DNA of 64,000 nt from Willaertia magna (Eukaryota > Heterolobosea > Eutetramitea > Acrasida > Naegleriidae), in contig CADWAF010001970.1 in assembly GCA_902984215.1 (NCBI GenBank), positions 56,927 through 120,926 of the forward strand, read 5' to 3'. This document shows positions 1-64,000 of the stretch, piece after piece. The position numbers and the translations under genes were made by a program. The notes under the pieces are model-generated. The model saw only the letters and a list, made by a program, of their open reading frames with translations. It made no database searches and was not told the DNA's origin. Within the stretch, counting starts at the first letter, position 1, and each line of letters begins with the position of its first letter.

Positions 1-1426
1 AATATAAATCATATGGTCTTTTAAAACCTAAAATTTCATTTTGTAAAGTTCCATCTTTGGCGAAAATTTGTATTTTTTTATCATTTAAATTACAAACATA
101 TAAATCGCCATTTGTTTCATCAACTTCAATTTTAGAAATTGCAAAATAAGTATATAAATTACTATAAACTCTTAAAGATTTTGTAAATTTATACAAACTA
201 GAATATTCTGTACCAATTTTTTGTAATAATTTTAATTCTTTAGAATATCTATAAATTATAACATTATTGTAATCACCTATCAATAAAGTATCACTTTTTT
301 TATCTAAAGTTATACAACTTGGTTGAAATTGTAATTCAATTTGTTTTTCAAAATTTCCATTTATATTAAAAATTAAAATTCTCTTTTCTGAATCTATAAT
401 ATAAATTAAATTATTATCAATTAAAATATCAAATAAATCTTTAAATCCATTATTTTCTTCATAAATAATTTTATTTATAAATTTAAAAGAAGATTTATTT
501 GGTAATTCAATAATATTAAAATCTAATTCATCAATTTTATCATCTTTTACAAAATCATTTACAAAATCATTTACAAAATCATTTACAAAATTACAATTTA
601 AATTTTCAATTTCAATTAAAATTTGAGCTGCTGTCACTCTTTTTTCAACATTTCTTTCCAACATTTTTAAAATTAAATTAATTAATTTATTTGAATAATT
701 TGTTGAATTATTTTTAATATTTTTAATTAATTTATCATTTACTAAATTATCATCATTTAAAATATGAAAAGCTTGATTTATATTCGTTTTTAAATCTGCT
801 GACATTATTTTATATAAAGTAACGCCTAACGCAAAAATATCAGATTTTGACGAATATGGAATTGTATGATTTAAATTTAATAATTCTGGAGCTAAATATC
901 CTTCCGTTCCAACAATTTGTGATTTTGATAATGAACTATTTTTTAATTTAATTAAACCAAAATCTATAAATACAATTTCAATTTCTTCTTTTTCTAAATT
1001 TAGATTTTTAATTAAAATATTTTCTAATTTAATATCTCTGTGAATAATATCATTATTTTCTAAATAAATTAAAGCTGAACATGATTGTTTTAAAATTTGT
1101 AAAATTAAATTTTCAGATAAAATTATCTTTTCTTCAAATATTAATTTTTGTAAATTTTTATATAATTGCATTTCAATTGCCAATTTATTTTGTGACAATA
1201 AATAAGAATTGTAAACTTTTACAATATTTAAATGATCTAACTTTATTAAACGAATAGCTTCATCTAATCCATTATTTATATCATGATAATCATAAACGTC
1301 AATAATTTTAATTGCAATAAAGTTATTATTTTTTTTACATTTATAAACTTTTCCGTAACTTCCTTCACCAATATTTTCAATTTCAGAATATTCTCGTTGA
1401 GTTAATAAATCAATGTCACTATTCAT
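1..1426 (-). CDS. Protein kinase with C-terminal NHL-like propeller (partial, 3' end off window)
   Basis: Read on the minus strand from ATG at 1426 and open to the window edge (475 codons, no stop). A Ser/Thr kinase domain fills residues ~13-270: glycine loop GEGSYGKV, AIK lysine, catalytic HRDIKLEN, DFG and APE (as LAPELL). A four-fold FVND microrepeat follows at ~300, then repeating strands such as LIDNNLIYIIDS, LLIGDYNNVIIY and GDLYVCNLNDKKIQIF. These look like NHL/WD-type propeller blades. All catalytic residues are present, so it is probably active. The propeller is inferred from strand pattern only and may be longer outside the window. The substrate is unknown. Confidence 0.8.
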   Translation of the reverse strand, partial: MNSDIDLLTQREYSEIENIGEGSYGKVYKCKKNNNFIAIKIIDVYDYHDINNGLDEAIRLIKLDHLNIVKVYNSYLLSQNKLAIEMQLYKNLQKLIFEEKIILSENLILQILKQSCSALIYLENNDIIHRDIKLENILIKNLNLEKEEIEIVFIDFGLIKLKNSSLSKSQIVGTEGYLAPELLNLNHTIPYSSKSDIFALGVTLYKIMSADLKTNINQAFHILNDDNLVNDKLIKNIKNNSTNYSNKLINLILKMLERNVEKRVTAAQILIEIENLNCNFVNDFVNDFVNDFVKDDKIDELDFNIIELPNKSSFKFINKIIYEENNGFKDLFDILIDNNLIYIIDSEKRILIFNINGNFEKQIELQFQPSCITLDKKSDTLLIGDYNNVIIYRYSKELKLLQKIGTEYSSLYKFTKSLRVYSNLYTYFAISKIEVDETNGDLYVCNLNDKKIQIFAKDGTLQNEILGFKRPYDLY

Positions 1427-1587
1427 TTATTTATTTTGTTTGTTTTGTTTGTTTGATTGTTTGAAAATGATGAAAATTAATTTTTGAATGACGTATTTTT
1501 TTTGAGTGTTGTTCCGGCGACAACATTATGTTTTGAAATTTTGTAAAGTCTTTCGGAAGTTGGTTTTTTAATTTGAAAATTATTATT

Positions 1588-1859
1588 TTAAACAATTTTT
1601 TGTATAAATTTAAAATTCAAAAGAGGTGGTTCTAGTTCAACAAGTGAAAGAATATCTTTTACAGATTTTGTAACTGGATGAGTTGATCCCATACGTACGT
1701 AATGCAAAGTTAATAGTTGTTCCGCTGAGTCTATTTAAGTTAATACCAAATAGTAAAGTATACTTTAATTTGTTTAGGCAGAGCTGGTTGTTGTTGATCC
1801 ATAGAATTGATAAGCAAGCATACCATTTTTAACAATAGTAATATGTATTATTTGTCGCG
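1588..1859 (-). CDS. Candidate 3' exons of a small unrecognised gene
   Basis: The 593-bp gap between the kinase and RMND5-like genes contains a minus-strand frame ending at 1588-1590 that reads like protein (SAEQLLTLHYVRMGSTHPV near its start). It can be joined through a 93-nt GTATGC...TAG intron (1731-1823) to a 36-nt open stretch (1824-1859). No convincing start exon was found upstream: the next candidate donor region has in-frame stops. It may be a real small spliced gene or a remnant. No homology is recognised. Confidence 0.25.
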
Positions 1860-2019
1860 CTATTAAATTTCACTTTTAAAGGATTTGATTGTTATAAACG
1901 TACGTTAATAGGAGTCGATACTGTTTAAATAAACATTTTGTTGTAATCTTGTTGGCAGCCAACCTCAAACAACAAGCCTAAAAATAACCACAAAAAAAAT
2001 TTAAAAATTAAAAAAAAAA

Positions 2020-3591
2020 ATGCAAGAACTTTCCGAAAGCTACGAAAGTGCTAAAAAGAAACAAAAAACTACCATCGCAACACTTCATTCCGAAATTGAT
2101 AATTTAATAGAAAAAATTGAATTTTATAAACAACAAATAGAAAATGAAGGTAAATCCATTAAAGATTTAAATAAAGAAATGATCCAACACATTAAAACAA
2201 CTTTTATTAAATTCCAAACTTGTCATAAAGAATTACATTCTCAATTTACTAAATTTGGTAAAGTTATTGATCAATCTTTTCAAAAATCAGTTTCTTCTTC
2301 TTCTTTTTTAAATAACAGTAGTGGTGATAATAGCGGGAATAGCGGAAATTACGCGGAGGAATGTGAACGGATTTTATCAAAAATTAAATTTTCTGAAAAT
2401 TTAATTAATGAAATTTTATTGGAATATTTTGAGCGGGAAGAGAATGAAATGGTTTATAAAAGTTTTTTAAGGGAAATTAATTTAAAAAAAAATTTAAAAA
2501 AAAATTTAAAAAAAAATTTAAAAAAAAATTCCATTGTAAATAATAATATTGTAGATAATGAAACCATTGTAAAAGAAGAAATAAAAGAAATTGACAAAGA
2601 AGAAGAAGAAAATATTTTTAAAGAATTAAATTTAATTTTAGAAAATTTAAAAGAAAGAAATGTTACAATGGCTTTACAATGGATTAATAAACAATTAGAT
2701 AAATTAGAAAATATAACTTTACAAAAAAAAGAATTTAACAAAGAATTTAACAAAGAATTTAAAAAAGATTTAAAAAAAGATTTACAAAATTTACAATTTC
2801 AATTACATAAATTAAATTATACAAAATATTTAATTGAAAATAAACCTAAATTAGCAATAAATTATGCAAAAGATAATTTACAAAAATTTACACAACTTTA
2901 TTTACAAGAAATTAATTTTTTAATGGGTAGTTTAATTTATTGTGGAAAATTTAATAATTTAGATAAAAATTCAAGATATTTTACAATTTTAGAAGAATAT
3001 TTAAATATTGATAAATTATGTGATAATTTTAAAATTTTATTTTGTAAAGTAAATGGTCAACCAATTGAATCACCATTATTTGTAAGTATTACAAGTGGAT
3101 TTCAAGCTATTCCTCCATTATTAAAATTTCAACAAGTTGTCACTAATCGAAATCAACAACAACAATCAACAACACATCAATCAAATAATAATTTAACAAA
3201 TAACTTAACCAATAGCCCTACAAGAAGAACAACAAGTACAACCATTGATAGCCCAACAACTACATTACGTAACATGTTAGGCACAAGACTAACCTCTTTA
3301 AGAAATAATAATAATTCTTCTTCTTCTTCTTTATTTAATTTAGTTGATATTCATGAAATGGAAGAATTAGGAATTGAAATTGAGTTAGATGATGAATTTC
3401 AATATCATTCAATATTTTCATGTCCAATTACTAAAGAGATTGCAACGAATGATAATCCACCAATGGCATTACCTTGTCACCATGTTTTATTGTATAGTAG
3501 TTTAAAAAAGATATTAAGGGGAGATAAATTTAAATGTCCTTATTGTCCAATGATTGGTCGTTTAGGAGATTGTAAACCTGTACATTTTTAA
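2020..3591 (+). CDS. RMND5/GID2-like E3 ligase subunit (CTLH complex)
   Basis: 523 residues. The C-terminus (~465-512) carries the degenerate RING of RMND5/Gid2: CPITKE...NPPMALPCHH...LKK...KFKCPYCP, with the family's NPP and KCPYCP signatures. In yeast and animals this subunit pairs with MAEA/Gid9 to form the catalytic RING heterodimer of the GID/CTLH ubiquitin ligase. The middle (~200-350) is helical and fits the LisH-CTLH-CRA region, although low-complexity insertions obscure it. Oddities are tandem KKNL repeats at ~155-170 and NKEF/KKDL repeats at ~245-258, plus an N/T/S-rich linker before the RING. The start is an ATG after an A-rich leader. Single exon. Confidence 0.82.
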   Translation: MQELSESYESAKKKQKTTIATLHSEIDNLIEKIEFYKQQIENEGKSIKDLNKEMIQHIKTTFIKFQTCHKELHSQFTKFGKVIDQSFQKSVSSSSFLNNSSGDNSGNSGNYAEECERILSKIKFSENLINEILLEYFEREENEMVYKSFLREINLKKNLKKNLKKNLKKNSIVNNNIVDNETIVKEEIKEIDKEEEENIFKELNLILENLKERNVTMALQWINKQLDKLENITLQKKEFNKEFNKEFKKDLKKDLQNLQFQLHKLNYTKYLIENKPKLAINYAKDNLQKFTQLYLQEINFLMGSLIYCGKFNNLDKNSRYFTILEEYLNIDKLCDNFKILFCKVNGQPIESPLFVSITSGFQAIPPLLKFQQVVTNRNQQQQSTTHQSNNNLTNNLTNSPTRRTTSTTIDSPTTTLRNMLGTRLTSLRNNNNSSSSSLFNLVDIHEMEELGIEIELDDEFQYHSIFSCPITKEIATNDNPPMALPCHHVLLYSSLKKILRGDKFKCPYCPMIGRLGDCKPVHF

Positions 3592-3637
3592 TTATTATTT
3601 TGTAAATTTTATTTTGTAAATATAAATGTATTGTAAT

Positions 3638-4876
3638 TATAGGTGGATCTTTTATTAAACTTCAGCAGCCTTTACTTTCATTATAATAGCTTATTATAGG
3701 TGGATCATTTATTGAAAGAAAAGATAAATCTTATTAAAACGCATACAATACACAACAATTTATTAATAAATACATATAATACGCCACTAAATTAGATTAT
3801 TCAATTTCTCTTTTATTTTTTCTTTTTTGATTATTTTTATTTATCTTAAATGAATTAATAACTTTTTATTTTTTAATTATTTTTATTAAAAACTTTTTAT
3901 TTTTTAATTATTTTTATCAATATCTTCTAAATAATTCAAAACAAACTTCAAAATTCTTCTAATCAACATTATAAACTTCTTCATTCCACATTTCTTTATT
4001 ATTATCCTTAATTTTCTTAATGCTTTATAATAAATTTTATAATTATAGGTGGATAAATAATAAATATTAAAATTAAATAAATAAAATACTTACTTAATAC
4101 CATTATTAATTCTAAAAATTTTAATATAATTATTATTATTATCTTTTAAAATTAATAAATTATAATCTTTATTCTTTTTAATTCTTATTTCATTAATTAA
4201 TTTATAATTTAAAATTTCTTTCTTTAAATTTGTTTTTTTAAAAAATAATATATTTTTAAATAATTTTAAATCTTTTTTTAAATTATAATTATTTTTATTC
4301 CTTTTATTAATTACATTTAATCTTTTTTTACAATTTTTATCAATCTATTAATAAATTAAATAATGAATATAATTAAATAAAAATAATACTACTTTTAATT
4401 CTATAATTTTGTAATTATAGATGGATTACTAATTAAATATTAATATACTTACTTAAAAAAATTAAAATCTCAAAAGTTTAATATAATGATTTTATATTAT
4501 TATATTTAATATTTTCTATATATATATTTTCAAAAATAATAATAATATACTAATATTCTATAACTGTAAATTTATTTTATAAATAGATTCTAAGTGTTTA
4601 AGATAATAATTTAAAGTGTAATAATTAAAAAAAAAAATAATTATATAATAATACAGTTTTAATGTTTTTTTATTGATATTTATTATTATCATCTATTATT
4701 TATAAATTTATTTAAAATATCAACTAATTATTTATATATATAATTATCTTTTTTATCTTTATTAGTTAATTTATTTTATTGTGTTTGTTGTTTTATTTTA
4801 TTTTGTTTGTAAATTATTTTATTTATTTATTGTTTTTATTATAGAGTTGTTTATTATTTTATTAATATAGGTAGAT
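3638..4876 (-). repeat. Dispersed ATCCACCTATA motif, five copies
   Basis: On the minus strand a core like ATCCACCTATAAT occurs near 3638-3649, 3694-3705, 4044-4054, 4416-4426 and, weaker, 4866-4876. Two copies lie inside GTAAGT-started introns, about 25 nt before the AG. Its role is unknown. Confidence 0.55.
3959..4344 (-). pseudogene. Two-exon minus-strand remnant
   Basis: Exon 4094-4344 reads 83 codons without a stop (K/N/L/I-rich, with KDYNLLILKDNNNNYIKIFR near its end). It joins by a clean GTAAGT...AAAG intron (4023-4093, 71 nt) to 3959-4022, where the frame continues as IKKIKDNNKEMWNEEVYNVD and meets TAG. The frame stays open for about 14 more codons beyond the TAG. No start exon is evident: upstream of a second GTAAGT donor (4447-4452) the sequence is full of stops. 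Probably the decayed tail of a spliced gene; function unknown. Confidence 0.4.
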
Positions 4877-5110
4877 TATTGATTATATTATAATAAAGTA
4901 TATAAAAATAAAAAAGTTTATTATTTTTATTATATTTTATTCTGAAAAAAATTGATATGAATTTAAAAACATTAATTATTAATAAAACCCTTCATAAAAA
5001 AAAATCAATATTCATTATAAATATATTTCAATTATTCTTTTTTAAAATCTTTTTACTTTTCACTTTTATAAAAGCCAAATATTAATAAAAAATATAATAC
5101 ACAATAAACT

Positions 5111-5710
5111 TTAATTATCCATTAAGTACAATAAATATCTTTTTAACTTTATTGGGCAAGTTAGTGAAATATAAATTTTTAAATTATTAATTCTATTGTT
5201 ATTTAAATAAATTATTAAAAGTTCATTATAATTTAATTTGTATATTACTTTATTTTGTATGGATTTTTGTAAAGATTTTTGTAAAGATTTTTGTAAAAAA
5301 ATTTCAAAATTATAACAACACACTCAAAAAAAATATTTTTATAAAATTATTGACTTTTCTTTTTATAAAAGACTATAAAATTAATGTAATTATTATAAAA
5401 TTAATATTATGTTGTATTTTTAATAAAAAATTTTTATTTTTACAATCAATACACTAAGACTTCCTTTTTTAGACTTTTTATTCTCTTTTTGTCACTAACT
5501 GAGGAGTTAAAATATTATTTGAAATTAAAGTTTTAGAAATATTTTTTAAAAAAAATTGTTTTAGTTGTAAAGTAGAATTATTTTTTTTGGTTTTTTTGTG
5601 ATATGGATTATTTTCTAAATTATTTTTTAAATCATTTAAATTATTAATTATTAAAAGTGTAAATGGAAAGTAAGGTAAATTATTTTCAAGAAAAGAATAA
5701 TATACCACAT
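5111..5710 (-). pseudogene. Minus-strand open fragments upstream of the 7TM gene
   Basis: Two short open stretches without usable ATG starts: about 5478-5708 (76 codons, beginning VYYSFLENNLPYF) and 5111-5323 (70 codons). The second contains a tandem LQKS microrepeat like those in intact genes nearby. They could be exons of one spliced or decayed gene whose tail is the 3959-4344 remnant, but no convincing splice pair links them. No family recognised. Confidence 0.25.
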
Positions 5711-5748
5711 ATTATAAATTTAATATATTAATTATACAAAAGAATTTA

Positions 5749-8700
5749 TTACAAATCAAAATGTTGTTCAAATTGTTGAGTTAATTCCATACTTTTTTGT
5801 AACCTTTCAAACTCTTCAGTTAACATAAATCTTGAAAAAGTATCACCTAAATTCTGTAAAATAGCATATTCCACATCAGCTAACAAATTCTTCCACTCTT
5901 TTTCTATTCCTTCTAATCTACCATTCTTTTCAATTAATAACGTAACAAAATCTAAAAACAAACGTTTACTTTTTGAAGGTAAATTTAATTCCATTGGACC
6001 TTCAACAAGATAGGTATCTCTAAAGGATTTTAATTGTGAAAGTAATTTTAGTTCATTTGTTTCGTTTTTAAAGCGATGATATTCAACGAATGCATATAAA
6101 TTTTCTAAAGAAAATTCTTGTTTACAATATTGTTTAAATAAATAGTAATAATGTTTGTTTTTTAAGATTTCTTCAATTTCACAAGATTCTTCTTCTTCTT
6201 GTTGTTGCTGTTGTTGATCTAATACTATTGTACTACTGTTACTATTATTACTATTATTATTCAGGGAAGATACAGATTGTGATGGATTATTTATACCCTT
6301 ATTCTTTTTCTTTTGATTTCTTTTTCTTTTAATAAATCTAATAAAAGCAACAAAAGAAGTAAACCCACCAAATATTAAAATCCAACAAAATACATTTACA
6401 GTTTCAGTAGCTAATATTACAGTATTATAAATATCAATCATATTAACTGTAGAGGTTGAAGGATTATTATTATTATCAGTATTACTATTAAATCTTGTTG
6501 GGATAGATAAAAATCCAATAATAAAAGAGGCAACAAAGAAAATTAAACCAATAAAGAAAATAATTAATTCTAATCTAAAAAGTAAAGTATCATTAACTAT
6601 AAAATAGTTATAAATATCTCTATAAAAGTGTTTTACTCCGTAAATTCTTCTTCCTTTTTTACCATTATTGTTGTTATTTGTTGATTTTACATTATTTTCG
6701 TTGTTATTAGAAAATGTTTGCGTGGTATTTATAATATCATAAAATTCATTTGTATATTGTTTATATTTAACGGATAAATAAGCATCAAAAATAAATATAA
6801 TAAATAATAAAAATGAAATAAATAATATTGTTGTAAAGTAGGAAATGGAAATTATATAAACGAATATATCTTGTGAAATAATTGAAAAGTTCTTTAATAA
6901 AACGAATAATATGTAATATAAAGCAGTTGCTATAAATAATGTTATGCTTATTGTAATATAAACTTTAAATGAACTTAATGATTTTAATAATTTGTTTTGA
7001 TATTTTGGATTATTTGCAATTAATTCATACATGTATTTAACAATTAAATATCTTAAATTTTGTAATAAATAAGTTGTAATTGCAATAATTGTTAATGCAC
7101 ATGTTACAATAACAAATGCATTACTTATTATATTTGCATCTTTAATGGATTGTGTTATTTTTACTGAAAATAAATCTCCTTCTGTACTTTGTGTGAAAAC
7201 TGCATTAGCAACAATACCAACAAAGATACACTTGAGCAATAAAGAAATTAATCCAATGTGTGGGGTAACATATCTACTCTTAATTAAATTATCTTTTCTT
7301 TGGATTAGTAAAGAAATAAAGATCACACCAATGAAAATTATAAAAATACCTGAAATAATAATTTGTGCGATGGACATTCTTCTTTGAGCTTGTAACATTG
7401 CAGTATTTAAGTTAGTTGATATTTCTAAAAATACTGTGAAACTGGTAGTGTGGGTACAAGCACAGGTTAGAATTTTCTTATCATTTACAAAAGTGGATTT
7501 TACAAAGTAACAACCATCACCTTTCCACTGTTGTGATTTTTCATCAAAATATTTGCATTGATAAGTTGTATTAACGTCAAAATATTTCAAATCAATATCC
7601 ATGACATTTTCAAATTCTTCAAATGTCATAGTTAAAGGATTTGTTAAATTCGTTAATGGAACATAATTTCCATTAATAAAGGTTGTAAATTGTGATATCT
7701 TAGTAGCTATCACTGTAACATTGGAAGTAGTGTTATGGTTACTAGGATTAAATAATACACTACTACTATTTGGTAAGATAAACAAGTTATCTACATCATA
7801 GTGAACAGCACCAAAAGCTATATTGTTATTATTTTGAGATAAAATATCTGAGGGTATGTCAAATCCATAATTTCCATTCACTGTAATATTTAAATTATCT
7901 AAATTATTTTTTGGTCTGTAAAATAAAATTTTAATATTCTTATTTTCAATTTTCTTTTCTTGAATGCTTGTTGATAAGGAAAGTAAAGATAATGAAGTTT
8001 GAACTATTGATTCTGTTGAAGTTAATAAAGTAGAATGTGTATCTGATGTTGAATTAACAGCTAAAATATTATTAAGTACGTTAGAAACACCTGAAACAGA
8101 ATCACTAGCTTTTTCATCAGTTAATAAATTATTCTTTTTTGCATCTAATATGAAAGAACAGTATTCATTCATTTTGTTTGTAATGTTAAGTGTTAAGGAA
8201 GATAATTCATCAGTATATTTAGTTAAAGATTCGTAAGCTGTTAATAATTGTGTTCCATCATCAACATTATTGATAGTTTTACCTTGTAATGTAGATATTA
8301 ACGATTTTAGTAAGGATGACTTGTTTTCCTTAAAGTTATTGTCATCAGATGCTATTTTCATTATTGCTTTAAGACTGAGTTGATCTAAATTATTAAGGGC
8401 ATACTGAATATCAATTACAGTTATAGTTTTAGTTGCTTTTCCTACAATAATATCATCAACTTGAATTTCAACTGCTAATGTATAAATACCTTTGTTTGGC
8501 ATAATGAAGGTAATATTATTGTCAAATGTTATGGAGTTAAATAGGTCATTAATTCTGTACTTGTAAATAAATGATTTTGAATACTTAGGCACATTGTTAA
8601 GTCCTATTTGAATACTAAACGAAGTATAATTTTCAATTCCAATGAATGAATCACTAATAAAGTTGATGAAAGCAGTATCAATTTTTTGGTATTGGCATTC

Positions 8701-11700
8701 ACTTCCAAGATATCCATCATTGCAAGTACAATTATTGTTACTACTACAAACTCCTTTTCCACTACAAACAGAGGCATCATTAGAGTTCTTTCCATAACAA
8801 GTTGTTGCAGTGTTGGTGTTAGAACAGTCAACAGCCACGAAGAGGATACCTGAACAAACACAATTATTATAACCAGTGCAAACACCATTACCAGAACATA
8901 CAGAGCTATCATTACTGAAAGTACCATAGCATTGTGTGACATTACATATAGGTCCATAATAATACATCTGACATTGACACACATTTGGAGCATTACAAAT
9001 ACCTTTTCCAGAACAAACTTGTTGATCGTTATTTGTTAAACCGAAACAAATTGGCATATTACAACTAGAACCTGTATAACCTGTACCACAAGAACAATTG
9101 TTTGGAGAAAAACAATTTCCATTTCCTGAACATACTGAGCTATTCAAATTTGTCAACCCAAAACAAATAGGTATACTGCAATTGGAACCATACCAAGTAC
9201 TATTACAACTACATAAATTTAAACCAGTACAAACACCGTTACCACTGCAAACATTCGAATTATTTGCTGGAATGCCAAAGCAAGAAGGAATAGAGCAATT
9301 AGCTCCATAATATCCTTGATTACATAAGCACTTGTCCAAACTTAAGCATTGTCCATTTCCTGAACAAACATTTGATTCATTACCTAATATTCCAAAACAT
9401 GAGGGAATGGAGCAGTTAAGTCCAAAATATCCTGAACTGCATGAACATACATTTGGAGAAACACATTGACCATTTCCTGAACAAAGTAAACTTGAATTAA
9501 GTATTGAATAACCAAAGCATACAGGTAAACTGCAATTTGAACTTATCCAACCATTGAAACAACTACAATTATTGTAATCTGCACAAACACCATTTCCAAA
9601 ACAAACGTTTGAATTATTGGAAAGTATTCCAAAACATATAGGAATTAAACAAGTGGCATTGTAGTGACCAGTGTTACAAACACAATTATCCAAACCAACA
9701 CATTTTCCATTTCCTCCACACACAGAACTATCGTTTGCAGGTATTCCAAAACAAGTAGGGATGGAACAATTCAACCCCATATAGCCATCTTTACAAATAC
9801 ATTTGTTAAACTCTGAACAAACACCATTCCCGTTACAAACTTCAGTAGTATTACCTAAAACATCAAAACAGGTTGGAACAGAGCAGTTAAATCCTGTATA
9901 CCCATTGTCACAAATACATTTATCTTTTTCCGAACATTTTCCCTTGCCTCCACAAACGTTTGTTTCATTTGACAAATTTCCATAGCACGAAGAAATAGAA
10001 CAATTAGCTCCATAGTATCCTGAATTACATAAACAATTATCCAGGGTTAAACATTGACCATGTCCTGAACAAACATTTGTTTCATTTGATAAATTTCCAT
10101 AGCACGAAGGAATGGAACAATTTGATCCAAAGTAACCTGAATTACAAACACAATTATCCATATTTGAGCAGTATCCATTTCCAGAACAAACATTAGATTG
10201 ATTGCTTAATATTCCAAAACATGAAGATATTGAACAGTTTGCTCCAAAGTAACCATTTAAACATGAACAAGTGTTAAGGCCAACGCATGATCCTCTTCCT
10301 GAACATACATTAGTCTCATTAGGCTGTAAACCAAAACATGATGGAGTAGAACAATTCAATCCTGAGTACCCATCAGTACAGTTGCAAAGATCAGGAGCTA
10401 GACATTGACCATTTCCAGAACAAACAGTGCTATGAGAATCAGCTCTAATGTCAAAACATTTTGGTACTGAACAATCGTTATTTGTGTAGCCTTCATTACA
10501 CTGACAACCAAGAAGTGAGCAACTACCATGTCCACTGCAAACATCACTTCGATTGGAAAATATACCTAAACATTTAATAATTGTACAATCCAATCCAAAA
10601 AATCCATTATTACAAAGACAGCTGTCAATTGAAGAACATGAACCATTTCCACCACAAACAAGATTATCTAAAGCAGGAAGTCCAAAGCATGTCTTTATAC
10701 TACAGTCAGATCCAGTATAACCAAGTTTACATAGACAAAGGTCAGTTAATATACAACTACCGTGACCACTACAAACGTTAGATTCGTTTCCTGATATTCC
10801 AAAACATTTTGGGTGTTCACAAGAAATTAGCATTGAATGTTGTAAACCAGCCACCACTTCCGAAATACCTGTCGAAATAAGATTTGGAACAAACAAATTA
10901 CTATAATTACCATTTCCAAGTTGACCAAAATTATTTTTACCAAAACCATAAACAGCTCCTGTACTAGTTTTAACAAAACTTGTTGAACCTCTTGATGCAT
11001 AAATTTTAACTGGATTTCCTGGTATTGGAATTTGAACCTTAATATTTCCAGAAAGTACTCCTAACTCTCCATTTTCATTACTTCCACAGCCATAAACAAC
11101 ACTGTCATTCGATAGTAATAAAGTATGAGTTCCTAAAGCTACTTGAGAAATATTAGTATTTAAACTAATTGGTTGAGGAATATTTACTATAGAACTACCA
11201 GTAATACAAAGTTGACCGCCGCTAGCAGGCCCAAACATAAAAACTGTTCCATCACTGGTTAAAAATGATGAATGTGTGTCACCTGCGTAAATTGAAATAA
11301 TTGTTCTTCCTCCTAATTGAGATAAATCTACAGGATGTGGATTTGTCTTATCTTGTAAGTCCCCAGTTCCTAATTGACCTTTATCATTCTTTCCAAAAGA
11401 ATAAAGTTTTCCTGTACTAGTAAGAACCAAAGAGTGAAATGAACCAGCAGCTATTTGGGTTACAATAGGTGTATCTAATGCTGCCATATTAATTTGAGTA
11501 GGCAAGTTAACTGATGAGGTACTACCTAAACCAAGCTGACCAACATTATTATTTCCAAATGAATAAACAATCCCTTCTGATGTAAGTATTAAGGTGTGGG
11601 AATCTCCTGTCGCTATTTGGGTAATATTGATACCATTCATAGAAGATATCTCTACAGGCAAGTCTCGGTTCAATGTGGAACCATCTCCTAATTGACCTTT

Positions 11701-13125
11701 ATCATTCCTTCCATACCCATACAATTTACCATCATTTCCAGTATATATTACATGATCAGAAGCAGAAGCGAATTTAATACTTTTATCGAACGTATTGCTT
11801 ACTATTTTACTTGTTATAGCATTCTTTCCTCCGGTAGAATCCCCAAAGGTATAGACCTTGCCGTCGCAAGTGACCACCATTACCATGTCTATCTTTGCAG
11901 AAACGTCACAAATACTTGCACCTCCAAGTTTTTTTAGATTAACCTCTACAGGATTGGCTTTTGACAATAAAGTTCCATCCCCCAACTGACCAAAAGTGTT
12001 GGCACCAAACGAATATAGTTTGTTATCTTCTGTTAGTACCAAAGAAAATAACTCAGCGGCAACAACCTTTTTAATGGCTTTACCGTTAAACAGTGCGTTG
12101 TTGACTACCACAGGATTTTTACTGTCACTAAAAAAACCATTTCCAAGTTGACCATCTGTACCTTTTCCACAGGCATAAATTGTATTGTCAGATGTAACAA
12201 TTAAGGTATGACTCTCACTCCCTGAAACATATTTAACGGATTTACCTTGAACATTAATTGCAACCGAGTTTCCTCTACTAGTAGTGGTACCATCACATAA
12301 TTGACCAAAGGTGTTACTTCCAAAAGCAAGTAGTTTTCCAGCACTACTTATCATAAAAGAACTATTTCCTCCTGCTACTACAGATACAATTTTTTCACCT
12401 AACCCAAGCAAGGTTGAAAGCAATGAAGATAGTGGTGCAGGAACCAAAAAGTCCAACAAATTACCACTTCCAATTTGTCCATAGGTATTATCCCCAACTC
12501 CGTAAACACTACCCAATGATGATAAAAGCAATACATGGTTTGAACCTGCAGAAATAGCTGTTAAAGGAGTTAGAGGTGCCAATAAAGTTTTCCAAACATT
12601 TTGAATAGTGTTTACAACACCACGAGCACTACCGAACCCCACAGACAATAATAAATTATCGGCGGTATATATCACAGATCCTAAATTAGTAGTAGCGAGA
12701 AGTAATGTATTCTTTGAGGAAAAGAGCGAAGAAAGAAGAGGAGGAAAACCACTATTTGTTGTGTCGGCAAGTTGTCCAAAAGTGTTATCGCCAACACCTA
12801 TTATTTTCTGGGTATCTGTCAAAAACAATGCGTGTTTTAATCCAACAGAAACCTTTTTTACGTTGTAAGATATGGTATCAGCTAACTGTGGTATTAGCGG
12901 TGTGTCAGTAATGTTAATTCCTAATTGACCGAACTTTGACAATCCTGTTGAAAAAAGAAAAGAAGTAGCTCCAGCTGAAGGACATACCGGAGAAGTTATT
13001 GTTATAGCCGAACAACTACTCGATGAGGGATGCATAGTGCTATGTAGTATTGCAAAGATCAATAGCACCAAAATACACAGGCACCCAGAATTCCTCTTTA
13101 GCATTTTTTTATCGATATAAACCAT
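5749..13125 (-). CDS. RCC1-EGF-GPS-7TM receptor with RGS tail
   Basis: One exon, 2458 residues from ATG 13125. Order: signal peptide (~10-35); about 14 RCC1-like repeats (~55-775, FGQLG-type motifs, fitting two seven-blade propellers); 18 tandem ~39-residue EGF-like units (~776-1480, VCSGNG.C...C.C..GY.G..C) rich in N-glycosylation sites; a long linker; a GPS-like motif (~1846-1896, W...GC...CACTHTTSF) as in GAIN domains of adhesion GPCRs and PKD proteins; seven hydrophobic spans (~1916-2260); and a C-terminal RGS domain (~2313-2443). The layout predicts a surface receptor with a large adhesive ectodomain that may also act as a GTPase activator on a G-alpha subunit. Ligand unknown. A GTG codon lies just upstream of the ATG. 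Domain calls are from motifs only. Confidence 0.85.
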   Translation of the reverse strand: MVYIDKKMLKRNSGCLCILVLLIFAILHSTMHPSSSSCSAITITSPVCPSAGATSFLFSTGLSKFGQLGINITDTPLIPQLADTISYNVKKVSVGLKHALFLTDTQKIIGVGDNTFGQLADTTNSGFPPLLSSLFSSKNTLLLATTNLGSVIYTADNLLLSVGFGSARGVVNTIQNVWKTLLAPLTPLTAISAGSNHVLLLSSLGSVYGVGDNTYGQIGSGNLLDFLVPAPLSSLLSTLLGLGEKIVSVVAGGNSSFMISSAGKLLAFGSNTFGQLCDGTTTSRGNSVAINVQGKSVKYVSGSESHTLIVTSDNTIYACGKGTDGQLGNGFFSDSKNPVVVNNALFNGKAIKKVVAAELFSLVLTEDNKLYSFGANTFGQLGDGTLLSKANPVEVNLKKLGGASICDVSAKIDMVMVVTCDGKVYTFGDSTGGKNAITSKIVSNTFDKSIKFASASDHVIYTGNDGKLYGYGRNDKGQLGDGSTLNRDLPVEISSMNGINITQIATGDSHTLILTSEGIVYSFGNNNVGQLGLGSTSSVNLPTQINMAALDTPIVTQIAAGSFHSLVLTSTGKLYSFGKNDKGQLGTGDLQDKTNPHPVDLSQLGGRTIISIYAGDTHSSFLTSDGTVFMFGPASGGQLCITGSSIVNIPQPISLNTNISQVALGTHTLLLSNDSVVYGCGSNENGELGVLSGNIKVQIPIPGNPVKIYASRGSTSFVKTSTGAVYGFGKNNFGQLGNGNYSNLFVPNLISTGISEVVAGLQHSMLISCEHPKCFGISGNESNVCSGHGSCILTDLCLCKLGYTGSDCSIKTCFGLPALDNLVCGGNGSCSSIDSCLCNNGFFGLDCTIIKCLGIFSNRSDVCSGHGSCSLLGCQCNEGYTNNDCSVPKCFDIRADSHSTVCSGNGQCLAPDLCNCTDGYSGLNCSTPSCFGLQPNETNVCSGRGSCVGLNTCSCLNGYFGANCSISSCFGILSNQSNVCSGNGYCSNMDNCVCNSGYFGSNCSIPSCYGNLSNETNVCSGHGQCLTLDNCLCNSGYYGANCSISSCYGNLSNETNVCGGKGKCSEKDKCICDNGYTGFNCSVPTCFDVLGNTTEVCNGNGVCSEFNKCICKDGYMGLNCSIPTCFGIPANDSSVCGGNGKCVGLDNCVCNTGHYNATCLIPICFGILSNNSNVCFGNGVCADYNNCSCFNGWISSNCSLPVCFGYSILNSSLLCSGNGQCVSPNVCSCSSGYFGLNCSIPSCFGILGNESNVCSGNGQCLSLDKCLCNQGYYGANCSIPSCFGIPANNSNVCSGNGVCTGLNLCSCNSTWYGSNCSIPICFGLTNLNSSVCSGNGNCFSPNNCSCGTGYTGSSCNMPICFGLTNNDQQVCSGKGICNAPNVCQCQMYYYGPICNVTQCYGTFSNDSSVCSGNGVCTGYNNCVCSGILFVAVDCSNTNTATTCYGKNSNDASVCSGKGVCSSNNNCTCNDGYLGSECQYQKIDTAFINFISDSFIGIENYTSFSIQIGLNNVPKYSKSFIYKYRINDLFNSITFDNNITFIMPNKGIYTLAVEIQVDDIIVGKATKTITVIDIQYALNNLDQLSLKAIMKIASDDNNFKENKSSLLKSLISTLQGKTINNVDDGTQLLTAYESLTKYTDELSSLTLNITNKMNEYCSFILDAKKNNLLTDEKASDSVSGVSNVLNNILAVNSTSDTHSTLLTSTESIVQTSLSLLSLSTSIQEKKIENKNIKILFYRPKNNLDNLNITVNGNYGFDIPSDILSQNNNNIAFGAVHYDVDNLFILPNSSSVLFNPSNHNTTSNVTVIATKISQFTTFINGNYVPLTNLTNPLTMTFEEFENVMDIDLKYFDVNTTYQCKYFDEKSQQWKGDGCYFVKSTFVNDKKILTCACTHTTSFTVFLEISTNLNTAMLQAQRRMSIAQIIISGIFIIFIGVIFISLLIQRKDNLIKSRYVTPHIGLISLLLKCIFVGIVANAVFTQSTEGDLFSVKITQSIKDANIISNAFVIVTCALTIIAITTYLLQNLRYLIVKYMYELIANNPKYQNKLLKSLSSFKVYITISITLFIATALYYILFVLLKNFSIISQDIFVYIISISYFTTILFISFLLFIIFIFDAYLSVKYKQYTNEFYDIINTTQTFSNNNENNVKSTNNNNNGKKGRRIYGVKHFYRDIYNYFIVNDTLLFRLELIIFFIGLIFFVASFIIGFLSIPTRFNSNTDNNNNPSTSTVNMIDIYNTVILATETVNVFCWILIFGGFTSFVAFIRFIKRKRNQKKKNKGINNPSQSVSSLNNNSNNSNSSTIVLDQQQQQQEEEESCEIEEILKNKHYYYLFKQYCKQEFSLENLYAFVEYHRFKNETNELKLLSQLKSFRDTYLVEGPMELNLPSKSKRLFLDFVTLLIEKNGRLEGIEKEWKNLLADVEYAILQNLGDTFSRFMLTEEFERLQKSMELTQQFEQHFDL

Positions 13126-13457
13126 CACATGCCAACAGTCTTCAATCCATTTTATCTTTGAGGATCCTGCCTACCTTTGCCCATGTTTCTTCGGATTATC
13201 TTTGAGGCAACGCTGTTTTAGTACTATGTGGTACTGATTTTCTCCAAAATAAATTTGGTTTTGAAAATTAGTTAAACGCAAAAGAGATCTGTAACGTTTT
13301 CGTTAAACCACACCATTTGCACTACTGTCACACCACTTTGATATAGTTCATGTGGAGTACTTAATGTATCTTTTCCTATATAAATGGTTTAGAAATAGAT
13401 CTCCAAATTTCATTACCAAATATAACAGTTTGATGATATTTGAGCACTATATTATAA
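13126..13457. other. Intergenic
   Basis: 332 bp between the receptor start and the 3' end of the next minus-strand gene. It presumably holds the receptor promoter and 5' UTR. No ORF, repeat or RNA gene seen. Confidence 0.5.
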
Positions 13458-15224
13458 CTATTGTTTTTCCAAAGCATCCAACGTTTCTCCACTTTCAATA
13501 AGGGATAGAACTTTCTTTGTTTTATAATCTAGCATATTGCTCAATGCAAATCTCATTTTACTCATTTCTTTCTCCAACTTTTTTAAAATTTGCATCGTGT
13601 TAGAATCAATAGTGATTCGCTCTGACATAAGCATTAAATAATTATTATCTACCAAGAGTGGAAGTATCCTCTTTTCTTTCATTAAATGATTTGCAATTTG
13701 TTGTTCTTTTTCTTTAGTAAAACCGAGTTGACCATTTATGAAGGGTTTCATTACGTTGTCAGACAAATAATCTGACAAGTAATGAATCTTTGTTATATCA
13801 TTAGAATTTAATGAGCATTGCATAAAACTAAACAGTTTTATAATTGACTCATTTAATCTTTGGTTTCCCTCATCCAGCAGAGGCAAAATATAACGTGACA
13901 GAAAGGATGAGTCAGATAAAATATAATTTACAACTTTCCTAACACAAGCCGTCACTATCAGATGATCAATAAAGATATTAAACCAATCAAATAAAATTTC
14001 AATTAATAAACAATAAAAATCAGAAAGACAATGTTTAAAAGGCTGACTAAGCCAAAATTTAAATCCTTTCAAATAAAGATGCAACATCTCTTCATTAAAA
14101 AACAAACTCTCCAAATCATTTACCTGTTTATCATCTGTTAATGAAATATAATATACAATTTGAAATGGCTCTATACAGTACTCAACTTCTAATGTTGTGA
14201 CTATTTCACCACACGTCCAATAATTAAACATTATACCTTGAAATACATTAAAGTAATTTACAAACACAAGATTCTTGAAAAGAGTTAAATAATTACAAAT
14301 AGTGTATATGTGAAAAAATTGAAACAAACACCTTTTCTTTTCTGTTCTATTAATTAAAGTATGATCGAATAAAGAATGGTTGTTCGTAATTTTCATTAAG
14401 ATATTATTTAATAAATTCTTGTAATAAGTATTCAATAGTTCTCTTGTTAATTTACTTGAATTAGTTATTTTCATTAAACAATTGATGGCTTCCTGTAAAA
14501 GGATTTTGGAAATATTAACTTGTCTTCCAATAAATAAATCGTTCAAAAATTGTAAAATATTTATGATGAATGGAATAATTATTGTGTTTTTATAATTTGG
14601 CATCTCTTGCTCCTTGAAACGTAAACATTCTATTGAATAAATACTATTCACAAATAAATCAAAACAAACACAAAACTTCCCACCCAATGTGTCGTTCAAC
14701 TTTAAGAGAAATGATTTCATAAAAACAATAATTGATAATAATAAATTATATTCATTCTTAACATCCAAATCATTTTGAATTGAAACGCTTGTAGCTAATT
14801 CATTGGTATTGTTCTTCTTCTTTTCATTCGTAAAATAAAATTGAAAAATAACATTCATTAATTGAAAGAATTGAAGTAAAATATCAACTGAATAAAAAGA
14901 TGAAGTCTTTTTGTTATAATAAACTAAACAAATAAATAAACGTTTTAATAAATTTGTTCTGTCTAATATATTAAACTCAACTACTTTTAAATTATCGGAA
15001 ATTAGGTGTTGTTCAAAATAACTAACCATTCTATTCAGTAAGATGAGTATTTCTAAATCCACTGCCTCATCTATATCTTCTCCCTCGTTTTGGTCAAAAA
15101 GCAAAGAAGTATCAGAACGAACAGTATTACTGTGGGATAAGCTTAAAAGTTTTATTTCCAATTCCGATAGAAATTCTTCAATGAATGAAAGAATAAAAAC
15201 CTTCCCCTCTTGTTTAGCTTTCAT
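13458..15224 (-). CDS. Unrecognised helical protein, ~588 aa
   Basis: Long alpha-helical protein with many I/L/F/N residues and no recognised motif; a HEAT/ARM-like scaffold is possible but unproven. The frame is open upstream of the first ATG (15224) for 22 codons without another ATG, up to TGA. A 5' exon is plausible: ATG at 15401, donor GTTAAT near 15338, acceptor AAATAG near 15286. That would join MGLVFFIIKDNK... to FLSILQFILEICLK in frame. It lies head-to-head with the Zn2Cys6 gene. Function not assigned. Confidence 0.7.
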   Translation of the reverse strand: MKAKQEGKVFILSFIEEFLSELEIKLLSLSHSNTVRSDTSLLFDQNEGEDIDEAVDLEILILLNRMVSYFEQHLISDNLKVVEFNILDRTNLLKRLFICLVYYNKKTSSFYSVDILLQFFQLMNVIFQFYFTNEKKKNNTNELATSVSIQNDLDVKNEYNLLLSIIVFMKSFLLKLNDTLGGKFCVCFDLFVNSIYSIECLRFKEQEMPNYKNTIIIPFIINILQFLNDLFIGRQVNISKILLQEAINCLMKITNSSKLTRELLNTYYKNLLNNILMKITNNHSLFDHTLINRTEKKRCLFQFFHIYTICNYLTLFKNLVFVNYFNVFQGIMFNYWTCGEIVTTLEVEYCIEPFQIVYYISLTDDKQVNDLESLFFNEEMLHLYLKGFKFWLSQPFKHCLSDFYCLLIEILFDWFNIFIDHLIVTACVRKVVNYILSDSSFLSRYILPLLDEGNQRLNESIIKLFSFMQCSLNSNDITKIHYLSDYLSDNVMKPFINGQLGFTKEKEQQIANHLMKEKRILPLLVDNNYLMLMSERITIDSNTMQILKKLEKEMSKMRFALSNMLDYKTKKVLSLIESGETLDALEKQ

Positions 15225-15632
15225 TTTTATGTGTTTCAACTTTAGGCAAATCTCCAAAATGAATTGCAGGATAGAAAGAAATCTATTTCACTTAGTAAAA
15301 GAACAGCATCTCTTTAAAGGTGGAATTATTATTAACCCTATATTAAAAGACGGAAGCTTGTTCATTTTATTATCTTTTATTATAAAAAAGACAAGTCCCA
15401 TCTTGCAAGCAACATCTTTTTCTATCTTCGATGCTTCAATTCACTTTAGTAAAGTACTACACCGCGTAGTTTGAAAGCACTACCGTAAAAAAGTGGCATT
15501 TTTTATAAAGTACGCATAATTTAATCCCTCAAAAAAAAAACCCCACTTTGCGTTGTTTCTTTGGGTTATTCCACGCTTCCTGATACTTTGTTGTTATTAG
15601 TTACTAGTTAGTGGTCATAATCATCTACTATA
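15225..15632. other. Divergent promoter region
   Basis: About 400 bp between divergent genes. The left part may contain a 5' exon of the minus-strand gene (15338-15401). The right part is the likely promoter and leader of the Zn2Cys6 gene. Nothing else seen. Confidence 0.4.
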
Positions 15633-17660
15633 ATGACTGACGTAATTAACGCAAGCACTCTTAGAGAGCAACCTATTGAACAATTTTCAAGTATAGGTAT
15701 GTTTCAAATTTCTTCTTCTTCCTTTTTCTAATTTTAATTCTTTCTTTTAATTTCATCTCTAGCTTGTGTTCAATGTAGAAGAGGTCACCGTAAATGTGAT
15801 AAGAAACTACCTTGTTGTAGTAATTGTAAAAGATTAGGTAAAGAATGTAGTTATCGTTCTCCAAAGAAAAGAGGACCTCAACCAAAGAAGGGTGAGAATG
15901 AAAACCCTTTGGCTTTACCTGAAATTAACTCTTCCGAAGAAAGAAAGAGAAAACTATCTGAAAGTACGACAAGCAATGACGATGCTGTTAGCGTTGCAAT
16001 TTCATCCATTGCTAACCATAATAACCACCATCATGAACATTACGATGATGATATTGTTACCCCTGGTTCTACAGGTACTGGTATGAATAAATCAAATAGT
16101 GATGATAGTAGATCCGTTGCAGCAGTTAGCACTATTAACCAATCTAGCATGCGTTTATCCGAAGAATATGTCAAAGGCTTATGTTTAGAAGTATATAGAG
16201 ATATCATTGGTAGTGTTTTACCATTACATCAAAAACAAAAGATGGATAAATTAATGAATCAATCCTTATCTAATACAAACATAATAAGTGGAACCGTTAA
16301 AAAGAAGAAAATGATGAATGATATTGAAACCCCTGATCTAGCCTTATTATATGCATTACAGTCTGTTTGCTTCCAAAGAATTGGACAACATGATTTATCT
16401 AAACAATTATATCAAAGATCAAGACAAACCGTTTCAACAGTTTTTGATAACATTACTAACTTTAATGTTGTTTGTTCTTATGCTTATTTATCAAGTTATC
16501 TAGTTGGTGAAGGTGATTTCTTGGGTGCTAAATTCTATTTGAATTCCGTTTTGTTCTTTTTGGAACAGCAAAAACATCAAACGAGTGAGTCGGATAGTAC
16601 TTTCTTGAAATCATTAACTACAATTATACATTTATCTATGGAAGAAGACAAGGCTCAGGTTTGCTTCTTATTGAATAGACTTTTATCATTTATTATTGCT
16701 TGTCATCCAGAATTTAATTTAGAAACACCGGAAAGTGGATTTTTAGTTTGTGAAGAAGAATTAACTGAAAAGTTAAGAAAATTAGATTTACTTCAACATT
16801 CTATTAATGCTACATGTTCTGATAACATTTGTTCTTCAAAGAAGGATATTACAAAGTTAGTTTATTTGTTATACATGGATACAATGAGAATTAAGATTTT
16901 AGAAAAACATGGAATGAAAGATTCCCTTCAAATAAGAGAAGCAGCTGATAGAATTACATCATTAACAAGGATACCTACTTTTGAATTAGTACCTGTAATT
17001 ATTGTACGTTCTGTTTCTATGGCAGCTAGAGTTCACTATAATTTATTAGTTAAGGATGTATCAAACTATAATGATGATCAATTAATTAGAAATTTAAGTG
17101 ATGATTTAAAGGCATTAAAATTATTAGGAACTAAATATGAAGTAGTAAAGACTAGATTCCAACAATTAATTCGTGATATTGAGTTAGTTTTAGAACAAGC
17201 AGAAATACAGAAGATACAAAGAGGTATTACAATGGAAAATAATAACGTTGGAAATCTTGATAATGAATTTCTTTCTATGATTAATGGTACATCTGCTTTC
17301 TATTCACCATATTTCTCCTTGCCAATGAATCAAATGAATCAATATGGTCAAATGATGCCTTTAAATATGCAACAAATGCCATTTGGTCAGATGATGACTA
17401 ATCCAGTGGTGGGTATGCAACAAACACAACAGTCACAACAAACACCACAACAAGGTAATTTTTATCCAACACCATTATTTTCAACTCTTACAGATGATCC
17501 ATTCCTCACATCATTTAGTGATGTTCCAAATGTTTCAGTTGGACCAATGGCAAGTCATTTTACACCCGTTAATACTAACAACGTAAATAATTATACTACT
17601 AATAATAGTAACAATAATGTGGATCCATTCTTTGAATCATTAAATAGTTTATTCCAATAA
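15633..17660 (+). CDS. Zn2Cys6 (fungal-type) transcription factor
   Basis: Two exons: 15633-15696 and 15763-17660, with intron GTATGT...CTCTAG. The join completes an alanine codon and gives 653 residues. A Zn2Cys6 binuclear cluster lies at ~23-50: CVQCRRGHRKC, an extra Cys before the fourth ligand, then CSNCKRLGKEC, followed by a basic stretch SPKKRGPQPKKG. The middle (~150-430) is helical like the regulatory region of fungal zinc-cluster factors. The C-terminus is Q/N/M/P-rich, suggesting an activation region. Predicted nuclear DNA-binding regulator; target genes unknown. The downstream frame without exon 1 begins at a TTG and lacks the zinc cluster. Confidence 0.85.
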
Positions 17661-17890
17661 TTCAGTTGACTTGTAATAATTTGTACAGTAAATAATAAAC
17701 ACAAATAAATATTTATTATGAAATTTACCATTTCCTCTAGTTCAACATTTAACAAAGTTCACACAGCTAAACATTACAAAGTAGTTCTTAAATGTGTTTG
17801 GAAGAAGAAATTAAGCATAAAAAGGTCAAAACAAAACAACAGTTTTATTCCTCTTTTTTTACAGCACAACAAGGTGAAGTTTAAACTTCT

Positions 17891-18033
17891 CTAAGTTTCT
17901 GTCACACTTTCTGTTTCAAATTTAAAGGTGCTTAATTGTTGTTTTAATAATTCTATTTCATCTCTGTCATATAGTCTGTTTCTTGCAATTGTTGTCATTA
18001 ATTTTCTTTTTTTAACAGAATAATAGCATTGCA
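17891..18033 (-). pseudogene. 3' part of a small membrane-protein gene split by the mobile element
   Basis: Open to TAG at 17891-17893. It encodes a basic, then charged helical tail (YYSVKKRKLMTTIARNR, then DRDEIELLKQQL). It joins the 5' part at 27421-27593: after removing 18034-27420 and one TGCA copy, the two parts total 312 nt, one continuous 103-codon frame. Either the insertion inactivates the gene, or a paralogue or unoccupied allele carries the function. Product not recognised. Confidence 0.65.
18027..18033 (+). repeat. Left target-site duplication (CATTGCA)
   Basis: CATTGCA here matches CATTGCA at 27418-27424. If the tips are taken as the perfect inverted pair ATGTGACCA/TGGTCACAT, the duplication is TGCA (18030-18033 and 27421-27424). 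Both models give the same empty-site sequence. Confidence 0.65.
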
Positions 18034-19353
18034 ATGTGACCAGCCATTAGTTATATAAAAAATGTGTCTAGAGACTATTTAACCAATTTTGAAAAAGATA
18101 TAAAAGCACTAACAATAAAATAAAAAAAATGGCTAAACAACAAACCAATAAAATCACCTACCATTATCAACAACCAAACAATATACCCACCATCACTTAA
18201 CCAATACCTATCATCATCATTTCCATCCAATCAACAATATTATAATAATCAAACAATAACTTCACCATTATTTGAAGTTAATAATTATTTTAATAATAAT
18301 TAATACTATCAAACATCAACAATGTACCCATCATTACTTAATCATCATTATTCATCATCATTTCTATTCAATCAACAATATTATAATAATCAAACAATAA
18401 CTTCACCATTACTTAAAATTAATAATTATCTTAATAATAATCATTATAATACAACTTCACATCATTATGAAGTTAATAATAATTATTATAATAAAACATA
18501 TTTTCAACAAACAACTTCACCTTTATATGAAGTTAATAATAATAATAATAATAATAATATATTACAATAAACAAACCAACAAACAACTTTACCATTATTT
18601 AAAGTTAATAATTTAAATTATAATCAACATTCAACAGCAAACTATAATAATAATAATTATATATTAAATACATTAGTAAACAATAATAAAAATAATATAT
18701 TTTATAATAATATTAAAAATAATGTAATTAATTTAAATAATATTAATAAAACTTCACTTATTATTGAAGTTAATAATAATGAAATAATTAATTTGATTAA
18801 TGATAAAAAAAAGAAAAAGAATTTGATATAATAAAAGAAATGGGTGATTTTCAGTTTGAATGTAAATATAGTAATAAGAAATTATATAAAATGGATGTAA
18901 TTCAAAGAGAAATATTAAAATTATAATTTTAAACATTTGCATATGTTGTAAGAAATGTAATATTTAATTTAATGAATATTAATGGATATAAATATAAAAG
19001 AAATATTGTTATTGGATGTATTGAGCTGAAAGTATTTTATTATTACTTTTTCCATGAAATGGAAGGAGTGATATTTAAAAAGAAATATGAAACATTAAAG
19101 AAAAATAGTTATAAAGAAAAAAAACTATGTATTATGTTTAAATTTAAAAATACATTGTTAATGTTATATAATATTAATAGTTGGAGTATATATGAATATG
19201 AAGCTAGAATTAAAGGAAAAAATAATAAAATATTTATTACAAAATATAAACTAAATATAGAATATATAACTTTTGTTTGTAATTTAAATAATTATATCGT
19301 AAAAACCACTTTTAAATATAGATAACAAACATTTATTGATCAATGATGAATTT
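18034..19353 (+). repeat. Left terminal inverted repeat
   Basis: Matches the reverse complement of 26474-27420, including a near-identical block ending AGAGACTATTTAACCAATTT and conserved decayed coding sequence further in. It is longer than the right copy by a ~400-nt N/Y-rich stretch (about 18420-18830). Confidence 0.75.
18129..19325 (+). pseudogene. Decayed ORF within the left terminal repeat
   Basis: Fragments begin with ATG at 18129 (MAKQQTNK) and continue in shifted frames as MYPSLLNHHYSS..., N/Y/T-rich low complexity, EMGDFQFECKYSNKKLYKMD, and NINGYKYKRNIVIGC ... KGKNNKIFITKYKLNIEY. The right-repeat copy keeps the same segments. Where the copies differ at stops, one often has CAA and the other TAA. 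The original protein had a low-complexity N-terminus and a compact C-terminal domain of unknown role. Confidence 0.55.
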
Positions 19354-20366
19354 AGTAAGTATTAATAAAAGGAAAATATATAAATAAATATTATTTCAAA
19401 AGGTTGATTTAATTTATAAAAATAAATTTTAATAAAAAAACAATATTAAAAAAATATATGATTTTAATTTTGTTTAAACTTATGAAGATAGAAATGTAAG
19501 TATAAATAATTTATATATTGTGTTATATATTTTGATTTTATTAATTATGATATTTCAAATAATAATATAATTAAAGATATAACTTTAAAAAAAAACTATA
19601 AAAACTAGATTATTTAAAAGTTTAACAGAACTTTATTTTATTTTTAAAGAAGATATTGATTTGTTGAATAAATTAGAAACTTTTAGTATTGAAATGGAGG
19701 ATAGTTATAATTGTAAAGATAATATTGAGTTGATTTTAACAACTAAGTATGATTTTAAATCAAAGAATAATAAAGATCAACAAAATCATGATTCAATACT
19801 TTCAATAACAAATAAGAAATCTCAAGCATTTGTTTGTTTTGTAAATAATAAGTAAATAATAAAAAATATTTTTTAATTTTATTAATTTTTTTGTTACTGT
19901 TTTAGTGGGAAAGGAGTGTTGGTTATTGAGGTTTTTAGTGAAGGTTTTTGGTATATTACTCATTCTTCTATCAATATATATAATCAACGCCCCAAAGGCA
20001 CAACAAATATTTTCGCACCTTTTATATTATTATTATTCACTAGAGTGTGTCTTTAGAAAAAACGTGGCAGATGAGAATAATATAAAAAGTGAAAAAAAAA
20101 TTGTGGTGCCCTTGAAGTGATGATCATATATAATAATATATAAATGTATGTCCATAATCTTGTTATTTGGGATTTTTAACTTATGTAGATACTGAAAACT
20201 TAAAGAAATGCTTAAAACTATGACAACAAGAAAACGTTTTGTAAATAAATAAATATTTATTGTAGTACAAAATATATTATTAATAATAATTATCAATCAG
20301 TAGAATTAAAAATTTCAAAAGCCTGAGATTTCTTACTCTTAATTGATACAGCTTCTTTTGTATTTA
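19354..20366. other. Inner left segment with a possible captured exon
   Basis: Between the left terminal repeat and the last minus-strand ORF. It contains the plus-strand ORF fragment at 19512-19762. A locally GC-richer plus-strand stretch (19905-20120) reads GKECWLLRFLVKVFGILLILL... with one hydrophobic span. It lacks an ATG but follows a good acceptor (CTGTTTTAG), so it could be a captured host exon; not proven. The rest shows nothing. Confidence 0.3.
19512..19762 (+). pseudogene. Second, inverted copy of the C-terminus of the element's last ORF
   Basis: Plus-strand reading IYFDFINYDISNNNIIKDI matches IYFNFTEYDICNYNIVKDI in the minus-strand ORF at 20367-22124. After a frame shift, TELYFIFKEDIDLLNKLE, then YNCKDNIELILTTKYD match TEPYVKFNDDLSLLSNLK, then HNCKESIELKLKTYYN. 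It shows that a second, partial copy of the element sits here in opposite orientation. Confidence 0.65.
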
Positions 20367-22124
20367 TCATAATTTATGTTTTTTTGCACAGGGATTATAA
20401 TAAGTTTTTAATTTTAATTCAATACTCTCCTTACAATTATGATTATCAAATTGAAATATATTATTAAAATTCTTTAAATTACTTAACAAACTTAAATCAT
20501 CATTAAATTTAACGTACGGTTCTGTAATATATTTATATAATTTTGATGTTTTGAAATTTTTTTTTAAAGTAATGTCTTTCACAATATTATAATTACAAAT
20601 ATCATATTCTGTAAAATTAAAATAAATAGAAGAATATAAAATTCTTAATTTAATTAATAAACATTGTAATATTTTTAAATTAGTTAGTGTTGGAAAATAT
20701 ATTTTTAAATAATTTCTACAAGTACCTCCATTTTTAGTAGTATTTTCTAATAAATCTTCATCATCTATATGAGATGCCTCAAAATTTTGATTTTTAAATA
20801 TTTTAATATTTAAATAAATTTTTAAAATACTTATCATATGATTATTAAATAAATGTAAATACTAACATTTGTTTGTGTTTATAGAATATTTTTTAATATA
20901 TAAATTTGAAAAATCATTAATTAATATTTCTATATTATCTATTTCCTCATTTGTAAAGGCTTTGGTAGAGTTATTTAAAATATTAATAATATGTATAAAC
21001 TTTATAAATAATAAATAATCTTCTTTTTCAATACAGTCTTTAAATATATGAATATTATTAAAAAAATTATCACATTGTTTCCCTGTAACATATATTTTAA
21101 ATTTATCATCATTAGCTAGCTCTTTATTTATTTTAAAATAATTAAATGTTGGTATTGATTTAATTAATTTAATAATTTCATCTTCTTTTACTATGCTTGA
21201 ATTAAGTATTATTTTTAAAAAATATTTAACAACATTTTCTTTTAAATATAAAAGACATAATATAATTTTACTAGGCCCTAAACCTAATAATAATCCTAAT
21301 TCATCAACAGTCCTCTTTAAATGGTCATGAGAACAATAAAGATTAGTAGTATTACAATAAAAACAAAAATCTTTCTTTGTTATTGAACTAATTGATTTAA
21401 TAGTTGCCCAATCTATTGTTACAAAAAAATCAAAAGTAAATTTAATATTTTCTACTATTAAACCATTATTTAAAATATCTTTAATATCATCTCTAAATAT
21501 TTTACAAATATATCTAAAATCTTTTTTTTTACTATACCACATAACTAAAGGAAAAACTCTAACTCTTGTCATAAAATTTCCAAAACTTCTTAGATTAATA
21601 GGAGCAATTGAAAAAACCACTCTATTTTCATCAACTAATGATGTACCATCTAAGTTTAATCTTATGTATGTTTTAAATGAAGTTTGAAAATTATTATTTT
21701 TATTTTTTAAAAACTTTAATATTTCTTTATCTTTTTCTTGGAGCAATATGGTATTATTTTTTTCAATTAATTATATCCATTTAATGTGATATAATAAATA
21801 ATGATATAATAATTTTTTTAAACTACAAAATACTATCTCCTTCTGTTGATGTTTTACTACAGATATATTAAATTCTTTAATAATTTTTAAATTTAATAAC
21901 TTTCTAAAATTTTGTAAGGAGTATAAAGAAGAAGAAGATGTATTTTTACTTAAATTATTATATAAAGTATAAGTTTTATCAGAAAATAAACATTTATCTT
22001 TAATATATAAATCTCTTATATTCTTCTATTGAATAATAATATTTTTCTTAATTCTCTTTCTATAAGCAATTTGTCCATTATATATATAATTTTTAAGTTC
22101 TCATCTTTTTCTTTTATTATCCAT
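20367..22124 (-). pseudogene. Element ORF4, candidate transposase, four in-frame stops
   Basis: A single frame of 586 codons from ATG 22124 to TAA 20367, broken only by TGA (codon 8), TAG (33), TAA (118) and TAG (421). Each is one C-to-T change from CGA, CAG or CAA. Visible features: basic start MDNKRKR, an NLDGTSLV acidic motif (~145), a TIDWATIK acidic motif (~240), then FCFYC...LYCSHDH (a Cys/His cluster that could bind zinc), and a helical C-terminus. The order DG, D, CxxC recalls transposase-like proteins of animal and protist elements, from memory only; no catalytic triad can be assigned. It begins 3 nt after the preceding ORF's stop. Confidence 0.55.
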
Positions 22125-22127
22125 TAC

Positions 22128-23604
22128 TTATTGACTGTTTGTTGTGTTATTTATTTCTTCTTTTGTTTCATAATCTGTTTCTAAATCATCTTCATCACTT
22201 ATATATATGACAGATGTTTCTTGTATAGTATTTGGTTGATTTAAATAATTGTTATTTATAACTTCACTATTATTTAAAGTTTGTTCTCTTATAACTTCAC
22301 TATTAACTAAAGTTTCTTTATTTATAACTATAGTGTTATTTGAAGTTTCTTTATTTATAATTTTACTATTATTTAAAATTTATTCTCTTATAACTTCATT
22401 ATTATTTAAAGTTTGATCTCTTATAACTTCATTATTATTTAAAGTTTGATCTTTTATAATTTTATTATTAATTGAAGTTTGATCTTTTATAATTTCACTA
22501 TTAATTGAAGTTTGATTATTTATAACTTCACTATTATTTGAAGTTTGATTGTTATTATTATTTAAATTTTTAATATATTCATTTAAAACATAATCTTCAA
22601 CATTGCTATTGTCTATTTGAATAGTAATTTCTTTTGTTTCTTGTAAAATATTGTAATTAATATAATTTAGCATTATTTCTTTTTCCTTTTTCAATATATT
22701 AATTTCTTTTTCTTCATCCAAATTAGTATTAATAAATAATAATAATTTATTTTTATCTTTATTATCTAAATCCCAAATAATTTGTTTTAAAATGTTTGGA
22801 AATAATTTTAATAAGATAGTAAATAGTTCATTAAATTTTATGTTAGCATTAAATAAAATAAATTCTTTTCCTAATAATATATTTCCAAATTTTTTTCGTT
22901 GATAATAGTTATTGTTTATATTATTAATATTGTCTACAAAAGTTTGTAAATTTGGTGATATTGTATATAAATTGTTATTTTGTAAAACATTATTTTTATC
23001 ATATTCTTTAACATTTGATAATCTTAAAAGATCATAAATATCAAATACAAAAAATTTATTTATATTATTATATCTATCTTCTTTTCTTAAAATATTTATT
23101 TTATTTCCTTTTACAAATTGCTTAAAATATAAAGAATCAATATCCACATCTTCTACTTTATTTAAAAATAGTCTTCTGTTTAATAAAATTGGGCTATTAT
23201 TAAAAGTAATATGTTTAATTACAGATAAACTTAAAAAAGATGAAACTGAGGTTGAAATTTCTTTATTATTTAAGTTTATTTCAAGAGAATTTCTTTTGTT
23301 AAAAACTTTACCATTATTTGAAGTTATAATTGTTTCAGTATCTTCATTGTTATTTGAAGATGGTAAAAATCTTTCAATATCTTCATTATTATTTGAAGAT
23401 GTAAAAAATAATTGAGAATTTCTTTTGTTAAAAACTTTACTATTATTTGAAATTGTTGTTTCAGTATTTTCATTGCTATTCGAAGATATAAATTGTTCTG
23501 AATGTTGAGAATGTGGATTGTTGAGAATAGGAAGATGTTGTGAATAGAGGTTAGTATTGTTTTTAAAATTTGAAGATTGTAAAACAGAAAAGTTGTTTGT
23601 TCAT
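22128..23604 (-). pseudogene. Element ORF3 with 11-residue tandem repeats
   Basis: An ATG at 23604 follows an A-rich leader, but the long open frame is offset by one base from it, implying a frameshift near the start. The frame then runs to TAA 22128 with one internal TAA (22380-22382), where sibling repeats have CAA. The N-terminal half is S/N-rich with repeated SSNNNEDIE-like units. The middle is compact (VDIDSLYFKQFVKGNK...). The C-terminus holds tandem QTLNNNEVIRD-type repeats. Unrecognised. Confidence 0.5.
22256..22552 (-). repeat. 33-nt minisatellite, nine units
   Basis: Nine 33-nt units on the plus strand of the form TTATAACTTCACTATTATTT followed by GAAGTTTGATCTC, with substitutions. 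Each encodes 11 residues of ORF3 on the minus strand. Each unit contains a degenerate AACTTCA...TGAAGTT palindrome. Confidence 0.85.
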
Positions 23605-23676
23605 TTTTTTTAAAATTTTTTATATTTTATTTAAAAGTCAACAATCAATTTATTTAATACCTTAATACAAAAGTTC

Positions 23677-25350
23677 TTAACTAACATAAAAGCCATAATT
23701 TGAATTATTATTTTCTTCTATTTCTTCTATTTCTTCTTCTAATTCTTTTTCCATATCTTCTTTTTTATTAATTTTAATTTTATTGTCATTTATGTCAATA
23801 TCTATAATGCGATAAATTATACGTTCATTAATTAAATTAAATATTTTATGATATCTTTCAGATTTTAAATTATCTTCTAAAAATATATAACTAAATAACT
23901 CTAAATGGTCATGTAATTAACTATTTTTTCTATCATTACATTCCTCTATTTTCTTTTTAATTAAATTAATAAAAGCATTATATTTAATTAAAGTTAAACC
24001 TTTATGAAGTTTATTGATTCTATAATCTTCAATATTAAGCCATGACAAAGTATTACTATAGAATTTAATACAATGTAATAGTTTTTCTTTAATTTCTTTA
24101 TTTGAAAGAGTATATTTGTTTTTTTTTTTAATATAAGCTGACAAATAATTAAATATATCTTTATCCTTATTATTGTAAATAAAATATTTGAAATCGATTG
24201 AAGAAATATAATAAGTATTATTAATCAAAACTAAAGGAACATCAGTAAATTTCTCTACCTTAGGTAAAACTTCATTATTATTTAAAGTTGTTGGAGTTTT
24301 TGGAACTTTATTATTTATTGAAGTTGTTGGAGGTTTAATAACTTTATTATTTGTTGAAATTATTAAAGGTTTAATAATTTTATTATTTGTTGAAGTTGTT
24401 GGAGTCTTTGTAACTTTATTACTTGTTAAAGTTGTTAGAGGTTTAATAACTTTATTATTTGTTGTTTTTTGAGTATTTGCAGTTGTTGAAGTGAATGTAG
24501 TTGAAGCAGATGTAATAGAAGTAGTAAGAGTAGTAATCTGTTTCTTTAATGAAGAAAATTGGTTTTCTTTATAAAAATCTATCAATTTCTCTTTATAATT
24601 ACTATCTATGTCTTTTAATAATTCTGTTGAATTTGAAACTTTATCAGTAATATCTTTAACTTTGCCCTCTATTTTCTTCATTACTATTTCATAAGTCTCT
24701 TTATCCATCATATTATTTTCATAAAAATATTTAACTATAGTACTATACAATTGATTTTTCTTTAAATATTCTATATAGTCTAAATTTATTCCTCCTTTTA
24801 GTAGTTTAGTTTGTAATTTTTTATAATTTTTGATATGTGAATTTAAATAGTACTTTTTAGATTTATAAATTGCTAATATTGTTTTGACTTTTTCTTTTAA
24901 AGTTTTATCTATAAACACTTCATTCAATATTTTAAGCCTCACTGCACTAACTAATATTGATTTAGATAAAATCAATATCCATTGTGGCATACTTTTAAAT
25001 GTTAAATAATAAATATAGAACTTATTATTTAAAGTATTTTTAACAATTACTTCCTTTTTTTTTAGTTCGACTGGATTATTATTGTTATGATTATATGAAT
25101 TGAAAAAGAAAGTTATTACTTTAAGGGTATAGTTATATAATAGTGAAATGTCTTTAATGTTATTTTTAATAAATAACATGTCATTATTAATTTCTTCTTA
25201 TTTAATTTCACTATCTAAACTTTGAATGTTAACCAAAATGGAGTTTTTTATATAATTATTTATTTCTTTAACTAATGGATAATTAATTTCTTTTAATTTT
25301 TTAAAATTCTCCATATACTTTTCTTTTAAAATATTTTGATAAGTAGCCAT
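23677..25350 (-). pseudogene. Element ORF2, two in-frame TAA stops
   Basis: A frame of 558 codons from ATG 25350 (MATYQNILKEKYMENFKKL), interrupted by TAA at 25198-25200 and 23917-23919, ending at 23677. It is helical and basic in its first 250 codons, then has 12-residue STNNKVIKPLTT-type repeats, then a second compact region and an acidic tail of E/I runs. Its start overlaps the end of ORF1 by 50 nt in another frame. No recognised domain. Confidence 0.5.
24268..24463 (-). repeat. 36-nt minisatellite in ORF2
   Basis: About five to six 36-nt units of the AACTTTATTATTTGTTGAAG type. They encode 12-residue T/N/K/P repeats and again carry a degenerate form of the element's AACTTCA/TGAAGTT palindrome. 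Confidence 0.75.
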
Positions 25351-26134
25351 AACTTGTTAAATCTTGAAAACAGTAAGTGTATAGTTTATGTTCTATTTTT
25401 TTTATTATTTTAATTTCATATTTACGTAATCTACTTAACAATCTAAAATAATAATCTAATTTAATATCTTTATAATCATAATAATCACCTTCTTCATTAT
25501 TATAATCTATCTTTTTCTTAGGTGGTTCATAATAATTATTATAATTATTATAATTTCTTTTTAATTGTTTAACTTCATTAATATATGAAGTTGTACTATT
25601 ATTAACTTCATAATTATGTGAAGTTTTGTTGTTATAATATTTATTATTAACTTTATAATTATGTGAAGTTTGATTATTGTTGTTATAATTTTTATTATTA
25701 ACTTCATAATAATGTGAAGTTTTGTTGTTGTTGTTATAATTTTTATTATTAACTTCATAATAATGTGAAGTTTTGTTATTGGGGGAATAGTAAGAGTTTG
25801 AATTTTTACTATAACCATAAGCATTATAGTATTGATCACCATATTTATTACTATTTTGACGGTTATTGTAATAGTGGTTATTGTTGGAGTGATATTGGTT
25901 ATTATAATATTGATTGTTGGTTTGACAGTTTTGATTATTATTTGGACTATGATAGTATTAGTTGTTAAAATGATATAGCATTTTGTTATAGTTTCGATTG
26001 TTGTTGTTGTTAGTATTATTAAAATGATTGTTGTTTGGTTTGTTGTTATTGTTGTTATGACGGTTATTAAAAGAATTGTTGTTTGGTTTGTTGTTATTGT
26101 TGTTAGGATGGTTATTAAATTGATTGTTTGCCAT
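25301..26134 (-). pseudogene. Element ORF1, N/Y/Q-rich, one in-frame TAA
   Basis: ATG 26134 (MANNQFNNHPNNNNN) runs to TAA 25301 in one frame of 278 codons, with TAA at 25958-25960. The N-terminus is almost pure N with H/P/K/R; the middle has tandem KTSHYYEVNNKNYNNN repeats. A normal-complexity C-terminal region (EPPKKKIDYNN...DYKDIKLDYYFRLLSRLRKYEI) follows. It may be a nucleic-acid-binding partner of the element's enzyme; that is speculation. Confidence 0.5.
25571..25776 (-). repeat. Hairpin-bearing tandem repeats in ORF1
   Basis: Several units of roughly 50 nt, each containing AACTTCA-N8-TGAAGTT (able to form a 7-bp stem) separated by AATAATAAAAATTATAACAA-like spacers. Confidence 0.8.
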
Positions 26135-26321
26135 TTTTTTTAGGTTTTTTTTTATTTTTAAAATCAAATCAAATTTTTTACCGCTAATTCTACTACAAAA
26201 CACAAATAGCCAATACATAAAACAATTTTTTTACAAACAACAATCAAAAATATTTATTTAAAATAATTTTGTATAAAAATTTAATATTTTACAATACCTT
26301 TCGAACAAAATGTAATGAAAT

Positions 26322-26443
26322 AAATAAAAAAATAAATCTCTGAGATACTAATATAATTGTAAAGTGTTCCAAGTTTTTCTTATTAAAGCAAAAAACTTAA
26401 AACGAATAATTATATTATATCTTAGAGATTCATTTCTTTATTT
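26322..26443. repeat. Imperfect 36-bp inverted repeat
   Basis: 26322-26358 pairs with 26408-26443 (shared core AATCTCT.AGATA.TAATATAATT and complement) around a ~50-nt loop that itself contains AAGTTTTT/AAAAACTT. It lies between the right terminal repeat and ORF1, possibly an internal end, a promoter structure or a nested small element. Confidence 0.55.
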
Positions 26444-26473
26444 AATTAATTAAATTACAAATAATCTTATCTA

Positions 26474-27420
26474 TAATTCTATTTATTGATCTATTAAAGT
26501 TTCTTGTTTATATTTAAAAGTGGTTTTTACAATATAATTTTTCAAATTACAAACAAAACTAATATATTCTATATTTAATTTATATGTAATAATAAATATT
26601 TTATTATTTTTTCCTTTAATTCTTACCTCATATTCATGTATTCTCTAACTATTAACATTATGTAACACAGATAAAAAAATTTTAAATTTAAACATTATAC
26701 AAGGTTCTTTTCCTTTATAACCATTCTTTTTTAAAGTTTGATATTTCTTTTTAAATACAGCACCTTCTATTTCATGAAAAAATAATAAAAAACTTCAGTA
26801 TCAATACATCTAATTATAACATTCCTTTTATATTTATATCCATTAATATTCATTAAATTAAATATTACATTTCTTACAGCATATGCAAATATTTTGAATT
26901 GAAATTTTAATATTTTTTTTTTGTACAACATCCATTTCATATAATTTCTTATTTAAATATTTGCATTCAAATTTAAAATCACCCATTTCTTTAATTTCAA
27001 GTAATAGTAAAGTTGTTGTTTGATTATTATGATAATGTTGATCGGATAGAAATGATGATAATGAATAATGATAATGATGATTAAATAATAAAGGGTACAT
27101 TGTTGATGTTTGGATGTATTGATTGTTATTATTATAATAATTATTAACTTCAGATAATGGTGAAGTTGTTGTTTGGTTATAAAAATATTGTTGATCGGAT
27201 AGAGATGATGATGGGTATTGGTTAAGTGATGGTGGGTACATTGTTTGGTTGTTGATGGTAGTAGATAGTTTTATTGGTTTATTGTTTAGCTATTTTTTTT
27301 ATCCTGTTGTTAGTGCTTTTATACCCTTTTCAAAATTGGTTAAATAGTCTCTGTATATATTTCTTCTAAAACAAATGGTTGGTCACATCTTAGTGAAACA
27401 CATTTTTTGTATGGTCACAT
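26474..27420 (-). repeat. Right terminal inverted repeat
   Basis: Reverse-complement copy of 18034-19353. The outer tip is duplicated: ATGTGACCA occurs at 27420 and again at 27388 on the minus strand. Confidence 0.75.
26483..27293 (-). pseudogene. Decayed ORF within the right terminal repeat
   Basis: Counterpart of 18129-19325. The start codon has become ATA and the second CAA a TAA (ATAGCTAAACAATAA versus ATGGCTAAACAACAA on the left). An open piece is MYPPSLNQYPSSSLS... to EMGDFKFECKYLNKKLYEMD and ICICCKKCNI. It keeps CAA at some sites where the left copy has TAA. Confidence 0.55.
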
Positions 27421-27593
27421 TGCAGTGATTCTTCCATTAAACAAACACTAACTTTATGGCTAAGAAATTTTCCACTTAAATTTGTTTTTTCAATAAAATC
27501 CCTTACAGAGAGAACTACAAAAGCTGCACTAAACAACAGTATTACAATTATCCAATCTCTCCAGGCATGCTCTGTTGATAGAATATGAAGCAT
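27421..27593 (-). pseudogene. 5' part of the small membrane-protein gene split by the mobile element
   Basis: ATG 27593; 57 codons plus two bases before the insertion. It contains one clear transmembrane span (~14-30, DWIIVILLFSAAFVVLSV) and ends MEESLQ at the element boundary. Without the element the frame continues directly into 18029-17891. As it stands, reading runs into the element and stops after seven codons. Function unknown. Confidence 0.65.
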
Positions 27594-27832
27594 TTAGTTT
27601 GTTTTTTTTCACTGTGTAATTGTGCGAGTTGAAAGAACTGATTGAAATACTCAACCTACTTTAGAATCCAGATATAAAAGATGGATATTGTTTCTTCAAG
27701 GTATAAATAAGTCTAGAGAGTACAAATCAAGAGTATATTCAGATTATATTGAATATCTATATTTGTTAACAGAAGAAAGAATAAATAAATTGAAGAATTC
27801 ATACTATAATGTTAATCAATAAATAAATATAT
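27594..27832. other. Intergenic with a possible plus-strand terminal exon
   Basis: Includes the promoter side of the interrupted gene. From 27646 to TAA 27820-27822 the plus strand is open for 58 codons without ATG (RYKRWILFLQGINKSREYKS...), following a good acceptor-like CTACTTTAG. It could be the last exon of an unseen gene or chance. Confidence 0.25.
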
Positions 27833-29378
27833 TTATTTTTCCATTGCAGGAACGGCATCAATCATATCCCTTAATCTTTTATTCAAATCACTATGCGGTT
27901 TTCTTCTTCTTCTTACCTCAACAATATTTCTTAAATCATCCTTATCAAACTTATCAGTTGCCTTGCAATAAGCATGAATTAATAATAATTCTAAAATATC
28001 ACGTTGAGCATTAGATCCACCTAACATTCTATTCTTATCAGACATTACTATAGGAAGTAAATAAGTAAGTACTTGGTCATAATCTTGAAGGTAAAAAGCA
28101 TCAACAGCTTTACATAAACTTAAACCAACAAGTTTAGTTACATTCTTATTTGTATGTTTATATATTTCTTCATTATTTTCATAATTAGTGTAAGTAGTCA
28201 TTGATTTTAAATGTTCATCCGCAATCTTATGACTTTCTTCGTCATTCTTAGGTCTAGTTAATGTAAATTGAATATGAAGATCATTAAAGGCTAAAGCATG
28301 GGAATGTAACATTGGTGACCAATACTTTCTTAATTTCTTAAATCTATCATCTTCTCTACTTATCTTATTATCTAATAATAATCTAAAAAGTAAAGAGGAT
28401 GCGTCTACTAAATCTAACGGAGCGCTTGAACCTTCAGCATATTTAGCAATCTTTTCATCATAAATCTTTATTACTTCATCATACTTTCCTTGGTCAATTA
28501 AGTATAAACAATAATGCCAATAGTTATGACAGGCTAATGCATCGCAATCTTTCCAATCATTCTCTCTTTCTAACATGAATTTAATTCCACCTTCTATATC
28601 TCCTCTCATCTCTTTTACATGCGCCATTGCGTGAACTGCCCATGCATCTGTTTTATTAATTTCTAATGCCTTTAAGGCATACTTTTCAGCCTTGTCGAAA
28701 TCGTAGGCTTCTTCTAAACCAAAGGCATACATTCCACATAAATATCCATATAATTCTTTAGGGATTTGGTTTGATTTTTCATACTTTTCAATTACATTCT
28801 CAATAGATCTCATCATCTCAGTGTTCTGCCCCAAATAAAAATAAGCGTCATGGACAAACTTTACAGCAACTGCATCTAATGGATCTTTTGCAATAATTTC
28901 TTCCCAATGTTTTACAGCTTCATGATAATAACCTTTTTGCCAAGATTCCAAAGCCTTAACATGCAATTGTTCAGTAGGTTGATTAGAATTTTTACTTAAT
29001 TCTTGTACCGTTTTTAATTGGCTTAAATAACTTGGGTGATGTAAAGGTCTATCAGTAGCTAATAATTCGGAACCAAATTTAATTACATTTGCCATTAGAT
29101 TTTTAGGTTGTTTTTCAAGACATTCCTTTAAATTATGAGAGAATGTAGATTTCCAGTTTAAATACTATTTATCCATTCAGCCTTTGCATTCTAACATTTG
29201 ATCTTATTCAAAACATTTTACTTACGCTTAATAGTAAAGGTTGAAAATCGGAATTATCACCAAGATAGTAATGTGAATGTCTCTTGGTGAAAATGTTGCT
29301 GTTTTGGATGGATTTAAATGTTGAATGGAAAGATGTCTTGTTAATTAAATTTTTGGTTTTAAAAACACAAGTTTTCAT
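27833..29378 (-). CDS. TTC38-like tetratricopeptide repeat protein
   Basis: Two exons: 29226-29378 and 27833-29125, intron GTAAGT...TTAAAG, giving 481 residues, close to animal TTC38 (~470). Family hallmarks are visible: EQLHVKALESWQKGYYHEAVKHWE, KFVHDAYFYLG, INKTDAWAVHAMAHVKEM, LACHNYWHYCLYLI, DASSLLFRL and LGGSNAQRDILELLLIHAY. The upstream exon supplies the N-terminus and joins at LLLS/ECLEKQPKNLMANV, matching the family's GCLSKL..P.FVMG region. A shorter ORF starting at 29095 would lack this. The role of TTC38 is poorly known; likely a soluble helical-repeat protein. Confidence 0.85.
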
Positions 29379-29512
29379 GATGACGGCTTGGATGAACTGT
29401 TGTTTTCTTTTGTTTTCAAAATATTCCAAATTTAAACCGTGGTTGGTGTCCTCGGAATGCTTGTCAAATTTAACTCTCTAAAAATTAAAGCGTTATACAA
29501 AAACAAAAAATA

Positions 29513-29583
29513 CTCGGCTGCCGGGAATCGAACCCGGGTCGCGAGAGTGACAGTCTCGAATGCTACCACTATACCACAGCCGA
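29513..29583 (-). tRNA. tRNA-Asp (GTC)
   Basis: Cloverleaf folds: acceptor TCGGCTG/CAGCCGA, D arm GTAT...GCAT, anticodon stem CGAGA/TCTCG with loop CTGTCAC (anticodon GTC), T stem CCGGG/CCCGG around TTCGATT, discriminator G. No intron; CCA not encoded. Confidence 0.95.
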
Positions 29584-29766
29584 TATGATTACTACAAAAT
29601 GAATCTTATTCTAATGGGTTATAAGACTGGGTTGCTTTGTTGTTTTGTTGGTTTGGTTGTGTAGAAGGAAACCAGGTGGTTTTGTTTTTTGTTGGCAAAC
29701 TAAAAATTGACTTGTACAAAAATTTCCAAATTGATTTTTAGGAAAACAAAAAATTTTAAAAAATTA

Positions 29767-31059
29767 ATGCGTCTATTTGTGTCTTTGTTTTCCGAGTACG
29801 TGAACACAGATAATTACTTTCATATCCACGATCACAACCTGCCATTAGTCCACGAAACCATACAAGACATACCTCTACAACCCATTCAAACAGTCATTAA
29901 ACCTATTGAATTACCTAATGAAATTTTAAAAATTAAACATATAGATTGTGGAACAACAAGTATAAGAATTATTGATCAAGACGGAAGAGTTTATTTCATT
30001 CCTACTTCAAATGATTTTCCCTCCAAAAAGATTGTACGGATTCCTTTTTTTGATGGAATAGAAAAAAAAGTTTTAAGCTCTTCAGCCTACGTTACAAATG
30101 CTTTGTTTGTTGTTTATGATAAGGCTTTGAAACAACAAGTATTATATAGTCAAGGCTTTAATAGTTATGGACAGTTATATGAAAGTACTGAAACAGATGA
30201 TAGTAGTCATGTTACTCCAGAAAAGATACCCCATCTGAAACCTAAATTATCCTTTCAACCTGAAAATCCAATAGATAATGTAACTCATGTTGGATGTGCT
30301 TATTCTTTTGCTGTTTGTATTGTAAATAATGTAGATATTCATCTTTCTGGACAGAATTGGCTTAAAGAAACTTTTTCAACTCACGTTTGGAAGAATAAAG
30401 TTGCTTCTGTACCAACTGGAAGAACTGTTAGAAGTTTAAAATGTGGGAATTTTCATATTGTTATAATTTTAGATGACTTTACATTATTTGTAGGTGGTTC
30501 AAATGGAAATGGTCAATTACCAATTATAAATACTAGTGACTATAGAACTTGTTTTTATCACGTTACTTCATTCCACGCTGAAAATGTTTATAGTGCTTCT
30601 GATTCAAATTTCTTTACTTCTTTGGATAAAAAATATTTTGGTTTTGGAGATTTAGATTATTTGGGAGGCATGAGGAAAAGTGAAACTGATTATTATGCAA
30701 GTAAAGAGTTAATGATACCTTCTAATTTATCTAATAAGTTCGAATTGAAAGAGTGTTCTTTTGGTAGAGATTTCGTTTTAATGAGATTACAAGATGAAAA
30801 GCTAAAGAATTATTTATTTGTTAAGGGAAGAGCGTACTCTGGATCAAGTGTCACTTTTAATCATATTTTTACAATAGATAGTATTGCACCAACAACGAGA
30901 AGTGGTAATGATAAATTTCAAACACTGACTATTAGTGGAGGACCAAATTGTATAATCTTTTTAATTGAAGAAAATGTTCCTAGTTTTTATTTGGACAAAT
31001 TATTACGAAGATGCAAGGATGGTTCTCTATTCGATTTATGTATAGTATGCCAACAATAA
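29767..31059 (+). CDS. RCC1-like repeat protein, 430 aa
   Basis: Start set at ATG 29767; the frame opens earlier only with TTG. Divergent RCC1 blades are recognisable: VLYSQGFNSYGQLYES, VGCAYSFAVCIVNN, LKCGNFHIVIILDDFTLFVGGSNGNGQL, KYFGFGDLD, CSFGRDFVLMRL and LTISGGPNCIIFLIEEN. It probably forms a single seven-blade propeller. The terminal ~25 residues (DKLLRRCKDGSLFDLCIVCQQ) resemble the start of a BTB-type segment (L...G.L.D) cut short. Likely a protein-interaction module; partner unknown. Confidence 0.7.
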   Translation: MRLFVSLFSEYVNTDNYFHIHDHNLPLVHETIQDIPLQPIQTVIKPIELPNEILKIKHIDCGTTSIRIIDQDGRVYFIPTSNDFPSKKIVRIPFFDGIEKKVLSSSAYVTNALFVVYDKALKQQVLYSQGFNSYGQLYESTETDDSSHVTPEKIPHLKPKLSFQPENPIDNVTHVGCAYSFAVCIVNNVDIHLSGQNWLKETFSTHVWKNKVASVPTGRTVRSLKCGNFHIVIILDDFTLFVGGSNGNGQLPIINTSDYRTCFYHVTSFHAENVYSASDSNFFTSLDKKYFGFGDLDYLGGMRKSETDYYASKELMIPSNLSNKFELKECSFGRDFVLMRLQDEKLKNYLFVKGRAYSGSSVTFNHIFTIDSIAPTTRSGNDKFQTLTISGGPNCIIFLIEENVPSFYLDKLLRRCKDGSLFDLCIVCQQ

Positions 31060-31391
31060 TATTTGTTAAATTATTGTAATATACAAGAGGTTGTCTTATA
31101 CCAAACAAGGCAAATGAATTTTTAAGCTATTTACTGTAATTTTATTAATATCTCAGTCTCACATTAAAATATAAATTCTCTGTTTATACGGAATTAACTT
31201 TTGTAACGATTATAACTGAAAATAGAAAGTATAGAATTGGTAGTTTTACTAACGTGGAATAATACTTTAGTTGCAAATTTCTATCGAATGCTGGATTATG
31301 AAAACCGTTAAATCATTGGTTAACTATAAGAATGTTAATTCACAACTAAAAAAACAAACCAACAATTATTTGAAAAAGTAATACAAACAAA
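31060..31391. other. Intergenic
   Basis: 332 bp; 3' end of the RCC1-like gene and upstream region of the next plus-strand gene. Nothing else seen. Confidence 0.5.
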
Positions 31392-32057
31392 ATGGTTGAA
31401 ACAATCCCACAACATAGTCACATTCACGCTCATGATTCCTTAAATAAGGTTGTATCAGATCCTAATTTCATTCTTGAAAAATCGCATACCAACGTTAGAG
31501 GTGATTACACTCTTACCTTTAGAAATACTGTTGACAATGAATATAAGGTATTTGCTAATGTTAATCTTAATAGCCTTCCTAATGAATTACAAAATATTAT
31601 CACTACACAAAACAAAGAACCAATTCATTCAGGTCATTCACACGTTGCATTACAATCCGTTTTAGATGACGATAACTTTGTATTAGATGACTTTCACACT
31701 AATGTAAGAGGTGATTATACTTTATTTTTCAGAAATCAAGTGGATGACACTCGTCGTACTTTTTCCAACGTAAATATTAATTCATTACCTGAAAAATTAC
31801 AAAGAAAAGTACAAGGATTACCTGAAGTTCCTGTTCAAACACAACAACCAATTCAATCTTCATATAATAGACATATGCATGTAGATGAGGTATTTAATAA
31901 TTTGAATAGATTTAATTTAATTAATGGACATCTTAATGTTAGAGGTGATTATACTTTAGTTTTCCAAGAAAAAGATACTGATAATAAGTATACATTTGCC
32001 AACGTTAAGGAAAGTCATATTCCAACTGAATTAAGGAGCCAATTAAATATTATTTAA
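31392..32057 (+). CDS. Protein of three ~65-residue repeats each with VRGDYTL
   Basis: 221 residues, no signal peptide or membrane span. Three tandem copies (~10-72, ~77-138, ~155-217) share H.H.....V..D.NF.L...H.NVRGDYTL.F.......YTFANV....LP..L. The spacing suggests a small beta-rich domain repeated three times. Each carries an RGD tripeptide at the same place, here part of a conserved strand rather than a proven integrin site. It appears cytosolic. No family recognised. Confidence 0.75.
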   Translation: MVETIPQHSHIHAHDSLNKVVSDPNFILEKSHTNVRGDYTLTFRNTVDNEYKVFANVNLNSLPNELQNIITTQNKEPIHSGHSHVALQSVLDDDNFVLDDFHTNVRGDYTLFFRNQVDDTRRTFSNVNINSLPEKLQRKVQGLPEVPVQTQQPIQSSYNRHMHVDEVFNNLNRFNLINGHLNVRGDYTLVFQEKDTDNKYTFANVKESHIPTELRSQLNII

Positions 32058-32123
32058 ATTTAATGTATTAAACATTTAAAATAACATGAATAATTTACAT
32101 TGTAAATATTTTATAAAATTATT

Positions 32124-33326
32124 TTACAAAAACTTTAAGACATTCTCTCTCCACAATTTTAACTCTTCATTTACTTCGCCCTCGTTATCTTCTTTCAAAT
32201 GAATCTTTATCTTTTCATTATTGTCGTTACTTTCTTCTAATAAAATTCTATGAATTGAGGTAAATTTACAATCCTTAATTACTTCATTGAGGAACAAGGT
32301 TATAAATAAATTTAAATCTTTTTCACTAAATTTTATATTTAATTCTTTTTGTAAACTTGTCATTATTACATTTTCCAAACCACAAGCAACAATATCAGAA
32401 CGAAAACTATCTAAATTATTTTCATTTAAATTTAAATTAATTGCTATTCCATGCATTGAAATCCATCTAGAAAATTGTAATCCCATACTAGCAATTTTTC
32501 TCTTTTCAATGATTAATTTTTTACAATTATTTTGTCCTTCATTCTTTAAATTATATTTACAATAAATACCAATTTCAGATTCTTCACCTAAATAAAATTC
32601 AAAATTATTATTCACTTGTAATATTAACTTTGTAAAATTTTGTAATGCATTTAAACTCCATTGTAAAATTCTTTCAGTAAACCATTTAATATTTTTATTT
32701 AAACCAATTTTACTTTCCAAATCAAATATTGGATAAATAACTAACTGACCTTCTGAATGAAAAGTAATTCCACCACCTCTACCAATTTTAAAAATTTGTA
32801 AATTTTGTTTATTTTTAATGAAGTGGTGCTTTTCAAAAGTTTCTTGAAAACGTAATTTACCAATGGTAAAACAGGCGGGAGAATGTTCTGTTAAAATTAA
32901 ATATTGAGGTTTTCCAATGATTTCATTAATAATTGAGTTATTTTCAGCCTTGTTATTTTCATTGTTTTTATTATTCATGTTGTTGTTGATAGGTTGTGGT
33001 TGTTTGTATTTAATTTTGGCGGATTGTAAAAATTCTTGAAGTTTTAGACAATTTCCATAGTTTGAATTCTTGTAAAATATTAGGTAAAGAGGGTTATTTA
33101 TATTGTTGTTAATGTATTGATTTATTGAAGGTTTAGTATTGTTGTTGTTGTTATTTTCAAGAAAAGAAGAAAAGACATTTGATAAATATTTGTTGTTATC
33201 TTCTTCTTTTACTTTTGTTCCGAAAGTTCTTTTATTATTATTGTTTCTGTGTACAGAAGAAGAATAACTTTTACACGAGAAGATGTTTTTCCCAACAATA
33301 GCCGGAAGCAATACTTTTCTTTTCAT
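32124..33326 (-). CDS. LIPT2: Lipoyl(octanoyl) transferase (LipB/LIPT2)
   Basis: 400 residues from ATG 33326 (the frame opens earlier with TTG only). The N-terminus MKRKVLLPAIVGKNIFSCKS is basic and hydroxylated, fitting a mitochondrial presequence. LipB motifs: ILTEHSPACFTIGK (~150), GRGGGITFHSEGQLVIYPI (~180-200), the KIASMGLQ lysine (~275), WISMHGIAINLN, and the catalytic Cys in IVACGLENV (~312). The enzyme moves octanoyl from acyl carrier protein to lipoyl-domain proteins such as GCSH. N-rich insertions lengthen the family's usual ~230 residues. It lies head-to-head with lipoyl synthase, the next step, 140 bp away. Confidence 0.88.
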   Translation of the reverse strand: MKRKVLLPAIVGKNIFSCKSYSSSVHRNNNNKRTFGTKVKEEDNNKYLSNVFSSFLENNNNNNTKPSINQYINNNINNPLYLIFYKNSNYGNCLKLQEFLQSAKIKYKQPQPINNNMNNKNNENNKAENNSIINEIIGKPQYLILTEHSPACFTIGKLRFQETFEKHHFIKNKQNLQIFKIGRGGGITFHSEGQLVIYPIFDLESKIGLNKNIKWFTERILQWSLNALQNFTKLILQVNNNFEFYLGEESEIGIYCKYNLKNEGQNNCKKLIIEKRKIASMGLQFSRWISMHGIAINLNLNENNLDSFRSDIVACGLENVIMTSLQKELNIKFSEKDLNLFITLFLNEVIKDCKFTSIHRILLEESNDNNEKIKIHLKEDNEGEVNEELKLWRENVLKFL

Positions 33327-33466
33327 TTCTTTAAGCTGCTGATTAAGATTTTGAACCAGTTCAATCAAATTGCTAATTTCTCTTAAATTGATTTTGATGG
33401 AACCCTCGTAATTATAAGAAGGTTCTCCTAGTTTGCTATCATCGAATTAGCCAACAGAGAAAAAGA
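33327..33466. promoter_or_regulatory. Shared divergent promoter of LIPT2 and LIAS
   Basis: 140 bp separate the two start codons; both genes must take their promoters from here or inside each other's 5' end. No specific site identified. Confidence 0.5.
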
Positions 33467-34714
33467 ATGTTAAAGCGTCATCCATTAATTATTAGAAATC
33501 TAGCCCAACAATCCAATAGAAAGATTCTTTTCAAAAACTTTTCTTCTTTTTTCTATCATACTAATGCTTTTTCTTATCAACAAGAAACAATAAACTCTTC
33601 TTCACTTCCTTTTGATAACAAACATATTGAATTGGCTTTAAATTATGTAGAAAATAATCAAAATCAATTAGAAACGTTTGAAGAAATAAGAAAATACTTT
33701 CCAACACAATCCATTCCAGATGAACATCTTTTAACAATCTATCCAACACAAGATGGTAGAATAAAACAAGCGGAATACTTGTTGGTTAAACCTCGTTGGT
33801 TAAAAGGTCAAATTATTCCTCAAAATACAGAAGAAAATCAAAGATATAATAAATTAAATCAAACCTTACAATCATTAAAGTTAAATACAGTTTGTAAAGA
33901 AGCTAAATGTCCAAATATTGGTGAATGTTGGGGAGGTTCAACTGGTAAAGAATCGGAACAAGAAGAAGCGATGGCAACTGCTACTATTATGCTTATGGGT
34001 GATACTTGTACTAGAGGATGTAGATTTTGCGCAGTTAAGACAAGCAGATGTCCTTCACCTTTAGATCCATTGGAACCTTTAAATACAGCTGAGGCTATCG
34101 TTAAATGGGGTTTAAACTATGTTGTTTTAACAAGTGTTGATAGAGATGATTTAGCTGATGGAGGTTCCTCTCACTTTGCTCAAACTGTAAGATATATTAA
34201 GGAAAAGAACCCAAAGATCATTGTTGAATGTTTAACTGGAGATTTCCAAGGAAATGAAAATTGTGTGAAGGAGATGGCACTTTCCGGTTTAGATGTATTT
34301 GCTCATAACATTGAAACTGTTGAAGCCTTAACAAGGGACGTTAGAGATAGAAGAGCAACTTTTAGACAAAGTTTAAAGGTTTTAGAGAAGGCAAAAGAGT
34401 TCAATTCAAAACTTATAACTAAAAGTTCTATTATGGTTGGTTTAGGAGAGAGTGATAAACAAATATTTGAAGCAATGAAAGAATTAAGAAATGTTGGAGT
34501 TGATTGTTTAACAATAGGACAATACTTAAGACCAACGAAAAGACATATGAAGGTTTATGAATATGTAACACCAAAGAAGTTTGAGGAATTAAAAGAGATT
34601 GGTGAAAAGATTTTTGGTTTTAGTTTTGTTGCTAGTGGGCCAATGGTTCGTAGTAGCTATAGAGCTTTTGAAGGAGCATTGGCAACTTTGAGTAATCGTA
34701 AAAAGATGGAGTAA
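33467..34714 (+). CDS. LIAS: Lipoyl synthase, mitochondrial
   Basis: 415 residues. The first ~40 (basic, S/F-rich) look like a mitochondrial presequence. The auxiliary cluster [12 protein letters not shown] (~143-154) and radical-SAM cluster [10 protein letters not shown] (~181-190) are intact. Other LipA signatures: [76 protein letters not shown], and the terminal VRSSYRAFE serine motif. It inserts two sulfurs into octanoyl groups on lipoyl domains using S-adenosylmethionine and Fe-S clusters. Single exon. All key residues present. Confidence 0.97.
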
Positions 34715-34860
34715 TATTTGTAATATTTTGTTATTAATTTATTTATCATGTTGTTGTATTAAAAGGTATATAAATTATTAGTTTACAATAGGAATTCTTT
34801 CCAATCAAATTTTTGTTTGAAGAGCTATAGTTTACAAAAAAAAATCGGTTTAATTTTTTT

Positions 34861-35271
34861 TTAAAAGACAATTGGTGCTTGCGTTAGAGTTGGTGATAAT
34901 CTATTTTGTTGTTCTTTTTGATGTTTGGAAATAACAAAATCTCCAATAGACCAATCATGAAAATTATTTGGATCTTTTAATATTCTTTCAGTTTTAATTT
35001 TAATTTGTTGAATTTTCTTTCGTTGATGTAATTTTTTGCGGATATGTTCTGGAATGATAATTCTTCTCTTATTGTTAGTTTTTACTTTTTGATCTATTAA
35101 TTTATTGTTTATTTCTTGTTTATTGTTGTTTTCGTTAGTTGTGGTCGTCATTAAATTTCCCGCAGTTACTTGTTCTTCTTTATTGTTGTTAGTAGTAGTA
35201 GATGAAGAAGAGCATAAACAAATAATATTCATATCCGAAAAGTTATCAATTATCAATAATTCCCTTAACAT
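34861..35271 (-). CDS. Small basic protein, unrecognised
   Basis: 136 residues, ATG 35271. The N-terminal half is low-complexity S/T/N. The C-terminal half is basic and helical (IPEHIRKKLHQRKKIQQIKI) and ends with NNFHDWSIGDFVISKHQK, which looks conserved rather than random. No domain assigned; possibly RNA-associated by charge alone. Convergent with LIAS. Confidence 0.5.
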   Translation of the reverse strand: MLRELLIIDNFSDMNIICLCSSSSTTTNNNKEEQVTAGNLMTTTTNENNNKQEINNKLIDQKVKTNNKRRIIIPEHIRKKLHQRKKIQQIKIKTERILKDPNNFHDWSIGDFVISKHQKEQQNRLSPTLTQAPIVF

Positions 35272-35563
35272 TATTATTGAACTATTAATCTTTTACTTAG
35301 ATGACAACAATCCTTTACCAAATAACTATTAACTTCTGCTTATAAATTTTGCGTAAAGTTGTTTGTGCTAAGGTCCTTTTTTTTTTTAAAGTTTGTTTCA
35401 ATGCTCTTATTGACCATAAATTTACTGGGACCTTCCTGTTTGTTTGGATGTTCTAAAAGAGGATTCCGGTAAATCTACCGTCCAAACAGATTCTTCATTC
35501 AGTCAACCAATTTAATGTATGTTAATAATTTAATGTTGTTGTTTTTATTGCAATTAATTAGTG

Positions 35564-36667
35564 TTAATAAATTACAATATCAACTAAATGTTTATACATT
35601 AAAATTTGTTGTAATTTTCGTTGCATATAATTTAAATTATTTTCTTCTTCCTTAAAATACAAAACAATTCCCTCCACATCACAATTCATTTCACTAATCA
35701 CCACATCCATTGTATCTTCCTTTCTATAAAGTACATCCTTATTAAAAGCATCACTAATTATTTTATAAACATTATTTTCCATGGTCATTAAATAAGTTAC
35801 ATTCTCAACGCATTGAACTTTTTTAATTTGTTGATTAAAAATTGTTAATTTTGTAAAAACTAATAATTTATCAAATTCTTTAAATCCAAGTTGACCATAT
35901 CGATTACTTCCACTTACAAATATTTCTTTATTTTCCGTTAAAATACAAGAATGAGATTCACCACATTCCACATTTAAAATCCCATTTTCTTCTTTCCAAT
36001 ATTTAACTTGTACAAAATCTAAACTTCTATTAATTAAATCACCTAAACCTAATTCACCACTAGAATTCTTTCCTCTAACAAATATTTCATTTGTTTTTGT
36101 AATTAAAATTATAAATCCTTTACCTATAGATATATCTTTAATTAGTGGAATATTTCTAATTTCTCTAAATGTATAAAACATTGTGTCTTTATCGTTATTT
36201 ATACAATTTTTTCCACTAAAATATAGTTTACCGTATTTTGTAATAATTATTGCAGTATTATAACCTGCTTTGAATTTAATGATATCTTCTTTATGTAAAG
36301 TTAAATTTACTTTTTTTAATTCTTTAATTTCATCTTTGTAAGAATTAATACCAAGTTGACCAAATGAATTATTTCCTATAACTGTTAAATCATTTGTAAA
36401 ATGTAAAAAATATAATGAACCATTTTTACAATACATTTCTTTAATATTATTTAAATATTTTATACTTTTATTATTGTCAATTATTTTGTAAACTATTCCA
36501 TCAATTGCAGTTAAAATCCATAATTGTTGTTGGAAAAGAAAGGTAGATTTAATATTGAATGGAAGAGAAAACGAATTTGATGTTACCAGTGGTTTACTCT
36601 TTTTCACAAAAACATTCGGAATTGTGTCTTTTTGAATTTCAAACATTTTTTTTTCACAAAAACACAT
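35564..36667 (-). CDS. RCC1-repeat protein, 367 aa
   Basis: Start at ATG 36667 (GTG two codons earlier rejected; ATG 36646 also possible). RCC1 blades: LTVIGNNSFGQLGINSYKDE, AGYNTAIIITKYGKLYFSGKN, FVRGKNSSGELGLGDLINR, VECGESHSCILTENKEIFVSGSNRYGQLGF. The C-terminus has weaker blades, ending YMQRKLQQILMYKHLVDIVIY, like the start of a BTB region, as in the gene at 29.8 kb. Probably a propeller scaffold; no exchange-factor target can be named. Confidence 0.8.
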   Translation of the reverse strand: MCFCEKKMFEIQKDTIPNVFVKKSKPLVTSNSFSLPFNIKSTFLFQQQLWILTAIDGIVYKIIDNNKSIKYLNNIKEMYCKNGSLYFLHFTNDLTVIGNNSFGQLGINSYKDEIKELKKVNLTLHKEDIIKFKAGYNTAIIITKYGKLYFSGKNCINNDKDTMFYTFREIRNIPLIKDISIGKGFIILITKTNEIFVRGKNSSGELGLGDLINRSLDFVQVKYWKEENGILNVECGESHSCILTENKEIFVSGSNRYGQLGFKEFDKLLVFTKLTIFNQQIKKVQCVENVTYLMTMENNVYKIISDAFNKDVLYRKEDTMDVVISEMNCDVEGIVLYFKEEENNLNYMQRKLQQILMYKHLVDIVIY

Positions 36668-36928
36668 TTTCACAATTTACAATTTCCTTTTCGGTGTTCT
36701 TCTTTTCAATTTTCACAAACAAAATATTAAATGTATAACATTACCTTTTAGCACTTTGTTTTTATTTTGTTCAAAGTTACTTGACTATCAAAGAAATGTT
36801 AAATGTTAAATGTTTGTTAGTTGAAATTCAAACATCCAACCATCCCTTTACAGTAAGCACAAACTTGACACTAACAAATCACTTGAAAATGCAATTGCGT
36901 TTCAAAAAATAAAAAAAAAGGAATTAAA

Positions 36929-38152
36929 ATGTTAAATACTTCAACAGCAACAACTGCAACAACAGAAAATGTAAAAACCAAAACCAAATGGCAACAACTA
37001 TTAGAATCACCAAAAGGTAGTTTAGAATTTAATCCAAACCAATCTTTTGCATTACAAGTTTATTGGGTTGTTCGTTCTCCAACAGCCGCTAAAGAAATGA
37101 TTGAAAAAGGATTTCAACCTTGTAGTAAGGCCACATTCAGAGATACACCAACTACTCTTGCTTATATCTTTAGAATTTCACAAGATCAAAGATTAGCTAA
37201 AAAACTTAAAAGTGAAGTTAAAACCATTGGTCAACATCCACATTATCAACCTTCTTTTAAAAGTATAAAGATGGGTATCCCTCAATTAAGCGTTGAAACG
37301 AAATTAAAGTATGGTGGGATTGACACAACTCCACTTTCATGGGGTTCAGAAGAACCTATAAATGGACATGAACTGGAATTAGATTTTGATCCAGTGGTTT
37401 TAGAATGTACAGAAATTTATTTGGATAATCAAAGTTTTTATCAACATGCTGCTTCACAAGATTGGATGAAATCTTATTCAGAAATTATGAAAGCATCAAG
37501 ATCTTTAAAACCAAAAACTTATTGTATTGGAAATCCAACAGATGACGTTTGGGAAAAGGCTTTGGAATCTTCTTTGAAGGCAATTCGTGTTAATGAAAAG
37601 GAGATAAAATTTGGAAGTGAAATTCAACCAGGTGTTTTCTTTGATAATAATTTAGGTAACATTAATGAGATGAAGAATGAAAGTGAATGTGACACTATTT
37701 TCTTTATTGAAATTGATTTGAAAATTAAAAAAGAAAATATTAAGACATGCCGTTCTTTGATTACTTTAATTCAAACAGAACTAAAGGCACCGTACATGGT
37801 AGTTCTACCAACAAATCTAGATGATGAAGTGGAAGAAAAGGAATTAGATTATTTTGACATTCGTTTAATGCTATCTTGTCCTTATGTTGCAGATTTGAAA
37901 TCTAGTAGTTTAGGACAATTGTCAAAGGGGTGTGAACATTTTGAGGGAAGAATAATTGTGTTTGAAGAAGGTGAATTAAATCAAGGGGAAAAGTCTGCTG
38001 AACAGTTTGTGACATTGTCTGGTTTGATGGACAACCAGATTTCTGTATTGAGAAGTAACAATTGTGAAAAAGAAAATATATTAGCAGGTTATTCTTTGCA
38101 TCCCCTTTTCAATAGACTAGTTTCTAACGATCAATTTAATTATCAAGTATAA
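36929..38152 (+). CDS. Unrecognised soluble protein, 407 aa
   Basis: ATG 36929 after an A-rich leader. Mixed alpha/beta composition, no signal or membrane segment. A short T/A-rich N-terminus precedes compact sequence (WQQLLESPKGSLEFNPNQSF ... CDTIFFIEIDLKIKKENIKTC). No motif matched. The 3' end is ~45 bp from the left arm of the tRNA-bearing inverted repeat. Confidence 0.7.
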   Translation: MLNTSTATTATTENVKTKTKWQQLLESPKGSLEFNPNQSFALQVYWVVRSPTAAKEMIEKGFQPCSKATFRDTPTTLAYIFRISQDQRLAKKLKSEVKTIGQHPHYQPSFKSIKMGIPQLSVETKLKYGGIDTTPLSWGSEEPINGHELELDFDPVVLECTEIYLDNQSFYQHAASQDWMKSYSEIMKASRSLKPKTYCIGNPTDDVWEKALESSLKAIRVNEKEIKFGSEIQPGVFFDNNLGNINEMKNESECDTIFFIEIDLKIKKENIKTCRSLITLIQTELKAPYMVVLPTNLDDEVEEKELDYFDIRLMLSCPYVADLKSSSLGQLSKGCEHFEGRIIVFEEGELNQGEKSAEQFVTLSGLMDNQISVLRSNNCEKENILAGYSLHPLFNRLVSNDQFNYQV

Positions 38153-38196
38153 ATTAATAAAAATTGGTACCGTATATTACTAATACTGTAATCCAA

Positions 38197-38495
38197 TTTT
38201 TGGTAGATTTTGACACTCTCTTTCTTTGAGGGTGATTAAATAATGTTATTTCTGCGCCCTCAAAAAGAAGAAAGAGAAAAAATAAAAAGTAATGGTGCTT
38301 GCAGGGATCGAACCTGCGACCAATGGCTTATTAGACCAACGCTCTACCGACTGAGCTAAAGCACCTCTTGCTATTTCTTTTTGTAAGTAGCAGTTTTGTA
38401 ACTGGCATTTTCACGATATCAATTTATAGTTATTGGGTGTTGGAATGAGTAAAAATTATTTTTTATATATATATTATTTTTTATTTAGATTTTTT
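38197..38495 (+). repeat. Left arm of ~300-bp inverted repeat carrying tRNA-Ile
   Basis: Nearly identical to the reverse complement of 41959-42260, with scattered substitutions and a few single-base indels (for example CGCCCTC versus TGCCCTC, GTAGCAG versus GCAGCAG). It includes ~96 bp beyond the tRNA 3' end and ~130 bp beyond its 5' end. A hairpin CTCTTTCTTTGAGGG...CCCTCAAAAAGAAG lies at ~38216-38275. Confidence 0.9.
38293..38365 (-). tRNA. tRNA-Ile (AAT), copy 1
   Basis: 73 nt: acceptor GGTGCTT/AAGCACC, D arm GCTC/GAGC, anticodon loop CTAATAA (AAT), T stem GCAGG/CCTGC, discriminator A. Position 27-43 does not pair, shared by all copies. Identical to copy 2. Confidence 0.93.
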
Positions 38496-41400
38496 ATTAG
38501 TTTAACTATATTATAAATATATTAACTTTTCTTTTTTTAGACTTTTCACTTTTTTATTATCTATAACCAATAACTTATTCACAAGAAAATAACAATCTAT
38601 ACATTTTTTATATAAAATAACACCATCAAACAAATTGTTTCATATTGAGTGTTTTGTTATTAATAAAATAAATTTATAAAAATATACTTTACAACAAAAT
38701 ATTACAATTAATTAAACAATAACATATCTTTGTTATTACTTTATTAAATATTATTTTTATTATTTATAATAAATATATTTTTTTAATTGTAATATATTCA
38801 TTATAATTATAACTCTTATATTTTATGTTGTTTATAATTTTTAATTTAATATTATCATTAATAATATTATAATCTATACCATATATAACATTTTTATCTT
38901 TTATTTTTATTAAATTAAATCTAAATATATCATAAATATTTACATTATATGAAATAAATAAAATTTTTAATTTATATAAAAAAATTTGTAAATAAACTGT
39001 ATTTAATTATTTTTATATTTTAAAACATTAAATATATATCTATCAATAATTCCAATTACCTTCTCCTCTATTATAATAATAATCATCAATATTTATATTA
39101 TTTATATAAATAATCTTAAACTTTTATAATTTATACATAATTAATAGTTTAAATCTTTATAATAAATATTTATTATATTTATACAAAATATAATTATATA
39201 TTGAAAAAAATTTAATAATATAATATATAGTTTTAACATTTTTTAAAAATTTATTAATATTAGTTTCCATTTAATTATATATAATATTTTCTATAAGTAT
39301 ATATAATTATAATATTTATAATATAAAGAATTTTCTATGTTATAATAAAAATATTTATTATTTTTATTCAATCTATTAATAAATCAATTCATTATCAACA
39401 AATATAAATAATTAAAAAATTAATTTTATCATTTCTGATAATATTGATTTCATTTTTATAAAAATTAATAATATTTTTAATATTTTTTCTTTTTTATTAA
39501 ATATAACTAACAAAAATATAGATTAATTACTTTAATATAATAAACTATATATATTATATAAATAAAAAAAATTACTTTATTTTTTGTTTTACTTATAAAA
39601 GTTACTTCAATATTTAATTTAAACCAATATTTCTTATTTTTTCAATTAGAGTCTACATTATTAATTTTTTAAATTCTTTTTTTTTATAATTATTTTTTTA
39701 TCATAATTAATTAAATAATTAATAATTTTAATTAATGAACAATAAAATATTTTAGAATTTATTTTAATATCAATATTAAATTCTGTTTAATATATATAAA
39801 TTTAATAATGTGTTTATTTTTTGTAATTTATTAATATTTATAATTTTATCTTTTAAATTATTTTAAATACAAAATTCATGATATTGATTTTTTGATAATT
39901 TTAATATGTTTTTTGTAAATAAATTATTTATTTCTTTTTTTGTTATATTAAAATTATTTATTTTTAATTTTTTTTAATTTTTATTTAAATTTTTATATTG
40001 TAAATTATTATTTATATTATTAGTGTTTAAATTATTATTATTTAAATTATTGTTATTATTATATTTATTTTTTTTAATTTTTTTTTAATATTTTTATTTT
40101 TAATATTTTTTTTTCTTTTTTCTAAATCTAAATTATATTATTTATATTTATCTTTAAATACAAATAAAATATTATTTTTTATATTTTTTAATTCATTAAT
40201 AATTAAATTTTGTAATTTTTTTGATTTTTTTATATAAAAATAGAATTATTAAAATTGTATTGTAAATAATAAAAAATTAAATTTTTAATTCCTTCAATAA
40301 ATCCATAAATAAAAAGAAACAAATCGATAAAAATAATTAATTTATTTAATTTTTATTTATTTCCATAATTTAAATTTTTTACTTTACTTTAAATATTAAC
40401 AATAATATCTTTTAATTTATTATTTTTCAATATTTTTAAAGTTGTTTTTTCTATTATATTAAATTTTAATTTTATAATCAAATAATTTTTTTACAAAAAT
40501 AAATTAAAATCATATAATTTTATTTTTTTATTCAATAAAATAAAATCAAAATCAAATGATAAAAAAAGAAAGAAAATTAAATATTAAAAGTGTTTTCTTT
40601 ATTTAAAGAGTTATCAAAGTAAAATATAATATTTTCTTTACTACATATTATAATTTATAGCTATTTAATATCTTTAATATTTTCATTTTTTTCATATAGC
40701 ACTATAAATAATTTTTTGTTTTTCAGTTAGATTATTAAATGTATTGTTGATTCTTTTGTATTATAAATTTATTTTAATTAATATTACTTTGTGTACAATA
40801 TTATTGTTTTAATGTTTATTTAGTATTTTTTATATTATTTAAATAACTAAATATTGATAATTAATTATCATTTATTGTCATTTTGTTTTATCTAAATTTT
40901 ATAATATATAATGTATACTTTATTTTGTTTTTATAATAAAAATAATTTTTATTATTTTTTTATAAAATCTTTTTTTATTTACTCAACCTTATTTTCCTTT
41001 TTAATAAAAAATAAACTAAACTTTTAAGTTATTTTTTATATTAAAATAATATTCTATTAACTAAATTAAAATATCTTTTATTATTTATTTTTTATAGTTT
41101 ACAGTTTAAAAATATTAATATATTGTTTTTATAGTTTACAGTTTAAAAATATTAATTAAATAAAAACAATTAAAACAATATATTAAATTAAAATAATCTT
41201 AAAGTTAAAATTTTATATAATTTTAAACAAAATTTTTAAGTAAATTAATTTATAATATTTATATTTATTTTATATAATAATAAATTTAATAAAAGAAATA
41301 TTATTAAATAAATTTTAATAAAAATATTAATTTTAATTTATTTAAATATATATTATGATTAATCTAATTTATTTATTATATTTTTTATAAATTTTTATAT

Positions 41401-41958
41401 TTTAATATGTCTTTATATATAATTTATTTATATACAATACATTTAATAAAAAAATTAATTTTAATAGTAAATATAATAATTATTAATTTTATTTTATTAA
41501 TATTATTAAATTTTTTTACATAATTTTATTAATTTATTTTGTATATATAATAAAAAAATTAATTTATATTTATTAAATTAAAAATTAATTTAATTAAACT
41601 ATAATATAAATAATATATTAAAATATAAATTTTATTAATAAATAGTAATATAAATATAAAAATATAAAATATATAAAAAATTTAATTATTATTTAGTTTA
41701 ATATAATTATAATTAAATTAAGTACCTTCATTAATAAAATTATAATCTTTTTTATATAAAATTAGTTTCTTTTTATTTGTAATAGTTATTTTAATAGTAA
41801 TTAAATTATTAATTTTAATAAAATCAAATAAATTATTTAAAATTTTAAAAAAAAATATTTTAAATTAACTATATAATCTAAACACTAATAAATAAGTATT
41901 AATAGTATTATTTAAATGTTAATATTTAAATTGTTTTATATTTATTATATTTTTTTTA
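38496..41958. other. 3.46-kb extremely AT-rich core between inverted tRNA repeats
   Basis: Almost only A and T, with no ORF of 60 codons. Minus-strand remnants of coding sequence can be read: near 38750-38960 (YNVNIYDIFRFNLIKIKDKN...) and near 39800-40270 (ITKKEINNLFTKNILKLSKN, frame broken by TAA). These suggest decayed N/K/I-rich protein genes. A directly repeated ATAGTTTACAGTTTAAAAAT occurs near 41093 and 41133. No RNA gene or intact repeat family seen. Confidence 0.55.
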
Positions 41959-42260
41959 AAAAAATCTAAATAAAAAATAATACATGTATAAACAATAATT
42001 TTTACTCATTCCAACACCCAATAACTATAAATCGATATCGTGAAACTGCCATTTACAAAACTGCTGCTTACAAAAAAGACATAGCAAGAGGTGCTTTAGC
42101 TCAGTCGGTAGAGCGTTGGTCTAATAAGCCATTGGTCGCAGGTTCGATCCCTGCAAGCACCATTACTTTTTATTTTTTCTCTTTCTTCTTTTTGAGGGCA
42201 CAGAAATAACATTATTTAATCACCCTCAAAGAAAGAGAGTGTCAAAATCTACCAAAAAGT
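41959..42260 (-). repeat. Right arm of ~300-bp inverted repeat carrying tRNA-Ile
   Basis: Partner of 38197-38495. Similarity stops sharply at CTACCAAAAAG (42260), about 40 bp before the next gene's ATG, and at AAAATCTAAATAA on the core side. Confidence 0.9.
42090..42162 (+). tRNA. tRNA-Ile (AAT), copy 2
   Basis: Identical to copy 1, opposite orientation. Same cloverleaf with AAT anticodon. Confidence 0.93.
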
Positions 42261-42297
42261 AAATTTCCTATTTTATACACTCCCCAAACTAAAAGAA

Positions 42298-43368
42298 ATG
42301 TGTAAATATACCACCACATTGTTATTCTTCTTCCTCTTAACACTCTTTACTTTCATTATTAAGGCAGAAAAAGTAGCATTCGGTAATTTCGCTTGTGGAA
42401 CCAAACGAACAAACAAGTGTATCTCTGCAACTTTTGAATACATACTCTCCTCAAATTCCACTTCCTACACCAACACTTACACTAGTTACTATGATAATAA
42501 TCAAAAAAAGGTAGATCTAGGTGTAAATCTTGTCATTGAAACTAACGTATTAAGTACTAAGGCAAGAGTATATTTTGATAAAGATTCTAGAATAATTTAT
42601 AATAAATATGAACATTTTGAACCTGGAATTGGTTGTTCTTATATGCTACCTGGAGGGAAATGTTATCAAAATGAAACGGATGAAGATAATTATGTGTTAT
42701 GTTGTGTTGGTGGGGAAAGAGGTACTGGTGCTTTTTGTTTAAAAGAACAAGATCCTCCAGAAATGATTTCTAAAAGTTCAAACTATTTAAGAAGAGCTTA
42801 TCAAGTGTATAGAATGACAAATGTTGAGTTTTTAGTTTCTGTTCAAATTAAAATTTCACAAAATGGACATTCAAGGGTATTTACTTTAAGTGAATCTGTA
42901 TCTTCTAATACTATTACAGATTTATTAGAAGCAGCAATGTCATGGAGTATTAATAGAAATAATGATATTAGTAAATTAAGTTCTTTTATGAGTAATAATG
43001 TGTTATTAAGATTAATTCAAAAAGGTTCATCTAAAATCTTACCTTCAGAAGTTTTCTCTGTTGAAAGAACATCAAACTTTATGGCAGATAGATATTCTTT
43101 TATAAGTAAAGCTAATTGTGTAGGAACTATTGGTGATGTAACAAACACACACGACACAGTTGACCAATTACAAGATCAATTTTACAAAGCAGAGGAAAAT
43201 ATTGGTATTGTAAAAGTACTTAAAGATCTATATGTAAAATATCCAGAAAGTATTACATTTGATAATACAATTAGTAGTGATCAAAGTGGAGTGAATTATT
43301 TTGAAATAGACTTGGATACCCCAGTCATTGCTTTAAGTTTATTAATTGAAAATATTTATGAAATTTAA
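42298..43368 (+). CDS. Secreted protein, unrecognised, 356 aa
   Basis: Clear signal peptide (residues 4-23, KYTTTLLFFFLLTLFTFIIKA). The mature part begins EKVAFGNFACGTKRTNKC with paired cysteines, then CSYMLPGGKC and YVLCCVGGERGTGAFC, suggesting a disulfide-rich N-terminal domain. A more ordinary alpha/beta region follows. Several N-glycosylation sites; no membrane anchor. The start lies just outside the right inverted-repeat arm, so its promoter must include the arm or the tRNA. No family recognised. Confidence 0.75.
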   Translation: MCKYTTTLLFFFLLTLFTFIIKAEKVAFGNFACGTKRTNKCISATFEYILSSNSTSYTNTYTSYYDNNQKKVDLGVNLVIETNVLSTKARVYFDKDSRIIYNKYEHFEPGIGCSYMLPGGKCYQNETDEDNYVLCCVGGERGTGAFCLKEQDPPEMISKSSNYLRRAYQVYRMTNVEFLVSVQIKISQNGHSRVFTLSESVSSNTITDLLEAAMSWSINRNNDISKLSSFMSNNVLLRLIQKGSSKILPSEVFSVERTSNFMADRYSFISKANCVGTIGDVTNTHDTVDQLQDQFYKAEENIGIVKVLKDLYVKYPESITFDNTISSDQSGVNYFEIDLDTPVIALSLLIENIYEI

Positions 43369-43420
43369 TTTATTTTAATCTTTAAAAAATAGTAAATAAT
43401 AATATTTAAATTATAATTAC

Positions 43421-44464
43421 TTACGAGATATAACTTCTTCTAGGTTTAGTAATTAAAAATTCATAAATTAACCCTCCAATACCACCTCCAATAAAAGGAG
43501 CAGTATAGTAGATCCAACAATTTGTATACCATGTCCAAGAAATAACTTGTGGTCCCATATTCATTACCTATTTAAATAAATTATAATAGTTATAATAGAT
43601 TGTAGTTTACAATAAAATTTTGTAAACAAAAAATGTATTTTTAAAAAATAACTTACAGGATTCATACAAGCACCCGTTAACGCACCTGCCATTGCATCTG
43701 CACCTAGAGCAAAACCAATTGGGACACTAGCTACAACACCACTGATTGGTTCTAAACCTGTTTCAGAATTTAAATGTTGTGATTTCATTGCTGAACCAAA
43801 AATTGTCATTGTTAAAAACATTGTTAAAAGTATTTCTAATGCAAATCCTCTGAATGCATCTCCAATTTCTGTTGGCGGTACAAATACAGCTGGTTGAGCT
43901 TTACAAAAAAAATATTAAAATGATTTGGTTACAATAAAAGATTACAAAAATGTTAAAAAGTATGAAAACATACCAGTTTTAGCAACTAATAAAGTAAAAG
44001 AAGCAGCTATAATACCTCCTACAACTTGTGCTAACATGTATAATAAACCAGATACAAAACCAATATTTCTTGTTATCATTGCCGCAAATGTGACAGCTGG
44101 ATTAAAATGTCCACCTGAAATTGGTCCAAAAGTATGTACCATAGCTAATAATGCAAACATGTGACCAAAAGCTCCTTGAAATAATTCTCCTTTAGAATAA
44201 ACCTCTGCAGTTGTCGCAATAAAAACAAACTAGTTAAAAATAATGTGAAAAGTTATAAATTATCAAAATTAAAATTATTATAAATTATAATTATTTAATT
44301 AAAACATACTAAAGTTGTTCCTACTAATTCAGCGAGTACAGCTCTCCAATTAACTGTAACATCTGGGTGACTAAAAGATATTTCACTATTTAAAAAATTT
44401 CCGAGTTCAAAATTAAAAACATTGATTTGTTTTATAAAACGTACCGACCATTAATTGAAACCAT
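43421..44464 (-). CDS. Aquaporin/MIP channel with NPA and NPV motifs
   Basis: Five exons: 44445-44464, 44310-44385, 43974-44229, 43657-43898, 43421-43567, all GT-AG, giving 246 residues, a normal aquaporin length. Six hydrophobic spans are evident. Loop B has [12 protein letters not shown]. Loop E reads [14 protein letters not shown], with NPV replacing NPA and methionine where most aquaporins have the selectivity-filter arginine (NPAR). Exon 1 (MVSINGR) joins at an AAATAG acceptor; this short exon is the least certain part. Such filters are expected to alter or widen substrate range; the substrate is unknown. Confidence 0.85.
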
Positions 44465-44773
44465 TTTTATTATTTAAAGTACAAGATATTAATTTGAAAC
44501 AAAACGTTTGTTGACAATAAATTATAATACGTGAAAGGAAGGATAACAAAATTGATTAGAAGTGTGTGAAATTTTTTTTTGCAGTTTCAACCGGTGTTTG
44601 AAAGATCCGACTCATTTTCTGAAACAAAAATCCAATTTCCTTGCATTTCAAGCGTTTCAAGAAAAACGAGGCAGGAAACACAATAAGCGGAGAAGAAGCA
44701 GGAGTAATTAAGGATGGATAAACTGCTGCATGCATGATTAAAAGTTGATATTTAATTTACAATACATAATAAT
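44465..44773. other. Intergenic
   Basis: 309 bp with the aquaporin promoter and the 3' end of the b561 gene. Locally less AT-rich; no ORF or RNA recognised. Confidence 0.45.
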
Positions 44774-46306
44774 TTATTTCTTTTTACTATTACCAGTAAT
44801 TCCTAATTGTTTTTTAATTTGTCTTCGAATTGGATTAACAATTGTTTTAATACCTAAACTTTCAATTACTCCAATAAAGAATAAAATAATAAATAAATAA
44901 AAACTTAAAATAATAAAATATTCAGGTCTAGCATAAACCGCATGAATACCAAAATATAAATTTAAAATTCCAGCTAAAATAATTAATCTTCCTCCCCAAA
45001 CATGTAGTTTTTGGATATATTCTTTAATTGTTTCATCTGATATATTCCACTTGTTATTTGTTGTATTGTTGTTGTTGTTGTTCTTATTACCTACTTCTCC
45101 ATTGTTATTATTATTCCCGCCAACACCACCATTACTTGGAGTAGTACTACTTAAAATACTATGTGAATGTTTCTTCCTTTCCGATAAGAACCATTTCACA
45201 AAGTAGAAAAGAGGTCCACTAATTGGTAATTGATAACAAAGCATTGCAATAAATACAATTATTCCAATAATTTTATGTATCGAATCATAATGTCTTTTCG
45301 TTTCAAAATGACAAGCTAATGTTGATAATATAAAAGCAATTACAACAAATAAAATTGCTAATAAAACAAATGTAATGTGAATATATAAATAAATTTTTGT
45401 TAATTCTTTAAATGGTTTTAAATACCTAACACTTAAAATAGATAAAACTAATAAAACTGTAAAAGATAAAATCATTAATGCACCATGTGTAAATCTTAAT
45501 GCTTGTAAAGTAGAATTAATTGGAAAGAAATAAATAGTACCATATTCAAACCAACCCTTTCCAGAAGAATGAATCACAATTACACTTGTTTGATTTTGAT
45601 TTAAAACTGCACCATCATCTATCATTTGTTTTAAATCATTTACTTCACTTGTAGGTATCTCTGAATAAACGAAATAATTAATAAATTTAACACCTCTAGA
45701 ATTCTTTTGATTTTGTGTAACTAATGGTGTATCCATACCATCAGTAAAGTTATAAGCTCTCCAAAATTGTATAATTTTAAATAGTTCTGTATCTGTTTTA
45801 AATTCTTCGTATTTCGTTACCTGTGGGTTTTCTAAAGGTGTATCATTATAATCTAAACGATAACTTGTGAAAATCTCTGCAGTAGATAATGATGTAACAT
45901 CTAAGTTAGTTTGTATAAATCCATCACTAAATGAAGTGTCATTTTCAAAAGTCCAAACGTCAATTAAATTAGTTGAAGGAGAAGCAAAACTTAAACCAAT
46001 TTTAAAGGAATTATTTTTAATTTCGTTTAATTTACATGCCGTTACCATTGTCACATTCCATCCATAATTATTCTTTTTATCATAAAGTAAAAACAATCTG
46101 TCATTATTTAAATAAATGAAATTGGGATATTCCCTTTTTAATTGTTTATGATAATTAGAAGAAATAAAATCAAATGTTATTGTACTTTTACTTTCTTGAT
46201 GAGATGGAGAAATAATTATTAGTGTTATTAGAAAAAAAGTTAGGAGAAGAAACAGATGGTGGCAGGTCATTATATGCTTTCTTTTTTGAGAACGATGACA
46301 AGTCAT
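44774..46306 (-). CDS. DOMON-like/cytochrome b561 membrane oxidoreductase
   Basis: 510 residues from ATG 46306; ATG 46270 would give a more classical signal peptide (MTCHHLFLLLTFFLITLII). Residues ~30-260 form a secreted beta-rich domain that fits DOMON (GLSFASP..NLIDVWTF, SYRLDYNDTP, FINYFVYSE). Then come five to six transmembrane helices with the four histidines expected for two b-type hemes: RFTHGALMIL, YIHITFVLL, SIHKIIGIIV and KLHVWGGRL. An N/G-rich cytosolic loop lies between helices. Such proteins carry electrons across membranes, for example to reduce extracellular iron. Location inferred as plasma or endomembrane. Confidence 0.82.
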   Translation of the reverse strand: MTCHRSQKRKHIMTCHHLFLLLTFFLITLIIISPSHQESKSTITFDFISSNYHKQLKREYPNFIYLNNDRLFLLYDKKNNYGWNVTMVTACKLNEIKNNSFKIGLSFASPSTNLIDVWTFENDTSFSDGFIQTNLDVTSLSTAEIFTSYRLDYNDTPLENPQVTKYEEFKTDTELFKIIQFWRAYNFTDGMDTPLVTQNQKNSRGVKFINYFVYSEIPTSEVNDLKQMIDDGAVLNQNQTSVIVIHSSGKGWFEYGTIYFFPINSTLQALRFTHGALMILSFTVLLVLSILSVRYLKPFKELTKIYLYIHITFVLLAILFVVIAFILSTLACHFETKRHYDSIHKIIGIIVFIAMLCYQLPISGPLFYFVKWFLSERKKHSHSILSSTTPSNGGVGGNNNNNGEVGNKNNNNNNTTNNKWNISDETIKEYIQKLHVWGGRLIILAGILNLYFGIHAVYARPEYFIILSFYLFIILFFIGVIESLGIKTIVNPIRRQIKKQLGITGNSKKK

Positions 46307-46653
46307 TTGTCACTATATTTTTTTAGACTGTTCTTCCATAGTTTTCTTGATATCATTTTGCAAAAACCAATTAATCAATAAAAGTAATTACTTTTACTCC
46401 TAAAAAGCTTGTGGCAGAAGAAATTCATAAGAACAACACTTGCACACGCTCCGTTTTCTTCAAAAATCACTGAATATTTAAAGATCAGCACAAAGGATTA
46501 ATCAATAATGATAAAGGTTTTATTAATTTTTACATTTTGTTGTCATCACATCAATCGAATCAGTTAGTCAACTTTTCACAAAGAATTCGGGTGACAGATT
46601 TTATGTTTTCCAAATAATTTCGCCTTAAAGTTCAATTAATTACACCATAAAAA
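46307..46653. other. Divergent intergenic region
   Basis: 347 bp between divergent starts of the b561 and ELAPOR-like genes; no feature beyond presumed promoters. Confidence 0.45.
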
Positions 46654-49600
46654 ATGGAATCGTTAACATGTAAGAAGAGAGATCATTCTTTTTTTATGGG
46701 ATTGGTCATTATCTTGATATTAGCAACAACACTCACAAATAATTTAATATTAGGAAAGGAATGTACATTAGATGACTATGGTTCAACATATAGTTCATGC
46801 GATTATATAAATAATCCTAATGGTATGAGGACAGTAATTTATTATAAGAAAGATAACTGTTCCGAGGGAAATGTTCCTATACCATCTTCAAATACTCAAA
46901 TTCCATGTAGTAAGTTTTATTTAAATAATGAATAGTTTTCTAAACGAGTAATTTAGACTTAACTTGTCCGAATGGTGAATTCTTAAGCCCACCTTCATTA
47001 GTTTGTCAAAAATGTAAGCCTGGGGAATTTAGTTTCTCAGAAGGTGTTAGAATAGATGAATGGAAAACATTACCTGAGACATTTAAAACTACTTGTACTT
47101 CCGATGTAAGTTAATTAAAGTCAATTAGGATTTTAATATAAATTAATTCAATAATTAAAGGCTGGAGAGAAAGTAGATTGTGAAGCTTGGAAAGTTGCGA
47201 CCAATGGAAAATATATTTATTCTGGGGATCAACCTAAATTGACTCAAATTGCTACTTCTACTTTAACATACTTTGTTAATATACTTAGAGAATCTGGATC
47301 AATTGAATTTAGTTTTAGAGCTGATTCTGGTCCAGAAGATGGATTAGAATTTTATATTGATGATCGTCAAGTACTAGGAAGGGTTTCTTATGTAGCAACT
47401 GAAAGTATTAAAACATTTCCTTTAACTAAGGGTTATCATCGTTTAGAATGGAGATATATTAAAGAGTCAACTATCTCTAGTGGAAAGAATAGAGCTTTAA
47501 TTTATTGGATAAAAGTTTCTGGTACGAAATTTACTTCCGATTCATGTGAAGTTTGTCCTAAAGGTACTTTTAGTAAGAGTGAAGGCTCTGCTGATTGTGA
47601 GTCTTGTCCTATTAACACTTTTAGTGACAAGGAAGGAAGTACTTCTTGTACGGCATGTGATGATGATAAATATGCAACATTAGGTTCTACAACTTGTTTA
47701 CCAAGACCTATTTGTACAAAAGATGATTATTATGCTTATTATACAAGTTGTAGTAACGGAAAGAGAGAATTAAAATTTGATTGGAAATATCCTAAATATT
47801 GTTATCAAGGTGTTGAGTTACCTGCAAACAAAGTTGACCAACCTTGTAATCAATGTCCAAAAGGTCAATTTAGAAAGGATGATGTGTGTCAACAATGTAA
47901 TGGCCCATTTCAATATTATGATGGAATGTATAAAGATTGTAGAACTTGTTATGAAGGATATGCAGCTATTAAATACAAAAGATATGATAGTGCCTTCCTT
48001 AATGAAATAGGATCAAAATTACCTGAAGAATGGTCTAATAAATGTTTGGGAGAATGTGATAAAGAGAATAATGGTTGGAGAGTAGTATCTAATGCTGAAA
48101 CTGGAGAGGCTTATTTAGATGCTGCAGGAGGTGGTTATGGAGATGAAACTTTATTATCTATTCCTTTTGAATTATACACAGACGGTAATATTGAAGTTGA
48201 CTATGAAATTGTTACTGAAGCTGAAAAACTAGATACTTCTATGTTTTTAATATTTATTAATGGAACACTTCAAACTGAGGTTACTAAAAGTACTTCAGTT
48301 GGAAAAGCAAAATTCAAGTCAAAGTATTATCCTCCTGGAAGTTATTTATTATCATTAGCTTTTGATAAGTATGACTCTGTTCAAAAACAATCAACTGTTA
48401 AGGTAACCTCTATTGTTATTGAGGGTGAAAAATCAGGAGCAGCTGATAGTTGTATTGAATGCAGAGAAGGTTTTTATTGTCCACAAAAGGTTGACCAATT
48501 TATTCCTTGTCCTCCAGGACAATATTCAAATGTTAAATCAGAAGTTTGTATGGGATGTTATAATGGATATTTTAATGACAAATGGGCACAACAAAGATGT
48601 AGAATCTGTGGTACAGGTACAGCTTCTGGTGGTATGGGTGCTTTAGAATGTATTAACACTTGTTCTTATCAAATTCCTGGAACCGAAATAATTTATAATT
48701 TGACAGAATTACAATCTGCATTAAATGATCCACAATTTGAGGGATTACGTTTAGCTCAATCTGATTTAAGAATTTTCTTTAGTTTATGTAACAGATTTGA
48801 TACTGCACAAGTCCCATATTGTAAAAAGGAATCTAGACCTGCAGTCAATGAATTAAAGAAGTTAGAAAAAACAAGTAAGAATATTAGAAAAGGTTATACC
48901 ACATATTCTTGTATTGAACAAGGTACTGAAGAAAATCGTAGACTTTTAGCTGGAGATATGGGAAATGTAATTTTCTATAGTGAAGCAAGTGATCCTTCAA
49001 AACGTGCTGAAGGTTTAACTGTCAGTTTATCAACAGATTATAAATGTCCAGATAATTCAGGTATTTATAAAACTGAAATTGAATTAAAGTGTAATCCTAA
49101 AGCAGGTATAGGTAAACCAGTATTTAAATCAGTAGAAAGAGTAGGAAGTGGTAAAAGATTTGATGAGATTTGTACTGCAAATGTTTTATGGGAAAGTTCA
49201 TTTGCCTGTCCTGTTTGTACTATTTATGATTATGAAGTTGTTCTTGGTGCTTGTGAGGATGGTAAGAGAAAGAGAAAGAACTTTTTAAAACCAGATTCTA
49301 AATGTGTTCCACATTCTACTCTTGGACTACAATTACTTCCTGAAGTTGTTGAAGATTGTCCAATTTGTTCTCCATTAGATTATCATTTTGTTGACACTAA
49401 ATGCATTGCTGGTAAATCTACTAGAAAGTTTGTTTGGAAAGAACCAAAGAATTGTACTGGAGGTGTTAATTTACCTCATGATGAAGAATTACCTTGTGAA
49501 GAAGTTGAAGTTGGATTTACTACTGCCCTGTCAGGATTTATAGTTATTGGTTCTATCTTTTTATGTTTAGTTGCAGTAATTGGTGTCTGTTATGCTAAGA

Positions 49601-49809
49601 ATAGAAAATTGAATTCACAATATGAATTACTTTCTGGAAGAGAAGGTGGTCAACATGTAAATGAGTTTGAATTGAGACCAACAAATGTTGAAGTTTATGA
49701 TCAAAATGATAGTGAAGATGAAAATTTAGATATTGACATAGGATTCCATAGCAATAATAATAGTATAGCTATTAATCCATTTTCTGACTCAGATGAAGAT
49801 AAAGTGTAA
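46654..49809 (+). CDS. ELAPOR1/EIG121 (KIAA1324)-like membrane protein
   Basis: Three exons: 46654-46909, 46957-47105, 47161-49809. The joins keep frame and give 1017 residues, matching the animal family (~1010). Signal peptide ~15-35. The repeated module C(T)..DY......C..GKR...F.W..PK.C..GV.LP, typical of the family, occurs at ~37, ~290, ~810 and ~865. Between them are ephrin-receptor-like Cys-rich stretches (CPKGTFSKSEGSADCESCP). A region at ~600-780 fits the mannose-6-phosphate-receptor-like part. One transmembrane span (~921-945) is followed by an acidic tail with DSDEDK. In animals the protein works in endosome-lysosome and autophagy traffic; that role here is inference. Confidence 0.82.
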
Positions 49810-50022
49810 ATATTTGGTCAACTTGGAGTTAAATTATTGGTAAATCAGTATCAATAAAAAAGAATTTTAAAAAAGCATCTCATCCTCTAAACGAAGAAAA
49901 TAACAAATTAAATCTTGTTGCTACATTCTCAGAGAGAGGATTTAGGTATGTGGTGTTAAATAGGTACAAAAAAACTTGAGTATTAAAAAGAAATTACAGT
50001 TTTGGTTTGATTTTAATATTAT

Positions 50023-52080
50023 TTACAAAGAATGTTGAGAATAAGGAGATAGTGTTCTCAATCTTTTATCTTCAAGTGCCTTTCCAACAGTAAAATGATA
50101 AAGAGTCTGATATTTGTGTTCATTATTATCTATTGCCACTTCTTCCAAAACATTTTCATGAACTAAATCATCAAAATAACATCCTATCCCAGTACCTCTT
50201 AAAGTAAATCTTTCAGCCTCTAAATATAATATTTGACCAATAAATCCAGCTTCCCAATACATTTCTTTATAAACATGAGGTCCCTTTTCCTCTAAATACT
50301 TCTCAAAATTAGTTGCAAACATTGAAACACAAAAACAACTAGTTGCTCCAATATCTTGTATACAAGAAGAAAGTTTAGCAAATTGTTGAGTATTTCCCTT
50401 TACTAATCTATATAAAGGTAAACTAGAATCAACCTTTTCCCATTCAAAACTATCACCCCAATCATCTTTAATCTCTTTAAGTGATAACCTCAATTTATCC
50501 TTACTTTCTTCTTCCTTACCGACAACGGCATCATCTCCTCTATAAAGAAAATATAAACCACTTTCCAAACCATTCACTCGATGAACAAATAATAACAAAT
50601 GCATCATTGAACCCTTTTCAATAAATTCTTTATCAAATGGATTTAAACATCTCCAAATAGATGGATAATGCATTGGTAATAACTTTTCTAACATGGAAAA
50701 GAATTCTTCCTTTTCCATAAATGTATAATTATCAAAATCTTGTGCACTTCTTCTAGTTCTAATAATTTGTTCAACTGATAATTTTGATTCTTTTTCAAAA
50801 TGGTTTGGAATTTTAAATAAATAATTATTTATAAAGGAAATGTTTAAATTATTTGTTTGTAAAGTATTGTTGTAATTTGGAATTGTCTTTTTACAAATAT
50901 TTGAAATTTCATGGATTTGTGGCCAATCTTGATGATTGTCACAAAGTAAATTTGGTTGTCCAAACTTTACAACATTTAAATTTTTCTCATCAATTAACCA
51001 TAATTCTTCCTTATTTAACTTTAAATCAGATTTTATCTCTAAAATACCCTTTCTCTTATCATTATTATTCTCCACATTATTTACCTTAAAATTCCTATTA
51101 GGTTTTGTATTAATCATTAAAAGTACTTCATGGTACTCTCTTTCTTGTTTATATTCTTCATTTAATTCTTCAAATTGATCTAATCCAATAATCTTTTCAA
51201 TAAACTTATCAGAAATTAAAGTATTACCATTTATACCATCACAAACGGTACAATCCCAACCTAATAAACTTGCACTATATCTTATAGAGTTAATAGCGTG
51301 ACCTGTATCTAATTGTGAATATCTAAAACTTCTTATTCCGTATTTCCATGTTTCTCTGTAATATGTACAAGAAATGGAAATAAAAAAGATATTATTATTA
51401 TTTTCAATAATTGGTTGCTGTTCTGTAATTATTGACTGATTTGATTGTTGACTTGATAATAAAAATTCTTTTCTTAATGAAAAACCCAAAGTTTTTGATC
51501 TTAATTGAAGAGCATGAATTTCAGGATTATAACAAAAACTATATGTGTTATCATCATCTATTGATTTGTTATTATTCGTTGTTGTGATATCTTTATCAAA
51601 TATTAAATAGCATTGACATGGATGTAAATTACCACTTGAAGGGTTTACTCTTAAATTCCAACTATTTGTTTTATATTTCTTTGTTGCTGATAAACTCATT
51701 GAATAATACATTAATTCACTTATACTTTCAACTGTCAATTCTTTAGGTTCTATTATTACCTTTTCAGTATTGTTATTATTATTAAATAATATTAATTGTT
51801 GTTCTGGATAGATTTGATAAAATTGTGTATTTTTAGTTTTATATTCTTCTTCTAATCTTTCGGGATGTAAAGTAAATAGAGGTTGAACGGCTGTATTATT
51901 ATTGCTGATAGTGCTGTTATTGTTAGATTTGGAAGGAATGAAATAACGATAAGGATTTGGTTGATTAGCCCAATCTAAATATCCTTTTGACGGAGCATAT
52001 TTGTTAGGATAATAATGTTTTGTTAAATCATGAAAATCTAATACTTTTTGTTTAATACTTGTCATTACTTGTTTTTTCAT
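50023..52080 (-). CDS. SagB-type nitroreductase-fold protein, tandem halves
   Basis: 685 residues, ATG 52080. Two nitroreductase-like halves: ~95-330 (SMSLSATKKYKTNSWNLRVNPSSGNLHPCQCYLIF, RAAL-like helices, HAINSIRYSASLLGWDCTV) and ~430-670 (IRTRRSAQDFDNYTF, GLESGLYFLYRGDDAVV, EAGFIGQILYLEAERFTLRGTGIGCYFDD). The S-R-R-SA..F signature and the C-terminal TGIGCYFDD fit SagB-like FMN oxidoreductases, which in bacteria oxidise azolines in peptides. No peptide-cyclase partner is nearby, so substrate is unknown. N-rich insertions. Found mainly in bacteria, so transfer is possible. Confidence 0.75.
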   Translation of the reverse strand: MKKQVMTSIKQKVLDFHDLTKHYYPNKYAPSKGYLDWANQPNPYRYFIPSKSNNNSTISNNNTAVQPLFTLHPERLEEEYKTKNTQFYQIYPEQQLILFNNNNNTEKVIIEPKELTVESISELMYYSMSLSATKKYKTNSWNLRVNPSSGNLHPCQCYLIFDKDITTTNNNKSIDDDNTYSFCYNPEIHALQLRSKTLGFSLRKEFLLSSQQSNQSIITEQQPIIENNNNIFFISISCTYYRETWKYGIRSFRYSQLDTGHAINSIRYSASLLGWDCTVCDGINGNTLISDKFIEKIIGLDQFEELNEEYKQEREYHEVLLMINTKPNRNFKVNNVENNNDKRKGILEIKSDLKLNKEELWLIDEKNLNVVKFGQPNLLCDNHQDWPQIHEISNICKKTIPNYNNTLQTNNLNISFINNYLFKIPNHFEKESKLSVEQIIRTRRSAQDFDNYTFMEKEEFFSMLEKLLPMHYPSIWRCLNPFDKEFIEKGSMMHLLLFVHRVNGLESGLYFLYRGDDAVVGKEEESKDKLRLSLKEIKDDWGDSFEWEKVDSSLPLYRLVKGNTQQFAKLSSCIQDIGATSCFCVSMFATNFEKYLEEKGPHVYKEMYWEAGFIGQILYLEAERFTLRGTGIGCYFDDLVHENVLEEVAIDNNEHKYQTLYHFTVGKALEDKRLRTLSPYSQHSL

Positions 52081-52190
52081 ATTTTTTTTTTGTTGTAAAG
52101 TTTTTATTTAATGACAAGTAAGGTATTAATATGTAATAAAATTATATAATTACAATAATAAGATATACACTATTTGTTTTTAAAAGTAAT

Positions 52191-52994
52191 TTAAAGTGAG
52201 CTTTGAATGAAACCACGAAGGGCCTCTTTATCAAAACCTTCTCCAGTTGGTAAAATGTGTTGTTTTGGATGTGTTAGTATCAATGGCTTTCCAAAACATG
52301 TTTCAGCAAATTCTTTTGATCTTTCTGGAGTAACAATTTTATCATTTTCACCATAAATATGTAATGTTTTAATAGCTTCATCTAATTTATAATTATTTTT
52401 AAATAAAACATTATATAACTCTAATATTTCATTTGCTCTAGGTTTAAATCCACCAATGAAAACTACGTATTTAAGGTTAATTTCATTTGTATTTGGATGG
52501 AAGAATACTTTTCTTGTTAAATCAATAATTTCATCAAAATTAGTGTCATCTGGGTCAATTGAGTCAATTGTGGTGTTATTATTATTGTTGTTGCCTTCTT
52601 CAAATAGAGAAGAAGGTAAGTTTTCTCTATTAAGTAATTTATGTTTTTCAAGAGAAATTAAAGTACAAATAATTGAAGCTATAAAACAACCTTGACTAAA
52701 AGCCATCATACCAGTAAAAGATTTATCTTTCATCTCTTCAAGGGTATATTTAATACTCTTCCTCCAATATCTATAAATTGTTCTATCTTCATTAGGAAAT
52801 ATCCAAGTTCTATATTCTGTATTATTTTCAAATTTCTTTCCAACACCATCTGTTTCTGCAAAGAAAGGAGCATCAATAAATTCAAAAGAATTTACCAAGT
52901 TTTTAAGTTGTTTTCTAAAACCTGCCGATTTAGCTTTGAAAATTTCAGCGTTTTGTAACCAACCATGTAATAAAACTACTTTATGATTTTGCAT
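52191..52994 (-). CDS. Serine hydrolase, FSH1/OVCA2 family
   Basis: Start at ATG 52994 (an upstream TTG rejected); 267 residues. Alpha/beta-hydrolase signatures: VVLLHGWLQNAEIFKAKSAGF at the N-terminus (the family's conserved opening), nucleophile Ser in MAFSQG (~100), Asp in YGENDKIV (~218) and His in PKQHILP (~246). FEFIDAPF also fits FSH1. An N/T/D-rich insertion lies at ~145-165. Probably cytosolic esterase; substrate unknown. Confidence 0.88.
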   Translation of the reverse strand: MQNHKVVLLHGWLQNAEIFKAKSAGFRKQLKNLVNSFEFIDAPFFAETDGVGKKFENNTEYRTWIFPNEDRTIYRYWRKSIKYTLEEMKDKSFTGMMAFSQGCFIASIICTLISLEKHKLLNRENLPSSLFEEGNNNNNNTTIDSIDPDDTNFDEIIDLTRKVFFHPNTNEINLKYVVFIGGFKPRANEILELYNVLFKNNYKLDEAIKTLHIYGENDKIVTPERSKEFAETCFGKPLILTHPKQHILPTGEGFDKEALRGFIQSSL

Positions 52995-53174
52995 TATTTC
53001 TTCTTCTTTATAGTTCAATATGCTAATAATAACGTTTAAATACTTTTAACAAAGATATCGGATTTAATAAAATAATGACAGTGCTTGCTTTTGTAGATAT
53101 TCTAGTGTACTTCTACCCAGCTTATCAAGGCTATTATTACCAAATTTTTTTTTAAAAAATTTATATTCAAAAAA

Positions 53175-54867
<1,693 letters not shown>

Positions 54868-54995
54868 TTTATAGAACTAATTGTTGGCAAGGCAAGGTAA
54901 ATGGATAATGTAAATTTATGATTTTGTGAAAATATATTTTTAACTTTTGTCAATAAATTGTACATCAACATTATAATTATTTAATTAAAATAAAA

Positions 54996-55607
54996 ATGAC
55001 AAATGATGTCAACTCAAAATCAAAACTCTTGACTGAAGATATAGGTTGTTTTTATCAATTAATGGCTCCGTTTTTTGCAATTTTTGGGATGAGACAATCT
55101 AACAATGAAACAGTAGAACAACCAACAAAAGAAGAAATTGCATCATTATTAGAAGATAGTGATTCTGAAAATGAATCGGAAGAAGAAGAAGAAATTCAAA
55201 AAACAATTTTTGATAATACTAATGAAATTGTACTGAATGATGAAAGTGTTTCAATCGATCACATACTGTACGGTACTTTAGAGAACTCAAATACTCTTTC
55301 AAATGAAGAACAACAAATTTATCGTAAATTTAGGGAAACATCATTTAGAGGAATAGATGAACCGAAATCAAATATTAATGTGACTAAGAATATCAATAAT
55401 AACAATACTAACAGTCATCCTTTAAACAATAACAGTACCAACAATAATGTCACAACTATTGTTGTACCAATAACTGAAGAAAAGGAGGATAAATTGGAAG
55501 AAATACAACCAAAGAAAATTGAAAATAGGCCTCATCACAATTTTGAAGATGAATTTAATTCTTTAGTTTCTAACTTTGAAAATGACTCTGATTCAGAGCA
55601 AGATTAA
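54996..55607 (+). CDS. Acidic low-complexity protein, 203 aa
   Basis: ATG 54996. The N-terminal ~40 residues (IGCFYQLMAPFFAIFGMRQ) are hydrophobic and compact; the rest is rich in E/D/N/S with runs like DSENESEEEEEI. No domain recognised. Could be a nuclear or adaptor protein; function unassigned. Confidence 0.6.
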   Translation: MTNDVNSKSKLLTEDIGCFYQLMAPFFAIFGMRQSNNETVEQPTKEEIASLLEDSDSENESEEEEEIQKTIFDNTNEIVLNDESVSIDHILYGTLENSNTLSNEEQQIYRKFRETSFRGIDEPKSNINVTKNINNNNTNSHPLNNNSTNNNVTTIVVPITEEKEDKLEEIQPKKIENRPHHNFEDEFNSLVSNFENDSDSEQD

Positions 55608-55769
55608 TTTATAATAAACCTTTGTAAATCTGGTTAATCAGTTCCGATCGGAACTCTGGCAACGGATACTTTTGGTCTGTTATCTTGCGGAACACGAGTT
55701 ACGTAGAGGGATGGTAAACTGAAAATTTTAAAAATAAACGTTGTAATTCTTAAAAAAAAATATTTGTAG

Positions 55770-56249
55770 ATGGTTTCAATTGAGGAGGTTGATACATTAA
55801 TAAAATCATTGGGAGCATTAAAAATAAAAACAGAAGAGAGGGCAAGACAGCGTCACCAACAGAGAGAAAAGGAATTAAAAAAAGGGAGTGAACTCCATTT
55901 GATTCTAGAAAAAGAGGCTGAAAGGTTGTTGCGTTATTCTTCTGCTATCTATAAAGTCACCCTTAGATTAAAAGAAAAAAGAGAAGCCTTGGCTCTTCAA
56001 AACACACTAAAAGATATTTCTAAACTCACAAATGGTGAAGGTTTATGGAACTGGTCAACTAAGGAAATTTCTGTGTTTGAGGCTGTTTCACAATGGTGTT
56101 CGGAGTTTGTGAAAGACTACATTTCAGGTTTCTTTTGTAAATGCGATGAAAGTCAGCCAGAAAAAATACATCAGGAAGTCGAAAAAATAGTTTTTGAGGC
56201 CAAAAGTCTACAAAAAGAAATTGATAAATTCCTAAAGTCCATTGAATAA
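55770..56249 (+). CDS. Coiled-coil protein, 159 aa
   Basis: ATG 55770, preceded by TTTGTAG, so a 5' exon cannot be excluded. Long charged helices (IKTEERARQRHQQREKELKK; LRLKEKREALALQNTLKDIS) flank a W-containing loop (NGEGLWNWSTKEISVFEAVS). Base composition is less AT-rich than neighbours. Unrecognised; possibly a small scaffold or cytoskeletal factor. Confidence 0.6.
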   Translation: MVSIEEVDTLIKSLGALKIKTEERARQRHQQREKELKKGSELHLILEKEAERLLRYSSAIYKVTLRLKEKREALALQNTLKDISKLTNGEGLWNWSTKEISVFEAVSQWCSEFVKDYISGFFCKCDESQPEKIHQEVEKIVFEAKSLQKEIDKFLKSIE

Positions 56250-56347
56250 AGGAGTTGCAGTTCTTTGCAAATTTGTGCTTCAAAATGTTTTTTTAATAAT
56301 TTAGAAATGTTTTTTTTTATTTATTATACGGTTGGAAAAAAGGTGAT

Positions 56348-57079
56348 TTAATGAGTTGTTTCTTTCTTTTCAGACTTCTTTGCGAAAGCTGAGTTATATT
56401 GAGCCTTTGCTGCTTTGGATGCTCTCTTTCTTTCTTCAGATCTCTTAGCAACTCTTCTCTTTCTTCTAAGTCTATCTGGTGTAATTAATCTTTGGACTCT
56501 GATACCCTTTAATACAGTCTTTCCTTTTGCAACTTTCTTTTCTCTTTTAATGACATATTTACGAACATCATCTTCCTTAGATAAGTTGAAAAGCTTTCTA
56601 ATTTTAGATGCTCTCTTTGGACCGTGGGTTCTTGGTTTAACAGTATCAGTAATACCTGGTAATTCGGATTCACCCTTCTTTACAACAGTTAAACATAAAA
56701 CAGATAGATCTGATCCAACAATACATCCTCTAACGGATTTTCTTCTTCTTTCACCTTCTCTTCCTCTCCAGACTTGGAAACCTAATGATCCTCTTGCTAA
56801 TAAAAGTCTAACTCTGGTTGCTGCTGCAACACCTTGTTTCATTGCGAAACCGGATTTATCTTGACCACCAGTAATTTTGAAAACATATCCTTTATATTCA
56901 TCACCAATAGAATCTCCTTCAACTTCATCAGAAATTCTTCTATCCATGAAAGAACGTAATCTGTTTTCGTCTTCTACAACGACCATTTTGGTCATACCAG
57001 TTGATGGGTCTGAGATTTTAAGCTATCATTGTTAAAAAATTTCATTAGTCTTTTGAGTTAAAAAAATACTTACCTTCAT
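56348..57079 (-). CDS. RPS6: 40S ribosomal protein S6 (eS6)
   Basis: Two exons: a six-base first exon (57074-57079, ATGAAG) and 56348-57022, intron GTAAGT...GATAG, giving 226 residues. The joined start [11 protein letters not shown] matches the universal MKLNISFPATG. Other signatures: [72 protein letters not shown]. The C-terminus ends [20 protein letters not shown] without the RRRLSSLRAS cluster phosphorylated by S6 kinases in animals, and is shorter than animal S6 (249). Codon use is biased, as in highly expressed genes. Confidence 0.97.
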
Positions 57080-57259
57080 TTTGGCAGAGCTGTATTATAG
57101 TTATTTTTTTTCGAAACAAAATTCAAAAAGTTGGTTGATTGAATTATATTTTTTACAACACCGCCGAAAAATTCATTTTTGAGAAGTGAAAAGAAAGGAG
57201 ATAAGAAGATGGTTTTGATATTGTTGTTTGTGAATAAAAGAATAACATAACTTAATGAA

Positions 57260-58614
57260 TTAATTTTTTGGTTTTTTTACTTGAAAGAAAGAAGTTATAC
57301 TTTTTTGTTTCGGATCAAGTGTATTTCTCTTTGTTCCTTGTTTTGTTTGTGGATTGGATGATATTCCTTGAAAATCGGAGACGATAATGCATATTCTATA
57401 TAATTGGAATGGAAGAGCTATCTTTTGTTTAAATAATTCTAATGCTTTCTTTTGGATTTCACTACCATTGATACTAGTATAACAAGTTTTATCAATTCTA
57501 GTACTGACAGATTGATACTTTTCTTTATAACTTCCGAACGAATATTTAAGTGTTAATAATGTAGCATATCTTTGATTATTCTTCGTCATATCTCTCTTTA
57601 TTTTCGTATTGAGGTCTAGTGCTAAGATATATAATTTATTATTTACTTCTTCATAGGAATCAATTGGAAGAAAAGTTAAGGAAGATCCAATAGAAGAAAC
57701 AGGACCTTGCTCAACAACAGGATCATATTCTTCATCATATTTTCCATTCGCAATACGTAATGCCCTAATAGCTATCTTCTCAGAATGAAAACATTTCTTA
57801 ATCTCTAAAGCATTAGCTTTCCTAAATTCTCTTACCGTTTTAATATTACATAATTGAGATAACTTTTCTTTCGTTTGATACCCAATATTAGGAATAGCAC
57901 TGACATCTAAATCATTTAACTCTTGGTCAAATGCATTGCTATAGATAACTGTTTGTCCATTAGGCTTATCTTTCTTTGAGGCTAACTTAGCCAATAGTTT
58001 GGAATGAGCTATCCCTGCTGATAAGGTATACCCATGTTTATCAAATACTTCGTCTCTAATTTCCTTGGCAATTTGTGAAGCTATGTTTAATGCTACATCT
58101 TTATCAGAAGAAAGTAAGCTAACTTTCTTTCCAATAATTAATTCTTTATTACTTTCTTCTTCCTTTTGTGACATTCTATATTTTACTTCTTCTGAAACGT
58201 CGATAAAAGCTTCATCTATTCCACAAACTTGCATCTTACATTCTCCATGAAATGTTGAGATTTTCTCTTGAATACATTCTTCAAATATTTTACTTGACAC
58301 TAATTGGTAAGTATCCATTCTTGCAGGTATAATTATTAATGAAGGACAGATTTGTTTAGCTTTATTTACGTGAATCATTTTGCTTAATCCAAATTCTCTT
58401 GCTACATAGTTAGTTGTTGAAATAGTTTGATTTTGTAATATTCCTATTCATTTATTTATTGAAATATATGATGACAAGGGAACGTGAGATGCAAATGAAA
58501 AAACACTTTACCTATAGGAACTTCTTTATAATGTGGATTGTTTACCATTTCAACTTGTGCATAAAAACAATCAATATCAACATGAATGATTACGGATTTA
58601 AAGTGTTGGGACAT
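57260..58614 (-). CDS. Y-family DNA polymerase, iota/kappa-like, with PIP box
   Basis: Two exons: 58512-58614 and 57260-58443, intron GTAAAG...AATAG, 428 residues. Catalytic motifs: HVDIDCFYAQVE (first acidic site) and CGIDEAFID (~107-116, second). The opening IIHVDIDCFYAQVEMVNNPHYKEVPIG and NYVAREFGL...M.V..AK..CP most resemble polymerase iota. Helix-hairpin-helix and little-finger regions follow. The C-terminus QKSITSFFQVKKPK is a canonical PCNA-binding PIP box. A translesion synthesis role in the nucleus is expected. Lacks polymerase eta or Rev1 extras. Confidence 0.87.
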
Positions 58615-58752
58615 TTTTTTTGATTAAATTCTTGTCACCGCTTGAACTGTTACAAAATATTTAACGCTGGAGAATGTACAATTAAATTTTTGGTATTAAT
58701 AAAATTAAAATATAGTTTCATTTTCAATTAATCAATAATAATAAATCTTTTT

Positions 58753-60021
58753 TTATTCAAAATAAACTACAACATCAGTAAGTTTGACATTTCTCTTTCC
58801 AAGATTATTTGTAAAGTATTCTAAAGATTTTGATATCTTTTCATTCTTTTTATAAACAATATAATGCCATGGTCCACAAGCAACTGCATTAAAATAATTA
58901 TTATCTTCTAAATTACTTGTTGATATCCTTTTTGTTTTATTAATTTCTGATTCAACAACTTCACCAATAAATATAATTTCATCTTTACAAACAATACAAG
59001 TACCTCTTGAAGTACATTGAATTGATAAAATTGGTAATTTTAAAGGAATGGTCAACTTGGTTGGTTCATCAATATTTTCACCACTTGTATAATTAAATAC
59101 CCCACATTGATATAATGAATTAAAACCAAATGCATAAATACTTTGATTTTCTTTTAAAAATAAAAAATAATAAAAAATTAAAATTAAATATTTAAATAAT
59201 TAACTAACCTAATAAAATAACTGAATGTCTGTAACCACATTTTAAATCAACAACTTTCGATTCCTTTTCAAATAAAGATGATTTATAATGAAATACGTCA
59301 TTTGATTTTTTAAATAATTTATTTTCTTTGGTAATAATTATATCTGTTTCAGTATTGTAACAACCAAAAAATATTGGATCTTGATTTTCAATTTTAATTT
59401 CTTTTAAATCTTTTGATTCGCCACAAAGAAAACTTTCACATTTATCTATTTTACAAAATTTTACAATTTTTGTAAACAATTAACATAAAACTTACCATTT
59501 TTAATACAATAACGATCTGACATTATTCCAGTACCAAATCTCGTAATAATTTTCGATTGTAAAGTTTTTACTTGTTTAAAACCCAAATTAAAATTTAAAT
59601 TAAATAAATTTCCATTTTTCATCCAAAAAAATAAACCAACTGCATTTCCAAAAATATCTTTCATTCTAAACTCGTTATAGTCATCATCGTCATTGTCATC
59701 ACTTAAATCTAAAATAACTTGTTTTAAATTAATTTCATATTTATCTTCTGTAATTGTTGTAAAATATTTACTATTATTACTAATTAATACTGGCATATTG
59801 TAATTATTTTCTAAAGGATAAAAATAGATTTTATCGTCTTCAGTCCAGATACAATTATAAATATATTTGTAAGCGCCACCGGAAATTATTTTTTTAATTT
59901 GTTGATTTTTTGTTAGATCAGTTATTAAATGTGAATCGAAATTATAGGAAAATACATTTGGTTTTGGTGGGATTAAACCTAAAAATCGTGAAGAAGATCC
60001 TGCTACTAAAATATGAGACAT
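58753..60021 (-). CDS. RCC1-repeat protein, 386 aa
   Basis: Three exons: 59496-60021, 59209-59445, 58753-59150, with GT-AG introns (the second donor is GTTAGT). Joined blades include VAGSSSRFLGLIPP, CGESKDLKEIKIENQDPIFF, LKCGYRHSVILLGENQSIYAFGFNSLYQCG and ILSIQCTSRGTCIVCKDEIIFIG. It is a short, divergent propeller of the type seen in the other RCC1 genes of the window. Partner unknown. Confidence 0.75.
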
Positions 60022-60305
60022 TTTTTTTTATTGTTGTAAAGAAACATAGGGAAATGCAAAAATGGTGTTACAAGAAATTATTGTAAACAATTTTTGAAGT
60101 TTTAATTTTTTAGATCAAAAAAAAATGTCTTGCTTCAAGATGTAATTATAAATCGATTATTTGATAGAAATTAATCCAACAAATTACAGTAAGAATGAAT
60201 TTTCAGATATGATGTAACCACTTAATTCAACTAGTGCACTAAATATCCACCAAAACCAAATCAACAGTAGGCTACATTACAACAAACGAGTAAAATCAAG
60301 CATAA
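60022..60305. other. Intergenic before tRNA cluster
   Basis: About 280 bp; promoter of the RCC1 gene on the left, nothing else recognisable. Confidence 0.4.
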
Positions 60306-60379
60306 GCAGCGGTAGATCAGTTGGTTAGATCGTAAGCCTAACACGCTTAAGGTCACGAGTTCAAGCCTCGTTCGCTGTA
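60306..60379 (+). tRNA. tRNA-Val (AAC)
   Basis: 74 nt: acceptor GCAGCGG/TCGCTGT (G-U at both ends), D arm GATC/GATC, anticodon stem TAAGC/GCTTA with loop CTAACAC (AAC), T stem ACGAG/CTCGT, discriminator A. Confidence 0.92.
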
Positions 60380-60469
60380 GTAAATTTTAAACATTCAATA
60401 CTATTACTATCACCATAATTTTGATTCTATAACATGGAGCTCATTACGCTATAAAATGAATTACCAACA

Positions 60470-60542
60470 GGTGCTTTAGCTCAGTCGGTAGAGCGTTGGT
60501 CTAATAAGCCATTGGTCACAGGTTCGATCCCTGTAAGCACCA
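60470..60542 (+). tRNA. tRNA-Ile (AAT), copy 3
   Basis: Same as the two copies near 38.3 and 42.1 kb except a compensated T-stem pair (ACAGG/CCTGT instead of GCAGG/CCTGC). Flanks are unrelated to the inverted repeat. Confidence 0.93.
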
Positions 60543-60762
60543 TGTAATTTTATGTTTTAAAAAAATTAATTTTACCCATCACATAAAATTTTGGGTATGT
60601 ACTTACAGAAAAGTATTAGAACAATCAAGCAAAACATAATAGTGTGTATCATAAAAAAGATTTGTTTACTGTTAGTTGAAAATGAAATTCAAAGTAGAAT
60701 TTGAATTTTGTGTCACCAAAGTTTTTTAGAGTAATTGCTTGTTAAATAACAATACAAAAAAA

Positions 60763-61605
60763 ATGTCATTCCCTGTTTTTAATTTTTCACACAAGTCAAG
60801 TTTAGAAGAATTTAATTTAAATAAAGATTTGTTACAAAATTATTTTAAAAAACAAGTCCATGAATTAAAAATTGATGAAAGAAAAGAAATTAATACAGAT
60901 AACATTGAATTAAGAATAAAAAGTGACGCTTCAAGCAATCATTTTATTTTACAATTACAAAATTATAAATATTTACAAAAACACAAAATATTCATTACAA
61001 TTTCCGTTTTAAATGTTAAAAATCATCAAATTATTTTAAAAATAGAAAAATCTACAAATAATTACAATGAAATAAATTATTTATTATTAGGACGTTATAA
61101 ACCATTAAAATTAAAAAGTTTATTTATACACAAATTATCAACTAACTTTTGTAATAACTTTACAAAAATTTACAAAAATATTTTTCTAAATTTCTCTAAT
61201 TTTACACAAATATCACTAAATACCCTTTTAATCCCAGACGTTCCTAACGGTATAATGTTATGTTATTTACAATATTATTATAAACTTCGTTACAATGAAC
61301 AAATCAAATCAATCACCACTTTTTACTACACTATCCATCACGTGTGTTCACTTGATTACAATGGTGGCGCATTGATTTATTATAGAAATGATGAAAAAAA
61401 AACGGGATTTATTTATAGAAATAAAACTATTAAAATTGATAATTGTACATTTATTTTTGATTGGTTAATTGAATTAAATGACAAGAGTCAATTCGTTTTT
61501 GGTAAAATGTCAGGAAGTGGTAGTAGTATATTTCCATTAAAGAATGTAATGTATTGGTCAAAATTACAATTCATTCAAGAATTTAAGAATTGTGTTACTC
61601 TTTAA
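60763..61605 (+). CDS. Unrecognised protein, 280 aa
   Basis: Start at ATG 60763 (upstream TTG rejected). N/K/I/F/Y-rich with compact segments (LLIPDVPNGIMLCYLQYYYK; LDYNGGALIYYRNDEKKTGF; SGSGSSIFPLKNVMYWSKLQF). No signal peptide or membrane span. Not matched to a family. Confidence 0.6.
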   Translation: MSFPVFNFSHKSSLEEFNLNKDLLQNYFKKQVHELKIDERKEINTDNIELRIKSDASSNHFILQLQNYKYLQKHKIFITISVLNVKNHQIILKIEKSTNNYNEINYLLLGRYKPLKLKSLFIHKLSTNFCNNFTKIYKNIFLNFSNFTQISLNTLLIPDVPNGIMLCYLQYYYKLRYNEQIKSITTFYYTIHHVCSLDYNGGALIYYRNDEKKTGFIYRNKTIKIDNCTFIFDWLIELNDKSQFVFGKMSGSGSSIFPLKNVMYWSKLQFIQEFKNCVTL

Positions 61606-61685
61606 AAATTATTTTTAAGTTCAAATTTATGCAATTATAATTTATTTAATGACTAATTTTTTTTTATTGTAAACATTTAAAAGCT

Positions 61686-62126
61686 TTATTGTTGTTTAAA
61701 ATTAGTTACAATGGTATATTTTTCAATGTCGTCTTCCAAATGTATTGTTTTCTCTTCTTTTAAACCCTCAATAAATAAACTTACACTTAAGGTACCTTCA
61801 ATAGATCCTTCTAGAAATACATCAACTAATTGTGGAGTTTTATCATACATAAAAGATGTCACTGGAACAAAAGCTTTACCAATAAAATCATTATCTTTCA
61901 TTCTGTCATAATCATAAACTTCAAATTCTAAATATTCTTTTGTTAAATCTAAATCTTTGGGAATTTGAAATTTAAAAGTTTCATTGAAAGAAGGATTTAA
62001 AGTATTCATTTGGATTGTTGTTTCTTTTTGTTGGTTTGCAAATTTAATTATTACAAATGGATCGGATTTAGTGAAATAATCTTTATTGTCAAGATTATTT
62101 GCTTGTATAACGCGAACACAAATCAT
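61686..62126 (-). CDS. C2-domain protein, 146 aa
   Basis: A single C2 domain (~1-120): MICVRVIQANNLDNKDYFTKSDPFV opening, NPSFNETFKF, LEFEVYDYDRMKDNDFIGKAFVPV. Acidic calcium-ligand positions in the first and third loops (D.....SDP, YDYDRMKDND) are present. It likely binds membranes or phospholipid in a calcium-dependent way. Short C-terminal tail, no other domain. Confidence 0.9.
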   Translation of the reverse strand: MICVRVIQANNLDNKDYFTKSDPFVIIKFANQQKETTIQMNTLNPSFNETFKFQIPKDLDLTKEYLEFEVYDYDRMKDNDFIGKAFVPVTSFMYDKTPQLVDVFLEGSIEGTLSVSLFIEGLKEEKTIHLEDDIEKYTIVTNFKQQ

Positions 62127-62336
62127 TTATTGTTGTGGAATGCTTTGTTTTGAGAGAGGCGTTTTTTTGAATTTACATACAAGATGGACAGCCAACAAGT
62201 GAAAGTTCTTCTTGTTCTTTGTTGATAATTTGTTTGTCCAAAGCAAATGGTATTGTCCTTAACTATTTCATAGCATTAAGCAACGAAACATAAATGTCAA
62301 AACTAATGATTGTGACATTTATTTTGATTAATTAAA

Positions 62337-63449
62337 TTATTTTCTTAAACATTTAATAACCTTTTTCAATTTTTTAGCAGAAACCTTCTTTGCAACTTGT
62401 TTAAGTAAAGCATTAGTTACTTTCTTTGGATTTAACTGTTTAACAACTTTCTTAAATACCTTCTTTGCTTGTTTCTTTGCCTTTTGTACTTGTTTCTTTG
62501 CAATCTTCTTTTCAGCTTTAACTAATTTCTTTACCGCAATAACTTTTTGTTTCTTTTCTGCTTTCTCAACAATTTTTGTTGATTTTTTAACAGCCTTCTT
62601 TGCTTCCTTTCTTGCCTTACCAACTTTCTTTTCAGCCTTCTTCAATTGTTTAACACATTTATTTACTTTCTTAACAGTCTTTCTTATTTTCTTATTTAAT
62701 TTCTTTGCTACCTTCTTTGAAACTCCGCATCTAATTGCTTTCTTTAATCTTCTGACAACACATTTAAGGATAGCCTTTCTTCTTGCGAATGGACATTTAA
62801 TTCTTCTTCTAGCTACAAGTCTTCTACAAATAGTAACAACTCTTCTTCTTAATGAACCAGTAACTCTTTTCTTTTTAGATACAGGTACTTTTCTAATCTT
62901 TCTAACAATTCTTTTTATTACCTTCTTATTCTTTTGTTGTTTTCTTAAACATTTAACTACCTTTCTAGCCTTTAATAATATACAAGTTCTAATTAATCTT
63001 CTCTTTTGGGATTTTGAAAGTTTAACGAAAGATAAAACTTTACATTGACTTCTAAGTCTATTAACTACTCTTCTTGTTAATTTCTTAACATATTTTCCTC
63101 CCTTCTTATTCTTTCTAGCCTTCTTCTTAAGAGTTAAAGATCCTCTTTTAGATGTCTTATTTAATTTGGCCTTTAAAGAACATTTTAATGCATTTGTTAC
63201 ACTTCTACATAAACATTTCTTTGTAGCCTTTCCTCTTGTTGCTTTTTTACATAATTTTGCTTGTTTACGAATAGTTCTTTTTAAAACAGTGATTGGACAC
63301 ACTTTTTTCTTTGTAGTTTTAGAAATACTTTTAGTTGTTTTGGAAATGACATGAGTTGGTTTTCTTACGGGAACAGATTTTGCAGAAATTAGAGATACAC
63401 TGAATAGTAATAAAACTAAGAGTGCTGAAAATAAGAGAAATTTGTTCAT
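62337..63449 (-). CDS. Secreted, very lysine-rich protein with paired cysteines, 370 aa
   Basis: Start at ATG 63449 (a GTG upstream rejected). Signal peptide MNKFLLFSALLVLLLFSVSL. The mature chain is extremely K/R-rich with regularly placed Cys (KKVCPITVL...KLCKK, KKCLCR, LKCSLK, SQCK, RTCILL, VVKCLRK...). The last ~100 residues are K/A/V helices with almost no Cys (EKKVGKARKEAKKAVKK). Only one acidic patch type (EK). Possible structural, matrix or polyanion-binding role; not identified. Neighbour of another Lys/Cys-rich gene. Confidence 0.7.
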   Translation of the reverse strand: MNKFLLFSALLVLLLFSVSLISAKSVPVRKPTHVISKTTKSISKTTKKKVCPITVLKRTIRKQAKLCKKATRGKATKKCLCRSVTNALKCSLKAKLNKTSKRGSLTLKKKARKNKKGGKYVKKLTRRVVNRLRSQCKVLSFVKLSKSQKRRLIRTCILLKARKVVKCLRKQQKNKKVIKRIVRKIRKVPVSKKKRVTGSLRRRVVTICRRLVARRRIKCPFARRKAILKCVVRRLKKAIRCGVSKKVAKKLNKKIRKTVKKVNKCVKQLKKAEKKVGKARKEAKKAVKKSTKIVEKAEKKQKVIAVKKLVKAEKKIAKKQVQKAKKQAKKVFKKVVKQLNPKKVTNALLKQVAKKVSAKKLKKVIKCLRK

Positions 63450-63604
63450 TTTTTTTGATGTTTGTTGTGACTTGACGTTTGAAGTTTTAGTACCCACTTT
63501 ACAACGTGGCCAACGAAATAAAGAACTATGATCAAAATTAGTATTGATTCTGTAGTTAAACTACATAGCTTCTCACAAAATTCACAATCTTTAATTAAAT
63601 TTGT

Positions 63605-64000
63605 TTAATGCTTCTTATAAACAGCAGTTTTCTTGTGTTGTCTTTTCTTTGGCTTATAAACCTTTGTGTGCTTCTTCTTTGGTTTATAAACATTAGTCTT
63701 TTTCTTTTGATGTTTGTAAACTTCATATGGAACACAAATCTTCTTCTTTTCAGCACAGACAGTCTTTTCAGCATATTTAACACATTCTTTCTTACCACCA
63801 GTAAATTGATATTTAGCACAAACCTTAAATCCAGGTGACTTCTTAATACATCTCTTTGTGTACTTTCTCTTAATACATTTCTTTTCTACCTTCTTGTATT
63901 GTGTACAATATGGAACTGCTTTGTAAACACAACATTGTTCAACGGTCTTATACTTTTCACAAACTCTAACCTTCTTGAATAAGTCACAGAAAGTATTTGG
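63605..64000 (-). CDS. Cys/Lys/Tyr-rich protein (partial, 5' end off window)
   Basis: 132 codons open from the edge to TAA at 63605-63607. About 14 cysteines at intervals with aromatic and basic residues (VCEKYKTVEQCCVYK, KKCIKRKYTKRC, FKVCAKYQFTGGKKEC). Then comes a Cys-free tail of VYKPKKKHTKVYKPKK repeats. The K-Y-P repeats resemble cross-linkable structural proteins. Probably secreted, but the N-terminus is not visible. Likely related in function to the gene at 62337-63449. Confidence 0.65.
   Translation of the reverse strand, partial: PNTFCDLFKKVRVCEKYKTVEQCCVYKAVPYCTQYKKVEKKCIKRKYTKRCIKKSPGFKVCAKYQFTGGKKECVKYAEKTVCAEKKKICVPYEVYKHQKKKTNVYKPKKKHTKVYKPKKRQHKKTAVYKKH

Follow-up and report, generated by a model that had tools for sequence, protein, structure and literature searches.

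Two nested elements, probably an undescribed CACTA/RAG1-like variant, in a small gene of Willaertia magna

In the analysed stretch of Willaertia magna DNA (64,000 nucleotides of contig CADWAF010001970.1, hereafter the window), an AT-rich insert of about 9.4 kb with inverted arms (GC 17.5-20% in 2-kb windows versus about 30% on both flanks) lies within a small gene. The locus raises the question of whether the insert is a single mobile element, as a sequence-only reading had proposed, and of what kind. The gene is on the minus strand, with its 5' half at 27428-27593 and its 3' half at 17891-18026. Both halves have paralogues at C335, where two uninterrupted versions of the gene run on past the break point rather than ending at MEESLQ. 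The two halves therefore belong to one gene, and the proposal of a mobile insert within it holds. A homologue search with the host protein gave two candidates, none at E <= 1.

The insert is two nested elements, not one: copy A split the host gene, and copy B later landed in A on the opposite strand. The outer ends of the insert, CATTGCAATGTGACC from 18027 and GGTCACATTGCAGTG to 27427, lie 7 bp beyond each side of 18034-27420, the span first assigned to the element. The left part of A (18027-20037, plus strand) starts with CATTGCAATGTGACC at 18027-18041, found by pattern. It is internally deleted and holds ORF relics at 18322-18570, 18972-19325 and 19661-19855, belonging to a broken first ORF and the transposase C-terminus. 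The sequence of A breaks off at 20037 and its final 32 bp, parted from the rest by B, resume at 27396 (27396-27427, plus strand; right end GGTCACATTGCAGTG at 27413-27427, by pattern). This short piece is identical at 30 of 32 positions to the end of C414, a copy collinear with A (left arm 93% identical, last 520 nt 94%) that holds A's right end uninterrupted; the next best site in the window scores 22/32. B occupies 20038-27395 on the minus strand, with its left end CACTAAGATGTGACC at 27395-27381 and its right end CACTAGAGTGTGTCT at 20038-20052, and lacks an internal segment found in C520, C850 and C414. It sits 32 bp from A's right end, and comparison with the uninterrupted C414 end reveals no base gained or lost at its insertion site. 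The arms read earlier as long terminal inverted repeats belong to two copies: A's left arm and B's left arm stand in opposite orientation and face each other.

Other copies, which the sequence-only reading had made a test of its proposal, do exist: we found related DNA on 14 other W. magna contigs, on several as short pieces only. Related two-ended copies measure 8.9 and 11.4 kb. Copies may be missing from this count, because the assembly searched comprises 19.2 Mb while the genome of strain c2c is reported as 36.6 Mb (PMC6892926). Searches with the right end yielded nothing beyond short pieces, one site being C225 and the other C5. End patterns with up to two mismatches were uninformative (74 forward and 79 reverse matches versus 98 and 101 in the control). 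One mismatch gave 11 sites: three fall in known copies, and none of the other eight resembles an element end on inspection. Two of those eight gave short, weak matches to the element family. A search for inverted CAC/GTG ends in divergent relatives returned none that we trust, and protein searches found no relatives outside W. magna (among 8000 and 7733 scored candidates, two related proteins, both from W. magna). The family was not found described in Willaertia in the literature searched, including the accessible parts of PMC11702301 and PMC6892926.

The family encodes a putative transposase, a possible Ulp1-type peptidase and asparagine-rich proteins, with several ORFs in each two-ended relative. 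In B, all on the minus strand, the putative transposase core (20367-21770) has an in-frame stop at 20862-20864 and is degenerate upstream; the same protein lies in a stop-free frame at C170. Upstream of it, a frame that stays open for 406 codons between stops (22380-23600) contains 33-nt repeats that bear the palindrome described below. A 127-aa ORF (26858-27241) is a remnant of the first ORF, which has 433 codons in C850. A 420-aa ORF (23917-25179) matches, with residues 2-205 and 277-420, two C520 sites 3.3 kb apart, and therefore bridges a deletion in which the peptidase ORF was lost. This putative peptidase ORF is absent from both window copies. Pieces of the C520 peptidase matched PF02902 at E 1.4e-3 and, for another piece, 5e-4 (20.4 bits, cut-off 20.7), whereas a 290-residue C520 construct and the C850 piece (three Pfam scans for the latter) gave no PF02902 match; the C850 piece has no PDB match either. 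In C850 its residues follow the order H-17-D-42-Q-6-C, counted by eye, and C520 has Tyr in place of the His. Such a peptidase might trim an element or host protein, a role for and against which we see about equal grounds. Copies A and B are both defective, so they could move today only with proteins supplied by another copy.

The putative transposases of C170 and C307, 38% identical, have D239, D318, C334, C337, H504, H509 and E529 in common, and this motif order (D, D, C(2)C, H(4)H, E) is RAG1/CACTA-like. The C532 frame keeps both D residues and C(2)C but stops short of H and E. Judged by these motifs, the protein is very probably a DDE enzyme of the RNase H-like kind that carries a zinc insertion in the style of RAG1/CACTA and would cut CACT ends and join them to new DNA. 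The earlier remark that the element type is unrecognised agrees with our searches, in which no described transposase family was matched by sequence (Pfam, PDB and protein searches). Three Pfam scans gave no transposase match, only weak, unrelated sub-cut-off matches (ATP-synt at E 1.6e-4, or 0.045 in another scan, and LETM1_RBD at E 0.003). PDB sequence searches with a single sequence and a two-sequence profile found no relative, and alignment to a tnp2-like protein of the same genome gave an hhalign probability of 0.1 with no profile match. A genome search with PF02992 produced one sub-threshold site, at C431, but the same search matched in 0/14 control genomes. Overall, we consider it likely that the family is an undescribed variant of CACTA/RAG1-like cut-and-paste transposons, present here as A and B nested in the host gene.

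The true element ends, recognised by pattern, are short, imperfect terminal inverted repeats of about 15 bp of the form CACT...AGTG, with CACTGCAATGTGACC in A's subfamily and a CACTARA type in B's. The ends of A, B, C414, C850, C72 and C378 have CACT, TACT or CATT together with TGTGACC in common: CACT/AGTG is found in C850, C414, C72, B and the right end of A, while the left end is CATT in A and TACT in C378. A direct repeat at the CACT/AGTG boundary is present in none of the four two-ended copies (A, B, C850 and C414). Nor does any of 289 offset pairs within 8 bp of that boundary yield a repeat of at least 2 bp in three of the four. The stagger with which a DDE transposase cuts its target shows in the length of the resulting duplication. 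We lean to the reading that these ends are joined by strand transfer, either blunt or resected, that duplicates no target bases.

An alternative is an ordinary CACTA-like element whose 2-5 bp duplication has been erased or scrambled in each of the four copies, through decay or through exchange between copies. The sample is small and the copies have diverged: the transposases of C850 (8 stops) and C414 (several) hold stops, so these copies are old and their ends may have changed. The corrected host-gene join is moreover out of frame and not open, a sign that the site or its vicinity may have changed. However, B's site agrees with C414 base for base, and we hold such a loss to be unlikely.

The earlier claim of a duplication has a basis in A, where TGCA is repeated at the boundary first proposed and CATTGCA occurs at both 18027-18033 and 27418-27424, but these repeats lie inside the element ends. 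A's subfamily (A and C414) might nevertheless duplicate TGCA in a palindromic target CAYTGCAGTG, its own ends starting with ATGTGACC, with B's subfamily behaving differently. TGCA does flank A on both sides, the corresponding positions in C414 read TACA and TGCA, and the host frame would then be open. On the other hand, each base outside TGTGACC has its homologous position in CACTAGA, CACTAAA and CACTAAG. In B these words belong to the element, as they are missing from the right end of A itself; the bases homologous to A's TGCA/CATTGCA are likewise element sequence in the other copies. We therefore regard this alternative as doubtful. As a target duplication, TGCA/CATTGCA finds no support in B, C850 or C414 and keeps a low probability for A and C414.

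The original proposal sees a single element of 9.4 kb, bounded by long terminal inverted repeats with ATGTGACCA/TGGTCACAT at their tips and flanked by a duplication of 4 bp (TGCA) or 7 bp (CATTGCA); it draws on the 4-bp repeat in A and on the open host join. It is contradicted by the uninterrupted A-type right end of C414, by B's own ends inside the insert, and by the lack of a direct repeat at the same boundary in B, C850 and C414, and appears highly improbable. Joining 27593-27421 to 18029-17891 does give 312 nt and 103 open codons, as computed before, but this depends on the TGCA duplication, and in a first-order Markov simulation about 1% of cases leave one fixed 46-codon frame open. As evidence for where exactly the insertion took place, the restored frame is weak, because boundary and duplication both follow from an end that holds the self-complementary word CATTGCAATG. 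A virus-like or Polinton-like element, which several genes and a protease motif might suggest, is scarcely credible, since no Polinton/Maverick polymerase, integrase or capsid gene, nor any ATPase domain, scored above cut-off in the subset of ORFs scanned with Pfam, and a single scan of viral contigs yielded 144 matches to the pattern, none of them confirmed as a relative.

The CACTA/RAG1-like reading can be set against known systems. Like CACTA/EnSpm elements and the CMCT clade, the family has 5'-CA..TG-3' ends (here CACT..AGTG) and C(2)C and H(4)H between the second D and E; the CMCT clade is described as having C(2)C and H(3-4)H, CA..TG ends and duplications of 2-5 bp. Unlike them, it lacks a duplication in 4/4 copies and has no detected similarity to tnp2 (PF02992). 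The C-C, H-H and H-E spacings of the C170 and C307 transposases (3, 5 and 20) equal those of mouse RAG1, while D-D (79 versus 108), D-C (16 versus 19) and C-H (167 versus 207, element first) differ. Transib target duplications are 5 bp, and none was seen in the W. magna copies; nor was there a profile match to Transib/RAG1 in PDB sequences. Spy, of the PHIS superfamily, is a cut-and-paste element reported to make no target duplications (PMC4482050), as in the four copies here. Spy enters AAATTT, which the joined flanks form in one of our four copies (C414), and the W. magna family has the zinc motifs given for CMCT. If RAG1/CACTA zinc motifs do go with joining without duplication, the setting of cut geometry would become testable. 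The element adds a transposon family from Heterolobosea.

A 22-bp palindrome, AACTTCA-N8-TGAAGTT, lies in frame within several element genes. Ten exact palindromes occur between 18258 and 27167, starting at 18258, 18453, 18513 and 18750 in A and at 22524, 25571, 25604, 25700, 25751 and 27146 in B, whereas none of 300 Markov shuffles contained any; palindrome sites number 126 versus 13 for a reversed control. Among 67 sites, two double changes in paired arms were counted by eye versus about 1.9 expected if changes were independent, so RNA pairing is unsupported. The palindromes could tentatively be candidate binding sites for an element-encoded protein, among the least certain steps of our proposal. 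The broader idea, which we rate as rather unlikely, is a RAG1/CACTA-type lineage that joins CACT ends without duplication and whose transposition or silencing complex would be organised by the in-frame palindrome, the coding sequence serving as a binding array. If true, fixing a palindrome at synonymous sites in several genes would distribute binding sites across the whole element in an unusual manner. Rickettsia palindromic elements likewise retain a palindromic repeat in frame within coding sequence; here, in contrast, it is 22 bp long and lies in a mobile element's own genes, several of which have synonymous sites frozen within it.

Comparison with other copies resolved the insertion in the small host gene into two elements, copy B (20038–27395, minus strand) lying inside copy A (18027–20037 and 27396–27427, plus strand). 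The sequence-only reading had described a single 9.4-kb element at 18034–27420; the inverted arms that it described are present, but they are the left arms of A and B in opposite orientation. The window corresponds to C416:56927–120926 in the genome examined (19.24 Mb, 894 contigs), which holds the further copies whose search the sequence-only reading had proposed: two-ended ones on contigs C414 (locus L013, ends 8856 bp apart) and C850 (L029 and L012, span 11419 bp), and partial relatives on C520 (left end seen, no recognisable right end), C72 (right end only), C378 (left end only) and C170 (neither end). This assembly may be incomplete, since the c2c genome published for Willaertia magna measures 36.6 Mb (24.8% GC). 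Identity between copy A and C414 amounts to 93% for the left arm and 94% for the final 520 nt ahead of the break. Its match to the C414 right end breaks off at 20037, and the remaining 32 bp lie at 27396–27427 (30/32 identical to C414; next best place in the window, 22/32). Copy B fills the gap on the opposite strand with ends of its own at 20038 and 27395, and is collinear with C520, C850 and C414 except for one absent internal segment. In the left arm B shares 89% identity with C850 and 83% with A; across 1252 bp of its transposase region it shares 92% with C170. Copy A is a deletion derivative, in which the transposase-gene end and the right end lie within ∼2 kb of the left end. Where residues are present in both, the window transposase translation has 100% identity with P0001 ('hypothetical protein ABK040_001486 [Willaertia magna]'). 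This identifies the genome as Willaertia magna (Heterolobosea) and shows copy B to be present in a public assembly too. Residues around the in-frame stop are absent from P0001, as if the gene model had spliced around it.

Ends were called by a pattern allowing at most one mismatch, which recovered those of C72 (CACTAGAGTGTGACC), C850 (CACTAAACTGTGACC and CACTAGACTGTGACC) and C378 (TACTAGACTGTGACC), the right ends of C414 and A (CACTGCAATGTGACC), and the left ends of A (CATTGCAATGTGACC) and B (CACTAAGATGTGACC). The exceptions are the right end of B (CACTAGAGTGTGTCT, two mismatches) and the left end of C414 (CACTACAATATAC, more altered than the others). The bases ahead of TGTGACC therefore belong to the element; TGCA of A occupies the position of TAGA, TAAA or TAAG in other copies. 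CATTGCAATG is self-complementary, and inverted ends holding it therefore also display a direct repeat. This is the CATTGCA earlier taken for a target duplication: the repeat is present in A, but as element-end sequence. At the CACT/AGTG boundary no direct repeat of even 1 bp was found in the four two-ended copies (A, B, C850, C414). The empty site of B, read from C414 (TTATTATTATT / AAACACATTTTTTG versus TTATCATCATTAGACACATTTTTTG), shows zero bases gained or lost. A target duplication is thus likely, not provenly, absent, the sample being four old copies.

A genome search with the joined host product returned its two halves (27428–27593 and 17891–18026, minus strand) and two uninterrupted, stop-free paralogues ∼6 kb apart in inverted orientation (L045, C335:597–905; L046, C335:6941–7249; E 4.4e–15 and 1.8e–14; 45% and 43% identity over residues 1–96). 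Since these align on either side of the break (including TIARNRLYDRDEIELLKQQLSTFKF versus TIERNRLFDRNEIELLREKLAEFKF), the gene is truly split, in agreement with the earlier view of both halves as one gene. The paralogues are too diverged at the break to fix the exact joint. The 103-codon join then proposed (27593–27421 with 18029–17891) is open. The join corrected to the CACT/AGTG boundary is not open, which counts against that boundary: it requires that the joint was imperfect or that the dead host gene has since undergone a small change. The C335 paralogues might compensate for the lost copy.

The C850 transposase contains eight stops; C850 frames of at least 120 codons include 433, 286, 328, 282, 340 and 249 aa and three transposase pieces (173, 168, 199). 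C170 has a 611-codon frame without stops, 90% identical to the window transposase over 302 residues; its first residues may not be transposase, as the contig matches the window's element over 1.6 kb, starting within the transposase gene. The C170 and C307 frames (38% identity) have D239, D318, C334, C337, H504, H509 and E529 in common, and another frame, on C532, retains the two D and C(2)C and terminates ahead of H and E. The literature drawn on was PMC12730594, PMC4482050, PMC4914335, PMC11702301, PMC6892926 and PMC5718144. The corresponding residues published for mouse RAG1 are D600, D708, C727, C730, H937, H942 and E962. Spacings C-C (3), H-H (5) and H-E (20) are the same in the putative transposase and in mouse RAG1; D-D (79 in the transposase versus 108 in RAG1), D-C (16 versus 19) and C-H (167 versus 207) differ. 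According to PMC12730594, the CMCT clade is marked by duplications of 2–5 bp, by ends that are mostly CA..TG, and by C(2)C and H(3-4)H motifs situated between the second D and the E. Pfam scans of the transposase found no transposase family (weak sub-threshold ATP-synt and LETM1_RBD matches look spurious), PDB sequence searches found no relative, and its profile did not match the tnp2-like protein on C431. That 501-codon frame (L051:517–2022; PF02992, sub-threshold E 5.8e–5) is probably a separate CACTA-like element of the same genome. Two adjoining frames on C675 (L031:6669–7628) look Tc1/mariner transposase-like by eye. We consider it quite probable that a DDE enzyme cuts and pastes at the CACT ends, and favour, with less assurance, joining to the target without duplication.

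A genome scan tolerating a single mismatch located the 22-bp palindrome AACTTCA-N8-TGAAGTT at 126 places, versus 13 for the reversed pattern. Among the 50 exact places listed, 46 are on C378, C414, C416 (the window's contig), C520 and C850, and four on C177 (two), C486 and C768, the last two contigs carrying short family-like pieces. On C850, 18/20 exact palindromes are in frame within ORFs of at least 120 codons, and none of the 20 falls in the last 2.2 kb. Tallied by the peptide Thr-Ser-x-x-x-Glu/Lys-Val (21 in C850; 7, 6, 2 and 6 across four ORFs), the C850 codons are uniformly ACT for Thr (21/21; elsewhere 132/274), TCA for Ser (21/21; 64/177) and GTT for Val (21/21; 35/81), with A at the preceding wobble base (21/21; overall 1261/3061). 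A looser peptide rule over four copies gives ACT 63/67, TCA 54/57 and GTT 64/67. Tandem duplication (33- and 51-nt periods) accounts for part of this uniformity, so P-values of the codon bias overstate independence. The motif recurs in four proteins with three variable middle codons, and the simplest reading is a constraint on the DNA (or RNA); that the palindromes are protein-binding sites is a tentative proposal. The C307 locus has no palindrome. This divergent relative (L022:3699–6861) has three large open frames (243, 308 and 535 codons), which lie in different reading frames and overlap at their ends. Asn-Asn-Leu repeats replace Thr-Ser-x-x-x-Glu-Val in its linkers.

The segment absent from B codes for a possible Ulp1/C48 peptidase in other copies. 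C520 pieces score just below the PF02902 cut-off (E 1.4e–3 and 5e–4); a 290-residue C520 construct and, in three scans, the C850 piece gave no PF02902 match. By eye the C850 piece has H-17-D-42-Q-6-C, which we take to be the Ulp1 spacing, and C520 has Tyr at the His position. The chances of a protease role seem evenly balanced.

Short pieces on C5 (L047, 8887–8941) and C225 (L048, 2680–2754) resemble the family's inner right end (CTATCAATATATATAGTCAACGCCC...) without the terminus, and the C5 piece adjoins the apparent start of a host gene. Elsewhere in the window, an island of 7–9% GC (∼39–42 kb; 38190–42265) is flanked by two inverted arms (38190–38382 with 42073–42265, 97%; 38378–38495 with 41959–42076, 94%). 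Each arm carries a tRNA-Ile(AAT) gene, and the island is possibly centromere-like or mobile.
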